A DNA stretch of 64,000 bases from Candidatus Altimarinota bacterium (lineage in GTDB: Bacteria > Patescibacteriota > Gracilibacteria > BD1-5 > UBA6164). A model generated the notes under the pieces. That model was not told the DNA's origin and did no database searches. It was given only the letters and a program-made list of their open reading frames with translations. The number at the start of each line of letters is the position of its first letter. The first letter of the stretch is position 1. The stretch lies in the NCBI GenBank assembly GCA_025210615.1, contig JAOARJ010000002.1, forward strand, positions 1 to 64,000, read 5' to 3'. Position numbers and translations under genes: made by a program. Of this stretch, positions 1 to 64,000 are shown one piece after another.

Positions 1-102
1 GATAGTATCAATGAGAAAACGAATTGATGAAGTAGTGATCCGTTTGTAGTGATTTTTGATGATAAGATTCAGACAGATTCGCCAAAATGATTTAAAAACT
101 AA
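1..102 (+). CDS. C-terminal fragment of an unknown protein
   Basis: Reading frame 1 is open from the window edge to a TAA at 100-102 when TGA is read as glycine; 33 residues are visible. Three in-frame TGA codons are used, two of them adjacent. The fragment is polar and ends in a Lys/Asn-rich tail. The gene starts outside the window, so neither family nor function can be given. A hairpin terminator follows within 6 bases, which supports this being the true end. Confidence 0.6.
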
Positions 103-107
103 GATAA

Positions 108-136
108 AAATCAGTCTAGAGATAGGCTGGTTTTTT
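108..136 (+). terminator. Rho-independent terminator
   Basis: A 6-bp stem (CAGTCT at 112-117 with AGGCTG at 124-129, one G-T pair) is followed by a run of T. It ends the partial gene at the window edge. Confidence 0.7.
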
Positions 137-237
137 GGATTTTAAAACTTTTTTAAAAAATCTGTTGAAAAATTAGAGAAAATAAGTATAAATAAAAAAA
201 TGTATTATTATATTTTAGAATTTAACAATAAAAAAAG

Positions 238-1614
238 ATGAATAGAAGAAATAGAATCGTTCAAAAATCATGGAAAGATTATATAATTCCTGTTTTATGA
301 GTATTATTAGTGTTTTTATTAATCGTTAGTTTTTTTGGTTCAAAAGGGGAAACTCCTAATAAACCAGTTATAACTAAAGATGCTTTAGAAGTTTCTGTGA
401 ATGAAAATGTTGACGCTTATGTAATTCACGCTTGAGATAAACAAACAAAAATAGAGTCTTCAGCTCAATTATTCGCCTCTGAAAGATTATATGTAAAATC
501 AGGAACTTTAGAGTCTACTGCTCCTAATTTTAAATTATGACAATTTTGAGATTTAAGATATGATTCAAAAAATAATTATTCATTATTTTCATCTAACTTA
601 TGGTTAAATCCACTTGAAACATCTAAGGTAGAAATGAGATTTTTATCTGTAGATATTCCTTCAAAATCAGTTGTTTCAATGACTCAAAATGATGCAGCTA
701 GTAATGTTTATGTACTAAGTTGAAGTGTGGTTGTAAAAAATTCTAGTTGAACAAAAGAAATAACATTAAACGCCTGACAAAAAGTTTCAGTATTTTTAAA
801 TGAAGCAAAAAAAGAAGATTTAGATTTACTTGCTAAAGTTGAATCAATTCCTGAATATATTTTAGAAGAAGATTGGTATGTAAAAAATAATGCAAAAGAA
901 ATTCTTGCAGCCGCTCCAAATACTTCAACTGAAGGTACAGAAGGGGAAAATTGAGATACTGTTAACGAATGAGAAGTAGATACAAATAATTCTTCATATA
1001 TTATGATTAACACTGAAGATTGAGCTTCAATAAGTAAAGATGAAATAGTTATAGAATGAGAATTATTAAAGCCAAATATTTCAAAAATAGCTTTTAATAA
1101 TATAGACTCAGAAATAAATAAAGAAGAAAATATATTTAAATTAGAAAACTTTAAATTAGAAAAATGAGAAAATGATATTGTCTATAAAGTATACTGAGAG
1201 GATAATGTTATTGTTAGTAAAGGAGTTTTAACAGTATATAATACAAGTGAATGAAGTACTTGAGGATTAGCTCCAGAGGTTACTTCATATCCTATAAATG
1301 CTAAATATGGTTTCAATATTTCAAATCCTTTAACAACAACAGCTAGTTTTGTAACTATAAAAGGTTTTGTGCCAGCTGATACTGTTGAATATATTAAGGT
1401 AAATAATTATAGATTAACAAAATATATTCCAGGAAGTACTTCTTGGAGATATCATGCTGATAGTACTTATGATTTGCTTAAAGATGGGATAAATTTATAT
1501 AATGTAGAATATTTTGATAAAGACAATAAAAAGATTACAGAAAGTCTATTTATTATTAAAAAGGTAGCTCCAATTACTACTCCTGTAAAACCTACAAGCC
1601 CAGAGGCTAATTAA
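238..1614 (+). CDS. Membrane-anchored FecR-like protein
   Basis: 458 residues, TGA as Gly. Residues about 15-32 form one transmembrane helix after a basic N-terminus, so most of the protein is extracytoplasmic. Residues about 140-190 contain a segment of the type VYVLSGSVVVKN..G..EITLNAGQKV, resembling the FecR/cupin-like beta domain of surface signalling proteins. A Thr/Glu/Gly-rich linker follows near residue 230. The second half has repeated beta-rich segments (two GELLKPN / GFVPADT type motifs, as in PEGA or Ig-like folds), and the tail is Thr/Pro-rich. Start ATG lies behind an A-rich stretch without a Shine-Dalgarno site. The FecR assignment is by pattern only; the ligand is unknown. Confidence 0.72.
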
Positions 1615-1626
1615 AAAAAATAAATG

Positions 1627-1655
1627 AAGCTCTAGAAATAACTAGAGTTTTAATT
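1627..1655 (+). terminator. Rho-independent terminator
   Basis: A 9-bp stem (1627-1635 with 1642-1650, one G-T pair) and loop AAATAA run into a T-rich tract, just after the FecR-like gene. Confidence 0.75.
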
Positions 1656-1692
1656 TTGTCAACCAAAAAATAAAAAAAGCGTTAAAAAACTC

Positions 1693-1720
1693 TTGACAGA
1701 AAAAGAAAAATTTCTACAAT
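1693..1720 (+). promoter_or_regulatory. Sigma70-type promoter
   Basis: TTGACA at 1693-1698 and TACAAT at 1715-1720 are separated by 16 bases. Transcription would begin near 1727, giving a leader of about 40 bases before the ATG at 1765 of the frameshifted surface-protein gene. An active-looking promoter argues that this gene is not simply dead. Confidence 0.7.
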
Positions 1721-1764
1721 ATTTTATATAAGTATTTATTATATTATAAATTAAAGATTGGCTT

Positions 1765-2483
1765 ATGAGTGTGAATAAGGAGTCACAAGAAAGGCTAGTC
1801 ACAAGAAAGGCATAAGGAGCAAATTAAGGTGGATATTATTTTGAATATCAGTTTTTTTGGTGTGAATTTTTTGATTAGGTTTTGCTTTAAATGGAATCAA
1901 TAAAAACTCTTGAGAAATTCTAGATAATTTAACATGGTGAGAAATATCTTGATTAACTAATAAAATAGACGTTAGTTCTAATGATATAAAATTAAACTGA
2001 AAATTATATGTAACTTGAGATATCTGCGATTGAGATTGAAATTGTCTTTGAAAATGTGATCCTTGAAAAGAGTGGGATAATACTACAAAGACTTGTGTTT
2101 CAGCATTGCCAGCTGCTTGTAATAATTATACAAACGTAAATTTAGATGCAAGTCATTATACATTGGGAACTTGAAGTACTTGTTATACTAATTGGAATAG
2201 TTGATATTCATGGATAAGATTAACTTGAACTTATAAAAAATTGCGGGATAATTGAGAGCCTTGAGCTCATAAATGTGCTACATTAGCTCCTCGGAGAATT
2301 AAGGAAGATACAAGTTCTTTGGCAATATGAGAAACTATGACTATTACATTTGCTAATAATCGGCCTTGAGGAGAAGAAGTTCGGAAATTTTCTTGAAGCG
2401 CTATAAATTGTTGAAGTTATTATATTTATAATATATCTTCAATGGTTTTGCCTGGGTGTAGTTTAAATTTATGTTCAATGTAA
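1765..2483 (+). CDS. Surface/secreted protein, frame broken by a 16-bp tandem repeat
   Basis: The ATG at 1765 opens a frame that stops at TAA after 16 codons. The main frame (codons beginning at 1782, 1785 and so on) is open to TAA 2481-2483 but has no ATG, GTG or TTG before its membrane segment. Between them lie two copies of a 16-bp repeat; a third copy would join the ATG to the main frame, giving a basic N-terminus, a hydrophobic helix (about residues 33-50 of the restored protein) and a Cys/Gly/Asn-rich extracellular part. After the helix, about 35 residues closely match the protein at 44472-45299 (NSGE..LDN.TW, then KIDVSS.DIKLNGKLYVTG); the C-terminal parts are unrelated. It is either phase-variable and OFF, read by a -1 frameshift, a pseudogene, or a repeat collapsed during assembly. 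Four in-frame CGG codons are present, unusually many. Confidence 0.65.
1781..1812 (+). repeat. 16-bp tandem duplication in the N-terminal coding region
   Basis: Two abutting copies of a 16-mer starting AGTCACAAGAAAGG (1781-1796 and 1797-1812) differ only at the last base. Sixteen is not a multiple of three, so each gain or loss of a unit changes the reading frame. Two units put the ATG at 1765 out of frame with the downstream protein; three would put it in frame. Confidence 0.9.
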
Positions 2484-2487
2484 AAAA

Positions 2488-2516
2488 TAGCTAGAAATTA
2501 ATCTAGATTTTTTTTA
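2488..2516. terminator. Bidirectional terminator between convergent genes
   Basis: CTAGA (2491-2495) and TCTAG (2502-2506) form a short stem flanked by a T-run on the plus strand and by AAAAAA, a T-run on the minus strand. It sits between two convergent stop codons. Confidence 0.55.
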
Positions 2517-3533
2517 GTTAAAAAATTCTTTTAATTTTCATAAAACTTCTGTTTCAAGTTCATAAATACTTGTTTTTTCTTTTGTAAATCAGCTGGCACG
2601 AGGATGCCCTCCTCATCAAAATAATTCACAAAATTTATAAACATTATAATTATCATCTCTACTTCTAAAACTTCATTTTATTTTATTTCATCATAATTCA
2701 TATAATAAAAATACAACTTTGGCTCAATTTATAGTACTTAAAAATTCGTCTATAAAGCCACTTGTATCATCAGTTGTTGTTTTTGTACTTAAAAATAAGT
2801 CATTAGTAATAGTTGTCCAAACATATTTTCAGTCTTCTGATTGCTTTATTCATTCAAGCAATTTTCACCATAATTTTAATCTATTAAATGGTTTTTTCTT
2901 AAATAAATTTAGAATAATATCTTGATGTCTAGCTCCATATCACATAAGTAATCAAGCCACTTCCATAGCGCGAGAGCTAGAATTTGTATTAAAAAAACTA
3001 TTCGTGTCAGTAATTATTCACATAAGTAACATTGTTGCCATTTGTTCGTCTACATATTGTTCACAATCATGTTCAAATAGTAAATCATAAACAATTTCAC
3101 AGGTAGATGATTTATTTGTAAAAACTACATTATAGTCACCAAAACAGGGGTTGGAATAATGGTGGTCAATTACAAAAACTTTTGTTTTTTCAAATAATTT
3201 TTTATTCTCAGTATAAATACTTCATAATTGTTCAATTCAAGCAGTATCCAAACAAACAATGACATCAGGTTTATAATCTTTTGGTACTTTAGTTTCAAAT
3301 TTAATATCCATATTTAAAAAATCAAAATCACTACTAGGTAAATCTTCAGAAAAATATCTTACTTCTTTTCATTTTTTTTCTCATACTTTTCAAAAAGCGT
3401 ATGCACTTCAAATAGCATCGCCATCCATTTTACGATGATTTACCACCATAATTTTATTTGTTTTATTGTCCATAAAATCTTTTATTTCTGCGATTTTTTC
3501 AAAAGTAAGACAATTATTTGCTTTATTATTCAT
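2514..3533 (-). CDS. nrnA: DHH-family oligoribonuclease / pAp-phosphatase (NrnA-like)
   Basis: 339 residues. Family features in order: an N-terminal motif of the type MVVNHRKMDGDAIGSA, which binds metal; CLDTAG near residue 100; the signature VIDHHYSNP near residue 130; a TDTNSF motif near residue 185; and a C-terminal DHHA1 motif GGGGHPRASG, partly encoded by TGA. NrnA proteins degrade short RNA oligonucleotides and dephosphorylate 3'-phosphoadenosine-5'-phosphate using Mn2+; length is normal for the family (about 310-340). Convergent with the preceding surface gene. The start ATG gives a clean family N-terminus. Confidence 0.88.
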
Positions 3534-3696
3534 TGTTTTTATTAATTAAATTTAAATAATTTTTGTATATGTTTTTTCATGTAATAAATCATTATAAATA
3601 AAAAATAAAAAAATCAAAAAGTTTTTGCTAAATTACAAAAAGTATGTTAATATTAAGTTAATAGCCAAAAGTTAATTAAAAATAAAAATAAAAAAT

Positions 3697-5829
3697 ATGC
3701 AAAACAACAAAACAAAAGATATTTTTTCATCTTATTGATGTAATTTAGACTCAAAAAATCCATTAAAATACTTTCTTATTTTAAAAACAATTAAGGAAGC
3801 ATTTTTAGATATAAGTGATAAACTTGTTAATAGTGCTGAAATTTCTTCATCAAGCGAAGCAAAACAAGAATATTTAAACATCATCGCGTCTTATCAAAAA
3901 GAAAAATTTTTTGAATCAATTTATTCGTTTTATCTTGATAATAATAGAATAAAAAATAATTTCAGAGAAGATATTGATATTTATTTTGATAATAGTTTTT
4001 TTAAGGATTTATGATTTTTTTATAGAGTTTTAAATTTAAAAAATAATTATAAAGCCTTATTTAAAGCTATTTATTTATTTGCATCTAAAAAAGATTATTA
4101 TAAAAAATATGAAAAGTGTACAACTTATAATTCAAAAAAGTTTTTCTTAAAATGATATATTAAAGAATTATCAGAGTTTACATATGAAAGAGATTTTTTT
4201 GCTATAATTCAGGCTTTAGAGATTTTTAAAGATTTTGATTTTTCAAGACTAAAAAATATTGAATATGATAATTCAAGAGAAGACAGAATATTATTTATGA
4301 AAAAACTAACTTTGGCTAGTTTAAAGATAAAAGCAAATACTAAATATAGAGAATATTTTATAAATAACTTTGCTAATAATCCAATTATCTATTCAAAATT
4401 TATTGATGATATAGCGACAAAAAATTTATTGGTGCCGATTAGTTGTCTTAGAAAAAATATTTTAAATTTATCAAAAATTAAGATTAATTTTAATTTATTA
4501 TTAGATTCAAGGTATGACGAGAATTTAGAAAGATTTGTAACACAAGCTAGGGATTTAAATAATAAAAATATAGAAGAAAAAATAGAATTTTTAGTATCTA
4601 GAAATGATTATCAGAATTCTCTATCTAATGGTACAGAGAATTGAAAAAATAAAGTTTTTGATTTGACTTTTAGAAGAAGAATTATGGAAGAAGTTAATTC
4701 AAATTTTGTGGATTATGTATTATGAATTTCAGATATGCCACAAAGGGCTTTCTATAAGCTTAAGTCAATGACAAAAGAAGTTAAAACTGATAAATTAAAT
4801 ATTTATGATGATATAAAAAATTTGATTCTGTATATTGATAATTCGTTTTTCTTATCTTTTTTTAAGCCGTTTTTAATAAAGAATTTACTAAAAAAATATG
4901 ATAGAAATGAAAATAAATATTATCTAACAAAATTTATTACAAGCGTTATTTTAGCTAAAAACTATAAACAGTATGAAAGTTTGAATTTATTTTATTCAAA
5001 TCTAGAAGCTTATAGTATAAAATGATTGAAGGGGATAAGTTATAGGGCGTTGCAATATGGTTGGCTTATTTTAGCGAGTTTAGTGTTATTTTTTGTTGCT
5101 CCATTTGGTATAATTATTGCCTTTTGAATAGTTTTATTAAAAGATGCAATTTCAAAGGCGATTGAAAAAATCAATCCAGAAATTAAAATGAATATGAATT
5201 TCCAAATCACTTCTTATGCTTCAGCTTTGTGAGTTATGGCTTTGGTATTTGGAGGAACTGTATGATTAGAAGATAATCTAAAACTAACTTATTCGAATTT
5301 TAAATGATTTATAAATGGTATAACAGTACCATCTTACGAAGCTATGCAGATAATTTCTGATGATTTAAAGAGTCTTAGAACAAGTGTTACAGATGTTAAT
5401 GCATCTATAAAAGAATCGAATAATCTAAAATTTTCTGATATTGATTATTTAAATAATAAATCGCTTTATCAAATAAAATCTTGAGAGAAAAATAATCCAG
5501 AAAATGTGTTTATAGAAGAAGATATTGAATTAAATTCAGCACCAGAAGAATGTAATAAAAATAAAGAAAAAAATATTTATAAAATAGATAGAAATCATAC
5601 TTTTTATGATTATAGTGTAAAATTTGCAAGGGGGTGTAACGCTTATAATACACCAGCAGATAAAGTAAAAACTCAAGAAAAATTACAAAAATTCATAGAA
5701 GATAATAGGGAAGAGTTATTAGAATATGTTCCTCATATAAAAGTGAGAATAAAAACGCAAAATATTCCGAAATATTTGCCAACATTAGAGTATGATTTAT
5801 CTGATTTAAAAAAGAGTCTGTGTGAATAA
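3697..5829 (+). CDS. Large two-helix membrane protein of unknown function
   Basis: 710 residues, low-complexity Lys/Asn/Ile-rich, TGA as Gly. The first 440 or so residues are predicted helical and soluble, with no recognisable motif. Two hydrophobic helices lie at about residues 455-485 and 505-525, followed by an acidic segment and a C-terminal domain with three Cys (ECNKN, ARGCNAY, near the end CE). An N-in or N-out arrangement with a large cytoplasmic domain is possible. No family recognised. It is transcribed alone, with a terminator directly after the stop. Confidence 0.75.
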
Positions 5830-5842
5830 CAGACTTTTTATT
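5813..5842 (+). terminator. Rho-independent terminator
   Basis: AGTCTG (5815-5820) pairs with CAGACT (5830-5835), then TTTTTATTT. The stop codon of the 710-residue protein lies in the loop. Confidence 0.8.
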
Positions 5843-5869
5843 TGACTTTCTTAATATTTTTTGTATATT
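5842..5869 (+). promoter_or_regulatory. Promoter of the micro-ORF pair
   Basis: TTGACT at 5842-5847, 16-base spacer, TATATT at 5864-5869. It directly follows the preceding terminator and drives the unit 5889-6190. Confidence 0.7.
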
Positions 5870-5909
5870 TAATTTGCATTGTAAAACAATGAATGAATTG
5901 GAGGAAGAT

Positions 5910-6008
5910 ATGAAAAAACTTAAAAAGGTTTTTCGTATTGCGTCTGGAATGATTATTCTCTTTTTAGTAGCGGCCATCTTTTCGGTAAACTATTTAAAGG
6001 GGGAGTAA
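5910..6008 (+). CDS. 32-residue membrane micropeptide
   Basis: A short frame with a lysine-rich N-terminus (MKKLKKVF) and one hydrophobic helix (about residues 9-27). It has the clearest Shine-Dalgarno sequence of the window, GGAGGAAG (5900-5907), which selects this ATG over the in-frame ATG at 5889. It contains no TGA codon; both glycines are GGA or GGG, unlike surrounding genes. Base composition is richer in GC than the neighbours. The second micropeptide follows after 2 bases. Candidates are a small membrane regulator, a type I toxin or a signalling peptide; none can be chosen. Confidence 0.6.
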   Translation: MKKLKKVFRIASGMIILFLVAAIFSVNYLKGE

Positions 6009-6010
6009 TA

Positions 6011-6115
6011 ATGAGAGGCTTTTTAAAAAGGTGTCCTTTGGTAATTTTTTTGACTAATGTTGTTAAGTTAATTTTTAAGGGATATAGGGGAATAAAGGTA
6101 ATTTTATCACAATAA
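6011..6115 (+). CDS. 34-residue basic membrane micropeptide
   Basis: Frame beginning MRGFLKRCP with a hydrophobic stretch (about residues 10-22) and a basic C-terminus. GGGGGAG (5999-6005) is a good Shine-Dalgarno sequence 5 bases upstream, overlapping the end of the first micropeptide gene, so the two look translationally coupled. Glycine is encoded by GGC and GGA only; no TGA is used. A structured 3' region with a GC-rich terminator follows. Function unknown. Confidence 0.5.
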   Translation: MRGFLKRCPLVIFLTNVVKLIFKGYRGIKVILSQ

Positions 6116-6131
6116 TTCCTAAATGTCTCAA

Positions 6132-6154
6132 TTTTAAGAAGTTTTATCTTAAAA
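6132..6154 (+). other. Perfect 8-bp hairpin
   Basis: TTTTAAGA (6132-6139) and TCTTAAAA (6147-6154) with a 7-base loop, between the second micropeptide and its terminator. It may be part of a structured 3' untranslated region. Confidence 0.6.
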
Positions 6155-6158
6155 GAAA

Positions 6159-6190
6159 GCCGGACGGTGCAAACTAATCCGGCCTTTTAA
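6159..6190 (+). terminator. GC-rich Rho-independent terminator
   Basis: GCCGGA (6159-6164) pairs with TCCGGC (6178-6183), followed by CTTTTAATTT. Its GC-rich stem differs from the AT-rich terminators elsewhere in the window. Confidence 0.75.
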
Positions 6191-6216
6191 TTTACTAATT
6201 TTTAATTAATATTTTT

Positions 6217-6600
6217 TTATTTTCTATAAATTTCATAACTAACCTTTCAAGATTGTACAGCATTTTTTATAGCTCTTTCATTTTTATTTAACTGTGATTT
6301 TCAGGTTTTTATTTCTAAAAAAATTATTTTTTCTAATTTTCATGTACTAAGCCCTTCAAATACAATATAATCTACTCATTTTCATAAAAACATCATATCT
6401 TTTGGCGTATATTTAAAATCTGGTAATAACGGTGCGATTTGTTCCGTCATGTTTCAAACTAAGACTCATCTAGATTTATTTACAGCATCTTTTCTAACTT
6501 TTTTTTCAATAACCTTATTTTTTATAAGTCAGATAAAGTATCCTATTACTAAAGCTAATAATACTAATATAAATACTATAATATATTCTCTAAATCACAT
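6217..6600 (-). CDS. Holliday junction resolvase-related endonuclease (Endonuc_Holl type)
   Basis: 127 residues. One N-terminal transmembrane helix (about residues 5-24) precedes a soluble domain matching the Endonuc_Holl family: a motif of type GNMTEQIAPLLPDFKY.PKDM, then FLGKGVDYIVFEGLS, then EIKTGKSQLNKNERAI, then the closing AVQSGKVSYE. Acidic and lysine residues of the D-x(n)-ExK core are visible (VDYIVF, EIKTGK). The catalytic role of this family is inferred from sequence relationships to archaeal resolvases. TGA encodes several of its conserved glycines. Confidence 0.82.
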
Positions 6601-6686
6601 ATTTTTTTTGATTAAATGATATTTTTATTTGTAATAATACAATTTTTTAGTAAAATTACAAAAGTATAATTTATAAAAAGTTTTTC

Positions 6687-7430
6687 ATGTGCAAGTTTGC
6701 CTATAAAAATAAAGAAGAGCAAATCTTGATTGATACGCTTGTATCAAGTTCGTTGATTTCAAAAGAAGTCTTACTTGAGATAAAAAAAATATATTATGAT
6801 AATCCATATCATAATTTTTTACATGTTTTATATGTTGCTAAATTAGTAACACTTCTTCCTTGTGATAAATTTAATCTACTTGAAATAAAGAGTTTGCTTT
6901 ATGCTGCGCTTTTTCATGATGCATTGCACACTTGAAAATCAACAGAATTAGACGAATATATATCGTATGATATTTGATTAAAAACTTATTATGAGTTATC
7001 TGATAAGTATGATTTATGAATAATTAATGATAGTATTTTTAGGCATGCAATTTTATGAACGGTTTTTAAAAATAGATGAAAAATAAAGAATAAATATGCG
7101 ATTATTTTAGCTGATTTAGATATTTGAATTGTAGGAACGAATATTATGAATTTTTGTTATTATAATGCCTTTTCTATTGGTGAAGAATTTTGACAAGAAC
7201 CTGAAACTTGGGTAGAAGATTATAATTTTTTTAAATTTTTGATTAAAACAGATAAAAATATAATTATTTCTGATGAAGCTAGACAAATTTTACCGAATAG
7301 TTATACAGTTATGAAAAAATTTATAACAATGTCAAAAGAATTAAAATTAGAGATGTTTAATTATTTAAAAAATAATGATGTAACTTTTGAAGAATTTAAG
7401 CAAAAATATGAAAATATTATAGAAAAATAG
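6687..7430 (+). CDS. HD-domain phosphohydrolase
   Basis: 247 residues. The HD motif set is visible: NPYHNFLHVLYVAKL (metal-binding H-x3-H region, about residues 36-50) and the signature ALFHDALH (about residues 76-83), with RHAILG and LADLDIGIVG further on as the third and fourth metal-ligand segments. HD proteins with this order hydrolyse nucleotides or phosphodiesters; the substrate cannot be told. It stands alone upstream of ftsH with a gap of about 95 bases. Confidence 0.75.
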
Positions 7431-7525
7431 TAAAAAATGTATAAAAACTCAAAAAATAGTTTGTAAAATCGAAAAAATTAAATATCATTTATCAGCTTAT
7501 AAAGTTTAAATTTAAAAATTTTAAG

Positions 7526-9445
7526 ATGTGAAATAAAAAAAGTAAAAAAACACCTAAAAAACAAGATATAAATAAAGATTTTTTAGAAAAATTAAAGAAA
7601 GCAAGTAATAATAACAAAAAACCAAATAGACTTTTACCGTTTATTGTTTTGATTTGAATTTCGCTTATAATAGCAGCTTTTTCAAAAAATTATATTACTA
7701 CAAATCAATATAAAACAGAAAATGTACCAGTTTCTACAATTATTCAAAATTATAATGATTTAAAATATAAGGATATTCTTATTGATGGAAATAAATTAAT
7801 AGCTATTTCTGCGTGAGAAAAAATTACTGAAAATTGAACTGAAAAAACTCTAAAGGAAATTGCTATTTTACCAGAAAAGTATTCCCTATGAGATTTGGGA
7901 CTTAATAATCCTGAGAATAAGACTCCTGTAAGTGTAAAAGATAAATCTGGAGAAAAATTTTGGGCAGAGATGTTACCTACAATTTTGACTATAATTTTAT
8001 TCTGAGCTGTTGCTGTATTCTTGCTTTCAAGAATGAGTGGAATGAGTAACAATGCTATGATGTTCAGTAAATCAAGAGCAAGATTATATTGAGAAAAAGA
8101 TAAAGTTACTTTTAAAGATGTAGCCGGAGCTGAAGAAGAAAAATATGAATTACAAGAATTTGTAGATTTTTTAAAACATCCAAAAAAATATCAAAAAATG
8201 TGAGCAAAACTTCCTAGAGGTACATTACTTGTAGGTCCTCCTGGTACTTGAAAAACTTTGCTTGCTAGAGCTGTTGCTTGAGAAAGTTGAGTACCATTTT
8301 TGAGTATTTCGGGTTCTGAATTTGTGGAAATGTTTGTTTGAGTTGGTGCTTCTAGAGTTAGAGATTTATTTGAAAAAGCTAAAAAAATAGCTCCTGCAAT
8401 AATCTTCATTGATGAAATTGATGCTATTTGAAAGAAAAGATGACCTTGAATTTGAGGTGGACATGATGAAAGAGAGCAAACATTAAACCAAATTTTAACA
8501 GAGATGGATGGATTTGATAATGAAACAAATGTTATTGTTATGTGAGCTACAAATAGGGCAGATGTACTTGATAAAGCACTTCTAAGGCCAGGTAGATTTG
8601 ATAGAAAAGTTACAATTAATTTACCAAATTTAGAAGATAGAGAGAAAATTTTAGAAGTTCATGCTAGAAATAAAAAATTAGATGAGGATGTAAATATGAA
8701 AGAAATAGCGAGTGCGACAGTTTGATTTTCTTGAGCTGATTTAGAAAATTTATTTAATGAATCAGCAATATTAGCTGCTAGATATAACGCTAAAAAAATT
8801 AATGCAAAACATATTCAAGAGGCTTTAGAAAAGAAAATTATGGGATTAACAAAAAAATCTCGTAAAATGAATGAAAAAGAAAAAAATATTATAGCATATC
8901 ACGAAGTATGACACGCTTTGGTATGAAAATTTTCGCCAAATTGTGATCCTGTAAATAAAATTTCAATAGTATCAAGAGGATGAGCATTATGAGTAACATG
9001 GTTCTTACCTGAAAGAGATTCTGTCTTAGTTTCAAAAGCTAAATTTGAAGATGAATTAGCTAGTTTATACGGTTGAAGAGTTGCTGAAGAGATATTTTTC
9101 TGAAAAAATGAAGTTACAACTTGAGCTTCAAATGACATAGAAAGAGCTACAGCAATTGCTAGAAATATGATAACTAGATATTGAATGGATGATGAATTAT
9201 GAGCAGAGAATTTTGCTCCAGATTCTATAAATTGAAATTATTTATGAGCACAATGAGAAAGTAAACAATTCTCTGAAAAAACCCAAGAATTAATAGATGT
9301 TAGAGTAAAAGAAGTGTTATCAACCGCCTATAATAAAGCTAAAGAAATAATAACAAAGAATAAAGATTTACACGAAAAAATAGTACAAGATTTACTTGAG
9401 AAAGAAGAAATGACTAGAAAAGAATTTGAAGCTTATTTTGCTTAA
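7526..9445 (+). CDS. ftsH: ATP-dependent zinc metalloprotease FtsH
   Basis: 639 residues, normal length. N-terminal helix (about residues 33-50), a small extracytoplasmic domain, a second helix (about 155-172), then the AAA module: Walker A GPPGTGKT (237-244, last Gly encoded by TGA), Walker [11 protein letters not shown], second region of homology [20 protein letters not shown], and the protease with HEVGH (459-463, Gly encoded by TGA). FtsH extracts and degrades membrane and regulatory proteins. The first codon after ATG is TGA. This gene is among the best proofs that TGA is glycine here. Confidence 0.97.
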
Positions 9446-9455
9446 ATGAAATAAA

Positions 9456-9482
9456 AAACCAGTTTTAATTAGCTGGTTTTTC
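9456..9482. terminator. Bidirectional terminator
   Basis: AAACCAG (9456-9462) and CTGGTTT (9473-9479) form a 7-bp stem followed by T-runs on both strands. The minus-strand gene's stop codon (9465-9467) lies in the loop. Confidence 0.8.
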
Positions 9483-9962
9483 TTTTTCGAAAAGTATTAC
9501 ATCTCAGGCTTTAAAACTAAAATCTTTTATCATTGCTTTTAATTTTTCTCTTATTTCTTCATTAGATTGCTCTAAATAAATATCTTGTTTTAAAAATTCT
9601 TGATAGTCAATTATTTTTAAAATTTTATTTTTTATTGAAGATAAAATAGTTACTTTAATAATATTTCCTAAATCTTCAATAAATAAAGGGATTTTATCAA
9701 CGGAAGTAATTAAAGTTCAGTTAATAGTTTCTGATAGAGTAAAAATACCGTGTTTAACCCTTTCATCTAGGCCCCAAGTAGAAAAATCACTTGTTCAACA
9801 TAGCAAGCTAACAGCTTTTTGAGCATCTTCTACAATTCCATTACAAGAAAAAATATTTCCAGTTTTACCTATTGCCTTGAGATCAAAAATATTATTTAGC
9901 CCTTCTTCTTCCCCTCCTTTATTTTCTGATGAGAAAAAATCATCAGAAACGTTTAAATTCAT
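9465..9962 (-). CDS. Unknown 165-residue protein
   Basis: Soluble, acidic N-terminus (a Glu/Gly cluster near residues 13-21), no transmembrane helix, few in-frame TGA codons. No motif recognised; the C-terminal half is predicted helical. It has its own promoter, which shares a 17-bp block with the promoter of the adjacent minus-strand gene at 10063-10551, so the two genes may be co-regulated. Confidence 0.6.
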
Positions 9963-10016
9963 TATTTTTGGGAAAGTGAATTAAAATATGATATATAGTG
10001 TATATATATTAACTAC

Positions 10017-10033
10017 TAATATATATTTTTTAG
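10017..10033 (-). repeat. 17-bp promoter block shared with 10586-10602
   Basis: CTAAAAAATATATATTA on the minus strand occurs identically at 10033-10017 and 10602-10586, each over the promoter of one of two neighbouring minus-strand genes. In both, TTGAYT lies shortly upstream. Confidence 0.65.
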
Positions 10034-10045
10034 TAATTAAGTCAA
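10018..10045 (-). promoter_or_regulatory. Promoter of the 9465-9962 gene
   Basis: On the minus strand, TTGACT (10045-10040), 16-base spacer, TATATT (10023-10018). Confidence 0.65.
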
Positions 10046-10062
10046 GTTTTATTTTTTAGGCT

Positions 10063-10551
10063 TTAGTTTTCTATATTTTTTTCAATATTAAAAACAAAAT
10101 TAGTTCAACTTTCAAAAGGAAAATCGTAGGAATATCATTCTAAAATAGAATCTACCTCTTTTTTTTCTAATCATGATTTATCCATAGTTTCAGTTTCTTC
10201 TTTTTTTAATTTTTTTAAATTTATTATTTTATTTACCTGTCATTTAGTTTCATGAATAATAGTTACTATTTGAACAATGATTTTATCTTGAGTTTCTTTT
10301 ATTATAACAGGGTGCATATGAATTGATGTTCATATTGTATGTCAATTGTGATCAGGTATCTTTGAGCAAACTCTATAATGAGGAGGGAGATTTCATTGCT
10401 CAATTAATAATAATTCTATAACATCTGAAAATCATTTTACTAATCATTGATAAACATAAGTATTTTCTCATGAATCAGAAATATAGTGTCTTTTATTAAA
10501 AGATTTACTCGTAATATTTTGAATTCAATAGCCAGTTCTATTTTGTTTCAT
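10063..10551 (-). CDS. Unknown 162-residue protein
   Basis: Soluble protein with a His-rich middle (HYRV..PDHNGHTIGTSIHMHPV, residues about 74-100) that could bind metal, and a Lys/Glu-rich segment near residue 120. Several glycines are TGA. No family recognised. The upstream 17-bp block identical to that of the gene at 9465-9962 suggests shared regulation. Confidence 0.6.
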
Positions 10552-10585
10552 TTTATGTAATTTTTGAAGAATATATAATCATCAA

Positions 10586-10602
10586 TAATATATATTTTTT
10601 AG
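10586..10602 (-). promoter_or_regulatory. Putative promoter block of the 10063-10551 gene
   Basis: Second copy of the 17-bp block; TTGATT lies just upstream on the minus strand. The remaining 180 bases up to the DedA-Nudix start are AT-rich and show nothing else clear. Confidence 0.45.
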
Positions 10603-10786
10603 ATAAATCAAGTTTATTTTTGTCTTATTTAAAGGATAAAATAAGTTATATATAAAAAAATTTATTAATAGTTAAGATTAGTAAATAATATTTAAAAAAT
10701 AAAAAATAAAATAAAAATATTATAAATAAATTTGATAAAATTATGCTTTTAAATATAGTTATATAAATATTTTTTAATTTTGTAAA

Positions 10787-11836
10787 ATGCTTTCTGAAAT
10801 AATAAAATTTATCGTTGATATGGTTGACAGTTTGGGATATTTGTGAATTTTTATTATGATGACTCTGGAATCATCATTTTTTCCGTTTCCTAGCGAAGTA
10901 GCACTTATTCCAGCGTGATTTTTAGTTCATGAAGGGAAAATGGATTTACTACCTGCATTTTTAGCTTGATTGTGAGGAAGTTTATTTTGAGCTTATATAA
11001 ATTATGCTTTATGAAAATATTTATGAAAGCCATTTTTAATTAAATATGGAAAATACGTTTTCTTTAAAGAAGATCATTATGAAAAAAGTGAAAAATATTT
11101 TCAATCACACTGAACTATTACAACATTTTTAGGTAGATTAATCCCAGTATTTAGACAATACATTAGTTTTCCAGCGTGAGTTTTTTCTATGAATTTAACA
11201 AAATTTTTATTTTATACAGGATTGGGGGCTTGAATTTGGGCTTGAATTTTAATCACGATTTGATATATTGCCGGACAAAATCAAGATTTAATTATTGAAT
11301 ACTCTCATTTTGCTATAGCTGGAGCCATAATTTTTGTTATTTTATCTTGAATTTTATATTTTATTTACAATAAATATTTTAAGAAAAAAATTGTAAAGGA
11401 AGTATCAGTATTGGCTATTTTTAATAAAAAATGACAACTTTTGTTACAAGATAGAAAAACAATGTCAAAAGCAAATGAAATGTGGTGATTTTTTGGTTGA
11501 AAAGTGGAAGAATGAGAAACATCGCAAGAAGCTTTATTAAGAGAAATAGAAGAAGAACTTAATATTGATATAAATAATTATAATTATGAATATTTATTTA
11601 CTAAAAATAATTATTGGAAACAATTAAATGGTTTTGTAAAAACAAACTATTTTTGAGTCATTATAGATAAAAAAGTCGAAGAGTTTAAAATTTTAGAATG
11701 AGATTGAGCTAAATTTTTTATTAAAGAAGAATTAGAAAAATATTCTTGATTTGAGGGAGAAAAAAATATTTTGAAAGTAAAAAAACATGTTAGTAAAATT
11801 TATGAATTTTATAGTAAAAAAGTATGAAAAAATTAA
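10787..11836 (+). CDS. DedA membrane protein fused to a Nudix hydrolase
   Basis: 349 residues. Residues 1 to about 205 are a DedA (SNARE-associated) domain: an N-terminal region with [28 protein letters not shown], the family motif FLGRLIPVFRQYISFPAG with its conserved Arg, and terminal membrane helices ending in a Lys-rich exit. Residues about 210-349 are a Nudix domain with the box GKVEEGE..(7)..REIEEELNI. DedA proteins act in polyprenyl-phosphate or phospholipid flipping; Nudix enzymes cleave X-linked nucleoside diphosphates. The fusion places a pyrophosphohydrolase on the cytoplasmic face of a lipid-carrier transporter. It overlaps the next gene by 13 bases. No frameshift or stop separates the two halves. 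Confidence 0.9.
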
Positions 11837-12279
11837 AATTTAGAAAAAATTCTATTGTTATAATCTTTAATGAAGCGTGAGAATTTTTATTGCAAAATAG
11901 AAAATTAATTTCAAAAAGTTGAGAGCAATATTGATTATTTTGATGAGGATTAGAAGATTGAGAAAGTGAAATTTCTTGATTAATAAGAGAACTAAAAGAA
12001 GAACTTTGAATGGAATTTGAAGAAGAAGATTTTGAATTTTTATTCTCAAAGGAATTTATAATACCAGAAGAAAATAGACATGCCATTGAAAATGTATTTT
12101 TATTAAAACAAACTAAAAAAATAGATGATTTTACTTTTCCTGAAGGGAATATTTGAGAATTTTTTGAATTTAAAACGGCTATAAAAAATATTATGATTTG
12201 AAGAAGTAAACTTGATAAATTAGATAAAATTTTAGAAGAAACTTATAAATATTATTTAGAAAATTATGATAAAATATAA
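11824..12279 (+). CDS. Nudix hydrolase (second of cluster)
   Basis: 151 residues. Complete Nudix box at about residues 41-63: G-x5-E-x7-RELKEELGM, the only box of the cluster keeping the canonical Gly near the end. Preceded by FGGGLEDGE with two adjacent TGA glycines. Start overlaps the DedA-Nudix fusion and the end overlaps the next gene by 14 bases, so translation is probably coupled. The substrate cannot be inferred from sequence. Confidence 0.88.
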
Positions 12280-12721
12280 AGCTTCTATATTAATTATTAT
12301 AAATAAACAATGAAAAATATTATTACAAGATAGAGCTTGAATTAGTAAAATCTGAGAAAAATGGGCTGTATTTTGATGAGGTGTTGAGCTTTGAGAAAAA
12401 TTTTATGAAACCCTTATTAGGGAGATAAAAGAAGAGTTAAATATTGATTTAGAAGACTGAAAAAATAATTTTAGATTTATATGTTCTCAAAAATTTATAA
12501 ATACTGCGAGAAAAAATAAAGTAAAATGTAATTATTACGCGTTAATAACAGATAAAGAAGAAAAAGATTTTACAGTTTTAGAATGAGCTTGATGTAAATA
12601 TTTTTCACTTGAAGAAGCTAGAAAAAATATAACTATTTGAGATAAACAAGCGAATTTTATGTTTTTTAAATGAATAGAAAAAACTTATAATTATTATTTA
12701 CAGAATTATGGAGAAAATTAA
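12266..12721 (+). CDS. Nudix hydrolase (third of cluster)
   Basis: 151 residues. Nudix box FGGGVELGEKFYETLIREIKEELNI with the E/REIKEE metal ligands intact; the last Gly of the consensus is Asn, as in the two other EELNI members. Three Cys lie in the C-terminal half. Overlaps both neighbours by 14 bases. A paralogue of the preceding and following proteins, presumably from local duplication. Confidence 0.87.
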
Positions 12722-13172
12722 TATTATTAGGGAAGTCTCTTGTTTGATTTTATTTAACAAAAAATGAGAAATTTTAGTACAAGATAGAAAAAATATTTCA
12801 AAATTATGAGAAATGTGGTGATTTTTTTGAGGTTGATTGAAAAAATGAGAAACTCCAGAGAAAGCTTTAATAAGAGAAATAATGGAAGAATTAAATATAG
12901 ATCTAACAACAGAAGAATATAATTATGATTTTATGTTTCAAAAAGACAATATTTGGAGTGAAATAAAAATTATTAGAGTGAATTATTTTTGAGTTATAGT
13001 TGATAAAAAAATAGAAGATTTTTGTGTTTTAGAATGAGATAAGGCAAATTTTTTTAATATTGAAGAATTATTTTCTAAATATTTGATTTGAAGAGAAAAA
13101 CAAAAAGAAGCTATAAAAGAAATTTTTAAAAAAATAAAAATATTTTATAATAAAAAAATGTCATGAAAATAG
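12708..13172 (+). CDS. Nudix hydrolase (fourth of cluster)
   Basis: 154 residues. Starts ATGGAGAAA inside the previous gene; Nudix box GGLKKGETPEKALIREIMEELNI. Its sequence before and after the box (QDRKNISKLGEMWGFF, then NYFGVIVDKKIEDF) is closest to the Nudix half of the DedA fusion at 10787-11836, suggesting that the two are recent copies. Ends 10 bases inside murD. Confidence 0.87.
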
Positions 13173-14494
13173 AGGATTTGAAAAATAAAAATATCGCGAT
13201 TTTGTGATTCTGAAAGGAATGACAAAGTTCTTTAAATTTTCTTTTAAATAATAAAATTACGCAAAAAAATAAAATTACGATATTAGATGCTAATAAAAAT
13301 ATAGAAAAAAAATTATCAATAAATTATATTTTGTGAGAGAAATATTTAGATAATTTAGAAGAATTTGATGTAATTATAAAAACCTCTTGAATAAGCTCTT
13401 ATAACGAAAAAATAAATAAATTTTTAGATAAAATTACTTCGCAAACTCAAATATTTTTTGATAATTTTGATAATGAAAAAATTATAGCAGTAACGGCTAC
13501 AAAGTGAAAATCTACGACAGTAAGTTTGATTTATGAAGTATTAAAAACGGCTTGATATAAAGTAAAGTTAGTATGAAATATTTGAAATCCTTTTTTAGAT
13601 GAGATAGAATTCAGCAAGCAAAAAAAATATGATTATATTATTTGTGAGTTATCAAGTTATATGTTAGAGGGGCTTAATAAAACTAACTTTATAAGCGTTT
13701 TATGAAATATTTATCCTGACCATTTAGATTATCATAACTGATTTGAAAATTATAAAAATGCGAAATTAAATATACTAAAAAATTCTAAAATAAATATTGT
13801 TCGTGATAATATAAAAGCTAATTTTAGTGATATTAGTCATGTAGTTTTTTTCTGAAAAAGTAGTGAAAATAATTTTTATTTTGATGATAAAAATAATTAT
13901 TACAAAAATAAAAAGTTGTTGTGACAAATTAATTCTAATTTAGCTTGAATGCATAATTTATTTAACATAACTAGTGTTATTGCTGTTTGTGATGCGATTT
14001 GAATAGATTTTTTTGATATAAAAAAGTGAGTGGAAAAATTTAATAGTTTACCTCATAGACTTGAAAATATTTGAGAATTTTCTTGAATAATTTTTATTGA
14101 TGATGCTATTTCTACAACGCCAGAGAGTACTATTGAAGCCATAAAAACATATTGAGAAAATATTTGAACTATATTTTTAGGTTGAAAAGATAGAGGTTAT
14201 GAGTATAATGACTTACTAAACTTGATTTTTGAGAAAAAAATAGGAAATTTGGTTGTTTTTCCTGAAATTTATGATAAAATTTGCGAGATTTTAGAAAAAA
14301 ATAGTGATAAAAAAATAAATTTATTATACACTGATAAGATGAGTGAAGCTGTAAAATTTGCTTATGATAATACAGAGAAATGAAAAATATGTTTATTGTC
14401 AACAGCAGCACCAAGCTATAATTTATGGAAAAATTTTGAAGAAAAATGAAGAGAATTTAAAAAATATGTTATAAAATATTCTTCTAAAAAATAA
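13163..14494 (+). CDS. murD: UDP-N-acetylmuramoylalanine--D-glutamate ligase
   Basis: 443 residues, normal length. N-terminal nucleotide-binding start (IAILGFGKEGQSS), P-loop AVTATKGKSTT (about residues 114-124, a Gly encoded by TGA), ELSSYML, the Mur ligase motif with GNIYPDHLDYHNGFENYKNAK, then NLAGMHNLFNI, LPHRLENIGEFSGIIFIDDAISTTPESTIEAI and GGKDRGYEY. MurD adds D-glutamate to UDP-MurNAc-L-Ala in the cytoplasm. Its place after DedA and Nudix genes joins lipid-carrier and cell-wall functions. The following gene starts 2 bases after its stop. Confidence 0.93.
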
Positions 14495-14496
14495 TT

Positions 14497-16203
14497 ATGA
14501 GAAATATAAAAAAGATACTTTTGATTATAATTTGAATGTTATTTATTTGATTAAATAGCGTTTTTGCTGGATATGAAGATATTCTAAAATATGAAAATAT
14601 TTTGGATAGTTTATTTACTCATAGTGAATTATCAACGAAAATAAAAACAGAAAAATTATCTGATGCTTTAGCTGATTTTGAAGATCAGATACCTGAAAAA
14701 AAGAAACCTCTTGCTGAGTGATTAAAGATGCTTATTAGGTATAAACTTGAATATTTTGACTTAAATATTGATACGAAATATATTGAAATTCCGTATTATA
14801 TAGAGAAAACTTGATTAAAAATTTATAAAGCAAATAAAAAATATGAATTTGTAAAAAATAATAAAATTTATAGAATTGATTTTAGTAAATATTTTTGAAT
14901 AGATAATGATAATTACAAATATTTTATAGGTAATAGTGATTTTAATAATGCTATAATTATAGCGACTAGTTCGGGATATAAGGTTGTAAATGATTATAAG
15001 ATTGAAGAGAAATTACCTCTTTATAAATTATCTGATTATGCTAAATGATTTGTAAATAAAGATGAACCATTCTTGCTTATCTGAAAAAATTATTATGCAT
15101 TAGATTTTTCTTATTACTATTCCTTTCGTGAAGCGTATAATTGATTTTATCCTAGTGATAAAATTTGAGGCAAGAAAATTAATGATTTAGTTTTTTTACT
15201 TAATGAAAATAGGGAATTAATTTATACTGCAAGCTATAGTTTGAATAAAATTATTTGAGGCGATTTTATAAAAAATATTTTAACTCATAGAAATTATATT
15301 ATATCACTTTTATCTGAAAGAGTTTGATATTACTCAAACGCTATAAATACAGAAGATGTAATGTGAAGAATTCAGAAAAAAACTCTTGAATTAATAAAAA
15401 ATAAAAAAACAGATGAACAAAAAATAAAAGAGATTTATGGTTTTATTTTAGAACATTATACTTATGATTCGGCTTGATTGGCTAGAGGGTATAAACCTGT
15501 TTTCAGTGCTATTTGAACTTATGATAGTCAGAAATGAGTTTGTGATGCTTATACTAGACTTTTTGTTTATATGTTGGGATTTGCCGGTATTAGTGATGAT
15601 ATTGAAATAAAATCGGGCTATGTTTTAAAAGAAGAAGTTTACGATGATTATTCTCATGCTTGGGTAAAAATTTGAGATTATTATTATGATCCAACTTTTG
15701 ATGATCCAATAGGGAATACTAAAACAAGAGAAGAAGAAGACTGGCTTTATTATAAATTACCTGAAGAGCTTATATATGCGGCTAGAATCAATTGAACCAA
15801 CGTAAGTAATTCAGTGAAAAATATGACATATGCACAGAGAACGAAATATATAGAAAAAAGATATTTTGATTTATTATCTAATGAAAATTATAAAGATTAT
15901 AATTTATTACAGCCATTTTTGGTTATGAAAGAGAGTTGAATAGAGCCATGAGAAAAAATTACTATTGATAAATTGAAAAATGCGATTTCTTATTGAGAAT
16001 ATAATGGTGTAGAACTTGTTATTGATTGAGAAAAAAGGCCTCCTGTGTTTATTAAATATTATGAAATAAAAGATGATTTCAGTAATTTCTTAGAATCAGT
16101 GCAAGCAACAAATAAAGATTTAGATGATTTAGTCTTAATAAAATGGAGAAAAAATAATTGAATATCAGAGTATAGATTGGTTTATGAAATGACTAAAGCG
16201 TAA
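14497..16203 (+). CDS. Secreted transglutaminase-like protein
   Basis: 568 residues. Signal peptide at about residues 1-25 (hydrophobic run ending VFAGYE). The transglutaminase-like core has a Cys in GVCDAYTRLF (349), His in SHAWVKI (387) and Asp in YYYDPTFDDP (398), the order of the catalytic triad. Bacterial members act as proteases or protein cross-linkers outside the membrane. A long N-terminal region of about 300 residues has no recognised domain; a beta-rich C-terminal region follows. Last gene of the operon that begins at 10787. Confidence 0.82.
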
Positions 16204-16269
16204 AAAACATTTGATTTTTGCTTAAAATAGAGTATATTGCTTTATATTTTATAAAGTAATATATTTTTT

Positions 16270-16833
16270 ATGGGTGAAAAAAAGCAAGACAAACAATTTG
16301 AGCCGAATTTATGAGCTCTAAATGAACAAATGAAAAAGATTGAAAAAATGGATGAAAAAGAAGAAAAAGAAAAAGAGAAGAAAAAATTAGATTTTGGTTT
16401 AGATAAACAAAAACTTAGAGAAAGAATAGCAAAAGCTAAAGAAATAGAGTTTTTAAAATCTTTGATAGAAAGAGGTTTGATTACTCCAGCATTAGCTGAT
16501 AAAATTTCTCATAATGAAGCCTTTTCAGAAGCTGATATCGAAGAAATTTTTGAAAAAATTGATGAGATTGAAGAGTTAGGAGATAAAGTTTTACCTGCTG
16601 AATTAAGGCTTACTAAAAAAGAATATTTATGAGCTTTGCATAGTGAAGATGAAAAACAAACAGCTCTTAAAAAATTAAATGATGCGCTAGTACATATTTA
16701 TAACCAAACTAATGCTGGTGGAAGTTCTCCTATTTCATCTATTTTTGGTTTTTTTGGTTTTTTAAATGAAAACTTAGTAACAGCTCAAGAAAATACAATA
16801 GACATTAAAAGAAGTCTAGAAGAAAAAAAATAA
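16270..16833 (+). CDS. Highly charged helical protein
   Basis: 187 residues. Glu/Lys-rich coiled coil at residues about 18-60, then a region similar in feel to short helical repeats (LIERGLITPALADKI), then a Gly/Phe-rich stretch (SSIFGFFGFL) near the C-terminus. No family recognised. It follows the transglutaminase operon by 66 bases and precedes the EamA array by 18 bases; it could be the first gene of that array. Confidence 0.65.
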
Positions 16834-16851
16834 TATATTAATTAAATAAAA

Positions 16852-17703
16852 ATGATTTTTTTAGCTATAATAAAAACTATTATAGATAGTATCACGAATA
16901 TTACTTACAAACAGGCTTTAGCTTATCATCCTCGTGCTGTTGTACATGCGTCTATTTGACATTTTATAAAACTAATTATCGTAATTGGATTATTAATATT
17001 TTTACCTATTTTATCGCAAATTAATTTAGAATTAGTTTTATTCGTTTTATGAAGTTGCTTATTTGCATTTTTTGCATGAATAATTTCTCAAACTTGTTAT
17101 AGAAATGAAAAAATTTCAGCGCTAGTTCCTTATTCTAAAGCGGATAGTATAATGGTAATTATTTATTCATATTTCTTTTTGAATAGTGATAATTCAGTAT
17201 CATTTGCGAGTTTTATAATAGCGCTTATAACAATATTTTTTATTGTTTTTATGAATATTGATTTTAATAATTTTACTTTTTCAAAATATACAGGATTATA
17301 TTTGGTCGTAAAATTTTTAAGAATGATTTGAGCAATATTTTTGTGATATGCTATTATTCAGACTAATCCAGAAGTGATTTACGCGTTAGAAAAAATGACT
17401 TATGTTGTTATTTCTATAGTGTCAGTAATAGTTTTGTGAATAAAATTTTCTGATTATAAATTGCCTGCTTGATATTATAAATTGAAAATGTTTAATGAAA
17501 TTTTGTGAATTTTTACAGGATTAGCGTGATTATTTATAATTAAAAAATTATGACTTGTTATTTCTACAATGCTTTGATTTTTATGATTTGTTTGAGTGAT
17601 GTTTTTCGCTTACGTATTAGATTGAGATAAGCCTAGTAAGAAAAATTTTATAACTTGAATAATTGTTATGACTTTAGTTTCTCTTTGATATTATTTAAAA
17701 TAA
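16852..17703 (+). CDS. EamA-type transporter paralogue 1
   Basis: 283 residues, about ten hydrophobic helices. Shared signature of the array: Y-x-x-E-K-I-S-A-L-x-P-Y-S-K near residue 90, and a C-terminal LVISTMLGFLGFV..MFFAYVLDGDKPSKK. This is the layout of drug/metabolite-superfamily (EamA) permeases, which exchange small metabolites such as amino acids or nucleotides. The most divergent member of the array. No known substrate. Confidence 0.75.
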
Positions 17704-17709
17704 TAATTT

Positions 17710-18582
17710 ATGAACTTATTTTGGTGAGTTATAAAGAATGTTTTATGAACTGTTGACACAATTCTTTATAAAAAATCATTTTCATATAGGCCAAATTTAT
17801 TTATGAATACATTTATAATAAGTTTTTATTATTTTATTGCTTGAAGTTTATTTTTATTGTTTTTTTATTGAAAACTTAATATAATTTTCTCTCTAGCAGT
17901 ATCAATGTTTTTTGTAAATATAGTTCGGTTTATAACAGAAACTTTTAATCAAAAAATCTATAGTCAAGAAAAAATATCAACTTTAATGCCATATTCAAAG
18001 CTAGATACAGTAATATGAATGATAATCGCATTTTTTATATTTTGATGAGTGTCTTGGTTGTCTTTTTTAATAGCTTTAGCAATAGTATTTATATCGATTA
18101 TTCCAAATATAAATTTTAAATCTTCAGAGAAAAAAATCTCTAAAATGGTTTTATTATATATTTTCTTAAAAATAATTTGGGCTTTTTTGTATGTTATAGA
18201 ATGATATATAATAGTAAAACTTCTTGCTTTTGATTTCTTTGTTGTTGATATATTTACATATGGATTATGCTGAATTGTTGTGGCTTTACTTAGCTCTTGA
18301 AAAATGAAATTAGAAGATTTTAAAATGCCAAAAAGTTATCATATTCTTAGATTTTCCTGAGCAGTTTTAAATATTATAACTAATTTCTTGTGAGCTTTTT
18401 TGATAGTAGAGTTATGATTAATAGTATCTTCTATACTGTGATTCTTATGAACTTGAATGACTTTGATAATGTCGTACTTTGTCTTTTGAGATAAGCCTAG
18501 TAAAAAAGATTTAATATTAACTATAATTATAACAATATTGGTATTCTTATGATTTTACTTTAAAGATTATTGATTAAATTAA
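17710..18582 (+). CDS. EamA-type transporter paralogue 2
   Basis: 290 residues, about ten helices. Starts MNLFWG, followed by a YKKSFSYRPN motif shared with paralogues 3 to 6; mid-protein EKISTLMPYSKLD; C-terminus WLIVSSILGFLGTGMTLIMSYFVFGDKPSKKD type. Seven bases separate it from copy 1. Its closest relative is copy 3; long identical stretches remain at the nucleotide level near both C-termini. One CGG codon (17926-17928) lies in a membrane helix. Confidence 0.78.
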
Positions 18583-18589
18583 TAATAAA

Positions 18590-19465
18590 ATGAATATATT
18601 TTGGTGAATAGTAAAAAATATTTTATGAACATTTAGTACTTTTTTTTATAAAAAGTCTTTATTAAGTAGACCAAATTTACTTGTTAATGCATTCTTAACA
18701 AGTATTTATCATTTTTTTGCAGGATTTTTTATATTGTCGCTTTTTGCTTTAGAACCTATATTATATGTTCCAGTTATTGTACTATTTGCTTGAAATTTTA
18801 TTCGGTATTTTACGTCTATTTTAGAACAAAAAGTTTATCAAGATGAAAAAATTTCAGCATTAATACCATATTCAAATTTGAATATTATAATGTGAATGAT
18901 AATAGCTTTTTTTGTGTTTTGAGGAGTGTCTTGGATATCTTTTGTAATAGCTTTAATAATAGTGATACTATCTATTGTTCCAAATTTGAAATTTAATAAA
19001 TCTTCAGGTAAAAAAATATCAAAAATGGTTTTATTGTATGTTTGATTACAAATAATACGTGCCATTATTTATGTGTCAGAATGATATGTAATTTTAAAAA
19101 TGATAGCTTTTGATTTTTTTGTCCTTAATATTTTTTCATATTGATTTGCTTGAGTTTGTATAAGTTTTGTTCTTTTTAGAATCAAAAAAGTTAAATTAGA
19201 TGATTTTAAGATGAATAAACCTTACCATATTTCTAAATTTGTAGAGAATATAATTTATGTAATAAGTTCTTATTTATCAGCTTTTTTGATAGTAGAATTG
19301 TGATTAATAGTATCTTCTATTTTGTGATTTTTATGAACTTGAATGACTTTGATAATGTCATATTTTGCTTTTTGAGATAAACCTAGTAAAAAAGATTTAA
19401 TATTAACTATAGTTATAACAATATTAGTATTCCTATGATTTTATTTTAAAGATTATTGACTATAA
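18590..19465 (+). CDS. EamA-type transporter paralogue 3
   Basis: 291 residues. Same architecture as copy 2 with near-identical ends (MNIFWG start; GFLGTGMTLIMSYFAFGDKPSKKD near the C-terminus). A CGG codon (18803-18805) occupies the same membrane position as in copy 2. The high similarity suggests recent duplication or gene conversion. A gap of about 104 bases, AT-rich and possibly with a promoter, separates it from copy 4. Confidence 0.78.
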
Positions 19466-19569
19466 AGTAAAAATATACAAATAAAAATAAAAAAAAATGT
19501 TCAAAATTTCCATTTTTTTATAAAATGTGATAGAATGAATAAGATTTAAATGTGTAATTAATAAAAATA

Positions 19570-20424
19570 ATGTTAGTATCCCTAATTTGAGCGTTATTCC
19601 AAACAATATTTTCAGGAATAGATAATGTAAATTATAAAAAATCTTTGGTTTATAATCCTGGAATTTTAGTTTTCAGATTTTTTTGAGTTTTATCAGAATG
19701 AAGTGCAGCATTTATTTTAGCATTATTTGTTAAAATAAATTTTTCTGAACATCTAATTTTTTGGATGCTTATGTGAGTCGCTGTATTAAATGCTTTTGCT
19801 TGAATTCTCGGTCAAAGAGCGTATACAGAAGAAAAAATATCAGTACTTATGCCTTATTCAAAGGTAGATGCTGTTATTATTGTTATAGTTTCATTTTTCT
19901 TATTTAAAGATGTTTCAGTTTTTTCTTTTGCTGTTTGTATGCTTATTTTAGCTATTACTATTTGAGCAAATATTGATTTCAAAAATTTTAAAATGTCAAA
20001 ACCAGTTTTATATGTTATTATTTCAAAAATTATTTATTGAATTTGATGAATAGTGTGCTGATACGCGTTAAAACATATTACTGCTTATGACTTTTTTGTA
20101 TATGATAGAGTTACTTTTGTAATTGTTTTGATTATTTCAATGTTGCTTTTTGCTACAAAACTTAAAAAAGAAGATTTTGTATTTCCTAAACAATTTTATG
20201 TATGTAGATATATAAGTTCTTACACTCGGATGATAGGTTATTTTATAGGATTATTGCTTATCAGTGAATTGTGATTAGTTATGTCAACAATTTTATGATT
20301 CCTGCAAATGGCAGTATTATTAGTTATGTCTTACTTTATGTTATGAGATAAACCTAGTAAAAGAGATTTAGTTTTGACTTGAATAGTAACAGTATTAGTA
20401 TTTATAGGATTATATTTTAGATAA
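19570..20424 (+). CDS. EamA-type transporter paralogue 4
   Basis: 284 residues. Start ATG follows AATAAAAATA without a Shine-Dalgarno sequence. Motifs: VNYKKSLVYNPG near the N-terminus, EKISVLMPYSKVDA, and SELGLVMSTILGFL then GDKPSKRD near the C-terminus. Its CGG codon (residue 220) aligns without gaps, counted from the C-terminus, with a TGG tryptophan (residue 218) in copy 5. Confidence 0.78.
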
Positions 20425-20430
20425 AAAATT

Positions 20431-21279
20431 ATGATTTTTTGGGGAATTTTACAAACATTTTTTTCATCACTAGACAGTATTTTTTATAAAAAATCTGTTT
20501 CTTTTAGACCAAAAAATTTGGTAATGAGAAGTTTTTGAGCTTTTTTTAGTATAATTTTTTTATTGATATTTGCATATATTTTAAATCTAATTGAATTTAA
20601 ATATTCTAATGTACTAATATTAACAATTTTTATGCATATATTATATTTAATATCTTGATATTTGTGATTAATTGCTTATTCTAATGAAAAGATATCAGTA
20701 TTAATGCCATATTCAAAGCTAGATGCCGTTGTAGTAATAATAGTTTCTTTTATAATTTTTCAAGATGTTTCAGTTTTTTCTTTTCTTATTTGAATATTAA
20801 TATTATTAATTTCTGTTTTTTGAAAAATAAATTTTAAGGAAGTAAAATTTTCAAGAAATATTATTTATGTTATTATTGCGAGGACAATATGAGGAATCTG
20901 TTGAGTACTAACTTGATATATTTTAAAAGATATTTCAGAGATTGATTTTTTCATGTATGAGAGAATTTCATTTTTTACAGTAACATTTTTTTTCCTTTTT
21001 ATTACAATGTTTAAATATAAAAAAGAAGATTTTATTTTCCCTAAAACATTTTATATTTCAAGATTTTTTAATTTTTTCTTTTGGGCAGTATGAGCTTTGA
21101 TAGGTCTTTTTATTATAAAAAGTTTGTGATTAGTAGTTTCTTCAATATTATGATTTTTATGAATGTGAATTACATTGGTTATGTCATATTTTATTTTTTG
21201 AGACAAACCTAGTAAAAAAGATATAATTTTGACAATAATTATAACAATATTAGTGTTTTTGTGATTTTATTTTAGATAA
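20431..21279 (+). CDS. EamA-type transporter paralogue 5
   Basis: 282 residues. Motifs: SIFYKKSVSFRPK near the N-terminus, EKISVLMPYSKLDA, KSLGLVVSSILGFL and GDKPSKKD. Six bases after copy 4. Most membrane helices contain Phe/Ile/Leu with TGA glycines. Probably shares a transcript with copies 4 and 6. Confidence 0.78.
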
Positions 21280-21288
21280 AAATTTATT

Positions 21289-22143
21289 ATGCGGGCAGCG
21301 ATATTAAAATCAGTTCTTTGAGCTTTTGACACAGTAAATTATAAAAAAGTTTTAGGTTATAGACCAACTTTTTTAGTTTTTAGGATTTCTTGAATTTCAT
21401 TAAGTCTTATTTTCTGAAGTTTGCTTCTCTTATTTAATCCATTAGATTCAGTTACTTTTAATTTTGTTATAATTTTATTTTTAGTTGCAGGATTAAATTT
21501 AGTCCGTTATGCAACAAATCAATATGCATATAGTAGAGAAAAAATTTCAGTACTAACTCCTTATTCTTGAATAGGTTCAGTTTTTTCTATTATTTGAGCA
21601 TTTATAATTTTTTCAAATGTTTCTTTGATTTCATTTTTTATTGCTATTTTGATAATTCTTTTATCTGTTTGAAGTAATGTTAATTTTAAACAATTAGATT
21701 TTAATAAAACCATTTTAGTTTTTATCTGATGACAAATTTTTGGTGCTATATCTAGTCTGATTTTAGCAGATATGATAACATCAAGTATTTCGGAAATTTC
21801 TTTTTTTATTTATATTAGAATAATTTATTTGATTATATTAGTAGTCATGTTTTTGATTCTTAGAGAGTCAATTTCTAAATTTAAAATGTGAGGAGAATTT
21901 TATTTTCATAGAACGCTTTGAACTATAAATTGAATTTTTCGGTCATTATTAGAATTATATTTGATAAAAAATTTATGACTAGTTTTATCAACAATATTAT
22001 GATTTTTAGAAACTGTAACAACACTTATTTTATCATATTTTGTTTTTTGAGATAGACCTAAAAATAAGGATATAATTTTAACAATAATTATTACAATATT
22101 AGTATTCTTGTGATTTTATTTTAAGGATTATTGATTAAGTTAA
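21289..22143 (+). CDS. EamA-type transporter paralogue 6
   Basis: 284 residues. Starts MRAAILKS with VNYKKVLGYRPT; EKISVLTPYSGIGS replaces the lysine of the PYSK motif by glycine; C-terminal GDRPKNKD replaces GDKPSKKD. Ends in the DYGLS type tail also seen in copies 2 and 3. Closed by a terminator. Confidence 0.77.
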
Positions 22144-22162
22144 TAAAAAATAATAAAAGAAA

Positions 22163-22198
22163 AGCTCCTTTAAATTATCTTAAGGGAGCTATAATTTT
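22163..22198 (+). terminator. Terminator of the EamA array
   Basis: AGCTCCTTT (22163-22171) pairs with AAGGGAGCT (22182-22190), one G-T pair, then ATAATTTTC. The T-run is weak. Confidence 0.6.
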
Positions 22199-22199
22199 C

Positions 22200-22275
22200 T
22201 GGAGTGGGAGGGAAGAATTGAACTTCCGACTTCTTGAGAGATGCTCAAGCACTCTACCAACTGAGTTACACCCAC
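22200..22275 (-). tRNA. tRNA with abnormal anticodon loop (isotype not assignable)
   Basis: 76 bases with a canonical cloverleaf: acceptor GTGGGTG/CTCCCAC (one U-U mismatch at 6-67), D arm ACTC/GAGT, anticodon stem CTTGA/TCAAG, T arm GGAAG/CTTCC with loop TTCAATT, discriminator U73 and encoded CCA. The 7-base anticodon loop reads GCATCTC: position 33 is C instead of the near-universal U, and positions 34-36 are ATC. U73 is typical of bacterial tRNA-Gly and tRNA-Cys. It may be a non-decoding tRNA, a decayed copy, or a tRNA edited or spliced later. Four bases separate it from the upstream tRNA-Asp. Confidence 0.75.
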
Positions 22276-22279
22276 TCTT

Positions 22280-22357
22280 TGGCTGGGGAGACGGGGTTCG
22301 AACCCGCGTATTCCTGAATGACAGTCAGGCACCTAAGCCGAACTCGGTTACTCCCCA
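22280..22357 (-). tRNA. tRNA-Asp(GTC)
   Basis: 78 bases. Acceptor TGGGGAG/CTCCCCA, anticodon stem CCTGA/TCAGG with loop CTGTCAT (U33, anticodon GTC, A37), T arm GCGGG/CCCGT with TTCGAAC, discriminator G73 and encoded CCA. G73 fits tRNA-Asp. The D arm is long. Confidence 0.9.
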
Positions 22358-22490
22358 GTACAATATTTATTATATGTAAAATTTATAAAAGTCAAATTTA
22401 TTTTATTTTCTTGTATTTTAGTTATGAAAAATAGAAAAAATATATATAATTTATAAAATCTATTTTAGACTTAAATTTCTATAAAAAATT

Positions 22491-23303
22491 ATGTTGAGTG
22501 ATTTTGAAATATTTTGAGACAAAAATAAAATATTAGAGCAAATAAAAATTAATAAAAACCTTGAAAATACTGTTATTGTAGCTGATTTTGATAGAACCTT
22601 TACGACTGTTGAATCAGAAGCAACTTGGTGACTTGTCCTTACAAGTGGGTATTTTTGAGAAGAATATCATAAAAAAGCACAAGGGTTATTTGATTATTAT
22701 TATCCGATAGAAATTTGAGATTATAGTCATGAATATAAAAGTGAAAAAATGCTTGAATGGTGGGAAAAAGCTATGGATTTGATGGTTGACTTTTGAGTAA
22801 CAAAAGATGATATAAATACCCTTGTTTATGATAAAGATTATGTTCATTTTAGGCAGGAAGCGATAAATTTTTTAAAAATTTTATATAAGAAAAATATTCC
22901 GATTATATTTTTTTCTGCGGGATGCGGAGATGTTATAGAAGAACTTTTAAAGCGTGAGGGATTATATAATCATAATTTATTTATTGAAGCTGACTTTTTT
23001 GAATATGATGAGGAAAATAAGGTAATTTGATATAAAAATAAGCAGATAATTCATCCTGAAAACAAAGATACTTTTCCGCTTTTACCTGATATAAAAGAGA
23101 AAATAAAAAACAAGAAGAATTGTATTATTATGTGAGATAATCCGGCTGATATAAAACTTAAACATTTAGTAGATTGTGAAAATATTTTGAGTATAGCAAT
23201 ACTTGCAAATAGTGATAAAAAATTTTTACAAAAAGCAGGATTTGATATTTTAAATAAAAGGCAAGACTTTAAAAGTATAATAAATTTATTTTTTTATAAA
23301 TAA
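22491..23303 (+). CDS. Pyrimidine 5'-nucleotidase-like HAD phosphatase
   Basis: 270 residues. HAD motif I VADFDRTFT (about residues 33-41), motif II FFSAGCGD, and motif III-IV with K and MGDNPADIKL (Gly encoded by TGA) near the C-terminus. Order and length fit the UMPH-1 family, which dephosphorylates pyrimidine nucleoside monophosphates. Ends 4 bases before the helicase gene, so it is probably co-transcribed with it. Confidence 0.78.
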
Positions 23304-23307
23304 AAAG

Positions 23308-26300
23308 ATGGCTGATAATATAGCATTCAATAGGGAATATGAAAGATTGAATCCAGAGCAAAAAATGGCTGTGGATACTATTTATTGACCTGTAATGGTT
23401 GTTGCTGGTCCGTGAACAGGGAAGACTCAAATTATCTGAATGAGGACGGCAAATATATTGTTAAATACGGATACAAATCCAGAAAATATTTTGATTACAA
23501 CTTTTACTGACGCTTGAGTTATTGCGATAAAAGAGCGTTTACAAAGATTTATTTGAAATGAAGCGTATAAAGTTAATGTTGTGACAATACACTGATTTTG
23601 TGAAGATGTTATCAAAACTTTTCCAGAGAAATTTTCTTATTATAAAGCCTCTACTCCTATTGATGAAGTGGAGTGATTAGAGTTGTTAAAATGATTATTA
23701 TGAGAATTAATAGAGAAAAATAAGATTGAACATCTGAAAACTGATATGGACGATTTTTATTATTTAAGAACGATTTATTCAAGAATTTCGACATTGAAAA
23801 GGGAATGAATTAGTGATATAAAATTAAAATTAGCGACTAAAAAGCAAGCAGAAATTTACACAGAGGAGTTATCTGAGATAAAGCCTACTTTAAAAAAATA
23901 TGAATTAACAAGAAAAAAACAAGAAAAACATATTTGAAAATTAAAAGAATTGCAGCTTATTTTTAAGGAATATAACGCTTTATTAAGGCAAAAAGAGTAT
24001 TATGATTTTAACGATATGATAAATTTTGTTTTAGAGCAGTTTGGGAAAGATGAAGATTTAAAATATTATTATGCGGAGAAATTTCAGTTTATAATGTTAG
24101 ATGAATATCAAGATACGAATAATGCGCAAAATGAGATTGTAGAAGCTATACTTAGTTTATCAGTTGATGAAAATCCAAATATTTTGGTAGTGTGAGATGA
24201 TGACCAATCGATTTATCGTTTTCAAGGGGCAAATATTGAAAATATGCTTTCTTTTACGACAAAATACCCGAATCCTGAGATTATAGTTTTGGATAAAAAT
24301 TATCGTTCAAATCAAGAAATTTTGGATTTATCAAAATCAGTGATAGAAAATAATTTAGAGAGAATAAGTTCGTGAAATAGCCAAATAAATAAAGTTTTGA
24401 CAGCTAAGAATAAAACACTTGAAAATATAAAACCGAAATTAATTAGGGCTAGTAGTCCTATTGAGGAAAAAACTTTTGTGATTGAAAAGGTGAAAAAATT
24501 ATTAAAATCTGATAAAATAAATCCTGAAGATATTGCTATAATATGCAGAAGTAATAAGGAAGTTGAAGATTGGACGAATTTTTTTGCGCAAAATGATTTT
24601 ATAGTAAACTCTAAGAAAAAAACAAATATTTTAAATAATAATTATGTTGAATTTTTAATAAATTTTCTGGAGATTATTAAAGAACCGTTTATTGATAGTG
24701 AAAAATTAGTAAATTTATTATTGACTGAAAGTATCGATTTTGATAATATTGATGTACTAAAAATTAATAATTATATTTATAAAAAAAGTTTTAAAGACCA
24801 AAAAATTAGTTTTTTTGAAGTGATAAGTAATGAGAGTTTTTTAGATGAAATAGACTGATTAAATAGGGAAAAGATAAAGATATTTTTAGAAAAAATAAGT
24901 AATTTTAATAAATTATTAAATGAAAATACTTTTGTAGATTATGTGAGGAAAGTTTTTCTTGGTTTAGGGCTTTGAAATCATATTGAAAAGGAATGAACTT
25001 TTGAGGATTTACTAGATATGTTCACACTTTTAAATAAAATTCAGAAATATAATAATTTGGATAGAGATTTTAATACTGAAAAATTTTTGAGAAAAATTAA
25101 TCTATTTAGAGAATATAATATCGCTATAAATAGGGAAAATATTAAGAAAGAAATTTCGTGAATAAATATTATGACGAGTCATTCTTCTAAGGGGCTAGAA
25201 TTTAAAACTGTATTTTTAGTATGAGTTATAACAAGCACTTGGGAATCTAAAAGGAATATTGATACGTTGAAATTACCAAAAACTTTATCAAGTGATAATT
25301 TAGCTAGTCTAGAAGAAAATAAAGAGGAAGAAGAAAGAAGACTATTTTTTGTGGCTGTAACAAGGGCTGAGACTAGATTATATTTAAGTTTTTCAAAACA
25401 AGATGAAGGGAAATTATTGTTGCCATCTAGTTTTATAAACGAGGCTTTAGAAAATACTGATGAAATAATTTTTGAGCCAGAAAGCTTATATGAAATTATT
25501 GAAAATGCTAGCGAAAATAAATTGATAAAACCTACGCAAAGCGAATTTGATTATATCGAAAATTTTTTTGAAAATTATAAATTATCAGCGAGCCATTTGA
25601 ATAGTTTTTTAAATGACCCGAAAGATTTTTTGATAAAATATGTTTATAGAGTGCCTTTTGAGGTAAATAATGCGATGATTTTTTGAAGAGTTTATCATAA
25701 AGCTTTAGAATTATTTTTTATAGATTATAAGAATAATAAAAAATTACCGAGTAAAGAAAGTTTGATTTTAACTTTTGAAAGACTCTTAAGTAAGGAATTA
25801 TTAACACAAAAAGATGAGGAAACCTTACTTGAAAAATGAAGGACTTGATTAGCTTGATATTATGATAGAGCGAATTTTACAGCTAGGGAGATTTTCGCTT
25901 TGGAACATGATTTTTGAGTTAAAAACATAATGTTTGATAATGAAATTCCTATTACTTGAAAAGTTGATAAAATAGAGTTTATTTGAGAGGATAAAAATAA
26001 TGTTGCGCTTGTTGATTATAAAACTTGAAAAACTAAATCTATAAATGAAATTAAATGATTTGTAGGAAGAAAAGACGCAGGATATTTTAGACAACTTTTA
26101 TTTTATAAAATTTTATTTGAGCTTGATAATGAAGTGAATAAATATAAAATTTGAGAATTGGCTTTAGATTTTATAGAATGAAAAGATGATAAATATAAAT
26201 ATGTTTCGGTTGAGTATAGTGAGGAAGAATTAGAAGAATTAAAGCAAACAATAAAAGAAGTTTATAATCAAATGACTGATATAAATTTTTGGAAGCAGTT

Positions 26301-26319
26301 ATTGAATAATGATAAATAA
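23308..26319 (+). CDS. UvrD/Rep-family helicase with C-terminal PD-(D/E)XK nuclease
   Basis: 1003 residues. Superfamily 1 helicase motifs: Q motif LNPEQKMAV, Walker A AGPGTGKT (33-40), Ia TFTDAG, Walker B DEYQDTN (265-271), III DDQSIYRFQGA, IV NYRSNQ, V-VI region MTSHSSKGLEFKTVF and FFVAVTRAETRLYL. The C-terminal third has an AddB/RecB-like nuclease motif, with TGKVDKI and LVDYKTGK (Asp 903, Lys 905), preceded by GRVYHKAL. This is the helicase-nuclease architecture of DNA end-processing enzymes. An ATP-dependent role in double-strand break repair is inferred. Arg residues of the motifs use CGT or AGA, never CGG. Confidence 0.93.
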
Positions 26320-26326
26320 AAAAAAG

Positions 26327-26351
26327 ACCTTAGATTATTCTAAGGTTTTTA
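26327..26351. terminator. Bidirectional terminator
   Basis: Perfect 8-bp stem ACCTTAGA (26327-26334) with TCTAAGGT (26339-26346), 4-base loop, T-run on the plus strand and a run of A upstream that serves the minus strand. Confidence 0.85.
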
Positions 26352-27038
26352 GTCTTCTAAGTGGTAATAATAATTATCTCTATCATCTATTTGTCTCGCT
26401 AATTCTAATTTACCTTCTCATCAATATATATTAAAAATCAATTTTAAATCTTTTAAATATTTTTCTGTTGCAGGATGTAATTTGTTATTAAAATCTATCA
26501 TTTTATCTTCTTCTCAGCGATCTACAATTATTTCAACACTACCTCATCTTGCTGAAAAACTAATTTTTATTCAATAATAATCTGAAGAAGCAGTAAAAGA
26601 TAATTCATTTCAGTCATTTTTAATTAAATTAAAATTTTCACAACCTAATCAAACTCTTATAACATTATTTATATATAGAGTGTGTCATTCTTGTACATTG
26701 CTGATATATTGAATCTCTCAATTAATTTCTCTTCTATGTCTATTACTTATATAATTCACCATATTTTCTGTAGTTCAAAGAGTTTTTCTAATACCAGACA
26801 TAAGAATATTTTCAAAAAAATGTTTTTCAGTGTCAAAAAATGGGCTAACTTCAGAAGCTTCTTGAGTCATTTTTATTCATGATTCTATTTTATCAGCTTC
26901 ATTTAATATATTTCCAACACTTAAAAATACATTAGATTGTTCTGCTTTAGTTTCTGAATTAGTTCAATCAGAATGAGGAGTTTCTTTTGTAATCTTAAGA
27001 CTACTTTCGAATTTTCTAATCTGGTCCATATCACTCAT
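26349..27038 (-). CDS. Unknown 229-residue soluble protein
   Basis: Polar, with no transmembrane helix. The middle contains a beta-rich stretch (ELSFTASSDYYGIKISFSARGG) and the C-terminus is acidic and Tyr-rich. No motif recognised. A second in-frame-like ATG just upstream in another frame was rejected because the chosen frame is continuous. Convergent with the helicase. Confidence 0.65.
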
Positions 27039-27112
27039 AGTATCATTGTTATTTTATAATATTTTTAGTTTATCATATTTTTAATGAAAAAACTAATTTT
27101 GAGGTTTTCTCG

Positions 27113-27149
27113 TTAAAAAACTCCCTGTACTAATTTCAGTAGGGAGTTT
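27113..27149 (-). terminator. Terminator of the candidate RNA
   Basis: AAACTCCCT (27118-27126) and AGGGAGTTT (27141-27149) form a 9-bp stem; on the minus strand the T-run TTTTTTAACG follows. Confidence 0.8.
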
Positions 27150-27269
27150 GTTTTGTATTTTATTTTTAATTCACAATATAAAACACCTCTACTGGTTGTC
27201 AGTGAAGTAGAATTTAATAAGTGTTCTAAGTGAATTATTCATATTTAAACGAAGTTAATTTTAAACTCA
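27113..27269 (-). ncRNA. Candidate small non-coding RNA
   Basis: A minus-strand transcript from a clear promoter (27303-27276) to a terminator (27149-27113), with no open frame of note. On the minus strand it contains a hairpin-rich core: ATTCAC (27234-27229) pairs with GTGAAT (27177-27172), AACAC with GTGTT inside it, and CTACT with AGTAG innermost. It lies between two minus-strand genes but has its own promoter, which starts 45 bases after the stop of the upstream gene. No known RNA family recognised. Confidence 0.55.
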
Positions 27270-27275
27270 ACTATC

Positions 27276-27303
27276 AATATATGGAAAAAACTGTATATGT
27301 CAA
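27276..27303 (-). promoter_or_regulatory. Promoter of the candidate RNA
   Basis: Minus strand TTGACA (27303-27298), 16-base spacer, TATATT (27281-27276). Confidence 0.7.
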
Positions 27304-27347
27304 AACTTTTTTTATACTTTTTTGATTTATTAATTATTTTTTTATTA

Positions 27348-27776
27348 TTAAATATAAAAATAGTTTTTAACTTTTTGAAGACATTCATTGTTTAATATTT
27401 CTTTTAAGCGTCTTTTAATTGTTTTTTTGGTTTCACTTGTTAAATATTCTCACATCATTTTTTCTAATTCTACTAAAACCTCTTTATCTCCATTTTTTGC
27501 GAGATATAATTGCATGTCACCAGATATGGTATGAATATCTATTTTTAAAATTTCTAATAATTTTTTCATTTCATTACAAGTTCTTTCTTTTTGTAGTAAA
27601 GATTGGTCATGAATATCTAACACAGAAATAACTCACCCAGAAGAATCTTTTATGATTCTAACCATTGATGGTATTCAATCTTTGGTTATAATTCTTCAAT
27701 TTTCATCTAATTTAAAAGATAAAGCTCAGAAGAAGTCTCTTCACGCTTTCCAACAGTTAATTTCTAGAGTTGTCAT
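27348..27776 (-). CDS. Unknown 142-residue protein
   Basis: Soluble. The N-terminal half is beta-rich (GRIITKDGIPSMVRIIKDSSGGVISVLDIHDQ), the C-terminal half helical and charged, with two Cys. No family recognised; PAS-like or YjbR-like folds are possible but unsupported. Divergent from the gene at 27943 with its own promoter. Confidence 0.6.
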
Positions 27777-27830
27777 TGTTTTCTTTAAAATAAAAAATAA
27801 TTTTTATTTTTGTTTTACTTGCTTTGTATA

Positions 27831-27858
27831 TTTATAATCTTATTTTATATAAAGTCAA
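27831..27858 (-). promoter_or_regulatory. Promoter of the 27348-27776 gene
   Basis: Minus strand TTGACT (27858-27853), 16-base spacer, TATAAA (27836-27831). Confidence 0.65.
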
Positions 27859-27942
27859 TTTTATTTTGAAAAATATTTACAAAAACTTGACTTTTAATAT
27901 AAAAAAGTAAAATTAGCTAAATATTATAGTTAAAAAAATATT

Positions 27943-28365
27943 ATGACAGATACTACTGATAATACAAATGAGAATAAAATAACAGCGCCAGAGGTAAGTA
28001 AAATAGCAGTTGAAATAATAAAAAGAGATATTCAAGAGGGAGTTGAATTAGATATTGAAGCGTTTATTAATTTACTTATGTATTCGCTTTCTCTTACTGT
28101 TTCTGAGAAAAAAAGAGTAATAGACAGTACGCCGAAGTTAAGTCAATTTCAATTCGATTCTTTAATTTGAGTATTTGAGGAAGAGAGAGTTAAATTTAAA
28201 GAATTAATGGCAAAACATCCAGAAGAAGTAAAAAAATTGGTAGTAAAACAACAAGAATGATGGCTTGAATTATGAGAAGTTTATCAGCAAGAAGCTGAGG
28301 AAAAAGAAGTAACCTGAGAAGAAGAACAAAAGATAGACGATATAAAAGCTAGCTTGTGATTATAA
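27943..28365 (+). CDS. Acidic helical protein of unknown function
   Basis: 140 residues, very Glu-rich, predicted almost entirely helical. No transmembrane segment and no motif. TGA glycines occur only in the second half. It precedes the pseudouridine synthase by 34 bases and may be co-transcribed with it. Confidence 0.65.
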
Positions 28366-28399
28366 AAATATTATAAAAAAATAATTTTTAGAAAAAAAT

Positions 28400-29320
28400 A
28401 TGAAATATAATTTCAGTATAATAATAGAAAAAAAAATGAGAGTTGATATGTATTTATCAGCTCTTTTTAGCGATTATTCAAGAAGTTATATTCAAAAGTT
28501 AATAGATAATAATCATTTAAAAATAAATTGAAAGATTCTAAATAAAAATAAGAAAATTTCTAACGGAGATGAGGTTGAACTTGAAATAGTTGTTGAAAAA
28601 TCTAATGTAGAAGCTGAAAATATACCTCTTGATATTGTTTATGAAGATGAAAATATTGTGATAATAAATAAAGATGCGGGGATGAATACCCATATCGTTT
28701 CTTGAGAAGAAGGGAAGACTTGAACCCTTGTTAATGCGCTTTTGTATCATTGTACACTTGCTTCTATTTGATGAGTGGAAAGGCCTTGAATTGTCCATAG
28801 ACTTGATAAAGATACTTCTTGACTTATTATGGTAGCTAAAAATGATAAGATGATGCAATATCTTCAAAAGATTATAAAAAATAGGGAAGTGGATAAATAT
28901 TATATTGCGATTGTTGCTTGAAAATTATCAGAAGAAAAATTCACGATTAAATCACTTATTTGAAGGGATCCAAATTCGAGAATAAAAATGACTACTAAAA
29001 ATCCAATAAATCCAAAGCAAGCAATTACACATTGAGAAATTATAGGTCATATTTGAGATGATTTTACTATTGTAAAGCTAAAACTTGAAACTGGAAGAAC
29101 TCATCAAATAAGAGTTCATTTAGCGTCTATTTGATACCCGATTATTTGAGATAAAGTTTATTGAAGTAATAAAATTAATAAAAAAGTTCTTGAAAAATAT
29201 TGACTAAATAGACAAGCTCTTCATGCGTATGAACTTGGATTTAATCTATTTTGAAAAGAAAAGTATTTTAAATGAGAATTAAAATCTGATATGAAAAAAA
29301 TAATTTGAAATATTTTATAA
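28400..29320 (+). CDS. RluC/RluD-family pseudouridine synthase
   Basis: 306 residues. N-terminal S4 RNA-binding domain (about residues 13-75: RVDMYLSALFSDYSRSYIQKLIDN), then the catalytic core with IVYEDENIVIINKDAGMNTH, the signature HRLDKDTSGLIMVAKND (catalytic Asp 136) and [23 protein letters not shown]. It isomerises uridines in 23S rRNA or tRNA; which of RluC, RluD or a relative cannot be decided. Gly of the DTSG motif is TGA. Confidence 0.9.
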
Positions 29321-29374
29321 TAAATACTTAACTATCTTTAAATGTTCAAAAAATATATTAGAAATTAAAAACTT

Positions 29375-29407
29375 TTTGACAAGAAAAAATATTTTCATTT
29401 TGTCAAA
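29375..29407 (+). promoter_or_regulatory. Inverted repeat at the promoter of the candidate RNA
   Basis: TTTGACAA (29375-29382) and TTGTCAAA (29400-29407) are exact inverted repeats separated by 17 bases; the right arm overlaps the apparent -35 (TTGTCA 29400-29405) of the promoter whose -10 is TATAAT (29421-29426). It looks like an operator, or is a palindrome of two opposed -35 boxes. Confidence 0.5.
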
Positions 29408-29420
29408 CTAATAAAAATGA

Positions 29421-29635
29421 TATAATATAAGTCCCTCTCTAAAAAATTTAGAGCAAAAATAAAAACAGAATTTAATTTACTAACCTAATTAATTTTTGTT
29501 CACTTTATCTTTAAAATTACAAAAATAATGCGTATTTAATCTAAATATTTCGTTATTGATTTTAAAGATATGTTGTCTTCAATATTTTCATTGCTAGCAA
29601 AAAAGTTGATTTTATATTCAGCTTTTTTGTTTGTT
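29421..29635 (+). ncRNA. Candidate structured non-coding RNA or leader
   Basis: After TATAAT (29421-29426) the transcript contains a 7-bp hairpin CTCTAAA-AAA-TTTAGAG (29437-29453), then a nested element: an 11-bp perfect stem (29507-29517 with 29559-29569) enclosing AATAA/TTATT and TATTTA-ATC-TAAATA, then an 11-bp hairpin (29599-29609 with 29618-29628) followed by GTTTG. No open frame in the plus strand explains this. It could be a trans-acting RNA or a long leader for the Hsp20-like gene at 29728. Confidence 0.55.
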
Positions 29636-29727
29636 GTAGTAATTTTATATTAGAAAAACTTTATTTTTTAGAAAAATCCTTATAATACTAAACAAGAAAT
29701 ATAAAAATATAATTTAATTTTGAAAAT

Positions 29728-30168
29728 ATGTTTAAATTATTCTGAGTTAAAGATGAAGAAAATGAATTAGATGTGAATGAAGAGGTTGAACTTGAATATT
29801 GAGAAGATGAAGAATTCACAGAAGAAGATATGGGGCAAGTTTCGGTGGATATTTTGGTGTGAAAAGATGAAATTATTGTCGTAGCTCCAATTGCTTGAAT
29901 TGATTTAGATGGGATTGATATAACTCTAGAGAAGACGATTATGACTATAAAATGAACTAGAAAAAAACCAGAAGTTTATGATATTGAAGATATAGAATTA
30001 AAAAATAGTGAATGTTATTTTTGAAAATTCGTGAGAAATATTATCTTACCAGAAAATTTGGCTTTAAATAAAATAAAAGCGATTATGGAAGATAACATGC
30101 TAATTATAAAAATTCCAAAACTTAAATTTAACTCAAAAAGCATAAAAATAGACAGAATAGAGTGATAA
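29728..30168 (+). CDS. Hsp20/alpha-crystallin-like protein
   Basis: 146 residues. Acidic N-terminus (about 30 residues, Glu/Asp-rich) followed by a beta-rich domain with the small heat-shock arrangement: VSVDILVGKDEIIVVAPIAGIDLDGIDITLEKTIMTIKGTR, then FGKFVRNIILPEN and DNMLIIKIPK, the A-x-x-x-n-G-v-L-x-i region with L/I instead of GVL. Holdase chaperone activity is likely. The structured region upstream could act on its expression. Confidence 0.75.
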
Positions 30169-30197
30169 TATAAAAAATATTTAGATAATTAATTATT

Positions 30198-30446
30198 ATG
30201 AATAATCAGGAGAAAAAAGATAAATGAATAAAAAAACAAGCTAAAAAAGTAGATAAACTTGTTACTTGAATGATATTATGATGAGCTATTGCATCACTTT
30301 TTTGAGTTGCTACAAAAACTAAAAAATGAAAAAAAATTAGTAATAAAATTTGAGATATTTCAAAACAACAAGCTAAAAAATGAGTATCACTTTTTTGAAA
30401 AGGACTTGTTAAAATTATAGATTTATTATCTAAAAAGAAAAAATAA
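30198..30446 (+). CDS. Small basic protein, possible membrane association
   Basis: 82 residues, Lys-rich, with a central Gly/Ala/Ile stretch (GMILGGAIASLFGVA, about residues 24-38) that could form a short helix. Many TGA glycines. Its stop TAA overlaps the ATG of the next gene (TAATG), suggesting coupling. No family recognised. Confidence 0.6.
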
Positions 30447-31192
30447 TGAAAAAATTTCTTTCTATTTTAATATTAACAATATTTTCTTCTTCTCTTATTT
30501 ATGCGGAAGGAGATAGTTGTTCGTATACTGGTGAGATAAATAAATGTAAAAAAGCAAATTGATTTTTTGGTTCGCCTTGAAGTTTGAATCCTAAAAAAAT
30601 TAAAGAATTTCAATGTATAAATGTGGACAGTAAAAATATGGATAAAATGGTCTATCAGATAGTTTTAGATAAAAAATTTCAGGAGATAGATGAGAAAGTT
30701 GAATGATATATTAGAGCTTTAGATTGAGATAAAAAAAAGGTTTGAGGAAGTGAAGAGGAGTTACTTGATTTGATAAATGATGTTATTAAAAAGTTTAAAA
30801 TTTGAGGAGTTTTTTGGAGACAATATATGGATGTTTGTAGTAGTACATCAGAAAATTCTGCTTTAAGAGAGACCGCGGCTTGTTTAACTAATGACGATTC
30901 AACAGTTTCAGCTTGATTAAAGGAAATGATAGTTGATAAAAACCCAATAGATGAAGATGATTCTCCTTGTGTTTTTTTAGTAAAAACAAAATTAGAAATT
31001 TATAAAGATGCTTCTTTTAATATTTTAAAAGTTAACAGGGGACAAATTAGAAGAGATAATAGGGCGAAGTGGAAAAAAGTTCATAGAGAAAAGTATGACT
31101 TGCTTTTACAAATTTTAAATGTATGTGTTAGGTATTTAGATTCAATGGCTAAAAAATGGCCTAGTAAAACAAAAAATCCAAAACAGTCTTAA
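30446..31192 (+). CDS. Secreted cysteine-containing protein
   Basis: 248 residues. Signal peptide at residues 1-20 (hydrophobic run, cleavage after IYA). The mature part has Cys pairs near the start (CSYTGEINKC), in the middle (DVCSS, AACL) and near the end (SPCVF, NVCVRYL), which suits disulfide bonds outside the cell. The C-terminus is basic. No known fold. Sits in an operon-like run with 30198-30446 and rsmA. Confidence 0.7.
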
Positions 31193-31207
31193 CAATAAAA
31201 ATTATAA

Positions 31208-31996
31208 ATGCAATATAAAGCTAAAAAACAATTTTGACAAAATTTTTTACAAAATGATGAGATTTTAGAGAAAATTTCGTCTTTTGTTTCTATTCAAAAT
31301 GAAAATATTATAGAAATTTGACCTGGTTTATGAGCGCTTACAAAAAAAATTATTAATAAAAAACCTAGTAATTTTTTGGCTTTAGAGCTTGATACTGAGA
31401 TTATACCGGAGTTAGAAAAAAATATAAAATCAGAGTTAGAAAAAAGTTCTAGTGTAAACTTTGAAATAAAAAATATCGATGTTTTAAAATATAATCCAGA
31501 GTTTGAAAAATATAATATTTTGGCTAATATTCCTTATTATATAACGTCTCCCATTTTAACACATTTTTTATATAATGTAGAAAATAAACCTGAACAAATG
31601 GCTATTTTAATGCAAAAAGATGTTTGAGATAAGATACTAAAAAAAAATAAAAATAAACATAGTGTAATTAGTTTGATGATAGAAAAAAAGGCTAAAGTAA
31701 GTGAAAAATTATTTGTATGACCTGAAAATTTTGCTCCAAAACCTAAAGTGGATTCAAGTGTTTTATTGTTTAATTTGGAAGATAAATATCCTGAAGTGGA
31801 TGATGAAATATTTTTAAATTTTATAAAAAAAGCTTTTTTAGCACCAAGGAAAAAATTAGTTAAAAATTTAACTAATTCTTGATTTGATAAACAAAAAGTT
31901 CTAGAGATTTTTAATAATTTAGATTTAGAAGAAAATGTTAGATGAGAAGATTTAACTTTACAGAATTTTATAGATTTAATAAAAAATATAACTTAA
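31208..31996 (+). CDS. rsmA: 16S rRNA (adenine1518/1519-N6) dimethyltransferase
   Basis: 262 residues, usual length. Motifs: KKQFGQNFL (N-terminal), SAM-binding IEIGPGLGALTK (Gly encoded by TGA), ALELD, NIPYYITSPIL (catalytic NIPY), and the C-terminal KAFLAPRKKLVKNLTN. RsmA/KsgA dimethylates two adenines of 16S rRNA helix 45 late in 30S assembly. Confidence 0.94.
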
Positions 31997-32010
31997 TTAA
32001 CTTATAATTA

Positions 32011-32427
32011 TTATTTATATTTTAATTTTATATACTCAACAAAATTTTCTATATCTTCTAATGCTTCATTATCTTGTATTCAATATTGTTTTTGTAATGC
32101 TGATTTTAAGTTATTTTTAGTATTTGATTTTTCTTCTAGTAATAATTCTTCTCAAAATTGCTGCATATATTCTTCTTTTTTAGCTTGTTTTATTATTTCG
32201 TTTAATTCTTTTTTTGTTAATCCTATCGCAAAAGCAATTTCTTCTATTTTTTTTCTTTTTAATGTTGTATCTTTTCCGCTTAAGACTCTTGATAAATAAG
32301 GTTGAGAGTATCATAATTTTTCTGCTATTTTTGAAATTGTTTGACCTGAATCTTTAATTCTGTTCAATAATTTTAATCAAATATATCTTTGTAAAAAACT
32401 GTTGTCTACTATTTTGTCGCTTTGCAT
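32011..32427 (-). CDS. XRE-family HTH transcriptional regulator
   Basis: 138 residues. HTH at about residues 18-62: ISKIAEKLGYSQPYLSRVLSGKD, followed by KKIEEIAFAIGLTKKEL. The C-terminal part is helical and acidic. It is divergent from the terminase genes, with a 350-base region carrying two direct repeats between them, so it probably controls that module and itself. Typical of phage-like repressors. Confidence 0.82.
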
Positions 32428-32430
32428 AGG

Positions 32431-32460
32431 TAAAAATTAAAAAAATAAATCAAAAAGTAA
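32431..32460 (+). repeat. 30-bp direct repeat, left copy
   Basis: TAAAAATTAAAAAAATAAAT and the next 10 bases recur at 32741-32770 with one mismatch. The left copy abuts the start of the XRE regulator; the right copy ends 8 bases before the 86-residue gene. The copies may be operators, a duplicated start region, or flanks of an inserted segment. Confidence 0.75.
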
Positions 32461-32526
32461 GTATATTATAATCTTTTTTATCTAAAAATCAAAACTATTA
32501 TTACAAAAAAAACTTATAAAAATTAT

Positions 32527-32554
32527 TTGACATATAATTATTTATACATATATT
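32527..32554 (+). promoter_or_regulatory. Promoter toward the terminase genes
   Basis: TTGACA (32527-32532), 16-base spacer, TATATT (32549-32554). ATTACTT motifs on both strands lie at about 32552, 32594 (inverted) and 32631, which could be operator half-sites. The rest of 32428-32778 is AT-rich and holds no gene I can support. Confidence 0.6.
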
Positions 32555-32740
32555 ACTTATGTATTTAAAAGTTCTTTAACATTTTCTGAAGAGAAGTAAT
32601 ATTATTTTTTTGTAATTTAATATTACTATTATTACTTATAATACTTATATAAAGTAAGATGGAATGAATAATTGTTAGTTTTTCATTGGCTTATTGTTTG
32701 ATGTTTTGTGTTTATTTAAGTGAAAATATATAAAATGCAA

Positions 32741-32770
32741 TAAAAATTAAAGAAATAAATCAAAAAGTAA
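32741..32770 (+). repeat. 30-bp direct repeat, right copy
   Basis: 29 of 30 bases match 32431-32460. It forms the immediate leader of the gene at 32779. Confidence 0.75.
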
Positions 32771-32778
32771 AAATTTTT

Positions 32779-33039
32779 ATGAACAATATATATTGAAAAA
32801 AACAAAATAAAAAATGGGATAAATTATTTAATGAGCTTGATGATGCTCATATAGTTTGACTTAAACAATTAGCTAAGCAGATGAAAACTTGAGATTTAGA
32901 TTGAAAAGAAATTAGGGCAAATATTGCTTTATTTAAAGCAGAAAAAGGAGAAAAAGAAAATTTAATAAATAAAAAGGAAGAGAACCTTTTAAAAAAAAGA
33001 TTGGAAAAAATAATGATAAAAAATACTAAAAAAAATTAA
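32779..33039 (+). CDS. Small charged protein upstream of terminase
   Basis: 86 residues, Lys/Glu-rich and helical, with no motif. Its place 11 bases before a large terminase subunit is where small terminase subunits usually lie, but the HTH of that family is not visible. Small-terminase role is inference from position only. Confidence 0.55.
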
Positions 33040-33050
33040 TAATATTTATT

Positions 33051-34454
33051 ATGGAAATTTTAGATTTAGAAGATTTAGAAATAATAGAAAATATTTTAGA
33101 AAACTTATCTGAAAGCGAAATTAAAGAATATATTTACAGTAAAAGTTATTATGATATAGAATTTTTTGGGGACTATTTTTTGTATCATTTTAAGAAAAAA
33201 GATTGAAAATTTATCAAATCACCGAATTTTCACAAACAGATATGGAAAAATTTAGATAGTGAAAAAAATATAAATATTATAATTCCGAGATGACATGGAA
33301 AGACAACTTCTATTATTATCTGGATGTTATGGGCTTTATTATACGAAAAACATAAAGAAATATTATATATAGCGTCTAGTAATTTATGAGAAGAAACTAT
33401 ATGAAAAATAAAAAAAGAGCTTGAAGAAAATGAGTATATTTTAGAAATATTTGGGAATTTATCACCAAATAATGAAACAAGAATAAAAAAAAATAAAACA
33501 AAAAAATGGAGACAAAAACAGCTTGAATTAACAAATTGATGTAAAATTCAAACTTTATCAAAAGGACAATCAATAAGAGGGAAGCGTCCTTCGAAAATTA
33601 TTATTGATGATCCTCAAGAAAATAGTGATGTTGAGTATAGGGAAGCGACCGAAAAATTTAATACTTGGTTTTTTACTTCTCTTTATAATACGCTTTTGCC
33701 GTGAAGTAGTGTTTGCTCAGTGGGAACAATTATCTGAAATTTATGTTTAGTAAAACACCTTCGTGATGAAAAAAAGTGGAAAACTTTAGAGTATAAAGCG
33801 ATAAAAAATAATAAGCCTTTATGGCCTTGACTATGGAATAAAAAGGCATTATTAGAAAGAAAAAAGATATTATGAACAGCTTGTTTTAATCAGGAATTTT
33901 TAAATATTCCACTATCAAAAGAAAATACGGTTATTAAAGAACAGTGGCTTAAATACTATAATAAATTGAGTTTTAAGGATTTTGAACAGGTTATTATGGC
34001 TGTTGATCCAGCGATTAAAACGAGTGAAAAAAATGATTTTACTTGAATTACAATAATTTGAGAAAAAAATAATAAAAAATACGTAATTTTTTCAAAAAAT
34101 ATAAAATTGACACCGAGAAAATTAGAGGAATATATTATAGAATTAAATAAAAAACATAGGCCTACTAGAATAATACAGGAATCAAATATTGAAGTGAAGT
34201 TACTTGAAGATTTAAAGAAAAAATGATTGCCAATTATGTGAGTTAGGGCGAATAAAGATAAATATTCTAGACTTCTTGAAGTGTCAAATTTTTTGGAATA
34301 TGGGGAAGTATTTTTTAGGGGAGAAAAAGATGAGGAATTATGCTACCAGCTTACGAATTTCCCTGATATAAAACATGATGATTTATTGGATAGTTTTGTT
34401 TATTGTTTGAATTATTTTAATAGTGAAAATAATAACAAAATAGTTTTAATATAA
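33051..34454 (+). CDS. Phage terminase large subunit
   Basis: 467 residues. ATPase: NIIIPRGHGKTTSIII (Walker A-like, Arg 80 to Thr 85, a Gly encoded by TGA), LYIASSN, Walker B KIIIDDPQ; nuclease: MAVDPAIKTSEKNDFTGITII (metal-binding Asp), IIQESN and the final KHDDLLDSFVY. These are the Terminase_6/RNase H-type packaging-enzyme motifs. No portal, capsid, tail or integrase gene is found within the window, so this terminase is orphaned. Uses TGA as Gly, so it is long established in, or adapted to, this host code. Confidence 0.9.
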
Positions 34455-34493
34455 AAAGGCGAGGATAGTTGAAAAAAAGCAGGCTATCCTCGC
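34453..34493 (-). terminator. Terminator of the candidate RNA
   Basis: GCGAGGATAG (34459-34468) and CTATCCTCGC (34484-34493) form a perfect 10-bp stem; on the minus strand it is followed by CTTTTTAT. The T-run overlaps the stop codon of the terminase gene. On the plus strand the hairpin has no T-run, which assigns it to the minus-strand transcript. Confidence 0.85.
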
Positions 34494-34677
34494 TTGTGGA
34501 GAAATGGGAAATTGTGATTAATATATTTTCCCTTTCTAGTCTTTTTAGTAGAAAAACTGGCTCTCCATGGTGAAATACTTAATAAAGTACCACTTTATAA
34601 TTCCTTTAGTGTTTTTAGGATTATAAGGGTTACTTTTTAGAAAGTATTTCATTCTTTTTACGCTTTTCTAGCGTAGA
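34453..34677 (-). ncRNA. Candidate structured non-coding RNA, antisense-convergent to terminase
   Basis: Minus-strand unit of about 220 bases with promoter and terminator and no open frame. On the minus strand from 5' to 3': hairpin TACGCT/AGCGTA (34675-34659); a long hairpin closed by GAAATACTT/AAGTATTTC (34650-34642 with 34580-34572), with AAAGTA/TACTTT inside and a further long imperfect stem; a three-way junction closed by TGGAGA/TCTCCA (34567-34562 with 34502-34497) holding ACTGG-type and GGGAAA hairpins; and a 10-bp terminator stem. It resembles no family I know. Nearest genes are the terminase (convergent) and an XRE-like gene. Confidence 0.65.
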
Positions 34678-34682
34678 AGATT

Positions 34683-34709
34683 ATTATATGATTTAAAAAA
34701 TTTAGTCAA
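34683..34709 (-). promoter_or_regulatory. Promoter of the candidate RNA
   Basis: Minus strand TTGACT (34709-34704), 15-base spacer, TATAAT (34688-34683). Confidence 0.65.
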
Positions 34710-34734
34710 TTTTATTTTAATAAAAACAAAAAAA

Positions 34735-35220
34735 ATGTTGCATAAATATGTGAGTGAATATATTGATAAATATGGCTTAAAAAAGCTGCATAACGAAACT
34801 TGAATCACAAAAGTAATTTTACTTGATATAGCTAAAAATAAAAAAAATAAAAAATATTTTACAAATACATTGAATATTCTATATGATTTTTTCAAATTAA
34901 AGAAATGAGATGAATTTTATAGACAAAATTTTAAAAAATGGAATCCGAAAACTCCCAGTTTATTTGGGAATTTAATAAGAACAAAAAGGCTTCAAAAATT
35001 TATGAGTTTAGATGATTTATCAAGGGCGATTAAAGCTGATAAAAGATGACTTGCTAGAATAGAGGCTTGAGATAGTCTTCCGAGCGAAAATTCTTGGAAT
35101 ATAAAACATATTTTTTTATGTTTGGATTTTACTCCTGAAGAACAAGAGTTAACAAAAAATTATATTTCAACGATGAAAAAATTAAATGAAACGGTAAAAC
35201 AATATGAAGAAGTATTTTAA
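34735..35220 (+). CDS. HTH (XRE-like) protein
   Basis: 161 residues. An N-terminal helical segment ends near residue 70; residues about 84-115 look like a helix-turn-helix (RTKRLQKFMSLDDLSRAIKADKRGLARIEAGDSLP). C-terminal coil. No sensor domain. It lies next to the structured RNA promoter, back to back (the two -10 regions are about 50 bases apart), and it may regulate the module. Confidence 0.65.
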
Positions 35221-35270
35221 TATTTTAAACTCAAAAATATATATTCTAAAAAGTTTTATATAAAAAATAG

Positions 35271-35298
35271 TTGACAAAAAATAATTTATAAATATAAA
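35271..35298 (+). promoter_or_regulatory. Promoter of the 35331-35945 gene
   Basis: TTGACA (35271-35276), 16-base spacer, TATAAA (35293-35298); the leader is about 25 bases. Confidence 0.7.
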
Positions 35299-35330
35299 CT
35301 GGTCAATTTAGTTTTTAAATTATTTTAACA

Positions 35331-35945
35331 ATGACAGATGTTAGCCGTTTTAATGAAAGGAGATTTTGACAAAAATTATCTGATGAAATTTGAAAATGAG
35401 ATTTAAAGCCTGATGTAAGTAGTTGAATTATTGGTGCAACAATGTTTAAAAAATCAGATGCTTCTGCTGTTATATTGGATTGAGAGTGATTATATGATTT
35501 AGACAATATTTCTGAATATAAAAAATGAATGCCAATAGGAGAAATTGCTGATAGTATTGTAGAAGAATGCTTGTGAGAATTGAATACTTTATTTGTAGAA
35601 TGAGAAGATATTAGAGAATTTTTATTAGAAAAAGGTTATCCTAATAAAATTATAAATAGAATTATTGAATTAGCAGAAGAAAAAATAAAAAAATCTTTGG
35701 ATGAAAATTCTAGCTATGATTTATTAGATATAGATAATATCGCACAAATAATAGAATTAACTAAAGAAAATTCTTTATGATTTATCTCTAAGGCAATTGC
35801 TAATTGATGTAAGAATGATTTATGATTATTGTATCAACATAGAATTGAGCTAAAAGAAATGTTATTAACTTTAGATTTTAGCGAAGAAAGGGCCTTAGAA
35901 TGATTAGAATCTACAGAAAAAAGAATAAAACTCTCTATTAAATAG
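35331..35945 (+). CDS. Unknown 204-residue acidic protein
   Basis: Soluble, acidic, mostly helical, with several TGA glycines. Contains a segment like short helical repeats (EEKIKKSLDENSSYDLLDIDNI). No motif. Single-gene transcription unit with its own promoter and terminator. Confidence 0.65.
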
Positions 35946-35962
35946 GGAGTTTTTTTATTTAA
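35928..35962 (+). terminator. Rho-independent terminator
   Basis: AAACTCTCTAT (35928-35938) pairs with ATAGGGAGTTT (35942-35952), 11 bp with one G-T, 3-base loop, then TTTTTATTT. The stem includes the stop codon. Confidence 0.85.
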
Positions 35963-36033
35963 GTGTGTAAAAAGTATTGACTTTTTTTGAAAAATAAGTA
36001 AAAAGTAGGTAATAATTTGTAACTTGTAGACTT

Positions 36034-36822
36034 ATGAAAAAATGGTTGTGGGGGCTATTGTTTCTAAGCAGTCTGTGTATTCAAAATGCTTTTGCAATAG
36101 ATTTAGTCTGATGATGACAAGAAGTCATATCATATACGACTCTCCAAAGTAAAATAAATAAATGTGAATCAGATTGATGAAAAATCGATACAAATTTTAA
36201 AATTGTAAACTGAAAAGCTATTACGACTTACTTTTGTAAATTTGATTCTGATAATATTTGTGATTTAGATTCTTATGTTGAAGGGCAATGTTATATAAAC
36301 AAAAAGCCTATAATAGAAAAAAAAGAAGAAGATAATTTTTGAATTTATAAGGCTTTGGTTTTAGAATATAGAGAAATGCTTTATAATATGCCAGCTTTTG
36401 AATTTACTAAGACTATAAATTGGTGAAAATGACTTTATGCTGATTCAAAATTTGCTAATGCAATATATTTAATGCAAAATGTAGATATTAGAATAGATAG
36501 TCTTGTAGAAAAAAAGCCAAAATTTAAAGATGCTTTTAAAGCTTTAAAACAAGAAAATTCTAGAGTGAGGGATATTTTATCAAGAGAATATATAACTTGA
36601 AATATTAATGCCTTGTATTTATGAGACATTCCAGTTTGATGAAAGATAGAAATACTAGGAATAAGAAAAATGTGAGATTTATTGTATGAAGTTTATACTC
36701 AATATGAAGAAATAAAAGCTAATTTTTCAATGAAATTTTGAGCAACCAAATATGAAAAAGACTGAAAAATTTATCTAGATGTAGATATAAAAACTTTAGC
36801 AAGACAAATAGAAGAATTATAA
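36034..36822 (+). CDS. Secreted protein with DUF333-like N-terminal domain
   Basis: 262 residues. Signal peptide (about 1-22, ending AFA). Residues about 35-85 have the spacing of a DUF333 (putative hemolysin) domain: C-E-S-D-G-G-K then Y-F-C-K-F, C-D-L-D-S-Y and G-Q-C. The remainder is helical and ends in a KTLARQIEEL tail. Real function of DUF333 proteins is unsettled. Confidence 0.7.
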
Positions 36823-36850
36823 AATACGCTAATAATTAAGCGTATTTTTA
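36822..36850 (+). terminator. Rho-independent terminator
   Basis: AAATACGCT (36822-36830) and AGCGTATTT (36839-36847), 9 bp with an 8-base loop, then a T-run. Confidence 0.85.
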
Positions 36851-36913
36851 TTTTGCTATTTTTTATAAAATCAGTAGAATATATACAGAAAAATATTTTT
36901 TAATTATAAAATC

Positions 36914-37309
36914 ATGGAGAATATTGTATTAATTTCACAAATAATGTGAATTATGTTTATGGTAATGTGAGTAAGTTTATTATTTAATAAAACTTTTTTT
37001 ATAAAGGTTATTGATAACTTAGAAAATAGTTATTTATGAATGTTTATGTCATGAATAGTTGTGATGTTACTTGGATTATTGATAATTCTTAACATAACTA
37101 ATATTGTTAATATTAATGAAATAATTATGGTTGTTATTTGATGGATAATGTTTATTAAATGAGCTTGATTTATAATTTTTCCTTGGGTAATGATTCATTT
37201 AGCAGGAAGAATGTCTAGATTACTTGACTATAGCCCTATTTTCTGAATTTTATATTTATTAATTTGATGATATTTATTGTATAGTGCGAATTTTATGAAT
37301 TTATTTTAA
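36914..37309 (+). CDS. Small multi-pass membrane protein
   Basis: 131 residues with four hydrophobic helices and a short loop (AGRMSRLLDYS) between the third and fourth. Met/Ile/Gly-rich, with many TGA glycines. No family recognised. Confidence 0.65.
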
Positions 37310-37383
37310 AAAACTATAATAATTATTTGCATTTTAGTTAAACTTAGTTTATAATTTCTAAAATTATTTGTAATGCATTTAAA

Positions 37384-37860
37384 ATGAGTGTTTTTTGATG
37401 AGATGTTTCAACATACTCTAATTATTCTGGGGAAAACTGTAGGCAAGTTCCTTTATTAAAAATACATATTGATCAGGAGCTTTTATGACCTATTGAATTT
37501 TTGTTAATGAGAAGTTGATTTGCTGACACTGCTTGATTCATAAAAGTTATGTTAGCTGTTATTGATAAAGAGAGTACAATTGTTTGCAAAGTAATAAATA
37601 TAATAAAAGACTTAAAAGTTACCCCTGATAATAGTCATTTAATTACGCATACTCAAAAAGTTATTTGATTGACTTGTAAAAAATTATTTCCTGAAATTGA
37701 TAAAGCTCCATTAGATATTCAGGCTTTTATAAAAAGTAATGAACATTTGTTTAAAGAGGCGGATTGTATAAAAATGTTAAAATGAATTATTCCTCAACAA
37801 CCTAAAAATTTATGAAGCTTTAGTGTACATTCTAGAGTTAATAAAATTATAAAAAATTAA
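37384..37860 (+). CDS. Unknown 158-residue protein
   Basis: Chosen frame starts MSVFGGDVS; an upstream ATG at 37375 is in another, short frame. Soluble, beta/alpha mixed, three or four Cys. No motif recognised. Converges with tgt, the two stops being 3 bases apart. Confidence 0.6.
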
Positions 37861-37862
37861 AT

Positions 37863-39014
37863 TTAATACTTAACTGGTTTTTCTCATAGTTTTTCCCAAA
37901 AATCTTTTCTAAATTCTTCATATTCTCAGGCGTTTATAGCCTTTTTTGCTTTTCCAGTAAGCTCTAATAAAAAGTATAAATTATGATAAGAAAGCATACT
38001 TAGGCCCAACATTTCATTTTCTCTATATAAATGTCTTAGATATCACTTTGTGTAATTTTGGCACACCTTACAATTACACTGCGAATCTAAAGGTGATTTA
38101 TCTTTTTCATAAATTTTATTTTTTATTCTAATTTTTCAGTGAGTTCAAAACGCAACTCCGTGGCGTCATAATCTAGTAGGTAAGACACAATCAAACATAT
38201 CTACTCATCTATAAATTCACTCAACTAAATCTTCAGGAGTTCCAACTCACATTAAATATCTGGGTTTATTTTCTGGTAAATGAGGAACTGTTACATCTAA
38301 AGTTCTCATCATATCTTCTTTACTTTCTCATACAGATAATCATCAAATAGCGATTCAAGGAGTATTTATTTCTGATACGAATTTAGCCGATTTTACTCTT
38401 AAATCGTCATAAATAACTCATTGAACTATTCAGAATAATGCTTGTTCGTGTAATCATTCTTCTAATCTTTTTTTGTTATTTTCTTCTACTCTTGTCTCAC
38501 ATCTTTTTAGCCATCTATGAGTTCTCTCCATTGCTCAAATCGCATACTCGTGAGTTGACTCTCCGGCAGCACATTCATCAAAAGCCATAATAATATCTGC
38601 TCATAAATTACTTTGGATATCCATTGCTTTTTCTGGAGTGAAAAAATGTTTACTTCAATCAATATGACTTCTAAAGTGAACACCTTCTTCTGTTATCTTA
38701 GCAAGACCAGCTTCTCACATTGAAAAAACTTGAAACCCTCAAGAGTCCGTTAAAATAGGTAATTTTACATTCATTAAATTATGTAATCCTCAGAATTCTT
38801 TTACCGTTTCATCTCACATAGTTAAATACATATGATAAGTATTTGCAAGAATAATTTGTGCTCACATTTCATCTAATTCTTCCCTTGTAATTCATTTTAC
38901 AGTGGCTTTTGTTCCTACCGGCATAAAAATTGGAGTTTCAATATTTCAATGCGGAGTGGAAAAAACTCAAGTTCTTGATTTTCAATCTTTATTTATAACT
39001 TTATATTCAAACAT
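37863..39014 (-). CDS. tgt: tRNA-guanine transglycosylase
   Basis: 383 residues, normal length. Motifs: PIFMPVGTKATVKG, QIILANTYHMYL, ILTDSGGFQVFSMG (catalytic Asp, adjacent Gly), FDECAAGESTHEYAIGAMERTHRW, LVGIYRGVDMFDCVLPTRL, and zinc ligands C-x-C-x2-C ... H near residue 320 (CNCKVCQNYTKGYLRHLY). It exchanges guanine 34 for preQ1 or queuine in GUN-anticodon tRNAs. No queuosine-synthesis neighbour in the window. Confidence 0.95.
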
Positions 39015-39038
39015 TTTTTTAAAATTTATATTATATTT

Positions 39039-39140
39039 AATGTCGCGCCTTCGTCGCGTCATTAAGGGCGAAAAATTTTTTTCAAAAATAATTAAGAAAA
39101 ATTTTTCGCCCTTTGCGGAGCGAGTAAAACTCGCTCCGCA
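39039..39140. repeat. Three abutting GC-rich hairpins (REP-like element)
   Basis: Three inverted repeats abut exactly: 39039-39063 (9-base arms, one mismatch), 39064-39113 (17-bp perfect stem AAGGGCGAAAAATTTTT), 39114-39140 (11-bp perfect stem TGCGGAGCGAG, 5-base loop). The sequence is far richer in GC than its surroundings. It lies between the stop of rseP (39149) and the start of tgt (39014), both on the minus strand. There is no T-run typical of a terminator. It looks like a mobile REP or palindromic element, or an intercistronic RNA-stability element. Confidence 0.8.
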
Positions 39141-39148
39141 ACACTAAA

Positions 39149-40507
39149 TTAACTTCAGATAATTTGCATAATATCTTTATATGCAATCAGTACTCACAGT
39201 AATATTAATGCGAAAAAGAAGAATAAATGTGTTATCATTTCAAATTTTGCGTTTACGATTTTTCTTTTGAATAATTTTTTTCATATAGCGTCTATTGTCA
39301 TAAATAAAAATCTTCATCAGTCTAAAGCAGGTATTGGTAATAAGTTAAATACTCATAAATTTATACTTATAATAGCCATTAAAATTATCATAAAAACAGC
39401 TCATTGTGATAGAGTTTTTGATACTAGATTAACAACTCATATTGGTCAACTAACGCTTTTTAAAGCTTCTTGTCTTTCTTCTTCATTTTCTGGACTTACT
39501 AATTTTCTAACTAAACTTCATAGTGCTTCAAAAGTTAATAAACTTTGGTTATAAGTTTCTTTTGTTCACATTTTTAATGCTTCAATAGGTCAATACTTAT
39601 ATTCAAAATTTTCATCAAATTCTACATTTGGAGAAATATAACTATTTATTTTTCACTCAGTATTAATCGTAACTTTTAGTTCAATAGGTTCGCTTTTTAT
39701 ACATTCACATCAAGGTTTATAGTCAGGATTTGGTCTATCTAAGAAAAAAGTTAACTGCTTATTTGGATTATTATTTATTACATTTGTAAAATCTTCATAA
39801 TTATTTATATTTTTATCTCAAATTTTAGTTACAATATCTCATAATTTTATTCAAGCGTCCACAGCTGGTCAAGTTTCTAAAGGACTTAAAAATACTCCAG
39901 GTTTTTCTATTATAAGTCAATCTTTTTTAGCTTGCTCAAAAGTAGGAATCATTTTTACATCTAAATCAGTAGGGATTTTTGTATTAATTCAGATAGGCTT
40001 TACTCAAGCCATAAATAATCCTGAAAAAATCAAAATAGCCAATACAAAATTCATAAAAACTCAAGCTAGAATAACTGTTGCTTGAGCGTAAAATGTTTTA
40101 TTGACTAAACTTTCTCAGCTTTTATTTTCTTCTATGATTTTCTTTATTTCTTTTTTATCGCTGACAGGAATTTTTTCTCATCTTTTATCATAAATATCTT
40201 CGTTATTTCTTATTTTGTTTTCAATTTCTTCATCTGATAATTTTTCTCATTTTTCATTATATAAGTCAAAGAAGGCTAAATTTTCTCACGCCATTTTCAC
40301 AAATCATCAAAGCGGAACCCAATTTAAAGTATACTCTGTTCATTTTTTATCTGTAAATAGTTTTTTGGCTTTCGGCGGTATTCATAAGCCAAATTCATAA
40401 ACTTTTACTCAGAATTTTCTAGCAGACGTAAAGTGTCAAAATTCATGTATTAAAACAACAACAGTAAATATTAAAAGAGCGACGATTATTCAAAAAATTA
40501 TTTCCAT
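39149..40507 (-). CDS. rseP: Site-2 zinc metalloprotease RseP
   Basis: 452 residues. N-terminal helix with HEFGHF (HEXXH, about residues 21-26), GLGIPPKAKK, a long cytoplasmic insertion, PDZ-like region around residues 210-290 (GPAVDAGIKLGDIVTKIGDKNINNYEDF), and C-terminal NLLPIPALDGGR (second metal-binding motif, about residue 390) with helices after it. RseP cleaves transmembrane anti-sigma factors or signal peptides. TGA encodes several glycines of the active-site motifs. Confidence 0.92.
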
Positions 40508-40636
40508 TTTTAATTTTTATTATTTTTAAAATTCTTTTACCAGCTAATTATATATAAAATCTTTTTATTTAAAAATTAATTTTCATTTTTTTGTTATTTT
40601 ATTAAAATAAATCTATTATTTAGATAAAAAATTATT

Positions 40637-41167
40637 ATGAATTTGCTAGAATATATATTTTATTTTTTTATAATTATAGCTTGATTTTTACTCTTTTCTT
40701 GACTTAGTATCGCGCCTTTTGTGCCAAGTTTTTCAAAAGATTTAGAAAGAATAAATAAATTAACCAAATTAAAGTTTTGAGATAAATTTTTAGAAATTTG
40801 AAGTTGAACTGCGAAAGTTTCTAGTTATATTGCAAAAAATAATCCAAATAATGAAATTTTTGCTATAGAATTAGCCTTACCATTATTTTTATATGGTTAT
40901 ATTAAGAATAAATTATTTTGATATAAAAATTTGAAAATAAAGTTTTGAAATGCTTTAAAATTAGATTTTAGTGAATTTGATGTGATATATGTTTTTTGAC
41001 AAGAACATACTGTAAATAACCTACTTAAGCCAAAAATATTACAAGAATTAAAAAATAATGCAAAATTCATTTCTTATGTTTTTAAGATGGATAAATGGGA
41101 TTATAAATATGTTTTAGATAAAAAAAATGATGAAGGTTTGCCGATTCATATTTATTCTAAAAACTAA
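40637..41167 (+). CDS. Membrane-anchored SAM-dependent methyltransferase-like protein
   Basis: 176 residues. One N-terminal helix (about 5-30) followed by a Rossmann-type motif I, KFLEIGSGTAKVSSYIAK, an AIEL acidic turn at the end of beta 2, and VIYVFGQEHTV as motif IV. Too short for a complete substrate-binding region, so it may be a minimal methyltransferase. Substrate unknown. Confidence 0.68.
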
Positions 41168-41233
41168 ATTTTGAGAAATAATATTTTGCGATATAATTAC
41201 GTGGAATTTTTAGTATTAAATTAAAATAAATTT

Positions 41234-42535
41234 ATGATAAACAAAGAAAAAATAGAAAAAATCCAAGAGTTATTTAAAAAATATAATATAGATTGATTTG
41301 TAAATATTATCACTAATAAGACAAAAAAACTAGAATATTGAAGGTTTTTAGATGAAATGTGAGTAAGTGAAAATGTTTTAACGACGACAAGTATGACGAT
41401 TTTTAAAGATAATAGAAAATCTAAAATCGCTACTGACTGATTTAATCTTGAAAAATTAGAAGAATTATTAAAAAAATCTTTAAAATTTATAGATTATAGT
41501 GAACAAGATGAGAATAATAGAATGCCTTATATAACAGATAGTGTTCAAAAAGATTTTAGAAATATTGAATTAAATAAGTTAGATTTTGAATATTTTAAAT
41601 TACAGTTTAATATATTAAAAAATTATAAATTTAATGAGCAAATTAGATTTGAAGATTTTAGCTTTGGGACTAATGAAGTTGAGCATTATTATATAAATTC
41701 ATTATGAAGTGTTAAGTGCCAACAAGATAATTCAAATAATATGATGTGTAGTTTAGTTTGACAAAATTGAGAAATTCAAGATGAAGAATATTTGTATAGA
41801 ATATCAAAAGAGCCTTTATCGCTTGATAATGAGATTATTTTAGAATATGAAAAAACTCTGTTAGATAAAATAAATCCGAAGAAAAATTTGATAGCATCTG
41901 GAGAATATACTGTAACTTTGGATAAAGATGTGGTATCTGATTTTATTTCATTATTGCTTTGAAATTTTAATGCTGAAGCGATAAAAGAGAATATTAGCCT
42001 TCTTTCTAAATATAAATTATGAGAGAAAATTTTTTCAGATAAAATGACTTTGATAAGTACACCAAAATTAGAAAATTCTATTTGAAATAGTTTATTTGAT
42101 GGGGAGTGAGTTACATTAAAAGAAAATATTTTAATAAAAACTTGAGAATTTAATTCAAAATTTTATAACTATAAAAATGCGCTTATAGAAGGAGGGGATA
42201 ATTTAGAAAATAATGATAAATTATGATTATCTAGCGCTTGTGACATAATTATTGACGCTGAAAAAACTGATAATTTCTTAGAAAAATCTAAATTTTTGTT
42301 TACGAATTTAATGGCATTTCATACTGTTGATTCAAATACTTGAAAATTCGCTTTAAATTGAGAAGGTTATTTAATTGAAAATTGACAAAAGACAGCTTAT
42401 TTTAAAAATATTAGCTTAGCTTGAAATATAAAAGATATTTTTACAAATATTGAAGCAATTTGAAGTGATGATGATAATTTTTCAAATATTCACGCGCCGT
42501 CAATTACAATAAATAATGCTCAAATTATAGCTTAA
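41234..42535 (+). CDS. TldD/PmbA-family metalloprotease
   Basis: 433 residues. The C-terminal half matches the family: LLLGNFNAEAIKENISLLSKYKLGEKIFSD, GNSLFDGEGVTLKENILIKTGEF and a final ISLAGNIKDIFTNIEAIGSDDD. These proteins hydrolyse unfolded peptides and mature microcins and gyrase toxins. The HEXXXH metal site of TldD is not seen, so it may be the PmbA-like (non-catalytic) partner. The N-terminal half is divergent. Confidence 0.82.
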
Positions 42536-42552
42536 CAAAAACAAAAATAGAT

Positions 42553-43278
42553 ATGTGAAATATAAACATAATTGACATTTTTAAAATTATTACTATGCAA
42601 GATTATTTATTATTTTTCTTGAGTTTAGTAATGATTTTTCTTTTTTTATTTTTAGGTTTAAATAAACTATATAAAGCTATTTTTTGAATTGCCATTTGAT
42701 TTGTTTTATTTAGTTTATTTAATATGACTTATAGCTCACTTAATAATAGCGATATTTGATTTTTGGCTTGAATAAAAGATTTTTTAGTGAATAATAAAAT
42801 ATTAATTTTGAATTTTTCTTTTTATAGTGTGATATTTTTTAGTTTACTAACGGCTTTTAATAATCGGTTTAATTTTACAAATGAAACTTCATCGAGATTG
42901 TTTCAAATTTTAAGAGTGGTTATTTTTGCTCCATTTTTATTATTTTTTTATATTTCTATAATTACTTGTAGTTTACAAAATAACTTTATTTTCAGTATAG
43001 ACAGTGAGTTTGTGACGAGTTTAGAAACAAGTATTTTTTGATTATTTTTTAATTATTTTTCAGGTAATTCTATTATTTTCGATTTTATTGTTAAAAATAA
43101 TTATTTAATTAGTTTGATTTGATTTATTTTTGTTTTGTATATACTGACTATATGAGGATTAGTGAGGAGAATAATGTTATTTTTGAAAGAAAAATTTACT
43201 CCTGTCTGAAGAGCTCCTAAACAAGCTGAAATTGATAAACTTTTGGCTGATGCAACAAATAATTTAGTTAATAAATAA
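42553..43278 (+). CDS. Multi-pass membrane protein
   Basis: 241 residues with about five hydrophobic helices, separated by an Asn-rich loop (FNNRFNFTNETSSR, with a CGG codon in it) and a loop with two Asp. Ends with a short cytoplasmic tail (APKQAEIDKLLADATNN). The ATG is followed by TGA. No family recognised; the following MscS gene starts 8 bases later. Confidence 0.65.
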
Positions 43279-43285
43279 ACCTATT

Positions 43286-44437
43286 ATGAGAAAGTTTTTA
43301 AATTATATTTTAGTGATATTATATATTTTATTTTTCGCTACGGATAAATATATTTTACCAGAATATTTTCATATTATTATAGAAGATAAAAATATTTTAG
43401 CTTTAATTGCGCATCTAAATTGATTACTTCTTGCTTGATTTGTATTTTGAGCTGTTTCTATTTTTCAAGATAAAGTTACACCTCATATTTTAGAAATGTG
43501 AAAAAAGACAAAAAGTAAACTAGATGATATTATTATAAATTTTATAATAGATGCTGTAAATGCTACGAAAATTATTTTATCATTATATGCTTGAATAAGT
43601 GTTTTACCTTTGAATGATAATTTTCAAACTTTAGCGAATAAATTCTTCTATATTTCGTTAGTTATAGTGTGAACAGTTTTATGAACTTCCCTTATAAATA
43701 TAGTTTTCAAAAAGATATTATTTAAAAGTAGAAGAGGGGATAAGTTGGGCTTATCAAAGCAATTATTCCCATTTTTAAATAAAGTTTTAGTGATTTTTAT
43801 ATGGGTTATTTCTTGAATTACAATTTTATCAAGTATTTGATATGATGTGACTTGACTTATTGCTTGAGCAGGTATTTGATGACTTGCTTTTGCTTTAGCA
43901 GCCCAGAAAAGTATCGCAAATATTTTCTGAGCGATAACTATTATTTTAAATAAACCTTTTTGAATTTGAGATTTTATAGCTTTAGCTGGATTGCAAGGGA
44001 CTGTAAAAGATATTTGAATAACATATTTGACCCTGATAGATAAATGATGACATAGTATTTTTATACCGAATGAACAGATAATTTCTAATCCGGTTGAAAA
44101 TTTTTCTATTAGAGAGAATAGAAGAGTTGATTTTTCAATTTGAGTGACTTATGATACGACTTTAGATAAACTAAAAGAATGAGTAACTATCATAGAAAAT
44201 ATTTTAGAAAAATATGTTACAGATGAAAAAATATCAAGTTATAGAGTAAATTTTGATAATTTTGGAGCATTTTCTTTAAATATAAATGCGACTTATTTTT
44301 CAAATGAATTAGGTTTAAATGCATTTTTAAAAGAAAAAGAAGATATTAATATAGAAGTGAAAGTAGCTTTTGAAAAAGCGTGAATAGAAATGGCTTTTCC
44401 AACACAAGAGTTAATAATAAAAAATCAAAATACATAA
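43286..44437 (+). CDS. MscS-family mechanosensitive channel
   Basis: 383 residues. Helices TM1-TM3, with the pore helix motif GLIAGAGIGGLAFALAAQKSI and the beta domain with PFGIGDFIALAGLQGTVKDIG and FIPNEQIISNPVENFS, then a C-terminal cage domain. It opens under membrane tension to release solutes. Several glycines of the pore helix are TGA. The gene overlaps nothing and is likely in an operon with the previous membrane protein. Confidence 0.92.
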
Positions 44438-44471
44438 AAAATTAATTTTAATATTAAATAAATTTAAAATT

Positions 44472-45299
44472 ATGAAAAAAAAATTAATATTAATAATATC
44501 TATATTTATAAGCTGAATATATTTAGCTAATTTTATTAACGCTATTACTGTGACTAAAAATTCTTGAGAAGTTTTAGATAATACAACTTGGACAAATATA
44601 TCTAATTTAACAAACAAAATAGATGTGTCTTCAAGTGATATAAAGTTAAATTGAAAGTTATATGTGACTTGAAAATTATGTGATAACAGTTGAAAGTGTT
44701 TGTGAGATATAGAATATGGAACAGCAGCAGTTCCATGAAAATCTTGTTTGGATATAAAAAGTAAATGAATAACTAAAGATTGAATTTATCATATAAAACC
44801 AGATGCAAATCCAGCTTTTGAGGTTTATTGTAATATGACTTTTGGCGACTGATGATGGACTTTAATTCATGTTAGTGAAGAAGCAAATAGTCGTTGGAAA
44901 TTTAAATGAGATGGCTCTTGTGCACAGTTAAATAAAGATTGTAATTATAAAGTTAATAATACTTTGGTAGATACTTCTAATAAAGTACTATTTTATACAG
45001 ATAGCAATTATTATGCAAAATTAGATTATATTAATACTTGAAAATGGGCGCTAACGATGAAAGATGATGTTTCAAGATGAGCTTGATGACATAATGCTTG
45101 ATTGACTTTAAAAGATAAATGAGCGAGTGTTTCTAGAGATACATATTGGAATAGATTTCGGGATAATAGTAAATGACTAATATTTTGCGAAAATAATTAT
45201 TATTGAGTTATGACTCTTTCTTACTGATGGACAAATGGTTGGATGCAAAATAATAATGCTTGATGAAATACTCATACAATAAATGTTTTTATTAAATAA
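44472..45299 (+). CDS. Secreted fibrinogen-like-domain protein
   Basis: 275 residues. Signal peptide or anchor helix (about 1-20), then about 35 residues shared with the frameshifted protein at 1765-2483 (NSGE.LDN.TW..LTNKIDVSS), then a fibrinogen C-terminal-like domain: GKSCLDIKSKGITKDGIYHIKPD....FEVYCNMTFGDGGWTLIHV, and C-terminal YGVMTLSYGWTNGWMQNNNAGGNTHTINVF. Such domains bind carbohydrates or host surfaces. Adhesion to a host or prey cell is inferred. One CGG codon. Confidence 0.78.
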
Positions 45300-45377
45300 A
45301 TAAACTTTGCTAAAATAAAAAAATATGATACAATGAAGCTATTATATACATAATAAAATATAAATAATTATAATAAT

Positions 45378-46484
45378 ATGTCTGGAGATTTAGAAAAAAT
45401 ATTTAATATTTTACTTGAAAATTCTTTTATAAAAGACTTGCCTGATTTGCATTTTGCATCGGGTAAAAAACCATTTATTAGAGATAAATCAGGGGAACTT
45501 ATAGAGCTTGATAAAGTAACTATTTGAGAAGAAAATTATAAAATTCCTGAATTTAAAAAAGATCATATTAGAGAAGTTATTAGAATGATTGCCTTGGATG
45601 AGGGGCTTGAAAAATTTGAGAAAAATTTTGAGCTTGATACTTCTTATGCTTATGAAGATAAGGCTAGATTTAGGGTAAATTGTTATATTGATAATAATGG
45701 CTATTGTATCGCGATGAGAATTATCCCGACAAAAGCGCCAACGATGAAAGAATTGTGATTAGGGGAATGAATTAAGAAAATGGTAGAGAAAAAACAAGGT
45801 TTAGTTTTGGTAACTTGACCTACTGGTTCTTGAAAATCTACGATGTTAGCAGCGATGATAGACCATATAAATAATAATTTTAGTAAGCATATTATTACGA
45901 TTGAAGACCCGATAGAATTTACTATTCCATCAAAAAAATGTTTGATAAACCAAAGAGAAGTTTGAAATCATACAAAAGGCTTTGAAAAGGCTATGAAGTC
46001 CGCACTTCGCGAGGATCCAGATGTAATTATTGTATGAGAAATGAGAGACCCTGAAACTATAAAAGCAGTGCTTACTCTTGCTGAAACTGGTCATTTAGTT
46101 ATTTCAACACTTCATACGAATGATACGGTTCAAAGTATTGATAGAATAGTGGACGTTTTTCCTGCTTCTATGCAAGGGCAGATTAGAATGCAACTTTCTC
46201 TTGCGTTAACTTGAATTATAAGCCAAAGACTTATTAAAAGAAAAGACGAGGAATGAAGAATTGCAGCAAGAGAAATTCTTGTGAATAATGATGCGATTAG
46301 AAATCTTATTATTATGGCAAAATCTCATCAAATTTATAGTGTTTTAGAAGTTTGAGAAAAACATTGAATGGTTTTGATGGATAAATATCTTGTATTTTTA
46401 TTTAAAAAAGGACTTATTTCTAAAGAAAGTATGATGGCTTATGCTAGAGATAAAGACGCAATTAGTTCATTAATAAAATCTTAA
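45378..46484 (+). CDS. pilT: Type IV pilus retraction ATPase PilT-like
   Basis: 368 residues. N-terminal domain, Walker A VTGPTGSGKST (about residues 145-155, Gly encoded by TGA), Asp box [10 protein letters not shown], Walker [14 protein letters not shown], His box [15 protein letters not shown], and the PilT-type ending LTGIISQRL. Powers pilus retraction, for twitching or DNA uptake. PilT-like ATPases with no pilin gene nearby are common in these lineages. The following cNMP-binding gene begins 3 bases after the stop and may regulate retraction. Confidence 0.9.
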
Positions 46485-46487
46485 AAA

Positions 46488-47477
46488 ATGACAAATAATA
46501 CAGAAAAAGCTAATAAAAATCCTGAAAAAATTGATAAAAAAACTGATTTAGGATTAACAGCTAAAACATTATGATTACTAAAAAATATGACTGAAGCAAA
46601 AGACAGTATTTTAAGTAATCTTAAAAATTTTGAAAAATCACCATATTTTGAAGCAAAAAAATTAGAAAAGTGAGAATTATTATTCAAAGAATGAGATGTA
46701 GACACTAACATTTATATTATTAAAAAGTGAAATTTATCGGTTGAAAAATTTACTTCAGTAGAACAAACTGAAACGAAAAAATTAGCAGTTTTATGAAAGT
46801 GAAGTATTCTTTGAGAACAAGCTTTAAATAATCCAGACGCGCCTAAACAAACTTCGATTAAGGCTTTAAATAAAGTAGAGTTACTAAAAATTGATACCGT
46901 AAAATCTATGAAAAATTTTATGAAAGAAGATTCAGAGCTTGGTATGACTTTGCTTATGCGTATAATTAGTTTAGCTAATGAAAGACTAAATAATATAAAT
47001 GAAGAATTAACATTTTTATTTGAATTTAATAATAAAATTGCTTCTTTATGAGAAATAAATAGATGAGTTTTTCCTGAAATTTTTGATTTTATAAATGCGA
47101 TGATAGTTTCTGATTATACGATATTTCTAAAATCTCATCCAGTTTTAGATAATACTTTGACGGTGTTTTATGATAGTAGGGAAGAGGATAGTGCGTATTG
47201 AGAAGTTATTTCTTTTGAAGATTGAACGCAGTTTATACCATATGATTTTTTGGAAAAATTAAAAGTTGAGAAAATTGATAATATTGTTTTAACGAAATTA
47301 AATATTTGACCAAATTTATTAGGTTATGTCATTTATTGAAGAAGGCAATTATGATATAGTGAAAATCATAAAAAAATATTGTGAAATTTCTCTTTAAATA
47401 TAGCTTCAGTTGTGAAACAATTTGATATTCAGGAAGACGAAAAAGCTCGTTTAAGATTAGAAGAAAAATATTATTAA
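46488..47477 (+). CDS. Cyclic-nucleotide-binding-domain protein
   Basis: 329 residues. CNB domain at about residues 60-165: LEKGELLFKEGDVDTNIYIIKKGNLSVEKF then LGKGSILGEQALNNP then SIKALNKVELLKI, the PBC-type beta roll (usual Arg of cAMP-binding cassettes is Lys or absent). The C-terminal region may be GAF-like. Its place directly after pilT suggests pilus control. No catalytic output domain. Confidence 0.82.
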
Positions 47478-47484
47478 AATAATT

Positions 47485-47512
47485 AAACTAGGTGAAAATC
47501 TAGTTTTTTTGT
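47485..47512 (+). terminator. Rho-independent terminator
   Basis: AAACTAG (47485-47491) pairs with CTAGTTT (47500-47506), then a long T-run. Confidence 0.8.
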
Positions 47513-47587
47513 TGAAAAAAGTTTACAAAATAAACTTTTTGTATATCTTATATATATTGTATTTATTTTGTATAATTTTGTAATTTT

Positions 47588-48934
47588 ATGTGAAGAAAGA
47601 AAAAAAATAAATTTAAAATTTTAATAAAAAATTTTTCAAATAATTTATGAATTGTAGTTTTGATTTTACTTGTTTGATTTTTTGGTGGAAATTTTGTTTT
47701 AAAAAAGATCGAAGAAGCTAAAAAAGCAGAAATTTTAAAACAAGAAATTATAAAAAATAAAGATAAAGAAAAAACTGACAATCAAGATAAAACCCCAGAT
47801 GATTATAATAAAAAATTCTGAATAGATAGGTTAAAAGTAGAATTTAGTTTAGAAGAAAAAACTGCTGAAAAAATAGCTATTGTATGAAAATTAAGTTGAA
47901 GCGAAGTTGATTCTATTGAGGTTTTAACTTGTCGTGATAATTTTTCACCAGAATATGATAAATCTTGGTATAAGTTATCTTCTTATAAAAAATGAAAAGA
48001 AGATTTTGAGTTTAATACTATGTTAAAATTCTGAAATAGATGTGATATTCCTTATAAATTTAAATTTGGTTTAGATTGACATGAGAAAGTTTTTTCTTTT
48101 GATGCTGGGTTTGATTCAAGAGCTCCTTTGGCTTTATTTAAGGTACAAGAGTTGATAAAAACTTTTTGAGAAGGAGATATTACCTTAGAAAAAGTTGATA
48201 ATTTTAATTATAGATGATATATTGAGGATAAAGCTACTTGTCTTGAAACTTTCGCTAGTATTCCAGGAAAAAATACTTTTTGTAGTGATCCTGATTTAGT
48301 TTTAACTATAGAAAAAATAACTGATGATATTAGTGAAATTAAATTAAAAGAAAATATTTTTGCAGGACAAATTTATTTTGATAAATTCTACGACATAAAT
48401 TATAATAAATTAATTTATAATAATACTGATTTAAGTGATAATTTCAGACTTTATTATAAGCAAGATGGAGATTTATTCTTATCAAATTTATTTGTTTATA
48501 ATGAAAAATATTGAGAATTAACTAAACAAAATAAGACTATTACAGCTGATTTTAAACATTTTTATTATAAAGATAATTGAATTTATTTTGTAGAAGATTT
48601 AGAATGAAATTTTAGATATTGAATAAAAAATATCTCAGAAGATGAAATTAGTCCGAATATAAAAATCGAGAATAATTATATAGTTATTTTAGAAAAATTA
48701 GATAATAATAAGGATTATACACCTGATGATAAAGTGAAAATATATTATTGAGAAATTTTTCCTTGAAGAAATTCTATTGATTTAAATATTATTGAAATTA
48801 AAGCTGAAACTTTATGATGTGGAGAAATAATTGATCATGATATGGAAAATTATGTGGATATAATGAATTGAAAAATTATTACAAAATCTAGTTGCGCTTT
48901 AGAACTGGAAAATCCAGAATTTATTATAGAGTAA
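47588..48934 (+). CDS. Membrane-anchored extracellular protein
   Basis: 448 residues. Basic N-terminus, one membrane helix (about 20-42), Lys/Glu/Asp-rich linker, then a large beta-rich exterior region with scattered Cys (CRDNF, RCDIP, CLETF, FCSDP, GCGEI, SCALE). No family recognised. Starts ATG-TGA. Single-gene unit. Confidence 0.7.
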
Positions 48935-48954
48935 AATAAAATTTTAAGCAAAAA

Positions 48955-48985
48955 AAAGAACCTATTAATTTAGGTCTTTTTTGTT
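48955..48985 (+). terminator. Rho-independent terminator
   Basis: ACCTA and TAGGT around a 6-base loop, flanked by GA/CT, then TTTTTTGTTTTT. Confidence 0.7.
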
Positions 48986-49033
48986 TTTATTTTATGTACT
49001 ATATGTGTAGATAGTCATTAAATAATAAATTAA

Positions 49034-49216
49034 TTAAACTGGTATAACAGAAAACGCTTGTCTCGACAAAATCCCGACTCTTTGCACTATTTGGTGCATG
49101 CAGTAATTAATAAACTGCTTGAAAGTCATCCCTTGAGATTCAGTCCATGTAAACTTTTCAGATTTATAGACAAGTTTTTCTCAATCATATTTCGCTATGT
49201 AGAACTCTTTTTCCAT
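49034..49216 (-). CDS. Small 60-residue protein
   Basis: Complete ATG-to-TAA frame with only one TGA glycine and a balanced composition (Gln, Cys, His, Trp) unlike random AT-rich sequence. Soluble, helical, no motif. It has a convincing promoter upstream on the minus strand and is more GC-rich than its surroundings. Function unknown; a phage-like or toxin-antitoxin origin is possible but unsupported. Confidence 0.6.
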
Positions 49217-49248
49217 AAGCAAATAGGTTAATATTAAACTGCACTTAT

Positions 49249-49277
49249 AGTGTAGCATAATTATTTTTTTATTGCAA
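49249..49277 (-). promoter_or_regulatory. Promoter of the 60-residue gene
   Basis: Minus strand TTGCAA (49277-49272), 17-base spacer, TACACT (49254-49249). Confidence 0.6.
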
Positions 49278-49285
49278 GTATATTT

Positions 49286-49313
49286 TTGACTTTTTTATTA
49301 TTTTATTTATAAA
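49286..49313 (+). promoter_or_regulatory. Plus-strand promoter upstream of hairpin region
   Basis: TTGACT (49286-49291), 16-base spacer, TATAAA (49308-49313), divergent from the minus-strand promoter at 49277. Would give a transcript entering the hairpin array at 49341. Confidence 0.55.
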
Positions 49314-49317
49314 TTTA

Positions 49318-49487
49318 AAAATGATTTTATGTAAAAGTAAAAGGGTAGATGAAAAGGCCAATCCTCACATTTACCCTTATATGAAATTTTTGAGATTACC
49401 CCTGTAGGGAGGGTAAGATAATCTCAGAAAAATTCTTAAAAAAATCTCGATTTTCTTCACTGTGTTTTTAACAGAAAGAAAATGAGA
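49318..49487 (+). ncRNA. Candidate structured transcript
   Basis: Three hairpins follow the plus-strand promoter: AAGGGTA/TACCCTT (49341-49347 with 49372-49378), GAGATTA/TAATCTC (49392-49398 with 49419-49425) around an inner CCC-loop-GGG, and a long composite hairpin (49445-49487). The third also serves as terminator of the minus-strand gene. No plus-strand frame and no plus-strand terminator is visible, so the strand and extent are uncertain. Confidence 0.4.
49436..49487 (-). terminator. Terminator of the coiled-coil protein gene
   Basis: On the minus strand a stem TCTC / ATTTTCTT / CTGT with complementary AAGAAAAT and GAGA (49487-49445) is followed by seven T. It lies 30 bases after the stop at 49517. 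Confidence 0.75.
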
Positions 49488-49516
49488 CTCTAGTGTTTAA
49501 CTTATTCAAATTTATT

Positions 49517-50530
49517 TTATTGAATTTCTTCAGTTTCTTTTAAAGCTGTTTTTAATGCTTCTATTTTTTTAAGAGTTGCTTCGTCCATGTTTGCCATATT
49601 CGCATATTTTTCAATTCTATTCATCAATGCTTCTTGAAGATTGGTCATTTCTCATTCATATTTTTTAATAGTTTCTTCTACTTGAGCGTTGGCTTGCTCA
49701 GTCATTTTAAACATTTCTCAATCTAATTCTACTCAAACTCAATCCATATTAAATTTTTCTACCATATTTCCATATTTTTCTTGTAATTTTACACCAAATT
49801 CATTTATATTTTTTATTTGTTTAGCAATCATTTTATCAGCTTCTTCCATCATTTTATTTGTCATATTTTCTACATTTTTCATTTGTTTATTCAATATTTC
49901 AGCTTCCATATTTGCTGTTTTTTCAAGCATTTGTCCAGCTATATCTAAGGCTTTATCAGGATTATTTCAAATTTCTTCAGACATTTTTGTTATATCTTGT
50001 GTATAAGCATCAACATCAGCAGTAATTTCTTTTCATAAATTTTCTCAATAAGTTCACATTTCTTTTCAGAAATTTTCTCACCAAGCAGCCATTTCAACTC
50101 AAAATTCAGAAGTACTAGCTCAACCACTTTTTTCTAAGTTTTTTATTTTCTCTTCAGCTCTAGTAGTAACTCTTTTTATTTCTTTTTTAGCTTTAAGTTT
50201 TAATTTTACTATTTCAACTTGTTTTTCTTTTTCTGTTTCTATAAAAAATCAATCTATTTCAACTTCTAAGATTTCTTTTTCTAAATCTTTTTCTATTTCC
50301 GCTATTTCTTCTTTAAGTTCATCTTTAATTTCTTGTATTTTTTTTGCTAATTCTGCTTTATCTTCAGCTTCTTCCAATGCTTTTTTTTCAGTTTCTACTT
50401 CTGATTGAAGTTTAGATAATTCATTAGATAAATCACTTTCAGTTCATAATACAACACCAGCGTTTACGCTTAATGAACTAAAAAATAAGACCGTTAAAGC
50501 CAATAAAGCTGTTATTTTTTTGTTATTCAT
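49517..50530 (-). CDS. Secreted coiled-coil protein
   Basis: 337 residues. Signal peptide (about 1-22, ending VNAG). A Glu/Lys-rich coiled coil spans residues about 30-130, followed by a Met/Asn/Glu-rich helical C-terminal half (NMEAEILNKQMKNVENM). No family recognised. Same strand as the MacB-type set but separated from the permease by 110 bases, so perhaps a separate unit; it might be a periplasmic or surface partner. Confidence 0.7.
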
Positions 50531-50640
50531 AACTTTAAATTTTAAATAAATAAACTAAAATTATTATATAGTGTTATATATATTGTCAATAAAAAATAAA
50601 AACTTTTCCTTTACTAATAGGAAAAGTTTATTGTAATATA

Positions 50641-51873
50641 TTATTCAAATCTTAATGCGTCAATAGGTTTTAATTTTGCAGCTTTCCATGCGGGCATTAT
50701 TCAGAATAATACTCACATTCCCATTGATACGCTACAAGCAAGGATTATAACTCTTGTTGTGATGACGGTTTTAAATTCATCCATTCACATATTATTTATA
50801 ATTTCAGCAATTCAATAACTGAGTCACACCGCGATAATTCATCAGATTATACTTATTACAATTGATTCTATCAAAAATTGCAATAGAATATCTTTTTTTC
50901 TGGCTCAAATTGATTTTCTAATTCAGATTTCTCTTGTTCTTTCAGTTACGGATACAAGCATTATATTCATAACTCAAATTCATCATACAAGTAAGGAAAT
51001 ACTAGCAATTCAACCTAAGAATAATTGCATTCATCATACTATTTTATCTGCTTGTTTAAGTGCATCAGCATTTGTTTCTATTCTAAATTTTACACTACTG
51101 GGAGAATCTACTCAAGATAATTTAAACAATAAATATTGGATGTTTCTTTTTGTTTGGTCTATATAAAAAATATCTTTTACATATGCTTCAATTTTTTCTA
51201 ATTTATTAGAATTTAATCTCTTTTGAGCAGTCGTAATAGGGATTAATACGCTATTATCAATTTGCCGATTATCTTTTTTGTCTAATACTCAAATTACATT
51301 AAAAAGTTGTCATCAAATAACCAATTGTTCTCATATAGGGTTTTCTCATTTAAAAATATCAGCGACTTTTTTGTATCAAATAACAGCGACTTTTTCATTA
51401 TTTTTTAAATGTCTAGGTAGAATTCAGTATCAATAATCGAGATTTACTTGTTTTGCGCTCAAAAACTCATTATCCACTCATTTTATATCAGCCCGAGTAT
51501 GTTTTCACTTATATGTCATATTAGCATCCACTCTAGCAATAGGGATTACAGTTCTAATATTTGGTACTTTTTCTTTCAAGATATTTATGTTATCATAAGT
51601 GATTACATTTTTTGCAGGTTTTCTTAGTTCTCATCATGATTCATCTCATCATCTTTTTTCTCTTGAATAACCTCAATAACTAGGGGATATTACGACCACA
51701 TCGTTAGTTGTAGTTAGGTTTTTTATAATACTTTCCCTAACTCATTCTCAAATTCACAGCATAACAACAACTGATGAAATTCAGATTACTACTCATAAAG
51801 TAGATAAAACAGACCTAAGTTTATTATTAAAAATAGCGTCAAATGATTCTCAAAAATGTTCGAAAATATTCAT
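50641..51873 (-). CDS. MacB-like ABC transporter permease
   Basis: 410 residues, MacB/FtsX architecture: N-terminal FEHFGESFDAIFNNKLRSVLSTLG (family start), one helix, a large periplasmic domain (about residues 45-270), and three C-terminal helices. It has two CGG codons in the periplasmic domain, one in KHT[CGG]ADIKG. Partners: ATPase (51941) and long adaptor (52676) in the same direction. Probably exports or translates force to extracytoplasmic substrates. No lipoprotein-release signature. Confidence 0.85.
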
Positions 51874-51940
51874 AATTTATTATTTAATTTTAATTATTTT
51901 AACTCTTAATTTTACAAAAATTTTAAATAAAATTATTTTT

Positions 51941-52636
51941 TTAAGTTAAAAGTCAATCTTTTACAGTAACGATTTTTTTTGTTAAATTAGCGATATCTGG
52001 CTCATGTGTAATTACTACGATAGTTTTTCATTCTTTGTTTAGCTCAGAAAAAATATTCATTACTTCTTCTCAAGTTTTTGTATCTAATGCTCAAGTCGGT
52101 TCATCAGCTAAAATTAAAGCAGGTTCCATAACTATAGCCCTTGCTATAGCAACTCTTTGTTTTTGTCCTCACGATAATTCATCAGGTTTGCTTGTTAATT
52201 TATCTTCAAGTCATACTTTTGCTAGAGCATTTATTGCTCTTTGTTTCGCTTGCTTTCTGTTTACTCAAGCATAAATCATAGGTGTCATAACTTGTTTTAA
52301 AACTTTCATTCTTGGAATTAAAGAATAATTTTGAAAGACAAATCAAATATTTTCTCATCTAATTTTTGTTTGTTCACCATCTGATAAATTATTAATTTCT
52401 TCTCATTTTAAAATATAATCTCATTGTGTAGCATCGTCTAACATTCAAATTATATTCATTAACGTAGATTTTCCGCTTCAACTAGGTCACATAATAGATA
52501 AAAAATCTCATTCCATAATATCTAAACTTACTCATTTTAAAGCGTCAAAAGTTTGGTCTTTTCAAATTTTATAAGTTTTGATAATATTTTTTAATTCTAT
52601 CATTTTTTTACCAGTTTTTTCTACTTTTTTATTCAT
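51941..52636 (-). CDS. MacB/LolD-type ABC transporter ATPase
   Basis: 231 residues. Walker A GPSGSGKST (with TGA glycines), Q-loop FQNYSLIPRMKVLKQV, ABC signature LSGGQKQRVAIARA, Walker B ALILADEPTGALD, H-loop VVITHEPDIA. Starts at ATG 52636 (an in-frame ATG exists at 52603). Drives the MacB-like permease by ATP hydrolysis. Short N-terminal basic extension (VEKTGKK). Confidence 0.92.
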
Positions 52637-52675
52637 TTTTTTAAGTAAAAATTATTTATAAAAATTATTGATTAA

Positions 52676-54883
52676 TTACCGTCCCATCATTCCTCATCAT
52701 CCAAATTCATCGTCTTTAAATTTATTTGCATCAAAGTTTACTTCTACAACTTCTTCTCACGCTTTTAATCAAGAAATAACCTCTGTTTGTTTTCCATTTG
52801 CAATTCAAATTTCGATTTTTCTTTTTTCTTTTTTATCTCAATTTTTTACTGTAACATAAGTTTCTCATTCGTTATTAGTTTCAATTGCTGTTGACGGAAT
52901 AAGTAAAATATCTTTTTTATTGTCAGTAATAATTTCTACATTGGCAGTCATTCCTGAATAAATAACTTCATCACCATCTTTTTTAAGTAAAACTTTTATT
53001 TCATAACTTACTCAATCATATTTTTCAACAGGAGTTCAGCTTATATCTCACATTTCTCATTCATAAACTTTTCAAGGAAAAGCATCAAATTTTATTCTAA
53101 CTTCTTGATCTTTTTTCACTTTAACAATATCAACTTGGTCTAAATTAACTCAAATTTCTATAATATTTGGATTTTCTATAACGATTTTTTCACTAGCATT
53201 ATCTGAAATTTTACTTCCAGATTTATAATCAAAAGTTCTAATAATTCAGTCAAAAGGAGCTTTAATATCATATTTATCAAGTTTTTCTTGCATATTTTCA
53301 AGTTTTAATTTTGCTTGTTTAACTGCATTTTTTGCGATAAGTAAATCTGATTTATTAGGTCCAGTTGACGTTTCATTATATTCTTTTTCTGCTTTTTCTA
53401 GCTCTTTTTTAGTGTCTCTTAATTCTTTTTGTTTATTTTCAAAAGTTTCAAGTTGCTCTCTTTCAAATTTTGGTAAAGAATTTTTTAATTCTTCATAATC
53501 TTTAGTTGCTTTTTCTAAGCTAATATCTTTTTGGCTTAAATCATAGCTCAAGCTTGATTCTAATTTTTTTACTTCTTTTTCTAAATCTGTAATTGTTTGC
53601 ATTTTATCTTCGTACGCTTTATTTAAATCTTTCAATGCTCTTTCGCTTCTTTGAGTCATTATTTCAGGTTTATCTAAGTTTTGCAAGTCGTTAATTCTAG
53701 TTTTTGTAGAAGTCATCTTGCTTTGATAAGAAGTTCTTAAACTTTCAGCGGAAGATTTATAAGCCGTAGTATAACCTTCCATATCAGTAGAAGCAGTTTC
53801 TTTTAATCACTTTGAAACATAATCAGCAGTAGTCATCATAGCCTCATAAAGACCTCTATAACGTCTTTCAGTTTCAATTAAATCATCAATTGTATGATTT
53901 TCTTTTTTTAATAATTCTTCAGTATATTCTTTAACTTCATCATATTTTTCTAATGCAACTCTGAAATTCATTTCAGCCTTAATTTTTGTATCAGGATTTT
54001 TATTAGAAAAAACTGAATAATAAGAGCCTTCCAAGTCATCACTTCTGATTCATAAAATATTATTAAAGAATTTTACGTCGCTATCAATAGATAAATTTGT
54101 CGTTTTTATATCTAAAATACTTGTATCAATTTTATTGTGATAGTTAAAAATACTTTGTTCTAAATTTCTTTTTTCTTTTGTTATATCATCCTCTAATTTA
54201 GCTTTATCACTAGGCTTATTCGCTATTTTTTCTTCCAAATCTTTTTTCTTTTTTTCTAAAGTTCTTTTTAGTTCATCTTTTTCTTCTGGAGTTAATTCTT
54301 TTTGTTTATCTAAGTCGTTTTTAGCTTTTTCTATTTCAACTTTTTTGTCGAATAATGCTTTTTCTTGAGATTTTTCAAGTTCTTTTATTTCAGATTCTAA
54401 ATTTGTTATTTTTTTCTTTAAATCTTTTATTTTATCAGCTAAATTATTATTATTTTCATCGTGATCTTCAAGTAATTTATTATATTTAATTCTTTCATTA
54501 TCTAAATCTAATTTTGCTTGTTCAATTTCATTATAAACATCACTTTTATTCATTGATGCTAAAAGTTCTCATTTTTTTACACTATCTCAAGCCTTATAAT
54601 TAGCCAAAGTAATCGTTCAAGTTTGATTAAATTTTAATTCTTGTTCGTTTACTATTTTTGATTTTCAAAGTACTTTAATGTTTACTTCTAAATCTCATTT
54701 TTCGGCAATAGCAGTAGAAGCTTTTCATAGATGTTCTGGTATATCAATATTATCTGGTAATTTTTCTCATTCAGCTTGTGGCGAAAAGAAAAATGATTTT
54801 ACCCCAAATCATAAAATTAACATCGCGCATAAAATTATCACCACTTTTTTACTTGGCTTCTTTAAAAGTTTTTTTGCTCTCAT
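52676..54883 (-). CDS. Very long HlyD/MacA-type membrane fusion protein
   Basis: 735 residues against about 370-480 for ordinary adaptors. N-terminal membrane helix (about residues 8-30), lipoyl-like segment near residues 75-105, then an uninterrupted coiled-coil-rich region at residues about 112-545 containing three long Glu/Lys heptad blocks, then beta-barrel and membrane-proximal domains (residues about 550-730). Ends in a Gly/Met tail. It would reach far beyond a normal envelope. Pairs with the MacB-type permease and ATPase. Inference: bridges to an outer layer, a host surface or a long periplasm. Confidence 0.82.
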
Positions 54884-54988
54884 TTCTACAATAAAATAAA
54901 TAAAATAAATAAATTTTCTTTGCTTACTTTTCTTATAACGCAATAATTATAAAAAAGTTACAATATTTTTCAAAAGAAAATATAAAAA

Positions 54989-55525
54989 TTAGTCTAAAAT
55001 ACTAAAATCACATTCTTTAACCCTTTCATAGACTCAATCTCACACATAAATATTTTTTGTTCAATTTATATAAGTATAATAATTTCATCTATCATTTTTA
55101 TAAAATTCAGGGATTATATATCAGTTTTTATTTAATATATTTATGGCTTTAAAATCTCAATTTAACATTTTACAAGTGATAAATAATTCTTGTCATGCTT
55201 TACTACTTTTTGTTTCCTTTACCCATTCTGGTAAGACTTTTTTATCTATATTTTTTTTAAAGTCTTTTGCAATAGGAGTATTATATTGTTCTTTAAAATC
55301 ATCAGGATCCTCATATGCGACAAAATTTCTTTCTTCTTTTGTTTTATAAGTTTTTTTCTTGTCAATTTCTTCTGTATTATCAATATTTTCAGTTTTTATG
55401 TCAGAGGAAAAATCTATATCTATATTTTCAGATTTTTCAAAAATTTTATCAAAAATATTCTCAGCATAGACAAAATTTATACTAAAAATACTGATTAATA
55501 ATATGTAAATTATCTTTTTTTTCAT
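54989..55525 (-). CDS. Secreted protein upstream of the efflux set
   Basis: 178 residues. Signal peptide (1-21, ending VYA). Acidic Asp/Glu/Lys-rich middle (residues about 25-90), then a C-terminal domain with a Cys pair (ITCKML ... KECDF). First gene of the minus-strand set; about 100 bases before the adaptor. No family recognised. Confidence 0.7.
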
Positions 55526-55592
55526 AAATTCTTGATTATTAATTATTTTATGTTTTTATTATAATGTTTTAATTTTTAATTCAAATTTTTAT

Positions 55593-55620
55593 TTGACAAT
55601 TTTTTAAAATTAAATAGAAT
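55593..55620 (+). promoter_or_regulatory. Promoter of the T-box-glyS unit
   Basis: TTGACA (55593-55598), 16-base spacer, TAGAAT (55615-55620). Start near 55627. Confidence 0.75.
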
Positions 55621-55626
55621 TTTATT

Positions 55627-55782
55627 AAGCAAATTTTTATAACTAGCTAGCAAATTTGGGTTGGAAACCAAATAAGTTATGATAATTTAGCCAAAGTGCT
55701 AGAAATAATTTCTAGAACGCAGGTGGAACCGTCCTAAAAAATCAAAGGACCCTGTGGACTTAAATAGTCTGCAGGGTTTTAT
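55627..55782 (+). promoter_or_regulatory. T-box riboswitch of glyS
   Basis: Complete tRNA-sensing leader. Stem I with nested stems (GC/GC, AAATT/AATTT, ATAACT/AGTTAT 55639-55644 with 55675-55680, ATTTGG/CCAAAT). Stem III CTAGAAA-TAA-TTTCTAG (55699-55715). T-box AGGTGGAACC (55721-55730). Antiterminator: CAGG (55720-55723) with CCTG (55751-55754), 7-base bulge TGGAACC, and GTCCT (55731-55735) with AGGAC (55746-55750). Competing terminator ACCCTG..CAGGGT with TTTTAT (55749-55782) overlaps the antiterminator 3' strand. Bulge UGGA matches a tRNA ending UCCA, i.e. U73, as in bacterial tRNA-Gly. The internal loop of stem I carries UGAU, so UGA is a possible specifier; a GGA lies in the apical loop. 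Uncharged tRNA should favour read-through into glyS. Confidence 0.92.
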
Positions 55783-55826
55783 AATACTCATCAGACTAAA
55801 ACTATTATTTTTTAAATTATTTTGTT

Positions 55827-57182
55827 ATGAAAAAAATTGTAGATTTAGCCAAAAAAAGAGGTTTTGTTTATGCATGAAGTGAAATATATGGATGACTAGC
55901 GAATGCTTGGGATTATGGTCCATATGGTTCAGTAATGAAAGAAAAGATTAAAAATCTTTGGATAAAAGAAATGGTGCAAAAAAAGGATAATATGATGCTT
56001 GTTGATGCTGCTATTTTAATGAATCCAAAAGTTTGGGAAGCATCTGGTCATGTTTGAGGTTTTTCTGATCCATTAATGGATTGTAAAAGTTGTAAAGCTA
56101 GACATAGAGCCGATAAATTAATAGAAGAAGATTATTTCAAGAAAGGGATAGATGATGTAGCGGACTGAATGAGTAAGCAGGAAATGCAAAATTATATTAG
56201 TGAAAATGATATTGCTTGTCCTGAATGTGGAGCTAAAGATTTTACTGATATTCGTGAGTTTAACCTAATGTTTAAGACTTTTCAATGAGTAACTGAAGAT
56301 TCTTCATCAGTGGTTTATTTAAGACCAGAAACAGCTCAATGAATTTTTGTAAATTTTGCGAATACGGTTAGAACTTCAAGAAAGAAAATTCCTTTTGGTA
56401 TAGGGCAAGTTGGTAAATCTTTTAGAAATGAAATTACTCCAGGAAATTTTATTTTTAGAACTCGTGAATTTGAACAAATGGAAATAGAGTTCTTTTGTGA
56501 ACCTGAAAACGCTAATGAGCATTATGAAATTTGGAAAAAAGATTGTATGGATTTTGTACAAAAAACATTATGAATTAGCGCTGAAAATCTAAGATTTAGA
56601 GAACATGGAGAAGATGAATTAGCTCACTACTCAGATAGTTGTTTTGATATAGAATTTAAATTCCCATTTGGTTGGTGAGAATTACGGGGAATCGCTAATA
56701 GAACAGATTTTGACCTAAAAGCACATATGAAACATTCATGAAATGATATGAGCTATTTTGACCAAGTAAATAATAAAAAATTCATACCATATGTTATTGA
56801 ACCTGCGGTATGATTAACTAGATTATTTTTGTCAGTATTAGTAGATGCTTATACTGAAGAAGAGGATAGAACTTATCTTAAACTAGATCCAAAAATTGCT
56901 CCAGTAACAGTATGAGTACTTCCAGTAGTTAAAAAATTATCTGCCGAAGCGAAAGAAGTATTTGCTAAACTGACTGATGAGTTTTACTGTGAATATGATG
57001 ATGCCGGTTCTATTGGTAAAAGATATGCTAGATTTGATGAGATTTGAACTCCATTCTGTGTGACTATTGATAGTGAAAATTATGACGCTGGAAATGTTAC
57101 AATAAGACATAGGGATACTATGGAAAGCGAAATAGTTGCTATAGATAATTTAATAGACTATATAAAAGAAAGACTTAAATAG
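55827..57182 (+). CDS. glyS: Glycyl-tRNA synthetase (alpha2 type)
   Basis: 451 residues, usual for the dimeric class II enzyme. Motifs: [26 protein letters not shown] (N-terminal), zinc-like Cys pairs (CKSCKA, ACPECG), motif 2 [12 protein letters not shown] with [13 protein letters not shown], and FGWGEL[CGG][10 protein letters not shown], motif 3 [15 protein letters not shown]. The CGG codon (residue 287) lies where many bacterial GlyRS have Trp (ELWGIA). Controlled by the T-box upstream. It charges tRNA-Gly, including presumably the UCA-anticodon tRNA needed for TGA. Confidence 0.96.
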
Positions 57183-57315
57183 TCTTTTTTTAATTTTTTC
57201 AAATAAAAAGTATATAGAAAAAATAGAAATAATCGCGAGTTATATAAAAAAAGTTGTATATATAATAATTTGATATAAAATATTTTTGAAAAATTACTTA
57301 CTTACACTTTTTATT

Positions 57316-57534
57316 ATGAATATGATAGCAAAATCACCAAGATTTGTTGGTGATTGAAATAAACTTCCAGAATTATGAACAAACTGAGATAATACTATTA
57401 AAGAACCTGGTGTTTGTGATGCTGTAGAAGAAATTAGAAAACAAGTTTTTTCTTGATATGAATTATGAGAGATAAAAAAAGATGCAGCTTATTACAGACA
57501 ATTATGAATAGTTTTACAAGTTACTTGAATATAA
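57316..57534 (+). CDS. Unknown 72-residue protein
   Basis: Glycine-rich, all TGA glycines, start MNMIAKSPRFVGDGNKLPELG. One Cys. Probably soluble. It ends at a terminator; no family recognised. About 130 AT-rich bases separate it from glyS; no promoter stands out with confidence. Confidence 0.6.
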
Positions 57535-57565
57535 AAACCTAGATTAATTTCTAGGTTTTTTTAGT
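57534..57565 (+). terminator. Rho-independent terminator
   Basis: AAAACCTAG (57534-57542) pairs with CTAGGTTTT (57551-57559), 9 bp, then T-run. Confidence 0.85.
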
Positions 57566-57570
57566 GATTT

Positions 57571-58647
57571 TTACATTCATTCATTAAATATTTTTTGTAT
57601 TTCATCAAGTCAACTACTATTTTGAAATGTTTCTATTTTTCTTTTTAGTAATATAATTAAATATTCTATCTGCTGTTTTATTTTTTGATTTTTATCTATT
57701 AATTCATCTAATTTATTTATAATATTTTCTAAAATATCTATTTTTTTATCATTAGAATAATTTGTAGATTCTAATTTTTTAAAGAAAGAATTTATCATTT
57801 TATTTAAAACGGCTTTTTCTTTTCAAGTTATTCAATAATTATTAGTATTACTAGTATTATTTGTTTTCGTATAGTTAGAATTATTTGTATTACCATTTTT
57901 ATAATAAGCTTTTTTTACTTTACTACAATATCTATCATTATCATCTGTAATTAGACAAATTCTATAATAATTGACTCAAGTTTTTGGTTTATAATCGACA
58001 TATCTTGTTTCATTTTCATTCGTATAAACTCAAATAGCTCACTCGTTTGGATAAAAAGGATTTGCATTATTATTTGATCTAATTATTTTTAGCCATTTGA
58101 AATTATTATCATATTCTTTTAATTTTTTCCATTCTAGAACAACTTCTTTTTCTTTTTGAATAACTTCTAGTCAAAATTCATCTGTAATAACAGGAGTTTT
58201 ATATCAATCAGTTTCATATTTTTTATCGTTATATTTATCTGTTGCATCTTTATTTTCTATATAGATTTTTTGTGTTTTACTACAATATCTATTTCAATCT
58301 TTCATTATCTTACAAATTCTATAATAATTTACTCAAGATTTAGGCTTATTATCAGTATAACTTGTAAAATCTTCATCAGCAGAATATTTTATATATCAGT
58401 CTTCTGGATATTTTGGATTTGGATTATTATTTGAACGGACTAGTTTAAAATATTTAAAATCTCAAGTTGTATCTATATCTTTCCATTCAAGTTCAACACT
58501 TCAATTATATTCTAAATCAGCTTTAAACTGAAAATCTTTTTCTATAACTGCTTTATATCAAGAAGAGGTTTCTCAAGCATAAACAGATGGAGAAATAAGA
58601 GCTAATAAAGAAATTAGACTTAGCACTATAATTTTTTTGTAATTCAT
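57571..58647 (-). CDS. Secreted protein with two fibronectin-like repeats and a coiled coil
   Basis: 358 residues. Signal peptide (1-25, ending VYAG). Two similar repeats (about residues 35-125 and 150-240), each with VELEWK or VVLEWK, then RSNNNPNP or RSNNNANP, then SGVNYYRICKI or TGVNYYRICLI, then RYCSK. The two Cys in each repeat suggest a disulfide. After a Thr/Asn-rich linker comes a C-terminal coiled coil (about residues 280-345). Likely cell-surface. No catalytic motif. Confidence 0.75.
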
Positions 58648-58764
58648 AATTTTATAAATTATGTGATAAATTAGTGACAGAATTTTATTTTTATTTTGAC
58701 AGATATGTTTATTTATAGATAGATATTTTTATAGGCGATAAATTTAGAGTATAAAATAGGGGAG

Positions 58765-58793
58765 ATTATACTTTATTTTCTTATATAAGTCAA
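58765..58793 (-). promoter_or_regulatory. Promoter of the fibronectin-like gene
   Basis: Minus strand TTGACT (58793-58788), 17-base spacer, TATAAT (58770-58765); the leader is about 110 bases. Confidence 0.7.
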
Positions 58794-58810
58794 TAGAAAA
58801 TAAAAAACTT

Positions 58811-58838
58811 TTGACTAAAATAATAAAATATGTATAAA
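58811..58838 (+). promoter_or_regulatory. Promoter of the gene at 58869
   Basis: TTGACT (58811-58816), 16-base spacer, TATAAA (58833-58838), divergent from the minus-strand promoter, 18 bases between the -35 boxes. Confidence 0.65.
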
Positions 58839-58844
58839 TAATAA

Positions 58845-58872
58845 AATTTATTAACTAATTTTAAAACAATGA
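58845..58872 (+). repeat. Duplicated leader element, copy 1
   Basis: AAATTTATTAACT, a short variable stretch, then TTTTAAAACAATGAA; near-identical to 59187-59217. Both copies include the start codon of a small gene. Confidence 0.55.
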
Positions 58873-59186
58873 ATAGACAAGTGCCTGGTGAATTTACAGA
58901 AAAAACTCCCGATTTTGTATCTTGAGAATCAGGATTGGATTTTATAAGGGAATGAGAAAAATTTGCTAGAGATATAGCGGATTTGTGTTCTTGAAAAATA
59001 GAGGATATAGAAATATCTTTTGTAGCTAAAGTTTTACCGGAATATAATAGAGAAATTGCATATTGTTATATTGCTAAAAATTGAACAAAATTAAGAAGAA
59101 GAACTTTACTTAATCCTGATGAATATAATTATTATGAAGATAGAAATTGAAAAGTATACAGAGAGAAAAGAATAGAATGACTTTAA
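58869..59186 (+). CDS. Unknown 105-residue basic protein
   Basis: Starts MNRQVPGEFTEKTPDF; Arg/Lys-rich C-terminus. Soluble. Shares a near-identical leader with the next gene, but no protein similarity beyond it. No family recognised. Confidence 0.6.
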
Positions 59187-59217
59187 TAAATTTATTAACT
59201 GATTTTTAAAACAATGA
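59187..59217 (+). repeat. Duplicated leader element, copy 2
   Basis: Second copy of the element at 58845-58872, upstream of and including the ATG at 59214. Confidence 0.55.
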
Positions 59218-59537
59218 ACGCAATTCCTGATAGAACTAGTAAAATAAGAACTACTTTAGATAATAAAGTTAATAATACTGCAGAACAAACAGAAGAAATT
59301 TCTACTTTTGTAAAAACTGTTTTAATAAGTACAGTAGAATATATTTCAACAGTTTATGTACATTCTTTAGAAGGTCAATATATTGCTATTCTTGATTGAA
59401 AAAGTCAAAAGTATTTTTATATCGAAAAGTGATGAAAAAATCACTGAAGAAAACTAAAAAGACTTTTTAGCTATAAAAATTATATTTTTGTACAAAATGA
59501 AAGAAAAGAAGTTTTTGTAATAAATAATGAAGATTAA
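59214..59537 (+). CDS. Unknown 107-residue protein
   Basis: Starts MNAIPDRTSKIRTTLDNK. Central beta/alpha segment (VYVHSLEGQYIAILDGKS) followed by a basic, Phe/Tyr-rich end. No motif. Ends at a terminator before the two-component operon. Confidence 0.6.
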
Positions 59538-59563
59538 ATCACTAATTATCAGTGATTTTTTAT
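59536..59563 (+). terminator. Rho-independent terminator
   Basis: AAATCACT (59536-59543) pairs with AGTGATTT (59551-59558), then T-run; the stop codon lies in the stem. Confidence 0.8.
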
Positions 59564-59566
59564 TTT

Positions 59567-59582
59567 CTTACAAAACTCTTAC
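59567..59582 (+). promoter_or_regulatory. Putative response-regulator site 1 (CTTAC-N6-CTTAC)
   Basis: CTTACAAAACTCTTAC, two direct CTTAC half-sites 11 bases apart, one helical turn, as bound by OmpR/PhoB-family dimers. About 110 bases upstream of the regulator gene, suggesting autoregulation. Confidence 0.6.
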
Positions 59583-59689
59583 TAATTTTTATTAAATTGT
59601 AAACAGCTAATTTTACACTAATATTTTATAAACTTGTATTTTAAGGTTTTTAAAATATAATATTTACAATATAATTTTATTTAAAAATT

Positions 59690-60352
59690 ATGAAAATTCT
59701 AATAGTCGAAGATAATGAAATTTTGTCCAACAATATAAACGCTTATTTAAAGCTAAAAAATATAGAATCTAAACAGCTTTTTGAGTGAAAGGCTGCTAAC
59801 TATGAATTATCTAATAATAGTTATGATTTGGTCATTTTAGATTTATGACTTCCTGATATTGATGGGCTTGAAGTATGTAACCAAATTAGAAAAAGTTGAA
59901 AAAATATTCCAATTTTAATGTTAACAGCTAGAAGTAATATAAAAGATAAAATTTCTGGCTTTGATAGTGGAGCTGATGATTATCTTACTAAACCTTTTGA
60001 TTATGAAGAATTACTTATGAGAATAAATGCTTTAGTAAGACGTAATCAATCAATAAAATCAAATAATATTACTCTAGATAATTTTGATATAGAAATAAAT
60101 ATTAACACAAAAAAAATATTGTTAAATAATAAAGAAATTCATCTTAGTAAGTTAGAATTTAATTTATTAATTTATTTGGTAAAACATAAGTGAAAAATAT
60201 TATCAAAAGAGCTATTACTAGATAAAGTTTGGGGAGAATATGACGAATTTGGACAGTCAAGAACAGTCGATGTTTATATTTGATATCTAAGAAAAAAATT
60301 AGGAAAAAATCTCATAAAAACAGTTAGAGGACAAGGATATATTATAAATTAG
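59690..60352 (+). CDS. OmpR/PhoB-family response regulator
   Basis: 220 residues. Receiver domain: acidic pocket EDN (7-9), phosphoacceptor Asp 51 (LDLGLPD), conserved T (LTAR) and Lys (LTKPFDY). C-terminal winged helix (about residues 128-220) with [31 protein letters not shown] and the closing TVRGQGYII. Activates or represses targets by binding direct repeats. Confidence 0.95.
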
Positions 60353-60378
60353 TTTTTATAAAAAATAATAAAAAGGTA

Positions 60379-61566
60379 ATGGATAATTATGCAATTCTAG
60401 AAAAACATAGAAAAAAATTAAGCGTATATTTTGCTTTATTTATCTTACTTTCTTTGTGGATAACACAAGGAATCTTTTTGATTGTAAGTTATACTTGAAG
60501 TAATTTATTTTTACAAGAAAGATTTAGACAAAAGCTGACTTGAGTAGAAAATGTTTTAAAAAATAAAGCCGAATATAGTGAAAAAATTGCAAATAATGAT
60601 ACAACTCTTGAAAAATTAGTAGAAAAGTCACTAGAAAATGTTTCTATTACTCAAGCTTGAAACCTGATTTTATGAGATTTAGATGACATAAATTTGTTGA
60701 AAAATATTAATAGAATAGAATCTTGAGATTATACTTATTTTAAGACAAATACAACGATAAATGATGAAAATTATCAGATAATTATAAAGATTTTTAATCC
60801 TGCGAATTTTAATAGATTATTAACTGATTATTTAAATTTTATTTGAACAACTTTAATTTTTTCTGTGTTATTTTATTATTTATGATACTTTTTTGTAGGG
60901 AGAAACTTGCGTCCTATAAGGGAAACTATTGCTTCTTTAGAATCTTTTAGTGCGAATATTAATCATGAGATGAAAACTCCGCTTGCTGAGATTATTTCTA
61001 CATTAAGTTTAGCGCAAGCTACGAAAGATAATTATGAGCAAGCTATAAATCAATCCTTGCAATCGTCTCAAAGATTAGATAAGATTTTAGATTCAATGCT
61101 TGGTATAATAAATCTAGTAAAATCGTCTTATAGTAGGGAAAAAGTAGACTTAATTTCACAAATAAAAAATATAATTTCAGAAAAACAAAATTTGCTTTTA
61201 GAAAAAAATATTACAATAAATACTGATTTTAAAAATAAGAATTTTTCTCAAAAAATTAATAAACAATATTTTGATATAGTTGTATGAAATGTACTTTCTA
61301 ATGCGATAAAATACTCTAATGAAAATTGAGTAATTAACATAACTTTTGAAAATTGAGAATTAGAAATTGAAGATTTTTGAGTATGAATAGATGAAAAAAA
61401 CTTAAAAAATATTTTCTCGAGATTTTTTAGAGAGGATTATAATAAAGAAAAATGACTTTGAATTTGACTTTCTTTAGTTAAGAAAATAGCTGATTTATAT
61501 TCTTGGAAAATATCTATTGAAAGTCAAAAATGAATTTGAACCAAAGTAAAAATTTCTTTTTTATAA
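60379..61566 (+). CDS. Sensor histidine kinase
   Basis: 395 residues. Two membrane helices (about 18-42 and 150-172) flank an extracytoplasmic sensor of about 105 residues with no known fold. No separate HAMP is clear. H box INHEMKTPLAE (His 196), N box NVLSNAIKYSNENG, D/F box DFGVGIDEKN and FSRFFRE, G box GLGIGLSLVKKI. Starts 26 bases after the regulator. Senses an envelope signal presumably linked to the exported targets downstream. Confidence 0.93.
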
Positions 61567-61613
61567 AAAAATAAGTAAAATATAAAAAGTAATAAAATAA
61601 GTTATTTCTAAAT

Positions 61614-62072
61614 ATGAAAATACAAAAAAATCTCACATTAATTATACTTCTTTTTCTTATTTCTTGCTGACAGAATGTTAATCAAGATGACTTTTTAGAC
61701 AATAAAGAAAATACTTCAAATAATCAAGTTAATATAATAAACACCAAAGAAGAAAAAATAGAAAAAACAACAGTGAATGTAAATGACTTTTTATGAGTAG
61801 ATAAGATAAAAAATACTTCAGAAGATAATATTGATAGCGATAATAAAGAAAATAATTCACAAGAAAATCAAGAAAATATTGAAGTTTTAGTAGAAGAAAA
61901 TAATAATAATAATAATAATAAACAAGAAGAAAGTAATGAAAATATTGAAGATATTGAAATTAATTTTGATGAATTATTTGCTTCTGAAACTGAAAAAACA
62001 AGCGAAATAACGAGTTTAGAAAATACAACTGAAGAAGATATTGCTGCGTTAGTTGATACACTTTTTGATTAA
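61614..62072 (+). CDS. Acidic lipoprotein
   Basis: 152 residues. Lipobox LISCG (Cys near residue 18, Gly encoded by TGA) after a hydrophobic run. The mature part is Asn/Glu/Thr-rich, with a homopolymeric Asn run encoded by an AAT repeat (about 61906-61926). Third gene of the two-component operon by position, so it may modulate the sensor. No motif. Confidence 0.72.
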
Positions 62073-62074
62073 AA

Positions 62075-62090
62075 CTTACTATTTTCTTAC
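62075..62090 (+). promoter_or_regulatory. Putative response-regulator site 2
   Basis: CTTACTATTTTCTTAC, half-sites 11 bases apart, 43 bases before the ATG at 62133, with a TATAAA (about 62101) downstream as -10, replacing the -35. Confidence 0.6.
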
Positions 62091-62132
62091 AAACAAAAAT
62101 TATAAAATATATATAGAATTAATGATAAAAAT

Positions 62133-63020
62133 ATGAAAAAAATAGCTAATTTTACATTAACTAGACTGATAACTAAAAAAATGTTTATTTTGGTCTTTTT
62201 CGGCTTATTTATGTTTAATAATAATATTTTTGCAGTAAAAATTTCTGATTTAGATATAAAAGAAGACAGAGAAAAAATTATCATTATTTTAAATAAATTT
62301 AGAGATTTATCTCCAGAAGAAAAAAGAGAATTTACTAGAAAATTAAGTAGGGAAGATAGGCAAAAATTCCAAGAATTTAAATCACAAATTCAGGAAAAAA
62401 TAAAAAATAATAAACCTAAAAGAATTAATCCTGATAGAGAGTTTATTAGTAGAGATAATTTTTTGAGAGATCAAAACAGAATAAAACCAGAAAGAAAAGA
62501 TAATAATAGAGAAAAGCAACCAGAAAATAATTTAAGAGAGCATAATAATTTTAAGGAAGATAGAAGACCACCTAGACCACCAATGTTTGATCAAAATAAT
62601 GAAAGACATAAAAAAATAAAAGAAAGATTAGATAGATTAAAAGATAATTTTGAAAAGAAAAAAGATACAATAATAAGAGATTATAAGGAGTGAAAAATAA
62701 GTAGGGAAGAGGCTGTAAAAAAACTATTTTCAGAGAGAGAAAGATTAATAAAATCTCATGATAGAGAAATAGAAAAAACAATGCAAGAAGAAGTTAAGGA
62801 AAATATAAATAGATTAAAAATTACTCTTCAAAAAGAATTAGATAAAAAGTTAAAAAATACTTATAAATTATCTAGTGATAGACAAATAGAGCTATATAAT
62901 AATATTATAGAAAAAATAGATATCGCTTTAAATAATACAAAAATAGAAGAAAAAAATAAAGTTTTATTCACTTTATTAAAAGATATATTACAAGAAAAAA
63001 TTGATAATTTTAAAAAATAA
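62133..63020 (+). CDS. Exported basic coiled-coil protein
   Basis: 295 residues. Signal peptide or anchor (about 17-35, FILVFFGLFMF..NIFAV). Mature protein extremely Lys/Arg/Glu/Asp-rich; one segment, LSPEEKREFTRKLSREDRQKFQEF, is in the style of Spy/CpxP-type stress proteins. Arg/Pro-rich patch (RRPPRPP). The second half is coiled coil. Behind a CTTAC repeat, it is a likely target of the two-component system. Confidence 0.68.
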
Positions 63021-63133
63021 GTATAATTATATCTTAACAAAATAACAAAAAGCCGCAAAAAATAAAGAAAAATATAGATGATATATAATAAATATACTGT
63101 TAAAATAGAGGAGTAAAAGAAAAAATAATTTTT

Positions 63134-63149
63134 CTTACAAATCTCTTAC
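63134..63149 (+). promoter_or_regulatory. Putative response-regulator site 3
   Basis: CTTACAAATCTCTTAC, half-sites 11 bases apart, 67 bases before the ATG at 63216. Sites 1 and 3 match at 15 of 16 positions. Confidence 0.65.
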
Positions 63150-63215
63150 GATGACTAGTTATTATAAGCGTAACCTAAACAGGTAAAAACATTATTATAT
63201 TTTAACTTTATAGTT

Positions 63216-64000
63216 ATGAGAAATACAAAAAAATTACTACTTGCTAGTTTGTTAATAGTAAGTATTGCTGGAGCTTTAAATGCTAGCGCTGATGAATCTT
63301 CTACAGAAAATAAAAATGGAAGACCAATGATGAATGCTATGCAAAAATGAGTAAAGCAAGGGATGAATAAAATGTGAATGGAAGCTTTTTCTAATCTAGA
63401 TGAGACTATTCAAGAAGAAATTAAAGCTCTAATGGAAAAACATAAAGAGGATATGGATGAAGTAAGAGAAAAAATGAAAAATACTGATTTAACAGATGAT
63501 GAAAAAGAAGATTTAAAAGAAGAATTAAAAAGTATTAATGAAGCGTTCATTGAAGATTTGAAAGAATTAGTATGAGATGATGAACAAGCTTTGGCTTATA
63601 TTGAAAAAATGGAACAATATTGAGAAATGAAAGGTGAATATAAAGAAGATAAAGCGAATTTAAAAGAAAGCAAGAAAGAAATGAGAGAGGAAAATAAATA
63701 TTTAAGAGAAGGAGTTAATGATAATAGAAAAGATTTTATTGATGAAAATGGTACTTTTGTAGATGCTTTTTCTAATTTATCTGATGAAATTAAAGAAGAA
63801 TTAAAAACTTTAAGAGAACAGTATCAAGCCGATATGAAAGAACTTAAAGAAAAAATGCAAGAAGAATGATTAACTGCTAATGACAGAGATGTATTAAGAG
63901 AAGATTTTTATGAAATTAATGACGCTTATCTTGAAAAAATTAAAGAATTAGTTGCTGAAGATGAAGATGCTGTCGCTTATTTAGAAGCTAGAGAAGAATT
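63216..64000 (+). CDS. Exported repeat protein of coiled-coil type (incomplete at window end)
   Basis: 261 residues visible, open to the edge. Signal peptide about 1-23, ending in ASA. Two copies of a repeat of about 140 residues begin with EAFSNLDETIQEEIKALMEK and DAFSNLSDEIKEELKTLREQ respectively, then D.E.KEK.....L......L..E...IN.A...  and end with KELV..DE.A.AYLE. The repeats are amphipathic helices rich in Glu, Lys and Asp. Likely a stress-responsive periplasmic or surface protein controlled through site 3. Confidence 0.7.

Follow-up and report, generated by a model that had tools for sequence, protein, structure and literature searches.

The window, that is, the whole analysed DNA stretch of 64,000 nucleotides, comes from a genome of 1.25 Mb (completeness 96%) and has a GC content of 24%. 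Its reading frames stay uninterrupted only when TGA is translated as glycine (code 25), a reading that the original prediction did not give and that is supplied here. Judging by the genetic code, the host is probably a Gracilibacteria- or SR1-type bacterium. Shine–Dalgarno sequences are absent before all 32 of the 32 gene starts read in the window, and A/T-only stretches are found there instead. The putative RNA unit is located on the minus strand between two plus-strand genes, terL and an HTH gene (Table 1). The TerL protein matches phrog_38 with an E value of 1.4e-73 and is a terminase of the classical two-domain class (Terminase_6N/6C).

Table 1. Coordinates of the RNA unit (34709-34453, minus strand) and of its neighbouring genes in the window.
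Feature	Position	Strand	Description
terL, terminase large subunit	33051-34454	+	467 aa in code 25, full-length frame
Intrinsic terminator	34453-34493	-	stem-loop 34493-34459 with 10 perfect pairs (6 G-C) and a 15-nt loop, then T5 at 34457-34453
H3, three-way junction	34497-34567	-	71 nt; 7-bp closing stem and two arms
35-codon ATG ORF	34545-34652	-	inside the RNA unit; P 0.024 in shuffles
H2, nested hairpin	34571-34651	-	81 nt; perfect 10-bp basal stem
H1, 5' hairpin	34653-34680	-	core stem 34675-34659
Promoter	34683-34709	-	-35 box TTGACT 34709-34704, spacer 15, -10 box TATAAT 34688-34683
HTH gene	34735-35220	+	161 aa; homologues directly 3' of terL in related phages and prophages

A minus-strand unit with a promoter, several stems, and a terminator had been predicted, and each element lies where the prediction had put it or no more than a few bases away. 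The promoter scanner gave an alternative reading of the promoter at the same site (AATAAT, spacer 18). Transcription would start at about 34676, as estimated from the -10 box. The predicted fold contains the expected hairpin, long nested stem, and three-way junction (H1, H2, and H3). The terminator, a perfect stem of 10 bp with T5 after it, is present as well. Its T-run does overlap the terminase stop codon (34452-34454). On the minus strand, the region 3' of the terminator is antisense to terL and no gene lies downstream on the strand of the RNA; thus, the unit is not the leader of a nearby gene.

The strongest single argument for the RNA unit is its promoter. The strict promoter pattern, TTGACN{15,18}TATAAT, has four sites in the 64-kb window, and each of the three others is upstream of a gene or tRNA on the same strand. 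Genome-wide, 55 sites were found against 14 for the reversed control. Among the 30 strict sites read across the genome, 22 have a gene or tRNA on the same strand no more than 120 nt downstream; they include the site of the tRNA-Asp pair of the window, whose promoter spacer is 15, as in the RNA unit. The few strict sites without a same-strand gene soon after them, that of the RNA unit included, may be regarded as candidates for RNA genes. The oriented terminator is unique: on the two strands of the 64 kb, there is a single perfect 10-bp stem with at least five G-C pairs and a T tail, and none of six Markov sequences contains one.

Other strict promoter sites deserve mention in their own right. 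At L115 (G000:C4:400000-402500), a strict promoter (C4:401096-401070, minus strand) is followed by approximately 190 nt of strong hairpins and a terminator; neither a same-strand gene downstream nor an Rfam match was found, and this unit is a second candidate RNA gene. L114 (G000:C4:158500-164500) contains five strict promoters within 1.4 kb (C4:160626-162031). Two of them, at 161248 and 162005, precede look-alike units that combine motifs of the AAAGGAGGT type with a long hairpin and a terminator and are adjoined by ORFs of 136-152 aa. Used as a filter, the strict promoter pattern may offer a simple route to further RNA genes in such genomes, and a few others are already indicated.

The minus-strand fold has an energy of -61.9 kcal/mol against a mean of -36.2 (sd 4.1) for shuffled sequences, which corresponds to a z of -6.32; none of 200 shuffles folds as well. 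The z values of 140 stretches of the same length sampled across the window have a mean of -0.4, an sd of 1.3, and a minimum of -5.8. The fold of the RNA unit is more than chance and is an outlier of the window. The GC content of the RNA body is 32%, against 18% in the other intergenic regions and 25% in coding sequence; long, GC-enriched intergenic regions are the filter of a published structured-RNA pipeline (PMC8632094). The plus strand has a still lower energy (z -7.0), with 13 G-U pairs against 2 on the minus strand. Since the plus strand folds at least as well, the choice of strand rests on the promoter and the terminator.

Strong hairpins can also be noted elsewhere in the window. Between the tgt-like and rseP-like genes, both on the minus strand, a short intergenic region with a GC content of 35% (39063-39148) carries two adjacent long, near-perfect hairpins; the 231 nt around it fold at -70.7 kcal/mol, the strongest fold of the window. 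The longest intergenic region of the window (48935-49516, 582 nt, GC 26%) is situated between convergent genes and contains several strong hairpins; the stretch from 49301 on its minus strand has a z of -5.8. This region is another RNA-gene candidate.

The search for relatives of the RNA gave no homologue. The original prediction had recognised no family, and the Rfam check agrees with it: in Rfam 15 (pRNA, 6S, tmRNA, RNase P, SRP, and others), no family reaches its gathering threshold, and relaxing the E value to 10 adds nothing beyond matches to unrelated families at the level of chance. BLASTN against its own genome and 98 related genomes yielded only short A/T-rich matches, and the unit is a single-copy sequence, not a dispersed repeat of its genome. 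The better BLASTN matches (L051, L052, L053, and L024) are attributed to chance, their context being unrelated genes or frames. No homologue of the RNA was found in the phage and plasmid collections, and DNA patterns gave only unrelated matches in viral and genome contigs. A covariance model (R1) was built from the single sequence of H2 and H3. Over 147 genomes, its best foreign matches do not exceed 24 bits (E 0.007-0.01 per genome), as chance predicts; the match in G016 (L057) comprises H3 alone, just before a ribosomal-protein gene, and was judged to be due to chance. When the covariance model search was extended to related phage loci, to the pattern matches, and to 353 genomes of the class, it revealed nothing further. 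The power of a one-sequence model is low, and it may have overlooked distant relatives. Neither in the 353 class genomes nor in the searched collections of phage, plasmid, viral, and genome sequences was a homologue found, and the RNA is thus a single known example. It is probably a real but lineage-specific RNA.

Comparison with related phages concerns the position of the unit. The nearest terminases to TerL, with 45% identity in G015 and 48% in the viral contig L080, are both found in phage-like sequence. In the TerL search of viral contigs, a single query sequence found none, while a two-sequence alignment found L080-L083. The gene order in L080, L073, and L074 is TerS-like, TerL, HTH, portal-like, and L050 continues with protease-like and capsid-like genes, named by reading their translations without a family search. 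In two other genomes, the gene directly after TerL encodes an HTH homologue. In the code-25 phages and prophages L073, L074, L080, L050, and L082, the TerL–HTH order is kept although the proteins are only 27-48% identical. The TerL–HTH spacing is 9-33 nt in L080, L073, and L074, and the genes overlap in L050 and L082, whereas here the spacing is 280 nt and is occupied by the oppositely directed RNA unit. No RNA was found beside the nearest TerL loci, and no covariance model match nearby. The terminase had been called an orphan, and it is one, since no HK97-type capsid family is found in the genome.

Two features expected of a moron are present at the locus: the position between two genes that adjoin each other in related phages (overlapping or 9-33 nt apart in five loci, 280 nt apart here) and, in silico, a promoter and a terminator of its own. 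The TerL–HTH arrangement thus appears to be that of a moron in a prophage since stripped of most of its genes. The insertion reading rests on loci only 33-48% identical in protein.

With a probability of roughly 60%, we consider the region from 34676 to approximately 34453 of the minus strand to be a non-coding structured RNA of about 220 nt that is transcribed on its own, a moron-like insertion retained after prophage loss. In silico, this reading is favoured by the promoter, the terminator, the fold, the lack of a downstream same-strand gene, and the position in an otherwise tight phage operon. What had been proposed was a novel structured RNA next to an orphan terminase; its free-standing transcription unit is well supported in silico, and its lack of an Rfam match stands. 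Counted against the reading are the lack of a homologue, the better plus-strand fold, the 35-codon ORF, and the two other strong-hairpin intergenic spots. The RNA unit would have entered a phage late operon between terL and the HTH gene, the usual next neighbour of terL in phages of Gracilibacteria-type bacteria. As the operon later decayed and the remainder of the prophage disappeared, the unit would have been kept. Transcribed from the minus strand, it would yield a stable RNA acting in trans, for which protein binding seems more likely than long antisense pairing because the RNA is mostly paired and its few loops are A/U-rich. The most obvious candidate for a regulator of the RNA promoter is possibly the divergent HTH gene, 25 nt beyond the -35 box.

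The same region can be explained in other ways. The functional structure may belong to the plus strand, as a folded 3' segment of the terL transcript or as a spacer controlling read-through from terL to the HTH gene. The lower energy and the G-U count, taken alone, would favour the plus strand; H1 read on this strand scores as a weak terminator-like hairpin, and terL and the HTH gene form one operon in relatives. However, the orientation of the strong promoter and of the T-run favours the minus strand, the GC-rich hairpin has no T-run after it when read on the plus strand, the extra G-U pairs are mostly at stem ends, and such a spacer is absent in relatives. We therefore consider a plus-strand function unlikely, though worth keeping in view. 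It is improbable that there is no RNA gene here at all, only a cluster of hairpins in the spacer DNA at the end of terL, such as a bidirectional terminator or the remnant of a mobile or repeated element. The strong hairpins at 39063-39148 and 48935-49516 and the single-copy state of a unit without relatives speak for such a cluster. Against it stand the promoter of its own that directly precedes the first hairpin and the division of the unit into four domains, the last of which is an oriented terminator; nor is the unit a dispersed repeat of this genome. The statement that the unit has no coding frame was not strictly right, given the 35-codon ORF of Table 1. This ORF could make the transcript a short mRNA for a basic, aromatic 35-aa peptide, for instance, a stably folded, type I toxin-like message. 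Its ATG is about 24 nt past the predicted transcript start, and a frame of this length is infrequent in shuffles. The missing Shine–Dalgarno sequence is uninformative because the gene starts of the window show none. Nevertheless, no homologous peptide was seen and no membrane span is evident. A non-coding RNA is preferred, though not strongly, because the start codon is at the foot of H2, which fills most of the frame, and because H3 and the terminator are mostly outside it; a peptide message appears distinctly improbable.

A functional link of the RNA to the terminase is not supported, because the phages with the closest TerL proteins have no RNA at this place. This bears on the idea of a packaging RNA or guide working with the terminase, as phi29 pRNA does with its ATPase. 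Like the RNA described here, phi29 pRNA is a structured phage RNA; the two are similar in size, and each has a packaging ATPase gene close by. In favour of such a role are only this adjacency and the full-length TerL frame. The terminase is of another, classical class, there is no Rfam match to pRNA, and the HK97 capsid is absent from the genome, so that a phi29-type packaging RNA was set aside, and a packaging role of any kind seems very unlikely. An equally slight chance is given to a single domesticated module made up of the RNA, the full-length orphan terminase, and the HTH protein, in which the RNA would work with a phage-derived packaging nuclease, for example, to ward off other phages.

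If the RNA is real and was kept after phage decay, it is a candidate for a phage RNA useful to the host. In bacteria that translate TGA as glycine, small RNAs appear to have received little study: full-text literature searches yielded no work on them. One example with no homologue settles no general question yet.

Among known systems, RCd22, the RNA partner of prophage AbiF in Clostridioides difficile, is 132 nt long and located in the leader of abiF (PMC12373285). Like the unit described here, it comes from a prophage and has a promoter and an intrinsic terminator of its own; unlike RCd22, the present RNA has no gene following on its strand, and no Abi_2 protein (PF07751) is encoded in the genome, so an AbiF-associated RNA was set aside. 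A CRISPR-related RNA was considered as well; the search for a CRISPR-Cas locus covered Cas1 (PF01867), which is absent from the genome. Further parallels are offered by prophage-encoded small RNAs, for example, the Pas sRNAs of E. coli prophages (PMC13192938), and by moron loci (PMC7067206). The RNA of this study differs from them in belonging to a code-25 bacterium, and the likeness seen is one of organisation: in each case, a unit with its own promoter and terminator lies within a prophage and is extra to the phage core genes.

Follow-up and report, generated by a model that had tools for sequence, protein, structure and literature searches.

Dispersed arrays of abutting GC-rich palindromes at gene ends of a UGA-recoded gracilibacterial genome: a probable family of non-autonomous elements

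The window, by which we mean the whole stretch of 64,000 nucleotides analyzed here, is the beginning of a 410-kb contig (C4) in the 1.25-Mb genome of a Candidatus Altimarinota bacterium, assembled in 16 contigs and 96% complete. The genes of this contig are read through with genetic code 25, in which UGA stands for glycine and which is typical of Gracilibacteria and Absconditabacteria. In the gap between rseP and the next codirectional gene, tgt, three hairpins follow one another without any spacer (Table 1). A previous sequence-only reading had placed three abutting GC-rich palindromes between these two genes, and they are indeed present there; their abutment was also correctly described, but the stem of 11 bp that it assigned to the last of them is in fact a perfect stem of 13 bp, and the hairpin nearest to tgt carries a mismatch. 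The C-terminus of RseP is equal in length to that of its relatives, so that the array neither truncates nor lengthens rseP. On the other side of the gap, a longer tgt open reading frame, reaching 39062, enters the array and is not needed.

Table 1. Features of the rseP–tgt gap and its genes in order of transcription, followed by the positions of the hairpin arrays in each contig of the genome.
Feature	Position	Strand	Remarks
rseP (site-2 protease)	39149..40507	-	Code 25
Degenerate left terminal repeat	39142..39158	-	Weak match, by eye, to the family consensus TAARGAAGTTnTATTGAT
Short hairpin, first after the rseP stop codon	39113..39141	-	13-bp perfect stem, 3-nt loop; GCGGAGC...GCTCCGC family
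Long hairpin, second	39064..39113	-	AAGGGCGAAAAATTTTT...CGCCCTT; about 17-18 bp plus inner part
Third hairpin, closest to the tgt start	39037..39065	-	TAATGACGCG...CGCGACATTA; imperfect, one A.A mismatch, 7-nt loop
tgt (queuine tRNA-ribosyltransferase)	37863..39014	-	Next codirectional gene; start ATG at 39014
Array loci, C2	27.9 and 45.9 kb		
Array loci, C4	39, 256, 306, 328, 352, 379 and 387 kb		
Array loci, C5	5 and 28 kb		
Array loci, C6	47, 60, 65, 78, 160, 185 and 202 kb		
Array loci, C7, C8 and C11	C7 20.6 kb; C8 11.8 kb; C11 83.7 kb		
Array loci, C9	63, 76 and 90 kb		
Array loci at contig ends	C15 end; C8 and C10 starts		One locus divided between the C8 and C10 starts

The GC content, which had been described as far above that of the neighbors, is 41% at 39039-39140, whereas the 100 bases on either side have 19% and 24% and contig C4 as a whole has 24.5%; only 0.7% of the 102-bp segments are as GC-rich. 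The block folds with an energy of -57.7 kcal/mol (z -11.2) and its other strand with -54.4 kcal/mol (z -11.0), both relative to dinucleotide shuffles, none of which, out of 200, folded as well as the block. With respect to known structured RNAs, the Rfam matches of the window, and likewise those of 12 array loci, are limited to tRNAs, and a known structured RNA was rejected in the absence of any curated covariance-model match for the arrays. A canonical intrinsic terminator was likewise rejected, both in the window array, where the terminator-like match spans two hairpins and fits poorly, and among the arrays of C4, given that a T-tailed hairpin is missing from the gene end in all seven of them.

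The rseP–tgt array is one of at least 26 in the genome, each made of two to four abutting, mostly perfect palindromes. When the block was used as the query of a BLAST-type search against the genome, as the sequence-only reading had advised, the long hairpin was recovered at C5:28153 and C4:306019, each time next to more hairpins, and related copies are also found at C2:27939 and elsewhere; the hairpin family of the first stem after rseP is present at other loci as well. On C4, which was scanned exhaustively, 18 hairpins exceed the score threshold, whereas a first-order Markov sequence of equal length gives none, and the multi-hairpin blocks amount to seven loci; in the other contigs, the search relied on two patterns of seed motifs and one of the terminal repeat. 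Both C8 and C10, which probably adjoin each other, begin inside the same kind of hairpin (the GGCGCGCC type), and C15 ends just past an array. It seems that the assembly breaks at these GC-rich hairpin arrays, and therefore, the copies may be undercounted. In parallel, a near-identical sequence of about 120 bases (CTCCCTCCCGGGTGGGGCTCACTGCTTGG...) was observed at one end each of C3, C5, and C8, and it is another assembly-breaking repeat.

Concerning the anatomy of the family, the short hairpins of 23-31 nt usually have 11-13 bp and mostly 3-nt loops, and in the long hairpins of 46-50 nt, the outer stem varies and the inner part is AT-rich. The stem sequences vary among loci but recur as shared types, namely GCGnAGCCTCGC, GCGGAGCTTGAT, GGCGCGCC, GGGGCGA, and AGGGCGAAAA, and a 23-nt core, GGAGCTTGATTTTATCAAGCTCC, is found exactly, on either strand, at five unlinked loci. 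In an alignment of seven doublets, 94.8% of the cells are paired, although this fraction is partly circular because most copies were found through palindromy or palindromic seed motifs. The informative part of the pairing evidence is provided by the aligned double changes: both sides have changed, with pairing kept, in 13 of the 28 pairs, compared with 1-4 in slid controls. Two contig starts (C8 and C10) lie within a hairpin, which could hint at an assembly artefact, but we give practically no credence to that idea or to palindromes arisen by chance, since simulated sequence yields no such hairpins, the folding z is -11, and 25 more loci exist with consistent flanking genes; copy number and covariation already refute it.

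Besides the stems, well-preserved doublets between codirectional genes are framed by imperfect inverted ends, TAARGAAGTTnTATTGAT ... ATCAAAAGAAAATCCTTAT, so that a well-preserved copy, with its stems and terminal repeats, measures about 95-100 bp, which is too short to encode its own protein. Several copies have TA at both ends, and in several the TAA of the left end doubles as the stop of the host gene; at other stops, TAARGA is uncommon (on C4, 7 of 367 gene ends). When the left end was searched for without reference to the hairpins, the places with no more than one mismatch adjoined arrays in four cases out of four, and at two mismatches a previously unseen array came out at C6:47244. The terminal repeats are hardly recognizable in the window copy and in other long-hairpin copies; in the degenerate match of the window, GAAGTTA is as far from the first hairpin as in the consensus, and the match overlaps the rseP stop codon. 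Together, the sequence shared at unlinked places and the terminal repeats argue for dispersal as a unit.

Among the relatives, GC-rich abutting palindromes were absent from 400 kb sampled from four genomes, which showed only ordinary A/T-flanked hairpins, and the element was not seen at the tgt of relatives. The pattern of the 23-nt core was found, within the GTDB r220 contigs, only in two Marinomonas and one Crocosphaera, matches that we take as chance, and in none of the viral contigs. Presence in other genera was rejected, given that the GGAGC...GCTCC counts in 60 relatives and the matches listed in four correspond to coding-region chance; the intergenic DNA of other genera cannot be aligned with that of the present genome. 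Because the sampled relatives are without the element and the core pattern occurs only in three unrelated bacteria, the element is restricted, as far as the data reach, to the present lineage. The sequence-only reading had named, as the result that would speak against a mobile palindrome, a single copy conserved in relatives as part of the rseP–tgt intergenic region, and the opposite was found, with 26 loci here and none found in relatives; a single-copy regulatory element of rseP–tgt is excluded by the same two facts.

In 12 genomes of the same family, rseP and tgt are parted by a gene of about 200 codons, whose sequence reads as that of an HD-domain gene; a further relative, G009, is without it. 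The query that detects this gene at the loci of the relatives does not find it in the present genome, and its relocation was rejected for lack of a match elsewhere in the genome. The array thus lies in the slot where the 12 relatives have the HD gene, and since this gene is gone, the arrays may mark sites of gene loss. In G009, the rseP–tgt gap is occupied by another hairpin, about 64 bp long (GGGTAAACACATAGGTTTACCCCTAC...), which lengthens the rseP frame by several codons and may be a further dispersed palindromic repeat.

The placement of the arrays was determined at 23 loci, 18 of them in codirectional gaps, five in convergent gaps, and none in divergent ones. The distance from the stop codon to the first hairpin is 5-24 nt at 22 of these loci and 71 nt at the remaining one, and each of the 17 tandem arrays tested falls within the stop-proximal half of its gap (Monte Carlo p 0.0005). 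Between convergent genes, the blocks occupy most of the gap and end 5-19 nt from the stop codons, with one overlapping the facing stop, and three of the five have an A/T-flanked hairpin with a T-tail. The genes upstream code for ABC transporters, MutS, NUDIX, DNA polymerase A, a tRNA synthetase, and a glycosyltransferase, besides ruvB, dnaK, and rseP (these three from translations), and being functionally unrelated, they rule out a regulon of related genes.

This placement raises the question of whether the blocks are intrinsic terminators or 3'-end protectors belonging to the organism itself and devoid of a U-tract, kept by selection on structure and sharing sequence via gene conversion rather than transposition. 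Every measured copy is indeed 3' of a stop codon, nearly all within 24 nt, the convergent gaps are mostly filled by blocks, three of them with the T-tailed hairpin, and the stems are preserved by paired changes; furthermore, clusters of at least two hairpins within 80 nt of stops, many of them lacking a U-trail, have been reported to act as terminators in 13 bacterial genomes (PMC8355165), and all of the 23 measured loci fall within this distance. On the other hand, such clusters are defined functionally by RNA-seq and have no common sequence or terminal repeats, whereas the clusters here have both, and independent terminators are not expected to have identical stems and flanking terminal repeats. 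Also against it, the majority of the blocks lie between codirectional genes without a U-tract, the seven blocks of C4 have no T-tailed hairpin at the gene end, and the sampled relatives have ordinary A/T-flanked hairpins only. We regard this explanation as unlikely.

Regarding the mover of the dispersed element, the genome showed no match to Y1_Tnp (PF01797), the domain of RAYT, in a search that was positive in five control genomes, and no match to the IS630-type DDE_3 (PF13358) or to rve (PF00665); therefore, the mover is absent, belongs outside these families, or lies in an assembly gap. The sequence-only reading had listed, among other options, a REP/REPIN-type mobile palindrome and had called for a search for its Y1 transposase. 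The dispersed extragenic palindrome was found, but the strict REP/REPIN identity falls, given that neither the Y1 domain nor the GTAG or CGTC foot tag was found: in the seven-doublet alignment, the feet are TTGAT/GCG and TA/GG, and GTAG occurs only within the stem in two copies. The likeness to REP, BIME, and REPIN sequences with RAYT (PMC2817692, PMC3116915, PMC3733652) lies in the palindromes of 20-40 nt, paired, extragenic, and downstream of coding regions, and GTAG REPs also have termini providing the stop codon of the flanking ORF (PMC3733652), while the differences, besides the tag and Y1, are the TA-ended terminal repeats and the tens, instead of hundreds, of copies. It could still be argued that these are true REP/REPIN elements whose RAYT, a Y1 HUH transposase, is missing through the incompleteness of an assembly of 16 contigs, two of which begin inside an array. 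This seems very improbable to us, considering the success of the same search in the control genomes, the absence of the foot tag, and the TA-ended inverted terminal repeats, which suit a DDE-type MITE better.

Taking all of this into account, the arrays probably constitute a lineage-specific, dispersed, and non-autonomous palindromic family, MITE-like at its ends and REP-like inside, of which the trio in the window would be a partly degraded copy. They seem to behave like MITE or REP elements without being REPs in the strict sense. As in the bacterial MITEs RUP, Correia/NEMIS, ERIC, and the Rickettsia palindromic elements (PMC2229807), the copies are around 100 bp, non-coding, and located mostly beside genes, with strong RNA secondary structure, TA ends, and inverted terminal repeats that are imperfect but recurrent, and weak or absent in the window copy. 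In contrast to those MITEs, the interior here consists of two or three separate, abutting, and mostly perfect GC-rich hairpins with variable stems, and no parental transposase was found with the three domains searched.

The inverted ends and the TA at both of them suggest that this MITE-like family inserted into TA dinucleotides with duplication of the TA, by means of a transposase that would have been provided from elsewhere or since lost. Copies would then persist where they are least harmful, that is, right after stop codons, in codirectional or convergent pairs. Once transcribed, a copy would place a block of very stable stems directly 3' of the coding region, and this block would probably shield the mRNA or punctuate it, and it may work, especially between convergent genes, as a terminator of the hairpin-cluster type. 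A role of the arrays at the mRNA 3' end is likely, and we infer both the mobility of the element and its RNA function from features of the sequence. The mRNA processing or stability element of the sequence-only reading is in this sense compatible with the data, as is termination, as a secondary role of the hairpin arrays; ERIC and NEMIS elements have been reported to change mRNA stability (PMC2229807). A more far-reaching interpretation would be a modular palindromic class in code-25 Gracilibacteria-like bacteria, in which hairpin modules are swapped and copied from one gene end to another, the terminal repeat supplies the host stop, and the blocks are the main 3'-end structures of the genome, spreading without a resident transposase; we consider it distinctly doubtful.

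In architecture, the closest look-alikes come from the mitochondria of fungi and sponges, whose double and triple hairpin elements (PMC2800124) are also GC-rich in AT-rich genomes, intergenic, lineage-specific, and with no known transposase, although those are organellar. Small mobile palindromic elements are known elsewhere but apparently have not been described in the present bacterial group; searches of an open-access library turned up no paper that links CPR or Patescibacteria to MITE or REP elements. In streamlined CPR genomes, few repeats are thought to be present. A hairpin family at the gene ends of a UGA-recoded bacterium would be a direct system in which to study the persistence of non-coding palindromes in the absence of a resident transposase, and it would let one ask whether hairpin clusters lacking a U-tract end or protect transcripts.

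Two further observations concern the surroundings of GC-rich hairpins. At about 160 kb of C6 (L052, upstream of 1450), an array comes after a long region that has no clear gene and includes a tRNA-like T-loop sequence, GTTCGAACTC; this region may be a structured RNA gene, although Rfam gave no match to it at the gathering threshold. In the window, positions 33051-34454 code for a protein of 467 amino acids resembling, by eye, the large subunit of phage terminase, and directly after this gene, at 34459-34493, there is a GC-rich hairpin, GCGAGGATAG...CTATCCTCGC; gene and hairpin together are a possible prophage remnant.

Follow-up and report, generated by a model that had tools for sequence, protein, structure and literature searches.

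The locus described here raises the question of what is controlled by a direct repeat of two CTTAC half-sites, separated by six bases, that lies upstream of a two-component operon and of neighboring genes for exported proteins, and whether the regulator encoded in that operon is the protein that reads it. The window analyzed is a stretch of 64,000 nucleotides (64 kb) forming the start of contig C4 of a 1.25 Mb genome that is 96% complete. Its genes form open frames only if TGA encodes glycine (NCBI table 25), as in Gracilibacteria and SR1/Absconditabacteria, and coding sequence makes up around 88% of the window. On the evidence set out below it is highly probable that the response regulator encoded at 59690 uses the repeat as its operator and through it activates, in class II fashion, its own operon and a small envelope regulon of exported proteins and a MacAB-like exporter.

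Organization of the locus and occurrence of the repeat

Only when TGA is taken as glycine are the genes of the locus as the original prediction described them, with boxes upstream of the regulator-kinase operon and of two exported proteins (Table 1). A small lipoprotein gene between the kinase gene and the second box was absent from that prediction; in alignment its product has conserved ends, the C-terminal one being ELIDILFD-like. Judged from where it is encoded, an accessory sensor role for the lipoprotein is a guess. In the kinase alignment the exposed sensor domain showed less conservation than the N-terminus and the first membrane segment did. Neither Rfam nor tRNA scanning of the window gave a match bearing on the CTTAC boxes. 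Two adjoining tRNA genes at 22200-22357 on the minus strand were both called tRNA-Asp, one having the unusual anticodon ATC.

Table 1. Predicted features of the two-component locus (window coordinates).
Feature	Position	Strand	Remarks
Box 1	59567..59582	+	CTTACAAAACTCTTAC; 107 nt upstream of regulator start codon; predicted autoregulation
Weak -10 (TAAATT, 4/6)	59593..59598	+	Exactly 10 nt after box 1
OmpR/PhoB-type response regulator, 220 aa	59690..60352	+	Recognition helix RTVDVYIGYLRKKL; PF00072, PF00486; orthologs
Sensor histidine kinase, 395 aa, two membrane segments	60379..61566	+	PF00512, PF02518
Small acidic lipoprotein, 152 aa, third operon gene	61614..62072	+	Alignment, synteny
Box 2	62075..62090	+	CTTACTATTTTCTTAC
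-10 (TATAAA)	62101..62106	+	Exactly 10 nt after box 2
Exported basic helical protein, 295 aa, pI 9.7	62133..63020	+	
Box 3	63134..63149	+	CTTACAAATCTCTTAC
-10 (TATTAT)	63160..63165	+	Exactly 10 nt after box 3
Exported acidic helical protein with internal repeats, 372 aa, pI 4.6	63216..64000	+	Gene runs beyond window end (L007 4217-5335)

The exact repeat, CTTACNNNNNNCTTAC, was found at all three places given in the original prediction (59567, 62075 and 63134), each time on the plus strand, with no further copy on either strand of the window. Dinucleotide-preserving shuffles of the window (n = 100) held a mean of 0.04 exact repeats with three reached in none. CTTAC pairs at spacings of 0-20 other than 6 were absent from the window. 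The genome-wide motif scan that had been proposed returned six exact sites in 1.25 Mb, all intergenic and each oriented into a gene, and across the whole genome a spacing of 6 accounted for 6 sites as against 18 at the 30 other spacings (0-30) combined (Poisson P = 4e-5). In relatives the corresponding counts were 36 against 40 (G009) and 8 against 59 (G017). Whole-genome CTTAC pairs at spacings of 0-30 were found 22 times on the plus strand and twice on the minus, while lone CTTAC was not so skewed in the window.

One-mismatch sites lay almost entirely inside genes (19/20, against 0/6 of the exact sites; Fisher P = 3e-5) and a two-mismatch version was not enriched (33 observed, 44 expected), such that the signal is the exact repeat and a degenerate motif was rejected.

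The regulon and its exported targets

The six exact sites mark the regulator operon, three exported proteins and a MacAB-like exporter. One of the exported proteins, of 392 aa, is preceded by tandem boxes (C11:10117 and C11:10236), while the box at C4:325743 lies 50 nt upstream of an operon for a MacA-like adaptor, an ABC ATPase and a MacB-like permease. The sole intergenic one-mismatch site, C8:29377, lies upstream of an exported protein with a -10-like hexamer 10 nt downstream and is for these reasons a probable additional member. The regulon is not, therefore, self-contained within the locus as had been proposed, since boxes also precede the MacAB-like exporter, the C11 exported protein and probably the C8 gene.

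The order of regulator, kinase, small lipoprotein, helical protein, box and exported protein is kept in three relatives (G017, G021, G014), and the same regulator-to-exported-protein order is partly kept in three more (G018, G022, G009). In another family (G037) a boxed gene for an exported protein comes after the kinase operon, with a boxed MacAB operon beyond it. The MacAB-like exporter is an order-wide box target, its proteins scoring above cut-off for PF12704, PF02687, PF00005 and TIGR01730. Six of nine MacA orthologs are boxed, four genomes having the box directly and two through a small leading gene, as against none of 12 MacA paralogs, one of which is in the window; orthologs in G021, G009 and G028 have no box, some of them lying near contig ends. 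The second MacA/ATPase/MacB-like operon of the window (50641-54943, minus strand) was rejected as a regulon target, the box being absent. This operon adjoins a gene for a 337-aa exported helical protein (49517-50530, minus strand). A large expansion of the regulon is seen in G009 (L106-L126), where 36 boxes were found, many of them upstream of genes for exported or surface proteins, a number of which have S-layer domains.

The exported nature of the targets, claimed from the window, held across genomes, with an N-terminal hydrophobic segment in 47 of 54 non-regulator targets with a -10 compared to 148 of 393 neighboring genes. The exported targets are helical with repeated LT-x-DEK-like segments, and the main ones are acidic, the 295-aa protein being basic; the client surface of Spy is basic (PMC8144458). 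The likeness to Spy and CpxP put forward in the original prediction did not extend to homology, which was rejected by both sequence and profile comparison. The targets gave no match to PF07813 (LTxxQ), their only hit, PF13801, scored 16.7 bits where the cut-off is 29.2, and profile-profile comparison with Spy/CpxP by hhalign gave probabilities of 1.7% and 0.8%. Two single-sequence structure models (pLDDT 72 and 63) had no significant PDB match, with Spy and CpxP not among the matches listed, a result also compatible with the four-helix cradle fold of Spy and CpxP. Nor did the targets show homology to envelope-stress chaperones already described. By analogy, the exported targets may act as holdases.

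Envelope stress is a plausible signal for the kinase, a reading that fits the many exported proteins among the targets. A serious rival to it is defense against antimicrobial peptides or toxins, in which the same operator and regulator would serve detoxification, the kinase sensing an antimicrobial peptide or a toxin of host or neighbor, the MacAB-like pump expelling it and the acidic exported proteins binding it. In keeping with this, the exporter is a target throughout the order and is physically linked to the two-component genes in G037, and the main exported proteins are acidic. Most targets are, however, exported proteins of unknown role, and many of those in G009 are surface proteins, some of them carrying S-layer domains, which a peptide-detoxification module would not need. 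Detoxification is possible, though less likely than not.

Promoter geometry

Among 90 intergenic sites drawn from the genome and from relatives in the same family, 58 have a hexamer matching TATAAT at 5/6 positions or better that starts exactly 10 nt past the second half-site, the mean count at the other offsets being 3.6. Pho boxes described in the literature sit 10 bp ahead of the -10 (PMC1906773), and with a box at this distance the promoters described here have the geometry of pho-box-like class II promoters. Given the fixed distance of the -10, the box occupies the place of the -35 element. A number of the boxed sites in G013 and G022 lack either a -10 or an exported gene.

According to the mechanism proposed here for envelope control, the phosphorylated regulator would form a head-to-tail dimer with one protomer on each half-site, 11 bp apart, and the bound dimer would stand in for the -35 element, bringing RNA polymerase to the -10 hexamer located 10 nt further on, with class II activation as at pho boxes. 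By this means the regulator would switch on its own operon of regulator, kinase and small lipoprotein in positive autoregulation and would also control the exported helical proteins and the MacAB-like ABC exporter, making up an autoregulated cell-envelope response.

We infer direct binding of the regulator, and activation rather than repression. If the box instead overlaps the -35 region such that the bound regulator blocks polymerase, the regulon would be repressed; the place of the box at -35 could be used in this way too, and RpaB represses from sites near the transcription start (PMC11633204). This is improbable, as the stretch from box to -10 shows no -35 of its own, in keeping with promoters that depend on an activator, and the 10-nt distance from box to -10 equals that of pho boxes (PMC1906773).

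The regulator and recognition of the box

The regulator at 59690 belongs to the OmpR/PhoB family, with PF00072 (97.9 bits) and PF00486 (86.6 bits) both over cut-off, although it reaches no equivalog cut-off (PhoB 193.5 against 296.2 bits; RpaB 167.7 against 330). The direct repeat has an 11-bp period, approximately one helical turn, and is conserved with the regulator, making it a predicted operator. The original proposal of an OmpR/PhoB-family regulator for which the 11-bp direct repeat is the probable operator is in this respect supported by both the domain profiles and the comparative evidence, and autoregulation is supported as well. Orthologs of the regulator with 58-70% identity were found in six other genera. 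The exact box precedes the regulator gene itself in three ortholog genomes (G017, G021, G014), while in G018, G022 and G009 the own-gene box is not recognizable and the box is kept before the neighboring exported protein.

The half-site was found to vary with the recognition helix of the regulator. Regulators with a -GY- helix have CTTA..CTTA and a -10 before their own gene in 17 of 27 cases, compared to none of 12 with other helices, these counts being small and the related rows not independent, as seen on the regulator tree, where the box label requires 14 changes, as against 21 with shuffled labels. Helices of the form [HY][IV]GY go with half-sites starting with C (CTTAC), the helix HIST, in three species of another family, goes with TTTAC-N6-TTTAC, and YISS and YISY go with mixed boxes. 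Of all the observations made, this covariation argues most strongly for the regulator as the reader of the box. What computation shows is the repeat with its fixed geometry, the set of targets, and conservation alongside the regulator clade, and the comparative evidence goes well beyond what the window on its own could provide.

It could be argued that the box is read by some other factor, whether a different regulator or an alternative sigma factor, with the two-component genes only one of its targets. A second, sister clade of regulators with about 48% identity has the same box in other species, which makes the identity of the reader ambiguous in those species, and the fixed distance to the -10 would also suit an extended promoter element. 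Of the three OmpR-type regulators that a similarity search of the genome gave, however, only that at 59690 has a box upstream, changes in the half-site go together with changes in the helix of the neighboring regulator, and relatives without the regulator clade (G001, G002, G006, G007, G015) have 0 or 1 exact sites, such that a different reader is very improbable. A chance origin of the repeat in AT-rich DNA has negligible probability despite the two-mismatch pattern not being enriched, this reading being rejected by the shuffles (3 in the window, 0.04 expected), the spacing specificity, the intergenic placement, the fixed -10 and the conservation across genera.

Comparison with known systems

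The regulon predicted to be under the control of the 59690 regulator is of a kind already known, an OmpR/PhoB-type regulon with a pho-box-like promoter. It shares with PhoB and the pho box a winged-helix response regulator, a direct repeat of 11-bp period and a box ending 10 bp before the -10 (PMC1906773), while the half-site, CTTAC(A), is not the E. coli pho half-site and the targets are envelope proteins and an exporter rather than phosphate genes. The resemblance to CpxRA lies in predicted autoregulation and in exported helical proteins and efflux among the targets. The Cpx box is a direct repeat, GTAAA-N5-GTAAA (PMC12802237), whose half-site is the complement of the TTTAC found with the HIST helix in relatives, and the HISN helix of E. 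coli CpxR resembles HIST. At E. coli cpxP the sequence reading toward the gene is TTTAC-N5-TTTAC, close to the TTTAC-N6-TTTAC of the relatives. Read on the complementary strand, the locus has GTAAG-N6-GTAAG in place of the GTAAA-N4-8-GTAAA of a CpxRA operator, though the relatives with the HIST helix do have GTAAA-N6-GTAAA. In contrast to CpxRA, the half-site here is CTTAC, the box abuts the -10, the operon includes a small lipoprotein, the regulator is 34% identical to CpxR, and the targets are not homologous to CpxP or Spy, no CpxP homolog being found among them by hhalign (1.7% and 0.8%).

The RpaB/HLR1 and SphR boxes of cyanobacteria, tandem TTACA or CTTAACCT repeats, are likewise read by OmpR-type regulators (PMC11633204; PMC1906773), but HLR1 has a period of 10 bp and different targets. 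The exporter has the adaptor, ATPase and FtsX-type permease with MacB core domain of MacAB-type exporters, but falls below the MacA and MacB equivalog cut-offs and has its ATPase and permease as separate proteins.

In the literature searched, which included few subscription journals, no two-component regulon was found described together with its operator for either Gracilibacteria or Absconditabacteria, and the system, half-site, target set and lineage appear to be undescribed there. The host group is barely cultured and hard to grow, and for this reason the predicted regulator, operator, promoter geometry and targets open its envelope biology to experiment. Drawn from sequence, this is an unusually complete prediction of how a gracilibacterial cell controls its surface, and the natural variation in helix and half-site is a useful data set for DNA recognition by the OmpR family. 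More speculatively, there could be an order-wide set of code-25 envelope regulators with a simple helix code (-GY- for CTTAC, HIST for TTTAC), expanded in some species, as with the 36 boxes of G009, into a master switch for surface proteins, S-layer proteins among them, and possibly tied to an attached or predatory life, with the lipoprotein as a new accessory sensor, but this is tentative.

A minor observation concerns the arrangement of half-sites in G037, where five tandem TTTAC half-sites in 11-bp steps lie upstream of the regulator in L098.
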